Program-made: the position numbers and the translations under genes
Notes under the pieces: generated by a model
What the model saw: only the letters and a program-made list of their open reading frames with translations
What the model was told of the DNA's origin: nothing
Database searches by the model: none
Part shown: one piece after another, positions 1-21,701 of the stretch
How the letters are laid out: every line of letters starts with the position of its first letter
Numbering within the stretch: position 1 is the stretch's first letter
Virus record (IMG/VR): IMGVR_UViG_3300035698_019880
Span: 1-21,701 of that record
Reading direction: 5' to 3' (one strand)
Source of the DNA: a virus
Length of the DNA stretch: 21,701 bases

Positions 1-18
1 GCCGAACAAAACGGCGAT

Positions 19-41
19 CTCAACGCGCTAAGGCGCGTGAG
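19..41 (-). terminator. possible stem-loop after the last tail gene
   Basis: CTCA plus CGCGC pairs with GCGCG plus TGAG around a TAAG loop, giving nine base pairs with one bulged A. It lies about 40 bases downstream of the stop of the 337-residue tail gene. On the minus strand it is followed by a short T-rich stretch (GTTTTGTT) rather than a clean T run. It could be a weak terminator for the tail operon or just a GC-rich intergenic dyad. Confidence 0.25.
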
Positions 42-80
42 ATGCCTCTGCGTTCGCAAAAAAATATCGCGCGGCGGTAA

Positions 81-1094
81 TCAAACCGTCCAGAACCGGC
101 CCACAACGCGGGCTTCGCTCAAAAACGCGCTCGCTGCGGCATCGTTCTGCTCGATCTCTTTAGTGATCGCGTCAATCTGGGAGTTTCCGAAACCACCGGC
201 GAGGGCGGGGAGGCCCGGGAGTGCGACTTTTTCAAACGTGTTGATATCGCGGTTCGTGGCGTGCTCGACATTCCAATAGAGCTTTTGATCGACGATGGGT
301 ATCCACGTCTCATCGACGGGCGCTCCGGGAGCGCTTCCGGCGGCGGAGACGAGATAGAGACGGGCGACGACGAGGCTATCAATTCCCGGGTCGCCGACAG
401 CGGCCGCGATTTGAGCCTGGATGGAATCCGGGGCTGGGGTAGGCTCGAACCGCTGAGGCTGGACCGAAATCCATGGAAGCTCGCGGGTCGGGAGGTCGAG
501 CGTGACTTGGACCCCGCCCTCGTCATCGGCTTCGAGACGGACGCGCTCTCGCTCGACATGGAGGACGATATCGACGGCGCGGGCGAGACGCCGGCGGGCA
601 CGATCCGCGGGAGTCCCGGATTCGGGGAGTGAGATGGTCCCACCGCTCGTATCAGCTCGCGAGGCTTCGGCGACTCCGAGATCGAGGAGCGTTTCGGGGA
701 TTTCCTCCCCGGCGGCAAAAGGCGAGGCATCGGTCCCGACGGCTCGGAAGTCCTCGACAGGGAGCCAGGGTTCTTCGGACAGCCAGGGGGTAACTTTACC
801 ACCGGGGGCTTTACCCCCGAAACGGAAACGGGTTTCCCGGGGCGCGGCATCCCACGTGAGGGGCGGGGCCTCGACATCGAGGGGACCGACCATGGAGTTT
901 TGATAGTGCTGGATTTCCCAGCGCTTATCACCGGTGTCCCAGCGAGCGAGGACTTCGAAGGGGTGGCGATACCCGGCGTCGTCGTCGGTCCCGATTTCCA
1001 TCGGGCGCCAGTAGCGGATGAACCGCACGAACCGCCGGCCGTCTTCTGCGGGGATGCGACCCCGTGTTAGTTTCGGGAGCGGGAGCGAGATCAT
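81..1094 (-). CDS. unknown protein in tail-tip position (337 aa)
   Basis: I do not recognise a family. The protein is 337 residues, acidic and proline-rich, with alternating hydrophobic and polar stretches that suggest beta structure and no membrane segment. A run rich in Arg and Glu sits near residues 165-190 (ADRARRRLARAVDIVLHVER). It is the third gene after the tape measure gene, where tail-tip, baseplate or receptor-binding proteins are encoded in siphophages. Its ATG overlaps the stop of the preceding gene as ATGA, so translation is probably coupled. A tail-tip or fibre role is inference from position only. Several long ORFs in other frames across this gene are GC-driven shadows. Confidence 0.8.
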   Translation of the reverse strand: MISLPLPKLTRGRIPAEDGRRFVRFIRYWRPMEIGTDDDAGYRHPFEVLARWDTGDKRWEIQHYQNSMVGPLDVEAPPLTWDAAPRETRFRFGGKAPGGKVTPWLSEEPWLPVEDFRAVGTDASPFAAGEEIPETLLDLGVAEASRADTSGGTISLPESGTPADRARRRLARAVDIVLHVERERVRLEADDEGGVQVTLDLPTRELPWISVQPQRFEPTPAPDSIQAQIAAAVGDPGIDSLVVARLYLVSAAGSAPGAPVDETWIPIVDQKLYWNVEHATNRDINTFEKVALPGLPALAGGFGNSQIDAITKEIEQNDAAASAFLSEARVVGRFWTV

Positions 1095-1717
1095 ACGGCG
1101 GAAAAGTGCATGATCCCGCCCTCACTGATCGAGACGGTCAAATTGTGGGTCACAATCTGAGTCGTGCGACGGACCGAGCCTTCACTCCAGCGCAGCTTCG
1201 CGAGGACTTGAAAGCCGATTCCCTCTTCCGCGAGGCGGCGCTTTTCGGCGGGGCCAAAGTCGGTCAGGTGTTTGATCTGGAGACCTTCAGGGAAATCCGC
1301 AGGCGGGGCGAATTGGTTGTCCTTCAGAGTGATCATGACGACAATCGCACTTTCGTTTTTCTCCCCCGGCTTAGCGTCTTTTAGGTCGAGGTAGACCTCG
1401 GAAGCGGAGGCGCGGGTTTCATTTTCCCGGAAGCGATTGAGGCGAACCGGATTGATATCGCCCTCGAGGATCCAGGGGGATTCGTTCTCGACTGTCCCGC
1501 CGGAAATGCGGGCTTTTCGACCGCTCGCTGCGACTTCGAAAAAAGTCGAGACGGGGTTTGAAGTGCGGATCCGGACTTTCACCCCGAGCGGGGTTTGGGT
1601 CATCATAACATTGGGACCGATCACGAGGGGCAATGTCTTTGCCCAACGAATCACCATGGCCCACCACTCGACGACCTTCTGTCCCCGTTTCGGTTCGAGC
1701 TTGTGATAATCGATCAT
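1091..1717 (-). CDS. unknown protein, probable minor tail or tail-tip component (208 aa)
   Basis: The family is not recognised. It begins MIDYHKLEPKRGQ and has a Trp-rich segment (VVEWWAMVIRWAK) near residues 15-27. This is followed by short beta-like segments ending with a Thr/Val-rich stretch near the C-terminus. There is no signal peptide or transmembrane helix. The segment TPLGVKVRIRTSNPV around residues 42-56, followed by a Gly-Gly-Thr-Val turn, resembles the N-terminal part of many phage minor structural proteins, but only in general style. The gene starts 3 bases after the stop of the upstream 256-residue gene, and its stop overlaps the start of the 337-residue gene. It therefore belongs to the tail operon. 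Confidence 0.78.
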   Translation of the reverse strand: MIDYHKLEPKRGQKVVEWWAMVIRWAKTLPLVIGPNVMMTQTPLGVKVRIRTSNPVSTFFEVAASGRKARISGGTVENESPWILEGDINPVRLNRFRENETRASASEVYLDLKDAKPGEKNESAIVVMITLKDNQFAPPADFPEGLQIKHLTDFGPAEKRRLAEEGIGFQVLAKLRWSEGSVRRTTQIVTHNLTVSISEGGIMHFSAV

Positions 1718-1720
1718 CGA

Positions 1721-2491
1721 TCAAGTGTTGATAAACCGGTAGACGATCGGCTTCCAGCCGCCTACGTCTGAGACGAGAAAAGATTCCTCGATCGCATACC
1801 ACCGCTCTCCATCAACAGGCTCGAGCTCCTCGACTTGCGAGGGGACTTTCAGGAAATTCCGATCATCTTCAATTCCGTAGTCGGGGGCATTGTAGGGCAG
1901 CTCCGTGAAGACTCGACCAACACCGCGCTGAGCCACACTGGGATCGCTCGTGTTGTAGCGACAGCTCACGGTCGCGAGCATGACGAGGAAACCGCTCTCG
2001 TTCAACCCGAAAGCAGGGTTGGTCACCAGCTCGCTACTTTCGCGGTCCCCTCCATACCAGTGACCGCTCCGCTTGACCACGAACTCTTCGATTTTCGATT
2101 TCTCGATTTGTCGATCGAAAGTGATGCGCCCGGTTTTTTCATCTTCGTTTCCTCCGTAGTTTTCGACCAAGAAATCGATGCCTTTGAATTTCTCAATCGG
2201 CTCTTTTTCGAACGAGGGCGCATAGTTCCACTTGGCATCTTCGGGGCGGTTGCGGCCGTTTTTCTTATCGACACCTTCAAAGGTGAGATCGACTCGGAAG
2301 CCGGCCTCGATGGTGTCAGAGTTCCAGGTCTCGGCGGTGTAGGCAGGACTGCGAGTGAGGCCTTTATAGGTCAGATTCGCGGCGAGGACATCATCGATTT
2401 CGTCCTCGGTATCGGTGTGCCAAGAGCGGACGATGGTGAGACGTCCGGTGTCGTCCGATTGGCGGCTGATTTCAGCGAGACGAGTTGCCAT
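1721..2491 (-). CDS. unknown protein directly after the tape measure gene (256 aa)
   Basis: No family recognised. The protein is 256 residues and acidic, rich in Asp and Glu, with many aromatic residues (KWNYAPSFEKEP, GHWYGGDRESS, GERWYAIEESF). It has no membrane segment or signal peptide, so it looks like a soluble beta-rich structural protein. Its ATG shares a base with the TAA of the tape measure gene (TAATG), a sign of translational coupling. In lambda-like tails the genes after the tape measure encode the distal tail and tip (gpM, gpL, gpK), so a distal-tail role is plausible by position. No residue-level similarity to those proteins is visible. Confidence 0.8.
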   Translation of the reverse strand: MATRLAEISRQSDDTGRLTIVRSWHTDTEDEIDDVLAANLTYKGLTRSPAYTAETWNSDTIEAGFRVDLTFEGVDKKNGRNRPEDAKWNYAPSFEKEPIEKFKGIDFLVENYGGNEDEKTGRITFDRQIEKSKIEEFVVKRSGHWYGGDRESSELVTNPAFGLNESGFLVMLATVSCRYNTSDPSVAQRGVGRVFTELPYNAPDYGIEDDRNFLKVPSQVEELEPVDGERWYAIEESFLVSDVGGWKPIVYRFINT

Positions 2492-4293
2492 TATCCAAAA
2501 GTGGGTTGCCCGCCTCGGCGGGGATTGGTGTTTCTCGCGATTTTCTCCACAGCGGTGGCGGTTTTCTCAGCGGCTTCCTGCGTCTTTTTCGCGACGTTAA
2601 GAGTCCGCTCCATGATGATGGTATTGGGACCGCCAGAAATGCGGGAGAGAGCATTCGCGAGGCCGCCTGCGATGACTGATCCTCCTCCGCTGGCAGCAGC
2701 GGCGGCGGGGGCGGTTTCCCCGGCGGGGCGGGGTGCATTTTCTTCGGCGGCTGCGTCCTCTTCGCGGTTTTTCTGCTTTTTATCGCGGATCCGTTTTTCG
2801 TATTGCTCGATTGCCTGCTTTTCCCACGGGCCTAATTCGATGATTGATCCCTGCTCTTCAAAATTCTTTTTGATGATCTCCATCATTCCCGGGCCTTCCG
2901 GTTTGTTCAGCGGGTTATTGGGATCGGCGCCCGCTTTGTTGACCGTCCCCTTAATCCCGGTGGCGATTTTCTCCGCACTTCCACCGAACAATTTCGAATC
3001 CTTGAACGAATAGAAAATATCAGCAATTGCAGTGAGCATCCCTTGGCGGAAAATGAAAACCGCTTTCTCCATCGCGGTTTGAAACTGCGTGTCTCCAAAC
3101 GCATCCATGACGCTCTTGATCCCCCGGGCTGCAAAATCGAGGGCGACGACGAGGCCTTGCTGAAACTTGAGGATTCCATAGGCGAGGTGCTCGTGGAGGT
3201 TGAGAGCCCCGAGCATGGCGCGGACTTCTTCGAGGACAGCTTTCATACGCTCCCCAAAGGCTGAGGCTTCGTCCTTCATCGAGCGGACGTATTCGATCGC
3301 GGTGGCGAGGAGAGGTTTGAGCTGAGGCAGTAGCTCCTCCGAAAATTCGCGCTTCAAATCGAGAAACTCCTGCTGAAGACGAGCAAAGAGTCCCCCTGCG
3401 CTATTCCCCATTCTTTCCGCGCCACCTTCGAAGCGGGCGAGAGGGCCTTCCAAGTTCTGGAAGGCTTCGATGACAGTATCGGCTCCGATTTTACCAGCGG
3501 AAACCATGGAGATAATCGCCTGCTCTGTGACTCCCATTTTCGCGGCGAGGACCTCGAAGACCGGCACGCCTTTTTCCGCGATCTGCTGGCGGAGTTCCTC
3601 CATCGAGGCCACGCCTTTTGCTTTGACCTGAGCGAGCGCCATTCCGAGACCGGCGGCTTCGCTCGTGCTCATCCCGAGAGATCCCGCGATGTCCAAGAGC
3701 GAGCGGTTGAGCTGCATGGCATCGTCTTCGGCAAATCCTAGCGCCATGAAGCGCTGAATCGAACTCGCCATTCCCTCGATCTCGACTCCGGTGCGAAGAG
3801 CCTGGGTGCGGAGTTCTTCGAAGATCCGAGCGCCCCCAGAGCCATCGAGACTCAAGGCGTCGAATGAGATATTGAGCCGCTCCTGAGAAATCGCTGATTG
3901 TAAAGAACTCGTGAGCTGAGTCGCAATCGCAGCGGCGAGGACGCCCGCTCCGATGATCGGCAACGCTCCGAGGTTAAACTTCATCCCGCTGGAGACGGTC
4001 GCCATTTCAGACTGCGCGGCTTTTTTGAAGCCACCGCCGAATTTCTTCCCCCCTTTTTTCCCACGATCGAGAAACTTCGCCATGAGGTGGGAGCCAAGCG
4101 CTTCACCCATCCCTGAGGCGACGGCTTTCAATCCACCGATGGCAGTCGCTTTAAAGGCTTTTCCGAAACCACGACCGCCGCGACGACCGGCTTCAGAAAT
4201 GCGGGGGCCGATACGGTCGATCAGAGCATTCGCTTCCTCTAACTCCCGTCTGATTTGTTGAGCCAATCTCAGGCTTTCTCCACTTCGTGCCAT
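2491..4293 (-). CDS. tail tape measure protein (600 aa)
   Basis: This is the scaffold that sets tail length and is packed inside the tail tube. The N-terminal 90 residues are basic and helical, with Gly/Lys-rich stretches. A hydrophobic segment, LPIIGAGVLAAAIA, lies at about residues 111-124. The tape-measure domain follows at about 130-300, including the typical block AQVKAKGVASMEELRQQIAE (221-240). A long coiled-coil region follows, with further hydrophobic stretches near 365-430. The C-terminus is an Ala/Lys/Glu helix ending in an Asn-Pro-Arg-Arg-Gly-Gly tail. At 600 residues it is short to average for a siphophage and would predict a tail of roughly 90 nm if the usual length rule holds. 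It is the longest gene in the window. Confidence 0.92.
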   Translation of the reverse strand: MARSGESLRLAQQIRRELEEANALIDRIGPRISEAGRRGGRGFGKAFKATAIGGLKAVASGMGEALGSHLMAKFLDRGKKGGKKFGGGFKKAAQSEMATVSSGMKFNLGALPIIGAGVLAAAIATQLTSSLQSAISQERLNISFDALSLDGSGGARIFEELRTQALRTGVEIEGMASSIQRFMALGFAEDDAMQLNRSLLDIAGSLGMSTSEAAGLGMALAQVKAKGVASMEELRQQIAEKGVPVFEVLAAKMGVTEQAIISMVSAGKIGADTVIEAFQNLEGPLARFEGGAERMGNSAGGLFARLQQEFLDLKREFSEELLPQLKPLLATAIEYVRSMKDEASAFGERMKAVLEEVRAMLGALNLHEHLAYGILKFQQGLVVALDFAARGIKSVMDAFGDTQFQTAMEKAVFIFRQGMLTAIADIFYSFKDSKLFGGSAEKIATGIKGTVNKAGADPNNPLNKPEGPGMMEIIKKNFEEQGSIIELGPWEKQAIEQYEKRIRDKKQKNREEDAAAEENAPRPAGETAPAAAAASGGGSVIAGGLANALSRISGGPNTIIMERTLNVAKKTQEAAEKTATAVEKIARNTNPRRGGQPTFG

Positions 4294-4308
4294 GAGTCAG
4301 CCTGAGAG

Positions 4309-4986
4309 TCAAAAATCAATCGGTTCACCGACTCCTTCATCTTCGTCAATTTCGGCCCCGTAAGGATCGGGTCCCGCGTTGCTTCCAGTCCGCTGAATCG
4401 TCCAGATCGAGGGATTGCCCTGCTGGATTACGTGGACATACTGCAGGGCACGGCAAAGCGGGAGCCATTCCATGACCCATTCTTCCGAGGCGTGAAGCCG
4501 CTCACAGAGAGCCGCGATCGTCCCCGCCATGATTGTAGCGTGGATTTGATCTGAGGGCGGAGATTCGGAAGCCGACTTCCCTCCCGCGTCACGAGGCTCG
4601 GTATCAAATAGAGCGGCTTCACAAAGCTTCATCGTCCGGTCCAGCTCGTTGGCAAAGCGCCCGATCTCCGCAGTGGGGAGCGAACAGGGTTGACTCACGG
4701 ACTCAACCCTGTCGAGTCTGAAGGCGGACTGAACCTCACCAAGAGGGGCGGCGAGAAGCCAGAAGAGGCGGTCGAGTTCGAGTTGAAGCTGACCGGGGCT
4801 CAGCATCTCGCGAGCGGCGGGGAAACCATGAGTCACGATGATGAGGCCCATCACTTCTGATCGCCGATGAGCGTTGATCGAGAATGGTCGAAGGGTAAGA
4901 CTCCCGCAGGCCCACTCAGCGGCGGGGTAATCGTAAGCCGCTCCGAGAGCACGCTCTCGCACGTCGCTCTGTCCAGTTGTGAACAT
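4309..4986 (-). CDS. unknown protein upstream of tape measure, possible tail assembly chaperone (225 aa)
   Basis: The family is not recognised. The gene lies immediately upstream of the tape measure gene with a 15-base gap. In siphophages that slot is normally held by tail assembly chaperones. The C-terminal half is helical: ATIMAGTIAALCERLHASEE, then WVMEWLPLCRALQYVHVIQQ, ending at a Trp. This recalls the helical part of gpT-like chaperones, but the similarity is weak. The C-terminus is acidic (YGAEIDEDEGVGEP). I checked whether it could be expressed as a frameshift fusion with the gene before it. Stops at 5041-5043 and 5063-5065 close the alternative frames, so a lambda-style G-GT fusion is not possible here. 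Confidence 0.75.
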   Translation of the reverse strand: MFTTGQSDVRERALGAAYDYPAAEWACGSLTLRPFSINAHRRSEVMGLIIVTHGFPAAREMLSPGQLQLELDRLFWLLAAPLGEVQSAFRLDRVESVSQPCSLPTAEIGRFANELDRTMKLCEAALFDTEPRDAGGKSASESPPSDQIHATIMAGTIAALCERLHASEEWVMEWLPLCRALQYVHVIQQGNPSIWTIQRTGSNAGPDPYGAEIDEDEGVGEPIDF

Positions 4987-5045
4987 GAGTCAGAAGGAAA
5001 AAAGCCGCTGTTTGAACTGAAGAGAAAACAAGACAAACTTTCAGA

Positions 5046-5519
5046 TCAGGCGCGCGGCGCTCCTAAATTGTGGGGGGCTTCTTTTTCCGTTTCTTCAGAA
5101 TCGGAATTTCCGAAAACGATGGCCATTTGCAGTCGGTGCTCAGTCCAGCGAGCGACAAAAGCCCGCATCGCGGCGGCTTCGGCGGCGATGCTCGTGAGGT
5201 GTTTGAGACGCCAGATTTCCGAGGCGTCATTGATCGCCTTGGCATCGCCTTTGAGCGAGACAAGCGTTTCGGGGTTTTCACACAGAAACCAAACGACCTC
5301 AAAGAGATCATCGCAAAATTCGTCGGCAGGTTGATCGGTGAGCTCTTCGGTGACCATCCCGACCGCTTCGATATCGATTTCGAGCTTGGCGGCGAGTTGA
5401 AGCATCGAGCCAGTGATGGCGCGGGGATTGATACCATACTCCAGCGCCTTTTCGAGGTGAGGGGCCAAAATTACCTGCGCATCGAGAGCGGCTTGTTCAA
5501 GGGTGGTTTCTGTTTTCAT
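5046..5519 (-). CDS. unknown acidic helical protein, tail assembly region (157 aa)
   Basis: An acidic, mostly helical protein of 157 residues, with Ala-rich helices (ASEIWRLKHLTSIAAEAAAM) and a C-terminal acidic tail (NSDSEETEKEAP). There is no membrane segment. It sits two genes before the tape measure gene, so together with the 225-residue gene it may supply the tail assembly chaperone function. That is inferred from position and from its acidic helical character. The upstream leader is pyrimidine-rich (CTCCCCCTCAG) and lacks a Shine-Dalgarno sequence. A 59-base gap separates it from the next gene. Confidence 0.75.
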   Translation of the reverse strand: MKTETTLEQAALDAQVILAPHLEKALEYGINPRAITGSMLQLAAKLEIDIEAVGMVTEELTDQPADEFCDDLFEVVWFLCENPETLVSLKGDAKAINDASEIWRLKHLTSIAAEAAAMRAFVARWTEHRLQMAIVFGNSDSEETEKEAPHNLGAPRA

Positions 5520-5539
5520 CGACTGAGGGGGAGCGTCAA

Positions 5540-6226
5540 TCAGCGCAAGCCAAACTGGCGGAGTTCTTCCATCCGCTGATCGAGGTGAATCGACTTTCGG
5601 ACATCCCCGACCCTGCGGCCTTTTTTGTAGCGGAGATGTCTTTCGAGCGGGTAGCCATATTCCGGATGCGGAGGATGATCGACCGGGGTGGATAGCTTCC
5701 AGACAAATCCCCGATACAGTTCGAGCACGGTCGAGAGGATGATCTGCGCCTCGCGATTCGGAGCGGTCGCGGTGACTTCGAGCAGGAGTTTCCCGCGATG
5801 GTTAAAGGGCATCTCCTCGGTCCAAAGCTCAGGGTGATCGCGGGTCATCGCTCGAAAGACTGCTTCCGCGCACCGGGGCAAAGGCTTGTCCGGAGTGATC
5901 GTCCCGCAGCGAAAAAAGCGGCTCACTTGCACGATCGAAACGGGCTCGCTCGCAACATCGACTCGGTCGCCGGCCACGAAAGCCCAGACGACGCGCCGCA
6001 TCTCGGTCCCATCGCTGTATTTCACGAGCGTGTCGAGGAAACAGCTCGGTCCGGTCGTGCCGTTTGGCAGTGTCTTTTCCGGACCATACCACCGGAACCC
6101 GAGAGCCTGACACAACATCACCACAAGCGTCACTGGTGACGAGAGAGGCGGGCGATGGTCTACAAAAGGGATTCTGCTTTTGCCTTTTACAGCAGCGAGC
6201 GCAGAACCCGAGGCGAGGAGGTCCAT
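5540..6226 (-). CDS. unknown tail-region protein (228 aa)
   Basis: No family recognised. I place the start at the ATG of 6226, which overlaps the stop of the upstream gene as TGATG. A GTG one codon earlier would add a single residue. The protein has a mixed alpha/beta look, with hydrophobic strands (VTLVVMLCQALGFRWYGPEK) in the first quarter and a basic C-terminal third (RHLRYKKGRRVGDVRKSIHL). There is no signal peptide or membrane segment. It lies between the tail-tube candidates and the tape measure gene, a place where tail tube, chaperone or minor tail genes are common. Its job cannot be told from the sequence. Confidence 0.78.
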   Translation of the reverse strand: MDLLASGSALAAVKGKSRIPFVDHRPPLSSPVTLVVMLCQALGFRWYGPEKTLPNGTTGPSCFLDTLVKYSDGTEMRRVVWAFVAGDRVDVASEPVSIVQVSRFFRCGTITPDKPLPRCAEAVFRAMTRDHPELWTEEMPFNHRGKLLLEVTATAPNREAQIILSTVLELYRGFVWKLSTPVDHPPHPEYGYPLERHLRYKKGRRVGDVRKSIHLDQRMEELRQFGLR

Positions 6227-6561
6227 CACGCAGCGGCGGCGGCGTTTGGAGCGTGCTCACCGCTCGCGGATCCGCTGTTGGCGCTCCCACTCGACTGGCT
6301 TCGACTCACCTTGTCGATGAGCGTGACTCCACCCGTGAGACCAACGATGGTTGGACCCGAGGAAGCCAGGGCGAAATCAGTCGGAAGATCGCCGGAAAAA
6401 TCGACGTTGAACATCCATTCCTCTCCGTAGGCGCACTTGTGCTCAAAGAGACCGGCCTCATCCAAGACGACATCACCTGTTTGCACAGAATTTGTCATTG
6501 TGAACTTTTGGGTGAGAGCAGTATCGATGGAAGCGATTCCGAAGCTGTCGAGAGTGGCCAT
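6226..6561 (-). CDS. small tail-tube-like protein, copy 2 (111 aa)
   Basis: A 111-residue protein with a beta-rich body and a low-complexity tail of Ser, Gly and Ala ending in five alanines. The segment VDFSGDLPTDFALASSGP lines up by eye with VNISGKGSADYSVIAPGDF in the gene just upstream, so the two look like diverged paralogs. Both lie a few genes before the tape measure gene, where the major tail tube protein is expected. A tube or minor tail subunit role is therefore likely but unproven. The leader is pyrimidine-rich (CCCACCCCTTTACTC) and has no Shine-Dalgarno sequence. Confidence 0.75.
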   Translation of the reverse strand: MATLDSFGIASIDTALTQKFTMTNSVQTGDVVLDEAGLFEHKCAYGEEWMFNVDFSGDLPTDFALASSGPTIVGLTGGVTLIDKVSRSQSSGSANSGSASGEHAPNAAAAA

Positions 6562-6588
6562 GAGTAAAGGGGTGGGAAAGTAAGAAAA

Positions 6589-6915
6589 TTAGGCGGCGAC
6601 GTTTCCGTTGATCTCTCCAGTGACAGTGAAGTCAATATACTCCCCTGTGTTGTGCTCAGTTGTTTCGGCGCTGAGCGCTTTGAAGGCATCTTTCGTGAAA
6701 TCGCCGGGAGCAATGACGGAATAGTCCGCGCTGCCTTTTCCGGAGATATTAACACTGGTCACGATGTGCTTTCCGCCTCGAAGACGGACTTTGTCCCCAT
6801 CTTCATCGAGGACCTGGTATTTTTGAATCGAGCCATCATCAGAGGACTCATTCGTGAAACCACCCGTTGGAGTGGTCGCTCCAAAAGTGTCTGTGATGTT
6901 ACATTCGACGGCCAT
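6589..6915 (-). CDS. small tail-tube-like protein, copy 1 (108 aa)
   Basis: A 108-residue beta-rich acidic protein without a membrane segment. Strand-like segments (GKHIVTSVNISGKGSADYSV, then YIDFTVTGEINGNV) and the turn at residues 60-75 resemble small tail-tube subunits. It precedes a second protein with a similar central segment. By order (head-tail connectors, then this gene, then the tape measure) it is the best candidate for the major tail protein, though it is shorter than most siphophage tube proteins. The call rests on position and fold style, not on a recognised family motif. Confidence 0.75.
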   Translation of the reverse strand: MAVECNITDTFGATTPTGGFTNESSDDGSIQKYQVLDEDGDKVRLRGGKHIVTSVNISGKGSADYSVIAPGDFTKDAFKALSAETTEHNTGEYIDFTVTGEINGNVAA

Positions 6916-6918
6916 GGT

Positions 6919-7140
6919 TTACTTAGTTGCAGGATCGGTTTTTGCGGGGGCGAGATCGACAGTCGCTCCGGACTGGTTTCGGGCGGAAAGTTTTGGGCGA
7001 GTCGTGGAGCGTTCCCCGTGGCCGTCTTTTTTGAGCTTGTCCATCTCAGCGCGGGCTTCCGCTTTCGTCAGAAATGGCGTGAGCGCGACGGGACACTTCT
7101 CGGCGTTGTTGGTGCAAACGATCTGGACGAGTTCGGACAT
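6919..7140 (-). CDS. small unknown protein (73 aa)
   Basis: A 73-residue, Lys- and Thr-rich hydrophilic protein with two cysteines near the N-terminus (C9 and C16 in IVCTNNAEKC). Residues 26-42 form a charged helix (KAEARAEMDKLKKDG). Its stop lies 3 bases before the start of the 108-residue tail gene and it follows the 137-residue gene by 23 bases. This tight packing supports it as a real gene. No family was recognised. It may be a small head-tail or tail assembly factor. Confidence 0.6.
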   Translation of the reverse strand: MSELVQIVCTNNAEKCPVALTPFLTKAEARAEMDKLKKDGHGERSTTRPKLSARNQSGATVDLAPAKTDPATK

Positions 7141-7163
7141 GCGGGAGTGAGAATGTCAAAGGA

Positions 7164-7577
7164 TCACGAGTGGACAATCGCGAGACGGATCTCGCGGGCG
7201 GTCTCGACGTAGTCGCGGCCGGTGCGGTGAGCATCGCTACCGCTCGAACCGATAAACCAATCGTTGAGGACGCCCACTGAGGACAGAGCAGTAACGAGCG
7301 CGGTGAGAGTCGTCGGGGTGAGCTGCGCTTCGACCCAGGTGACGACGTCGTTTAGCTGGGCTCGGCTGATATCACTTTCCTGGCGATGACGGACTTTGTA
7401 GGTCAGGTCGTAGAGGTGGAGCGGAGGCGCGACGGGGTCGATCTCTTCGGACCATATAATCTGGATACGGTCGGGGGCGACTGAGTCACCTGAAACCTTG
7501 GACTCGGCAAGGGCGGCATAGTCCGAAGTCGCTAACTTTGCCGCGAAAAATTCGGACACGAGAGAGGAAACGCTCAT
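7164..7577 (-). CDS. possible tail completion/terminator or neck protein (137 aa)
   Basis: A 137-residue protein. The N-terminal helix (VSEFFAAKLATSDYAAL) is followed by a strand-rich middle containing a Tyr-Asp-Leu-Thr-Tyr-Lys-Val segment. A helix and a C-terminal strand (YVETAREIRLAIVHS) close it. This alpha-beta-beta-alpha layout, its size and its position between connectors and tail-tube candidates fit tail completion/terminator proteins such as lambda gpU/gpZ-type or HK97-type neck proteins. I see no decisive motif. The start overlaps the preceding stop as ATGA. Confidence 0.72.
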   Translation of the reverse strand: MSVSSLVSEFFAAKLATSDYAALAESKVSGDSVAPDRIQIIWSEEIDPVAPPLHLYDLTYKVRHRQESDISRAQLNDVVTWVEAQLTPTTLTALVTALSSVGVLNDWFIGSSGSDAHRTGRDYVETAREIRLAIVHS

Positions 7578-7783
7578 GCTTGGCAGATCTTACGGATTTC
7601 GGAGAGCCGTCCATTCACTGGAATTGGCGATAGCTTGCGGAGACAGGACGAGCACGCATCGACCTCTCGGGGCATATCGGCCCCATCGTGCGGATGAATC
7701 TCCCCGTGAAGGGTTAGCTTCACGGGCGGAGATTCGGGAAACGAAATTTCTTTTTCGCAAAGATCACAAAAGACTTTGATCAT
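7574..7783 (-). CDS. small zinc-ribbon-like protein (69 aa)
   Basis: A 69-residue protein with two CxxC knuckles: C6-x2-C9 (FCDLCEKE) and C44-x2-C47 (ACSSCLRK). They are separated by a strand-rich loop with three histidines (LHGEIHPHDG). Four cysteines in this layout are typical of a treble-clef or zinc-ribbon fold that binds one zinc ion. The gene starts 3 bases after the upstream stop and overlaps the downstream start by ATGA, so it is firmly inside the operon. Its function is unknown; a small nucleic acid- or protein-binding role is possible. It is not a standard member of a lambda-like head-tail cluster. Confidence 0.75.
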   Translation of the reverse strand: MIKVFCDLCEKEISFPESPPVKLTLHGEIHPHDGADMPREVDACSSCLRKLSPIPVNGRLSEIRKICQA

Positions 7784-7786
7784 AGT

Positions 7787-8110
7787 CTAGCCACCGTGTC
7801 GACTCGCCGTCACTTCCCAGCCCTGGAAGTTATCTCCGCGCCCGTCTACAAAAGTGATGAAATGGGGCTCGTCCTCGAAGATGACGCGCCGCCGCAGAGA
7901 CGGTTCCGTGGGGTGGTCGGTTTTTGAAAGCCAGAAGGTGATCGACTCAGCCTCGGTCCGGTTTCCATCGGCGCTATCAGCATCGGAGGTGCCGGTCGTG
8001 AGGGCGACCTCGTAATCTTCTCCCTCGATCTGGATCGTAGCAGGGAGGTCCGCTTTGAGCTGTCTCAGGGCGCGGCGTTGTGCTCGCGCGATCTGAGTGG
8101 CACGGCTCAT
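7787..8110 (-). CDS. probable head-tail joining/head closure protein (107 aa)
   Basis: A 107-residue protein. A basic N-terminal helix (ARAQRRALRQLKADL) precedes a beta-barrel-like body with the segment PSLRRRVIFEDEPHFITFVD and the ending WEVTASRHGG. This small size and layout, and its position after the capsid gene, fit head closure proteins of the lambda gpFII or HK97 gp7 kind. The family assignment is inference from size and order. The ATG overlaps the stop of the upstream coiled-coil gene as ATGA. Confidence 0.75.
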   Translation of the reverse strand: MSRATQIARAQRRALRQLKADLPATIQIEGEDYEVALTTGTSDADSADGNRTEAESITFWLSKTDHPTEPSLRRRVIFEDEPHFITFVDGRGDNFQGWEVTASRHGG

Positions 8111-8925
8111 TTCTTTTCTTCTGCGGCCTTGGCAAGCTCGGCCGCTTGGCGTTTTTGCAAGTCTTCCACCGTGGGGCGATCAGACGGCTTTTCCGCGTCG
8201 GAGATTTTCTTTTTCTCCTGAGCTTCAGCAGCGGCGGCCTGCTTTTTCGCAGTCTCTTTGGCTGCTTTGGCGTCAGGATCAGGGAGATTCGGGGCGCGAT
8301 CTGAATCGCTGCTCCCGGGGTCCTTCGTCGAAGAAGAGGCAGCGGGCTCTTTCGAGCCAGACTCTTCTTTATGGGCTAGAGTGGTAGTGGCGGCTTTTTC
8401 AGCGGCGGCGAGGGCTTCATCTTCTTCCGCTTTTTTCGCGGAGGCGGCTTCATCTTCTTCCGCTTTCTTCGAGGCGGCGAGGTCGCGCTGCTCCTGCTCA
8501 AGTTCGAGGCGAACTTTGCGGGAAGCTTCGGATTCGTTCACGATCACTTCCGCCCGCTCGGCTTGTTTCTTTGCTTTTGCTGCGAGGTCAGAGAGAGATT
8601 TTACTTTCGCATTGGCAGCGTCTAAAGCTTCGCGGGCGGCGGTAGCTGCAAGATCCGCTTTGGCAGCTTCGTTCACGAGCTGCTGAGACTTTGCAAGAAC
8701 GATATTCTTCTCCCGTTTTGCGCCCGTTTCAGGGCTGTGAAAGCGAGCACGAAGCTCAAGTCCGGTCGCAGACCAAACCTCGATACGAGTGTAGTCGTCG
8801 TGGATCCGGGAAGCCATCAACTTTTTGAGAGCGATGCGGTGGTCTTGCACGTTCCCCGGCTCTCCGAGAACCACCGGATTGGCGGCGGGGTCGTGAGGAA
8901 AGGCGAGTGTAACAGCAGGAGTCAT
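8107..8925 (-). CDS. Ala/Lys/Glu-rich coiled-coil protein after the capsid gene (272 aa)
   Basis: Residues 1-70 look globular and include IHDDYTRIEVWSATGLELRA. From about residue 75 to the end the protein is almost all Ala, Lys, Glu and Asp, predicting long coiled coils. A Ser/Pro/Asp-rich linker interrupts them at about residues 195-220. An 11-residue unit (AASAKKAEEDE type) is duplicated in tandem, matching a 33-base DNA repeat. The gene is the first after the major capsid gene, in the place of a head-tail connector or head decoration gene. It may be a virion or head-tail protein with an extended low-complexity tail. The length of this tail is unusual for the position. Confidence 0.78.
   Translation of the reverse strand: MTPAVTLAFPHDPAANPVVLGEPGNVQDHRIALKKLMASRIHDDYTRIEVWSATGLELRARFHSPETGAKREKNIVLAKSQQLVNEAAKADLAATAAREALDAANAKVKSLSDLAAKAKKQAERAEVIVNESEASRKVRLELEQEQRDLAASKKAEEDEAASAKKAEEDEALAAAEKAATTTLAHKEESGSKEPAASSSTKDPGSSDSDRAPNLPDPDAKAAKETAKKQAAAAEAQEKKKISDAEKPSDRPTVEDLQKRQAAELAKAAEEKK
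8413..8471 (-). repeat. imperfect 33-base tandem repeat inside the coiled-coil gene
   Basis: The 26-base segment at 8413-8438 recurs at 8446-8471 with one mismatch, giving a period of 33 bases or 11 codons. It duplicates a Lys-Lys-Ala-Glu-Glu-Asp-Glu-Ala segment. In-frame units like this can expand or shrink by slippage or recombination without breaking the frame. Confidence 0.8.
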
Positions 8926-8951
8926 AAGTGCGCGTCAGTTATAAATTTGTC

Positions 8952-8980
8952 GCTGATTTTTTTGTAACGTGAGAATCAGC
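8952..8980 (-). other. stem-loop between capsid gene and next gene
   Basis: GCTGATT at 8952-8958 pairs perfectly with AATCAGC at 8974-8980, with a 15-base loop. It lies in the 90-base gap downstream of the major capsid gene. There is no T run after it on the minus strand, so it is not a classical terminator. It could protect the capsid mRNA end or damp read-through. A TATAAC box follows at about 8937-8942, but a matching -35 box is not convincing. Confidence 0.35.
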
Positions 8981-9015
8981 AAACCTCTCGATATCGCAGT
9001 GGAATGCAAAAATGA

Positions 9016-9933
9016 TTAAGCTGTATCGACGATGCGCTTGAGGGCGGCGGCTTCGCCGAAGGCGTAACCGTAATTAACCTCGATAGTTTCTTTCCCCATA
9101 TCGAGATCAGGATCGCCCCACTCGCGATATTCCATCACAAGACCAGTCTCATCATCTTCCATCGCTTCGTAAGAGTTCAGCGCGTTGAGAACGCGAGGCT
9201 CCGGAGTGATCGGGCTGAATCCTACAATCGCGGCAGATTCAAGGGCGGCAAAGCCAACAAGGTCTTCTCCGTTGGTAGGCATGATCTCATTCTCGATGAG
9301 ACCGAACCCGGAAAGGCGAGGGACTTTGCCCTCCAACAGAGGATTCCCTGAACCGTAGCTTCCCTGGTCGAGAATCACAGCGTCCTTCATCACGTTGCCG
9401 GTATAGGACGAGCTGAGGACGAGCGACCGCTCGGCGGTTCCCCAGTGATCCTGATTGCAAGCGGTGCGGATATCGATAACATCCTCTTTTGTGAAAGCCG
9501 CTGGAGCGCTATCCAGAACAGCGGCCCCGTAATTGGCGGCGGTGACGAGGGTGAGGATGTCTGCGACGACATCTTCTCCGAGCTTGGCACCCTTCTGCAT
9601 CGCGACCCGTTTGAGATCGAGGTGAGGCTGGCGGCTCGCGCCAGCGGAAGTGACGGCAAGAGCTTGGTATTTCCGCTTGTTGATCGTGACTTCTCGGCCA
9701 TTGATTGTGCCGTTGTCGTCGAAAACGTAACCATTTGCAGCCACGAAGTCTTTCGACGCGGTGGCGTGAAGAGGAAAGTAAGGAACGACGAGCTTGTCGG
9801 TACCTTCGAGCTTCACATTGTTAAATCGGTGAGCAAAAATGGCGATCGCCAAGAGATTTCTTTTCAGCGCCTCCATGGCGTCGAAAAGGAAAGCCTGGCG
9901 CTTGAGGGTGGAGTCGAGAGTGGTATCGGCCAT
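9016..9933 (-). CDS. major capsid protein (305 aa)
   Basis: This is the likely shell subunit of the head. It is 305 residues, close to the size of many HK97-fold capsid proteins, and lies directly after the protease and scaffold-like genes as in lambda. The N-terminus is helical (LKRQAFLFDAMEALKRNLLA). An extended strand, DKLVVPYFPLHATASKDFVA, lies at residues 46-65, and the middle contains conserved-looking capsid elements such as REVTINKRKYQALAVTSAG. The C-terminus is a beta-rich P-domain-like segment (ETIEVNYGYAFGEAAALKRI). I cannot tell from sequence alone whether the N-terminus is cleaved. The leader is pyrimidine-rich (CCCTCCCTTATC) with no Shine-Dalgarno sequence, which is surprising for a gene that must be highly expressed. 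Confidence 0.85.
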   Translation of the reverse strand: MADTTLDSTLKRQAFLFDAMEALKRNLLAIAIFAHRFNNVKLEGTDKLVVPYFPLHATASKDFVAANGYVFDDNGTINGREVTINKRKYQALAVTSAGASRQPHLDLKRVAMQKGAKLGEDVVADILTLVTAANYGAAVLDSAPAAFTKEDVIDIRTACNQDHWGTAERSLVLSSSYTGNVMKDAVILDQGSYGSGNPLLEGKVPRLSGFGLIENEIMPTNGEDLVGFAALESAAIVGFSPITPEPRVLNALNSYEAMEDDETGLVMEYREWGDPDLDMGKETIEVNYGYAFGEAAALKRIVDTA

Positions 9934-10004
9934 GATAAGGGAGGGTCAGAGAGAGATGGGAATCAGTAGTTCTTGAGTTCGAAATGCGTTAGAATGTCAA
10001 AGGG

Positions 10005-10607
10005 CTAGTTAAGCCCCATGTTTGCGGCTGCGATTGCTTCGCGATGTTCGCGGATGTAGGCGCTGCGGTCGCGGCCCTTGAGCTGAGCAAGAGCGGCTTC
10101 GTGATCAGCGCCCGTGACAGCGTCATCAGTGGAGTCCGGGAGATCTTCCTCAGAAACGTGATTGTTCGCCGCGACTCGCGCGGCCTTCTCCGAAACCGTC
10201 TTGTCTTCGGCTTCCAGCTCCGCAATGCGAGTGGCGAGCTTTTTACCCTCATCAGCTTCTTCGGTGAGAGTCACGACTTGGGCTTCAAGCGTGGTGATCG
10301 TGGCGCGGGCATCGGAAAGCTCTGCTTTCAGCGTGGCAACCTGTCCGACGAGATTGGACTTGGAGCGGAGCGTGGCTTCTGCCTTTTGGAAAATAGTGAG
10401 ACCGGGCTGCGCGGAATCCTGAGGCTCTTCTTTTTCCGTTTCATCTTCCTCGGGCTCTTCATCTTCAGGAGTTTCCTCGTCGGTCTCTTCTGATGTCTCA
10501 GCGAGAGACTGGAAAAACTTGAGTTCCGCGCTTTCAGAGGCGGACAGATCATCACGACCGGAAAGTTCGTCGAGACGGGTTTGCTGGGCTGCGGTGAGTT
10601 TCTTCAT
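10005..10607 (-). CDS. scaffold-like coiled-coil protein (200 aa)
   Basis: A highly acidic and helical protein placed between the S49 protease and the major capsid gene. An N-terminal helical hairpin (residues 1-35) is followed by an Asp/Glu/Thr-rich stretch at about 38-65. A long coiled coil spans about 80-135 (LVGQVATLKAELSDARATIT and onward), and a C-terminal helical part follows at 165-200. Size, acidity, coiled coil and position match internal scaffolding proteins, which guide shell assembly and are then removed, often by the neighbouring protease. The role is inferred from these features together. Gaps of 39 and 71 bases separate it from its neighbours. Confidence 0.82.
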   Translation of the reverse strand: MKKLTAAQQTRLDELSGRDDLSASESAELKFFQSLAETSEETDEETPEDEEPEEDETEKEEPQDSAQPGLTIFQKAEATLRSKSNLVGQVATLKAELSDARATITTLEAQVVTLTEEADEGKKLATRIAELEAEDKTVSEKAARVAANNHVSEEDLPDSTDDAVTGADHEAALAQLKGRDRSAYIREHREAIAAANMGLN

Positions 10608-10646
10608 TCTGGATCAAAAAGGAATCGTATGATGACGGGAGCGATG

Positions 10647-11507
10647 TCAAGAGAGACGATCCAGCTCAGCGGCGACGAGGGAAATCAGATCACGGTGTAG
10701 CCCATCGACGAGGCCGGCCGCAAGCGCCTCATCTCCGGAAAAACCCTGGCCTTGCATCGCTTCGGGTTTCAATCCAGGTCGTTGCGAAAGACAAAAGCTT
10801 TTGAACTTTTTACTGAGGGTATCGACTTGGCTTTGAAGATAGTCGGCCTCTTCTTCGGTGAGAGCTTTTCCCGGTGTTCCCATCGCTTTATATTTCCCAT
10901 CCCGAAAAACACGGAGAGCGTAGCCTTCCATTTCGTAGGCTTTGGAACTGTCGAGGACGGAAATGAAGGTCCCGATACTGCCAGTCACACCACTGGATGA
11001 CGTGTGAATCTCGTCGCACGCAGCTCCGAGCTTGTAGGCGGCGCTTGCCATGACCGAGTCAGTATAGGCAACGGTTCGCTTCACCTTGCTCAGATCAACA
11101 AAGCGAGCGGCGGAGTCTGAACTTTCACGGGACAGTCCACCCGGCGAATGAATATCGAAAATGACCGTCTCAATGCGGTCGTCGTTTTTGAGTTCCTCAA
11201 TATCCTGATCAATCCAGGCAAGATCACAGCCGCCGCAATAGGTTTCCATCCAGCTCAGCCGCTTTCCGAGGACACCATCAATCGTCATGATCGCAAGGCG
11301 GGAGTCATTACTGATCTCGACGTGGTTTCGGAAACGATCACTCTCCCGCTCAGGACCGAGACCGAGACGATCTTCAGGGATAGCAAGGTCGCGACCACTT
11401 TTCATCTGATCGAGCAGTGCAGTCGCGATGGAATCGTGATGGGATGGCAGGATTTCCCACGGCTCGGTAAAAACTTTTGAAAAGATACGGGGGTAAGGGG
11501 CTGTCAT
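10647..11507 (-). CDS. S49-family phage head maturation protease (286 aa)
   Basis: A serine peptidase related to SppA and lambda gpC, which trims the scaffold and possibly the portal during head maturation. The crotonase-like core runs from about residue 70 to 260, with the oxyanion region SPGG at 121-124. The nucleophile is probably Ser155 in SVMASAAYKLG. The general-base lysine is K205 or K207 in FRDGKYKAMG, with the usual spacing of about 50 residues. The helix TEEEADYLQSQVDTLSKKF fits the family. At 286 residues it lacks the C-terminal scaffold extension found in lambda gpC; a separate scaffold-like gene follows instead. It sits between the portal and scaffold genes as expected. Confidence 0.92.
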   Translation of the reverse strand: MTAPYPRIFSKVFTEPWEILPSHHDSIATALLDQMKSGRDLAIPEDRLGLGPERESDRFRNHVEISNDSRLAIMTIDGVLGKRLSWMETYCGGCDLAWIDQDIEELKNDDRIETVIFDIHSPGGLSRESSDSAARFVDLSKVKRTVAYTDSVMASAAYKLGAACDEIHTSSSGVTGSIGTFISVLDSSKAYEMEGYALRVFRDGKYKAMGTPGKALTEEEADYLQSQVDTLSKKFKSFCLSQRPGLKPEAMQGQGFSGDEALAAGLVDGLHRDLISLVAAELDRLS

Positions 11508-11526
11508 TCTGGAAATTCTAAAAGTA

Positions 11527-11538
11527 GTTCACGTGAAC
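11527..11538. promoter_or_regulatory. 12-base perfect palindrome in the portal-protease gap
   Basis: GTTCACGTGAAC is a perfect dyad without a spacer. It lies inside the short gap between the portal stop and the protease start. It could be a binding site for a dimeric regulator or chance; nothing else in the gap supports either view. Confidence 0.3.
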
Positions 11539-11546
11539 CATTGCGG

Positions 11547-13187
11547 TTAAGAGGCTTTTTCTTGCGGTTTCGACGGTTCGGGCATCGCTGTGCCCTGTGG
11601 GGGAGCGAGCATGTTCGCAATAATCATGTCGATTTGATGCTGCGGAAGGCCCTTGTCTTCTGCCATTTCCTGAATCGCGAGGATCTCGTCGAGCCATTGA
11701 TCGATCTCGACATTCCAATCCTTTTGAAGCTCGGAGTAGTGCTCATCGAGAGTGCGGAGAAGATTCCGTCGCTCGTCGATCGCGAGCTTGCCTTCGCGGC
11801 CCCGGTCGATCCCTTTTTTCTTCGGCGGAATAAAATCGACGGTCCACCACCCAACGTGGTCGCGTAGCTCTTCGGGGATCTCCGGTTCGCGGAGACGGCC
11901 ACTTGCAATCTCAGCTCCGATGAAGTGAAACCACCACCATTGGCAGAAAGGGATCAGGGTCTCCATGCGGCGCGACTCAAGCATTTCCTGCGTATCGGCG
12001 GCAAGCCATCGCTGAGTGTTTCCGTTCAGGTTTCCAAGGTCTGAAACCAGCTCGGGAGCGAAGTCGAAACCAAGGGCGGTGCGGCGAACTTTCCAATCAA
12101 GGAATGCCATCTCGTTTTCATGAGGCTGCGCAGATTCGAGAAGTTTCGGCTCGATGTCGTCGAAGCTCGGCATGTTCCCCCCGGAGAAAACTTCTTCGTA
12201 GCGGAGGATCTCATCTTCTTCCTCCTCTTCGGCTTCGCCGGAATGCTCGCGGCGATAGTTTTTCATGCGGCCCTGGATGCCTCGGGAGCCTTTTAGAGTC
12301 GGAGCGTCTTTTCCGTCGCGAGGGGCGAAATAAAGCGCGATATTGTTCCGGGTTTTCACTCCGAGAGTCATGTCGTTCTCGACTTCGCGGACATCCAGCA
12401 TCGCGTTCGCGACGGAGTGAAAAGCGGACATTCCGCGGCGTTGACCGGCTCGCTCGTATCGAGCGGAAAGGTGAGCTTGTCCCGCACGGAGAATCTTCCG
12501 CTTTTTCGGATCATTCGAATCGAGGATGGAATAGGCGAGGGCGAGCTTGTGGCGGTCAGTTTTGACCCCGTCGTAAAAATCAGCATCGGGCTTTTGGAGG
12601 GCATTGCCGATTTGGTGGGCCTCGTAGCACTTCACTTGAGTGCGCCCGTTTTTTCCCACGACGGGGACGGAGAGCATATCTCCATCTACTGATACACGGC
12701 GCGAGAGAAGGACCTGATAGGAAAAGAAATTGTGTTTCCCGCTCCGGTCGAATTGGAGCGGAGACATCGCGGCATCCATCGCGAGGCGTTTCACGAGCGC
12801 ATTCCACTTCCGATCCGGAGTAGCGGGCTGAAACATCATCCAGCCCATCATGCGGGCGTAGCCATCGGCGCAGCGCTTCGCGAAAGGGTCATTATTGTAG
12901 AGCCAACGCGCTTTGATCATCGTCTCCGTGCGGTTCGTCGGATTGATCTCTTTTGAGGTGTCGAGGGTCGGAAACACGATGTGACCCCGGCTCGAGCTTG
13001 ACCGATCTCCGCTGCTGAAACCACCGCCTCCACCACCTCCGAAGAAGCTGGAAACTGGCATGATGCGACCATTCGGCATCATGACGCGAAGCTCCCTGGG
13101 AATGGAGCCGGCAGAACTCGCAGCCAATCCGGAGAGAGCGGAATGACTGCGAGTTTGCGGACGGCGCGGCTGTGGAGAAGACGCCAT
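11547..13187 (-). CDS. lambda-family portal protein (546 aa)
   Basis: This forms the dodecameric DNA entry ring at the head vertex. I start at the ATG of 13187, five bases after the joining-protein stop. The frame stays open further upstream, but that part overlaps the joining gene and has Ser/Arg-rich shadow composition. Residues 45-65 form a Gly/Ser-rich linker with seven consecutive glycines. The portal core follows: MIKARWLYNNDPFAKRCADG (90-109), then a GQRRGMSAF motif at 248-256 typical of lambda gpB-type portals. An acidic run of glutamates lies near 305-315. The segment PPKKKGIDRGREGKLAIDER in the last third is also typical of the family. The C-terminus is Pro/Lys-rich. Confidence 0.92.
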   Translation of the reverse strand: MASSPQPRRPQTRSHSALSGLAASSAGSIPRELRVMMPNGRIMPVSSFFGGGGGGGFSSGDRSSSSRGHIVFPTLDTSKEINPTNRTETMIKARWLYNNDPFAKRCADGYARMMGWMMFQPATPDRKWNALVKRLAMDAAMSPLQFDRSGKHNFFSYQVLLSRRVSVDGDMLSVPVVGKNGRTQVKCYEAHQIGNALQKPDADFYDGVKTDRHKLALAYSILDSNDPKKRKILRAGQAHLSARYERAGQRRGMSAFHSVANAMLDVREVENDMTLGVKTRNNIALYFAPRDGKDAPTLKGSRGIQGRMKNYRREHSGEAEEEEEDEILRYEEVFSGGNMPSFDDIEPKLLESAQPHENEMAFLDWKVRRTALGFDFAPELVSDLGNLNGNTQRWLAADTQEMLESRRMETLIPFCQWWWFHFIGAEIASGRLREPEIPEELRDHVGWWTVDFIPPKKKGIDRGREGKLAIDERRNLLRTLDEHYSELQKDWNVEIDQWLDEILAIQEMAEDKGLPQHQIDMIIANMLAPPQGTAMPEPSKPQEKAS

Positions 13188-13191
13188 AAAA

Positions 13192-13470
13192 TTATTCAAT
13201 CCGGCGCGTGCGGAAATCCATGGAGTGACCACGACCACTCGGGGTTTCAGCTCCGCTCTGTCGCTCAATCGCGGCCTCAAGAATCGTGATGCGTCGATCA
13301 CGCTCCGCTTCATTGCGGACCCGGAACGTGAATCCGACCTGCGCAAGCCGCTGCTCAATGACATCGGAGTCTTCGAGCGAGGCTTCGAGCAAGAGCGACT
13401 GAGCAGACTCCAGCTCGGAAAGGGTGTATTTCCGCGTGTAGATGCGGACAAGGGTCTCAGCGGATGCCAT
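13192..13470 (-). CDS. gpW-like head-tail joining protein (92 aa)
   Basis: A 92-residue protein between large terminase and portal, the exact place of gene W in lambda. It has the expected small helical layout. The first helix is LSELESAQSLLLEASLED and is followed by a short strand segment with Gly-Phe-Thr-Phe. The second helix (EAERDRRITILEAAIERQSG) leads to a basic disordered tail. gpW plugs the filled head so the tail can attach. The match is based on position, size and pattern of hydrophobic residues. The gene starts 15 bases after the terminase stop. Its leader, GAGAAG five bases before the ATG, is among the few weakly SD-like sequences in the window. Confidence 0.85.
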   Translation of the reverse strand: MASAETLVRIYTRKYTLSELESAQSLLLEASLEDSDVIEQRLAQVGFTFRVRNEAERDRRITILEAAIERQSGAETPSGRGHSMDFRTRRIE

Positions 13471-13485
13471 GACCGCTTCTCACTG

Positions 13486-15351
13486 TCAATGCAGCCCCTC
13501 GACAACGATGACGCGGAAAACAAACTGCTTTTTACAGCAATCGCCGTAATCGTTTGGACCGAGCGATTCCTTATGCTCGAAAATCTGCTTTTTCCGGTCT
13601 CCGACCTTTTTAGTGATGAGGCGCTCCGTGGTCAGCTCTTTACGTATCGGCGGGGGCACTGGATCGGGCATCCAAAAGCGCGGTTCTTCGCGGCGGTGAA
13701 TCTTGCCTACGTAGAAATCCATTTTCACGCCGTGATCATAGTAGGCCCAGATATCGACCTGGTCACCTTCATCGGTGATTCCGATCGCTTCGACGAATCG
13801 GATGTTTTTCCCTTTAAATTCCGAGTTGTAGCCTTCACCCCGGGAAGGATAGAGCTCAAAGCCCATCGCCTGAGCGCGGACACACATTTTCCAGATCGGG
13901 CCGCGCTGGTATCCGGAGTCGATTAGCCCGCCGAAAATTCGGAAGGTCGATTTACCATCTTTTGAGCGATAGTGGCGATCTTTTAGGGTGAGAAAATGAT
14001 CCTCATCTTCGCAGATGCCATAGTCGATCAGATAGGAGTCGCCTTTTTTACTCCAGCAAAAGACGACGTATTTGATGCAATCGCTCTGTCTGTCACCCGT
14101 GATCGATAAATAATCGACATCATCGACGGGGAGATATCCGTCCTCGAGCTCTTCGTGATTTTCGTAGCAGAGCGAAAAGCGATGTCCCAGGGTGATCTTC
14201 TCGCCATTGATATCCTCGACGATTCCTCCGCGAAGCGCGTCGATTGCGTCATCCTGAAACCCGACTTCCTGCGGCTCGATCGGCCGTCCCATGTGCTCAG
14301 TCTGAAACGCATTCTGCGCGGTGATCGACGGCGCGGTGTGGTAGGCGACGAGATACTTCTTAGCGAGGTTTCCCCACTTCACTCTTTTGAACAGCGAATA
14401 GAGATCAGAGATGTGGAAAGACCGACAGCCTGGCTCAGCGAGCACTTCCCGGCCGTCCAGCTTTTCACGTAGCTCAAGCGGGGTCGGGACCCAGATCCCC
14501 GCGTTAACCATGTCGCGCTTATGATATTCCTCGATCCGCCCGTCACAAAGCTGACACTCGTAATAGGTATCATTCACGACCCGCTCGAGATCCCAGCCAC
14601 TCGCAAGATCTCGGCAATGTCCATAGCGAATCTGATCCCATACCAGCTCGATCCGACCGGAGCAGTGAGGGCAAGGGACAAGAAACTTTTCCTGCGTCCC
14701 TTTCAGAAAGCATCGGTGAATAATTCCGCCCTTTTCCTGCGGCTTTCCGAGAACAAGCAACAGGCCATCATCGACCGTCGTGAAGCGGCCTTGGATATTG
14801 TCGTAACTCGTCGTGCCGTCGCCTTGCAGTTCGTGATCTTCCGGCTCATCGAGAACTCCGAGTCGATACCATGTTTCACGAAAGGCATTCGCGGATCCAG
14901 AACCGGAGACTGAGATCTCCATGTTCTTGAGGATGATGTGATAGGTCGATTGATCCGCTGGGTCGTCGGTGAGCTGATCTTCCGCGCAGTCTTTCAGGGT
15001 CTCCTTGAGACGGACTTTCGAGACACGCTTCGCCTTTTTGTCGGAGTTGATCACGTAGCCAACATTTCCCGGCCAGTTGTCTGGCATCCAGCGAACAACA
15101 TTCAAAGTGCCCTCAGTAGCTCCGGACTGAGACGATTTCATGAAAGCGCCTTCGCTCACGCCTTCCTGTCGAGGGAGATCCTGCCACTCCCGCACCCAGG
15201 GCGTGAGAGTGGAATCGTAGTGACCGGCCTCGGCGGCCATCGACTCCGTGAAGAAAACGTTTTTGTCCGCGAACTCCCAAACCGACTCTTTAGGCTTCCC
15301 CTTGAATTGACCGCAAAAAATATCGAACAAGAAAAGAACTTCTCCTATCAT
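13486..15351 (-). CDS. terminase large subunit, GpA family (621 aa)
   Basis: This is the ATP-driven packaging motor and nuclease that cuts and loads phage DNA. The ATPase domain spans about residues 30-250. It has a deviant Walker A, KSSQSGATEG starting at K72, and a Walker B VLDEPE with D168 and E169. Two CxxC pairs (C227/C230 and C266/C269, in CPHC and CQLC) are typical of the GpA family. The C-terminal nuclease domain begins near residue 410, with acidic candidates in ITGDRQSD, GGLIDSGY and GPNDYGD. The canonical GKT lysine of Walker A is missing. K72 aligns with the deviant lysine described for lambda gpA. Its ATG overlaps the small-terminase stop as ATGA. Confidence 0.95.
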   Translation of the reverse strand: MIGEVLFLFDIFCGQFKGKPKESVWEFADKNVFFTESMAAEAGHYDSTLTPWVREWQDLPRQEGVSEGAFMKSSQSGATEGTLNVVRWMPDNWPGNVGYVINSDKKAKRVSKVRLKETLKDCAEDQLTDDPADQSTYHIILKNMEISVSGSGSANAFRETWYRLGVLDEPEDHELQGDGTTSYDNIQGRFTTVDDGLLLVLGKPQEKGGIIHRCFLKGTQEKFLVPCPHCSGRIELVWDQIRYGHCRDLASGWDLERVVNDTYYECQLCDGRIEEYHKRDMVNAGIWVPTPLELREKLDGREVLAEPGCRSFHISDLYSLFKRVKWGNLAKKYLVAYHTAPSITAQNAFQTEHMGRPIEPQEVGFQDDAIDALRGGIVEDINGEKITLGHRFSLCYENHEELEDGYLPVDDVDYLSITGDRQSDCIKYVVFCWSKKGDSYLIDYGICEDEDHFLTLKDRHYRSKDGKSTFRIFGGLIDSGYQRGPIWKMCVRAQAMGFELYPSRGEGYNSEFKGKNIRFVEAIGITDEGDQVDIWAYYDHGVKMDFYVGKIHRREEPRFWMPDPVPPPIRKELTTERLITKKVGDRKKQIFEHKESLGPNDYGDCCKKQFVFRVIVVEGLH

Positions 15352-16268
15352 TTTGTTTGGAGGGCCGTTGAAAATTCATCTTCGCGGAGACGCGCAAAAC
15401 AGGCCTCTAAGTGCCGTTCGGAAAAGGTGAGCAACTCGTCATCGGTGAGAGTCGGAGCCAGGTCGCGACCGTAAATTTTCATCGCGGCCTGAAAGTTTCG
15501 GCGGAGCGTTCCAGCGAGCGAGGTGAGGAGACCCAGTAGCTCAGTTTTATTCACCAGCTCCCCACGCTTCACGAGGATGTTTGTGATGTCCTTTTCCCAG
15601 TGCCGTTGTTTTTCCTCGGCATCGAGCCAATCTTTTCGCCAAGTCCCTGCTTTGGTGTGGTCACCTTTTCTGAGGGCAGCCTGATATTGTTCGTAACACA
15701 ATTTGGAAGCGGATCGGAGCCGCTGAAGCGAGTCCATCGCGGATCCTGCCGCTGCCATGTCGAGAGTGATCGACTCCGGGATATCTTCAGAGCCATCTAC
15801 CGTCTCAGCTTCCAAAGAAAACTCTTCCGAAGCTGCAGTTTCCGGAGACGACCGGGCAAGCCGCTCGATTGGAGAGGGCACTTTCTGGGACATCCATTTT
15901 TCCCACCAAATCACAAGCTGCTTCGGGTCCTCCAAGGGCGGGAGATCCTGATTCTTCTTTCCAAGACGGACCCAGCCTCGGATCGCGCTTTCTTTCCGCT
16001 GATACTTTTCCCCATAGGCGGCGTAAGTCTCTGGATAGTAGACCCGCCCATCCGCTCCGACTCGGATCTCGCTTTTGGCGGGTTGCGGTGATTTGGTGAC
16101 CACAGAAGACAGGGCTTTTTTCCCAGCAGCTTTTTCTTTCTGAGCTTCAGCTTCAATAATTGCCCGCTCACGGGCATTGAGAGGCTGGCCGGTATCGGCT
16201 TTGGCGATAATGTTTGCTAGGTCTTTCTCAAGGATATCGCTGAATGAGGCAGTCGGCTCCTCACTCAT
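15348..16268 (-). CDS. probable terminase small subunit / DNA-packaging protein (306 aa)
   Basis: This is the likely DNA-recognition partner of the large terminase, encoded immediately upstream with an ATGA overlap. The N-terminal 60 residues are helical and charged. Residues 77-130 look like a helix-turn-helix region (TYAAYGEKYQRKESAIRGWV), followed by LPPLEDPKQLVIWWEKWM, a pattern seen in Nu1-like and related packaging proteins. A linker follows, then a helical C-terminal half from about 170 to 306 (oligomerisation and terminase contact by analogy). At 306 residues it is longer than lambda Nu1 (181). The function is assigned from position and the HTH-like segment. Confidence 0.8.
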   Translation of the reverse strand: MSEEPTASFSDILEKDLANIIAKADTGQPLNARERAIIEAEAQKEKAAGKKALSSVVTKSPQPAKSEIRVGADGRVYYPETYAAYGEKYQRKESAIRGWVRLGKKNQDLPPLEDPKQLVIWWEKWMSQKVPSPIERLARSSPETAASEEFSLEAETVDGSEDIPESITLDMAAAGSAMDSLQRLRSASKLCYEQYQAALRKGDHTKAGTWRKDWLDAEEKQRHWEKDITNILVKRGELVNKTELLGLLTSLAGTLRRNFQAAMKIYGRDLAPTLTDDELLTFSERHLEACFARLREDEFSTALQTK

Positions 16269-16929
16269 CGCGATGATTCAGCAGGGTTTCCATCCAGCGG
16301 CGGTGAAAAGCGAGGACCTCACGCGACTGAAACACCGTCATTTGCTCAACATTGTTTGAGCTTCGAAGATTGGCACTCGTTTCAATTGTCCAGGCGAAGC
16401 GAGCCGGATAGTCGAAGAGAATCACCTTCGCGTGACTTCGCGCAATTTTCAGAGAGACCCGATCCGCCGAAAAAACGGAGAGGATCATCGTGTCGAGAGC
16501 CTGAAAGATTTCTTTATTTGTGTTTTTGAAGTAGTGCGAAATCAAGAGCGTGATGCGCAACTCTGGAGATTCCCCTAAAAATCGAGCGAGCATCGCCACA
16601 TTTTTCGCGGACAAAGAAAGGGTCGCGATATCCAACCGTAGCGGGAAGCCATGCTTTAGCACGACACGATCCAAAAGGTCGCCAAGGACGAAATCCCCCG
16701 GGGTGATCGCATGAAGGACCTCATTGTCTGAAATTGGAAAGCTCTCAATGATCTGATCCGCATTTTCCGGCTGGATCAGTTTTCGAGCGCGAGCTTTATC
16801 CCTTCGTTTCATCCGATCCTTTTGGCGCTGGATGAAAACCCCGGTCCCAGTCGGGAAATGCTTTGCCCGAAGGACGGTCTCGCCCCCGACTTTGAACGAT
16901 TTGAGAGCATTTTTCACGTGATCCGACAT
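16261..16929 (-). CDS. PLD-superfamily (HKD) nuclease-like protein (222 aa)
   Basis: A protein with one phospholipase D signature near the C-terminus: H166-x-K168-x4-D173, followed by a T-S185-A-N187 segment and the ending NNVEQ. In this superfamily the His attacks a phosphodiester; single-motif members such as the nuclease Nuc form dimers. Upstream strands (PLRLDIATLSLS, then LRITLLISHYF) fit the PLD fold. Substrate could be DNA, RNA or lipid; the position before the terminases suggests a DNA-related role, which is inference. I chose the ATG at 16929. A TTG at 16962 would add eleven residues, but its leader has no ribosome site. The stop overlaps the next start region. Confidence 0.82.
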   Translation of the reverse strand: MSDHVKNALKSFKVGGETVLRAKHFPTGTGVFIQRQKDRMKRRDKARARKLIQPENADQIIESFPISDNEVLHAITPGDFVLGDLLDRVVLKHGFPLRLDIATLSLSAKNVAMLARFLGESPELRITLLISHYFKNTNKEIFQALDTMILSVFSADRVSLKIARSHAKVILFDYPARFAWTIETSANLRSSNNVEQMTVFQSREVLAFHRRWMETLLNHRDE

Positions 16930-16999
16930 GAGCGACAAGATTCCACGGTGTCGAAGCGTCAAAATAGTAAAAATGGGGGTCCCTCAAGCGCATATTGGT

Positions 17000-17028
17000 C
17001 CTGAGTCACGGGCGAGGCCCCCCTCAGG
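17000..17028. other. GC-rich imperfect hairpin
   Basis: CCTGAG at 17000-17005 pairs with CTCAGG at 17023-17028, and GGGC at 17010-17013 pairs with GCCC at 17017-17020 around a GAG loop. An internal loop separates the two stems. No T run follows on either strand, so it is not a standard terminator. It may be a 5' leader structure for the packaging mRNA or part of a replication signal. Confidence 0.4.
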
Positions 17029-17166
17029 GTCAAAAGATTCCTTATCCCCCCGTCTCTTACTGTTACTTTAGTTTCTAATTTGGAATATCTATTGTCATAA
17101 CGTCATAAAGAGAGGGTAAAGGTAAGCAGGGCAACGGTTTGAGCCGTGACGTTTCAATGAGCTGGA

Positions 17167-17310
17167 TTGTCATTTGTGACCTTTCTCTTGTCACTTTCCA
17201 ATCAGAGGGCGCGTCGATTCAGGTCATTGAGCGCTTTCGATCACGCTTGTGACGAGACAGTGTCCTTTTGTGACATTACTTGAGTTGTTCTTCAAAACAC
17301 AAAGGTCACA
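17167..17310. repeat. cluster of TTGTGAC-like boxes, possible iterons or operators
   Basis: TTGTGAC occurs at 17174-17180, 17247-17253 and 17268-17274. Related boxes are TTGTCAT at 17167-17173 and TTGTCAC at 17188-17194. An inverted copy, AGGTCACA, ends at 17310. The three left boxes start 7 and 14 bases apart. The two exact copies on the right start 21 bases apart, about two helical turns. Such spacing suggests protein binding. Related GTCATAA and GTGAC words continue leftward to 17094. Confidence 0.55.
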
Positions 17311-17363
17311 GGAGAATCGAGACGCCCGAGAAAAGCGCGGCGGCACCGGCAGGGGCAGTGCAA

Positions 17364-17397
17364 TAGGGCGCGCTCGCTTCGCTCGTTGTAGAGGTAG
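17364..17397. repeat. 34-base GC-rich direct repeat, copy A
   Basis: This copy matches the one at 17414-17447 in 33 of 34 bases (a T instead of C). It contains GCTCGCTTCGCTCG, an internal direct repeat of CGCTCG, and ends in GTAGAGGTAG. It is outside any gene. Confidence 0.8.
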
Positions 17398-17414
17398 AGA
17401 CTGCTTCGCAGTCT
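17398..17414. repeat. inverted repeat between the two 34-base copies
   Basis: AGACTGC and GCAGTCT form a perfect seven-base stem with a TTC loop (GAA on the minus strand). The stem overlaps the last bases of the helicase stop codon. No T run follows on the minus strand, so termination is not indicated; an RNA 3' end structure is possible. Confidence 0.6.
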
Positions 17415-19095
17415 AGGGCGCGCTCGCTTCGCTCGTCGTAGAGGTAGGCGCTGGCGCGGCAACGACCGTGCAAGGGTAAACCCGCTTCTTCGCTTGGCGG
17501 CGATTTCCGAACTGAACGAGACGGCCTTGCGTGTCCAGGATCTCACGACCCTTCCACTTCGCGAGGCGACGTCCGAACGCTTTGTTCTGATCGCGGGCCG
17601 CTCCTACCAAGTCATCCATCGAGAACCCAATCTCGGGCTGATCTTCCCACTCTTCGATCTTCTTGAGCATGTCTGCGATCGTGAAGTCTCGTGAGTCCTC
17701 ACCGGGCATCATGCACTCACCTGCGAGCATTCCGAGGAACTCCTTCCACGCTTGGCTTTCCTCGTCACCACCTGCACCCAGCTCAGGCTTCTGGAGAGGA
17801 TCTCCGAAGCCGGCACCTCTCACAATCGCACCGATCACCTCTGTCCAGCGCTCAAAGGTAGGCTTCACGTTGGTGACCTTCACACACCCGCGCTCGCTCC
17901 AGGTGCGGACCATAGCCCACAGCGCCGCGAGGACGCGCTTCCTGACCTCTGGACTGGAGAGATAGAGAGGATCGATGAGCTGATCAAAGACACGCCCCTC
18001 GACCTCACCCGCGAGATGCAGCTCGATGATGAGAGACCGCCGTTCGAGATCGCGGGTCGTCTTGATCTGATTTCCCGTCGCGATCACTTGAGTGACGTTT
18101 GGGGCTTCGAATTCCTCCTGCCCTCCCATCTTTCGTCCGGAGTGGATTGGCTCTGTGATAAAAGCATTGAGCGCGTTTGAATAGAGACCCGCTCCGATGT
18201 CGTCGAGAATGTAGTAGGGAGACCGGCGGATCGCCTGCGTGTCGAGCAACTTGTCGAACTCCGCATCATCCTTTGGTTTCCGCGCAATTTTGGGGAGCCC
18301 ATAGATCGGGATCAGTTGCCCTTGCGCGAGCGTGCCCTTGCCCGTCCCCGGTTGGTTTCCAATGATCATCGCCATCGGGCGCAAGACCCCCGTCCCGAAA
18401 AAGCCCCGGCAAAAGTTTCCCAACGTCATCGCGACATGGACCGCGACAGAGCGGTTTTCGCGGAAATCACTGAGGGCAGGCCCTAAGTCGGCGAAAGGGT
18501 AGCTTTTCAAGATATCGTGAAAGACATCGAACGCTTCCTCGATCGGCATGTCGGTCGGGTAGCGGATTGATTCACAGGTGAAAATCCCGCTTTCCTCGTC
18601 GAATCCCGGTTTCAGCAGCTCCACACGCTTCCCCTTGTCGCGGAGGACAGGCATCCGCACCGGGTGAACACCCTTCAGCTCTCGGAGCGCGAACCGGAAT
18701 TGATCAGCAGCCATGACCTGCTTCGCGAGCGCATCACCCATCGTGACTGGTCGAAGCTCTCCGAAACGATCATACTTGACCGTCTCGACCCAGTGCTCGA
18801 GCCATGACCCGAAGCGCACCGAGGTCATCGTCTCCGTCTTTCCCGTGAGTTCGTCGACCGTGACAATTCGATCACCCATGCGGTAGATCCCACACCCTCG
18901 TGAGATTAGCTGACCCAGCTCACGACCGAGCTTCTTCCCGATCGGCCACGCCAGATTGACCTCAGGGACGATCTTGTCGTCGGACGATTCACCCTCCCCG
19001 ACTGGGACACGGAGGCCCATCTGCGCGGCGGTAGGCGCGAGGCGGTTCCGCAGCTCGTTGGCGGCGTCTCCAGGTTGTGAATCTTGATCTCCCAT
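17413..19095 (-). CDS. replicative P-loop ATPase/helicase (560 aa)
   Basis: This is a DNA-unwinding or primase-associated ATPase of the phage replication module. The N-terminal 200 residues have no motif I recognise. The ATPase core runs from about residue 215 to 400. Walker A is GNQPGTGKGT at 246-255, Walker B is YYILDD at 294-299, a sensor-like Asn342 sits in QVIATGNQ, and an arginine pair R352/R353 precedes SLIIEL. This order resembles SF3-type and D5-like phage helicases. Residues 400-560 are an accessory C-terminal region. The last residues are Ala/Pro/Ser/Thr-rich and come from a repeated DNA element. The start lies one base after the primase stop, so the two are co-expressed and probably work together. 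Confidence 0.85.
   Translation of the reverse strand: MGDQDSQPGDAANELRNRLAPTAAQMGLRVPVGEGESSDDKIVPEVNLAWPIGKKLGRELGQLISRGCGIYRMGDRIVTVDELTGKTETMTSVRFGSWLEHWVETVKYDRFGELRPVTMGDALAKQVMAADQFRFALRELKGVHPVRMPVLRDKGKRVELLKPGFDEESGIFTCESIRYPTDMPIEEAFDVFHDILKSYPFADLGPALSDFRENRSVAVHVAMTLGNFCRGFFGTGVLRPMAMIIGNQPGTGKGTLAQGQLIPIYGLPKIARKPKDDAEFDKLLDTQAIRRSPYYILDDIGAGLYSNALNAFITEPIHSGRKMGGQEEFEAPNVTQVIATGNQIKTTRDLERRSLIIELHLAGEVEGRVFDQLIDPLYLSSPEVRKRVLAALWAMVRTWSERGCVKVTNVKPTFERWTEVIGAIVRGAGFGDPLQKPELGAGGDEESQAWKEFLGMLAGECMMPGEDSRDFTIADMLKKIEEWEDQPEIGFSMDDLVGAARDQNKAFGRRLAKWKGREILDTQGRLVQFGNRRQAKKRVYPCTVVAAPAPTSTTSEASAP
17414..17447. repeat. 34-base GC-rich direct repeat, copy B, inside the helicase 3' end
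   Basis: This copy starts 50 bases from copy A and encodes the last residues of the helicase (Thr-Ser-Thr-Thr-Ser-Glu-Ala-Ser-Ala-Pro) plus part of its stop. The 50-base period is not a multiple of three. The gene end therefore appears to be made from repeat sequence. Confidence 0.8.
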
Positions 19096-19096
19096 G

Positions 19097-20185
19097 TCAT
19101 TCAGCGGCTGCTATCGTCCGCTTCGGGCGGCGATCGACGAGGCGACCCCACGCGGGATCTGGATCCAGATACCAAAGTTCTTGGATTTTCCCCGTCTCGA
19201 TGCGCTTCACTCCGGGGACACGCGACATCGGGAGCCCTTTCGCGGCTTGCGCATCGGCACCGATGACCTCGAGAACACCCGCGAGGACTTGAGCGCAATC
19301 GTCAAATTCGACCTTGGACTTCGCATCGATCCGGATCAGAGCGTGAACTGACTTTCCTCCGCTGGAAAAAATCGCGGCGATCCGCAGCTCCAGCATCGCG
19401 ATGGCTCGGAGCCAAAGGTCGAGCGGAGCCTCGTCGGACTCGAGGACGAGGTAGGGGAAATGAGTGACACAGGCGGCGGTGCGACGCGACCACTTCACGT
19501 TTCCCTTTTTATCCTTTCCCCCCGGTCTCCATTTCCCATCGATCGGGGCCGCCATGAGGAGCATCCCCGCATTGCTTTCCGTGGGGATCTCGCTCGCGAC
19601 CGCTTTCGTGTCGGGATCTTGACCGAGGCGGAAAGATCGAGCCTTCCAGACGGCGAAGTCGCCCTTGTTCCACTTCCGCTTCATCATCACGACGAGATCT
19701 TCGGGCGCGAAGAGCATCGAGAGGACATCGGCGGCGAGACCGGGTCGGTTTCCCCATTCCACCGCGAAAGGCGATCTTTCCGCGAGCCAGACTCGATCAA
19801 CCTGCTGGCGACACCCTGCGGTGAAGGTCCGGAGCGCCGTGATTTCGTAGCGGCGGCTCTTTTTCTCCTCATTCCGGGGGGCGGGAGCGACGCCATCTTT
19901 CATTTCCTCCCGAGGCTTCCCCTCGAGGAGATACCCGATCGGCTTTTTATCCGCAGATTGCGCTGCGGACCGAAGCTTATGCTGGAGATCCGGGAGCGAC
20001 CAGGGCGGCTCACAACGGGCGTTGTATTCCTCCATTAGCGGGAGAGCCTCCTCCGGTGAAAAAGCGAATCCCTTCACGAGAGCGCACGCGACCGAGAAGG
20101 TCGACGAGTGACCGCCCGCTCCGGAGAGCGCCGGGTCCATCTGCGCGACGTATTTCCGCGCGCGATCTGTGATCGAGAGCGGCAT
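19097..20185 (-). CDS. phage DNA primase, archaeo-eukaryotic primase type (362 aa)
   Basis: This would synthesise primers for phage replication. Residues 5-80 form a helical domain seen in phage primases, with GGHSSTFSVACALVKGF and a PPWSLPDLQHK segment. A charged linker follows at about 85-115. The catalytic core covers about 160-350. It has an acidic motif VLESDEAP (E249, D251), an SGGKSVHALIRID motif (274-287, H281), and LPMSRVPGVKR at 318-328, followed by ELWYLDPDP. These are the hallmarks of AEP-like phage primases. The ATG shares a base with the integrase TAA (TAATG). The helicase follows at once, forming a primase-helicase pair. Confidence 0.85.
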   Translation of the reverse strand: MPLSITDRARKYVAQMDPALSGAGGHSSTFSVACALVKGFAFSPEEALPLMEEYNARCEPPWSLPDLQHKLRSAAQSADKKPIGYLLEGKPREEMKDGVAPAPRNEEKKSRRYEITALRTFTAGCRQQVDRVWLAERSPFAVEWGNRPGLAADVLSMLFAPEDLVVMMKRKWNKGDFAVWKARSFRLGQDPDTKAVASEIPTESNAGMLLMAAPIDGKWRPGGKDKKGNVKWSRRTAACVTHFPYLVLESDEAPLDLWLRAIAMLELRIAAIFSSGGKSVHALIRIDAKSKVEFDDCAQVLAGVLEVIGADAQAAKGLPMSRVPGVKRIETGKIQELWYLDPDPAWGRLVDRRPKRTIAAAE

Positions 20186-21204
20186 TAAATCCCTACGATG
20201 TTTCTAAACTCACGATCATCTTCCCTGAAGGCGGCGGAAACCACATTCGACGGCGAAATATCTAGAGGAGAGACCGCTCTGACTCCTATATCAGGGAGGC
20301 AATGCAAATAGATTTCAGTTGTCTCAGTCGACTTATGACCCATCAAGGACGCGAGAGAGCGAATGTCCATCCCATTTCTGAGAAGAGAAGTCGCAAAGCT
20401 ATGTCTTAGGACATGCGGGTGGACGCGTTTCATGATTCCGGCGCGCGAGGCGGCTACCTTCAGGGCCCTCGAAACACACCGATCAGTGATATGATGACGT
20501 CGTCTCACCCCCGAGCGGGGGCACACTGAAAGGTTGTTTGCGGGGAATATCCAGAACCACCCAAATTCAGCTGTCTGGGAGCCCAACTTCTTTAGAAGGG
20601 AATTAGGCAAATACGGCGGAGGGTTTCCCTGCTTTTGGTCCATGTCCCACCAATAGCGAGCCTTCTCACACTGCTCCTTTAGATCAGCGGACAATGATCT
20701 AGGCAAAGGCACCACTCTGTCCTTACCACCTTTACCATTGCGGACTGTAATCGTAAAAGACTCAAAATCGAGATCTTTCACTCGGATCGAAAGCATCTCA
20801 GTCTTCCGCAGACCCGCTCCAAACATCAACTGGGCTTGCAACTGTGCAACGCCATTCATCTGACCAAAGAGAAGGTGGCATTCCCTTTCAGTGAGAAAGT
20901 CTGGAATTTTCCGATTTCTACAGGCTGGCTTGAAATCTAGCTTCCCCACTTCTTTCTCCAAAACTCTTTTGTAGAAAAACACCACGGCATTCAACGCTTG
21001 AGCTTGGGTTTTAGGGGCTACCGATGGAGCCATTCCAGACAACCACTCTTGCAGTCCTTCACTGGGATTCTGCCGCTTCCATTCAGCGAATTTACCTACC
21101 CAGTGCGCGTAAGTCCTTTCTGTAGAAAAAGCCATATTTCTAGATCTACACGTCTCTATGGTCTTTTCGACCGCTTCTGTTTTGTTCATCGGTTCTGTTT
21201 TCAC
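20185..21204 (-). CDS. IntI-like (integron integrase family) tyrosine recombinase (339 aa)
   Basis: This enzyme catalyses site-specific DNA strand exchange. The N-terminal SAM-like core-binding domain covers residues 20-95 (STERTYAHWVGKFAEW and KTQAQALNAVVFFYKRVL). The catalytic domain has R133, K158, H264, R267, H290 and Y299. The gaps between these (25, 3, 23 and 9 residues from K onward) equal those recalled for the Vibrio IntIA integrase. Residues 198-240 carry the extra segment typical of IntI: YLPNSLLKKL, FGWFWIFPAN and PRSGVRRRHH. The end, GVRAVSPLD, also matches IntI. The start is a GTG at 21204; an ATG at 21189 is the alternative. GC content is clearly lower than in the neighbouring primase. 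It lies first in the replication operon. Confidence 0.92.
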   Translation of the reverse strand: MKTEPMNKTEAVEKTIETCRSRNMAFSTERTYAHWVGKFAEWKRQNPSEGLQEWLSGMAPSVAPKTQAQALNAVVFFYKRVLEKEVGKLDFKPACRNRKIPDFLTERECHLLFGQMNGVAQLQAQLMFGAGLRKTEMLSIRVKDLDFESFTITVRNGKGGKDRVVPLPRSLSADLKEQCEKARYWWDMDQKQGNPPPYLPNSLLKKLGSQTAEFGWFWIFPANNLSVCPRSGVRRRHHITDRCVSRALKVAASRAGIMKRVHPHVLRHSFATSLLRNGMDIRSLASLMGHKSTETTEIYLHCLPDIGVRAVSPLDISPSNVVSAAFREDDREFRNIVGI

Positions 21205-21210
21205 TGTCTA

Positions 21211-21228
21211 AACGACCCTTTAGTCGTT
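21211..21228 (-). promoter_or_regulatory. stem-loop in the integrase leader
   Basis: AACGAC and GTCGTT form a perfect six-base stem around a six-base loop, just upstream of the integrase GTG. On the minus strand the loop is TAAAGG, which holds the only purine-rich stretch near the start. A strong AAGGAG lies further upstream at 21241-21246 and, nine bases on, meets TTG-AAC-GAC-TAA, a three-codon reading frame that runs into the stem. The leader could control integrase translation, or the dyad could be an operator. Confidence 0.4.
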
Positions 21229-21253
21229 CAATACTCTGTTCTCCTTTGAAATT

Positions 21254-21535
21254 CTACCACTGCGCATCGTCTTCGCCAAACTCCCTCCGCTCTGCTTCCG
21301 CGATTCGCCATGGGATGTTGCGATTACCATCCGATGTGCCTCTCATGTGATTCGCTTTACGTGTTAGGGCCTGATCAATTTTCCAATTTTCCAATCGTTG
21401 TTCATAGGCATATTTCGACTCTCCCCGCTTTCGTTTCGGAGTAACCGGAACAGGAGAACAAGGCGCATCAGCCAATGACTTTTCTTTAGGTTTTTTATCA
21501 TCTGATTCCGTTGGTTTATTGTTTTCATGGCTCAT
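21254..21535 (-). CDS. small charged protein upstream of the integrase (93 aa)
   Basis: Unknown function. The protein has 93 residues, is very hydrophilic, and lacks a membrane segment. Residues 1-40 look disordered, with Lys, Ser and Pro. Residues 40-90 are more regular and helical (SKYAYEQRLENWKIDQALTR, then PWRIAEAERREFGEDDAQW). DNA there is AT-rich (about 38% GC in the stretch 21361-21420), like the integrase and unlike the other phage genes. It ends 49 bases before the integrase GTG. It may be a small partner or regulator of the recombinase, such as an excisionase, but no HTH can be seen clearly. Confidence 0.65.
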   Translation of the reverse strand: MSHENNKPTESDDKKPKEKSLADAPCSPVPVTPKRKRGESKYAYEQRLENWKIDQALTRKANHMRGTSDGNRNIPWRIAEAERREFGEDDAQW

Positions 21536-21556
21536 TGTTTTCTTGTGGTTGCGCCG

Positions 21557-21700
21557 TCATGGCTGTGCTTCAGCGTTCGCGGGAGAATATGAACGAGCAA
21601 ACTTCTCGCCACGGTCTGCGCATCCATCGCAGTCGTGAGCAAATACTAAAGCCCAGTCCTCGTCGTCTCTGTGAGTGTAATACCGCTCGGAGTCGCTTCC
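21557..21700 (-). CDS. 3' end of an unknown gene cut by the window edge (47 residues visible)
   Basis: An open frame runs from the right edge to a TGA at 21557-21559 and encodes the last 47 residues of a protein. The visible part is rich in Asp, Arg and Tyr, with a DCDGCADRG segment holding a CxxC pair that may bind a metal. It is followed by ARSYSPANAEAQP. The reading frame direction and spacing to the next gene (21 bases) fit membership in the same operon. The start lies outside the window. No family can be assigned. Confidence 0.6.
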   Translation of the reverse strand, partial: GSDSERYYTHRDDEDWALVFAHDCDGCADRGEKFARSYSPANAEAQP

Positions 21701-21701
21701 C

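Follow-up and report, generated by a model that had tools for sequence, protein, structure and literature searches.

Integrons are known as bacterial devices, with which bacteria collect genes such as those for antibiotic resistance. In integrons of the Treponema type, the integrase gene (int) and the cassette ORFs share a direction, and it is the int gene that represents the turned part. For phages, Qi et al. 2023 (PMC9892861) reported intI in four of 10,705 genomes and described these cases as captured host or class 1 integrons; the same work reported attC clusters or arrays without an integrase in phages, as well as methyltransferase cassettes. A full-text search of the literature on phage integrons, with preprints and most subscription journals outside its scope, found this paper alone. 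It reports rare, mostly captured integron pieces. In contrast, the locus described here and its relatives suggest that integrons are at home in many uncultured phages, where they have integrases and a layout of their own.

The window, by which we mean the whole stretch of DNA that was analyzed, is a 21.7-kb virus record whose genes all lie on one strand. They include those for a GpA-type terminase, a portal, an S49 protease, a major head protein, a tape measure protein, a primase, and a DUF5906 protein. Judged by its sequence, the window very probably represents a tailed-phage backbone with an integron of its own, consisting of int, an attI just upstream, and an array that runs from a site called attC_X to attI. 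The features on which this reading is built are as follows.

1 to 58, minus strand: attC_X, a 58-nt hairpin after the last structural ORF
81 to 1094, minus strand: ORF337, the final ORF ahead of attC_X, where the structural run is taken to end
13486 to 15351, minus strand: GpA-type terminase large subunit (PF05876, 2.8e-31)
17413 to 19095, minus strand: DUF5906 helicase-like protein
19097 to 20185, minus strand: primase-like gene, which begins where int ends (phrog_2597, E 1.3e-14)
20185 to 21204, minus strand: intI-type integrase gene, 339 aa (TIGR02249, 2a3v match, IntI clade)
21222 to 21245, minus strand: attI-like site just upstream of int, with a predicted crossover GGAGAA/C at 21239/21238
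21239 to 21575, minus strand: cassette A, which spans 337 bp and reaches from the core C of attC_A up to GGAGAA, where it joins attI
21254 to 21535, minus strand: ORF93, a cassette gene whose start codon lies within attC_A
21453 to 21581, minus strand: attC_A, 129 nt, boxes CGCGAAC and GTTCTCC
21557 to 21701, minus strand: 3' end of ORF131, the gene of the next cassette (complete at 146 to 541 of contig L002)

Contig L002 matches the window with 1 mismatch over 11248 bp and reaches 396 bp further upstream of int. Further contigs of the window phage were sought with the 5' end of L002, the DUF5906 gene, and ORF337; these searches gave L002 alone or nothing, and consequently the array of this phage is not closed. 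The primase that had been predicted beside the integrase is indeed there, and the order int-primase-DUF5906 recurs in phage contig L047. Neither ORF337 nor ORF233, which lies between the DUF5906 gene and the small terminase candidate, has a family match, and PADLOC gave no match for int, DUF5906, or ORF233. ORF233 occupies 16264-16962 of the window, and the approximately 450 bp before it (16963-17412) form the largest gap among the called genes.

The original prediction placed an integron-type integrase gene at 20185-21204. The coordinates hold, and the strand is the minus strand; the start codon is GTG, with an ATG 5 codons further in. The product is a tyrosine recombinase of 339 aa, and its assignment to the IntI family, in a phage, has been borne out in several ways. 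With the integron integrase model of NCBIfam, TIGR02249, it scores 288.1 bits, above the cut-off of 265. Its scores with the XerC, XerD, and XerA models are far under their cut-offs, and it does not reach that of the narrower equivalog PRK15417 (237.1 versus 435). All four motifs noted earlier (YLPNSLLKKL, FGWFWIFPAN, PRSGVRRRHH, and GVRAVSPLD) are found in the protein, and the catalytic set R133, K158, H264, R267, H290, and Y299 is complete and invariant across 37 IntI-type proteins. Among PDB entries, VchIntIA (2a3v) is the one most similar in sequence, with an alignment that continues unbroken through the insertion, and in an AlphaFold model (mean pLDDT 87.1) the insertion is predicted to form a helix (201-212) and two strands (221-227 and 234-238); the insertion is homologous to that of VchIntIA. 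With the same model, Foldseek returns 2a3v first (E 8.6e-24) and XerA next (1.4e-13), and VIA-align gives 2a3v a Z of 29.5 (rmsd 3.8, 306 residues) versus 19.7 for the next entry. The window enzyme is a genuine integron integrase.

Phylogeny places the protein in the same family. A careful maximum-likelihood analysis of 87 proteins, rooted on Xer, puts the window IntI within IntI (100/100 against Xer) and, more precisely, in a 10-row clade made of phage contigs alone (99/96). Phage IntI proteins form several groups that are interspersed with cellular IntI. In a FastTree analysis (support 82), one group unites the window protein with all IntI and leaves out the five ordinary phage integrases tested. 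The base of the IntI family is not separated in the Xer-rooted tree, which speaks neither for nor against the pre-integron ancestor considered in the original prediction; bacterial integrons may descend from phage ones, or the reverse.

Relatives were collected by scanning IMG/VR with an alignment of five proteins, which yielded at least 599 pattern matches, at least 532 of them encoding a relative of the recombinase (tblastn, E 1e-3). The best 80 of these at least 532 were kept and, L002 apart, have 35 to 46% identity to the window protein; thus, at least 80 IMG/VR contigs have related IntI genes, many of them together with attC arrays. A scan of genome contigs with a single protein found no relative. 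The terminase or portal families on the records of the relatives include PF03237 (13/50), PF05876 (12/50), PF04860 (8/36), and PF03354 (8/36). For seven pairs of relatives, the dN/dS of int is 0.10-0.22, values indicating that the gene is evolving under purifying selection in these phages. The IntI-type gene lies immediately 5' of the terminase large subunit gene in L017, L036, L060, and L068, and in L053, L064, L027, L066, and L080 a second, distant tyrosine-recombinase-like ORF follows close downstream of it.

It had been stated that no cassette array is visible near the integrase. This does not hold, since int is immediately preceded by a cassette with its attC (21453-21581), and the opposite contig end has another attC, at 1-58. 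A strict scan of the window for RYYYAAC/GTTRRRY and a PWM scan detected no attC, because the R boxes depart from this consensus, and an Rfam search gave nothing. However, a structural scan with free R boxes detects the two sites, both in the sense of int, and none on the opposite strand of the window. In this clade, then, little can be concluded when a consensus search reports no attC. attC_A has a 9-bp L stem, and its 3' arm carries one extra base; it is the sole int-sense match of the structural scan in L002, where the opposite strand has none, and a site like it occurs in 0.05% of 2000 shuffles of the 0.9-kb region. attC_X starts 22 bp past the last ORF of the structural run, and the contig ends with the last base of its R' box, a stop that fits different cassettes following at this point, as expected. 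Thus, array sequence in the form of attC flanks the phage backbone on both sides.

Cassette A also passes the circular-box test. GTTCTCC, the R' box of attC_A, exactly complements the GGAGAAC found at the attI junction (21244-21238), which lies 9 bp past the ORF93 stop, where relatives have attI; it is the one exact match to this box among 130 AAC sites in L002. In the circular form of cassette A, the boxes pair at 7/7 positions. The same relation holds one cassette further out, where the R' box GTTCGCG of attC_B (L002 107-228), which belongs to the ORF131 cassette, is the exact complement of CGCGAAC, the box that opens attC_A. ORF93 and ORF131 are without a known family; both read toward int and start within their own attC. 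The attI-like site upstream of int occupies the position seen in relatives and has the exact box, its motif score being weak (5.9 bits, chance approximately 0.04).

Between attI and int, overlapping the attI candidate, lies the palindrome TGAACGAC-TAAAGG-GTCGTTTA (window 21207-21233, minus strand), and a palindrome of a similar kind, AACGAC..GTCG, adjoins attI in the clade-B phages L024 and L048. The window palindrome may serve IntI as a further binding site, or it may act as an operator. Its interpretation as a Xer-type core site (AACGAC-TAAAGG-GTCGTT) was dropped; it is absent from relatives of the window's clade.

Arrays of this kind are not confined to the window. A first scan revealed textbook attC sites immediately upstream of int in viral contigs. 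Upstream of int in 76 viral loci, a wider scanner found 107 attC sites in the sense of int, against 4 in the opposite sense; the corresponding numbers for 83 cellular loci are 72 and 2, and shuffled sequence gave far fewer sites. The PWM of this scanner was trained on sites from these same loci, and the structural and circular-box tests are independent of it. Where at least 1.5 kb of upstream sequence is available, attC lies upstream of int in 33/55 viral loci; it lies downstream in 8/65. Once neighboring sites are joined as a circular cassette, the outer boxes of 71 viral pairs are complementary at 3.62 of 4 positions, compared with 2.55 before joining, with 53 pairs better and 7 worse (cellular pairs, 30 and 4). 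Such circular-box complementarity is a signature of cassette recombination, which by itself does not tell the polarity of attC. Related phage loci have an attI motif, GCCTAACAG..ATTAA, mostly 37-76 bp upstream of int. Furthermore, the attI box could be read in 18 phage loci, and in 17 of them, among which is the window phage, its 7-mer has an exact complement upstream, against 1.0 expected; these 18 comprise near relatives of each other and so represent fewer than 18 independent cases, and the sole failing locus has just 114 bp of sequence.

The cassettes themselves are reversed. On the int-sense strand, the longer attC arm is the 3' arm in viral arrays (85:4) as well as in cellular ones (52:0), and therefore the polarity of attC relative to int is the same in both, a conclusion that rests on this arm asymmetry and on a left flank, common to L024 and L025, that ends at the 5' box. 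Since longest-ORF calls produce spurious antisense ORFs in GC-rich arrays, ORF direction was assigned by codon-usage scores instead. By this measure, cassette ORFs point with int in viral arrays (68:2, and 29:0 in those loci whose record also has a terminase or portal gene) but against int in cellular arrays (17:3). With attC polarity unchanged, this means that in these phages attC is at the 5' end of the ORF, and the canonical bacterial layout, in which attC is at the 3' end of an ORF transcribed away from attI, is not what the window has. In addition, a start codon with a ribosome-site-like stretch lies inside attC in 19/111 viral versus 2/74 cellular sites. In L003, L045, and L057, the array is downstream and attC has the opposite polarity; the ORFs again follow int.

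Natural variants indicate that cassettes are exchanged. L024 and L025 are strains of one phage: most of the blocks that they share are >98% identical, and from attI onward the identity is 99.9%. L025 has an additional 616-bp cassette between CCCT/AACG and the next AACGCTTAGG, L024 has an additional 451-bp cassette at GTGCCCTCC/AACG, and the attI-proximal cassettes also differ. These differences are whole cassettes cut at the core site AA/C, and L007 and L008 differ in the same manner. The L024 array contains one cassette start (AACGACAGAGTGGAGGGGCGCG) at two places, 3739 and 5405, which suggests an attC duplication. A survey of 62 cassette proteins revealed DNA methyltransferases (N6_N4_Mtase, 6.1e-36; Dam, 1.9e-26; several PHROGs), Mom (1.5e-11), a PAPS-reductase-like protein (8.3e-26), a DHH phosphoesterase, and an exonuclease. 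Matches to Tad2 (8e-6) and to the Acb2/Tad1 hairpin (1.1e-4) are weak, one member of the latter that was checked being under the Pfam cut-off. Some cassettes thus likely hold anti-defense genes, as their family matches suggest.

Taken together, these results have led to a model in which the cassette array would start right after the last structural ORF, at attC_X, and end at attI, presumably closing the genome between the two contig ends. In this model, each cassette would consist of an attC followed by an ORF that reads to attI and int, its start codon often in or next to attC. IntI would act on attC folded as a single strand to excise and reorder cassettes and insert them at attI, resulting in different accessory genes across the phage genomes of one population. 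The window enzyme itself would catalyze such events on folded single strands, which phage replication could supply, and the cargo would help the phage against host defense.

The original prediction considered that the enzyme had been recruited as a phage integrase or inserts the phage at attC-like sites. For an IntI that serves in lysogeny, attI would be the attP, and attI- or attC-like sites in the host would be the attB. Phage integrases are usually tyrosine recombinases, the 21.7-kb window shows no second integrase, and the Vibrio phage Va_90-11-286_p16 is reportedly bounded by two attC sites (PMC9892861). However, int lies inside an operon, upstream of a primase, with cassettes at attI, and relatives differ by whole cassettes at these very sites. 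The protein also falls outside the ordinary phage integrases tested. With attC sites, a cassette, and an attI-like site at hand, it is no IntI devoid of cassettes, and no sign of host integration was found. Recruitment for lysogeny is therefore quite unlikely, and the integron is best read as one that acts on the phage's own genome; a secondary role of the window IntI in integration may exist.

Two other explanations would deny the phage an integron of its own, and each has very little probability. A piece of a host chromosomal integron, captured by chance and now decaying, would resemble the known phage cases, which are captures; the IntI proteins of Vibrio, Shewanella, and P1 phages group with host IntI. 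Such a capture would not explain why the window IntI belongs to a phage-only clade, why int in relatives has so low a dN/dS, why the cassette ORFs are reversed relative to bacterial ones, or why the window passes the circular-box test exactly. Alternatively, a bacterial integron might have been joined onto a phage contig during assembly, a process that repeats are apt to disturb by breaking and mis-joining contigs, and in this family contig ends are indeed commoner on the upstream side of int (20) than on the downstream side (8; p 0.036). Yet an artifact of this kind is hardly credible when a second contig repeats the region with a single mismatch in 11.2 kb, when int is flanked by phage genes in an order shared with L047, and when 29/29 scored cassettes from loci whose record has a terminase or portal gene point with int.

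If phages do possess such integrons, they would have a built-in mechanism for fast gene swapping, and the action of the cargo against host defense, the timing of IntI during infection, and the origin of integrons become testable. More broadly, it seems somewhat probable that phages own a separate integron world, with several phage-only IntI lineages and a pool of inverted cassettes that shuffles counter-defense genes among phages. In these cassettes, attC would precede the ORF as a 5' leader that contains or adjoins its start codon, and a cassette moved to a bacterial array would be antisense.

The phage type resembles bacterial integrons (class 1, the Vibrio superintegron; IntI1, VchIntIA) in its IntI fold and insertion, attC hairpins, an attI-like site beside int, crossover at the core site, and the circular-cassette signature. 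It differs in that the ORFs are flipped within the cassettes, so that attC is at their 5' end and int and cassettes are co-directional, and in its phage-backbone location, its degenerate R boxes, and the different sequence of its attI-like site. The co-direction of int and cassettes is shared with the Treponema type, and int is turned, as in that type, in phage loci L003, L045, and L057; in contrast, the window type keeps the usual polarity of attC to int and has turned the ORFs instead. In the virus Rctr41k (L003, KX853513.1), an IntI-type gene annotated as xerD lies within a phage operon (4680-5678); its product is 35% identical to the window IntI and belongs to a separate subclade, and weak attC-like sites lie downstream of int in the opposite sense (7921-8049 and 8415-8545). 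With the phages of Qi et al. 2023 (PMC9892861), the present ones have in common attC arrays and intI in phage genomes as well as methyltransferase cassettes. However, three of those four intI phages, when placed in our tree, group with host IntI, whereas the loci described here appear to represent resident phage IntI lineages with arrays of their own, present in many uncultured phages and built from reversed cassettes.
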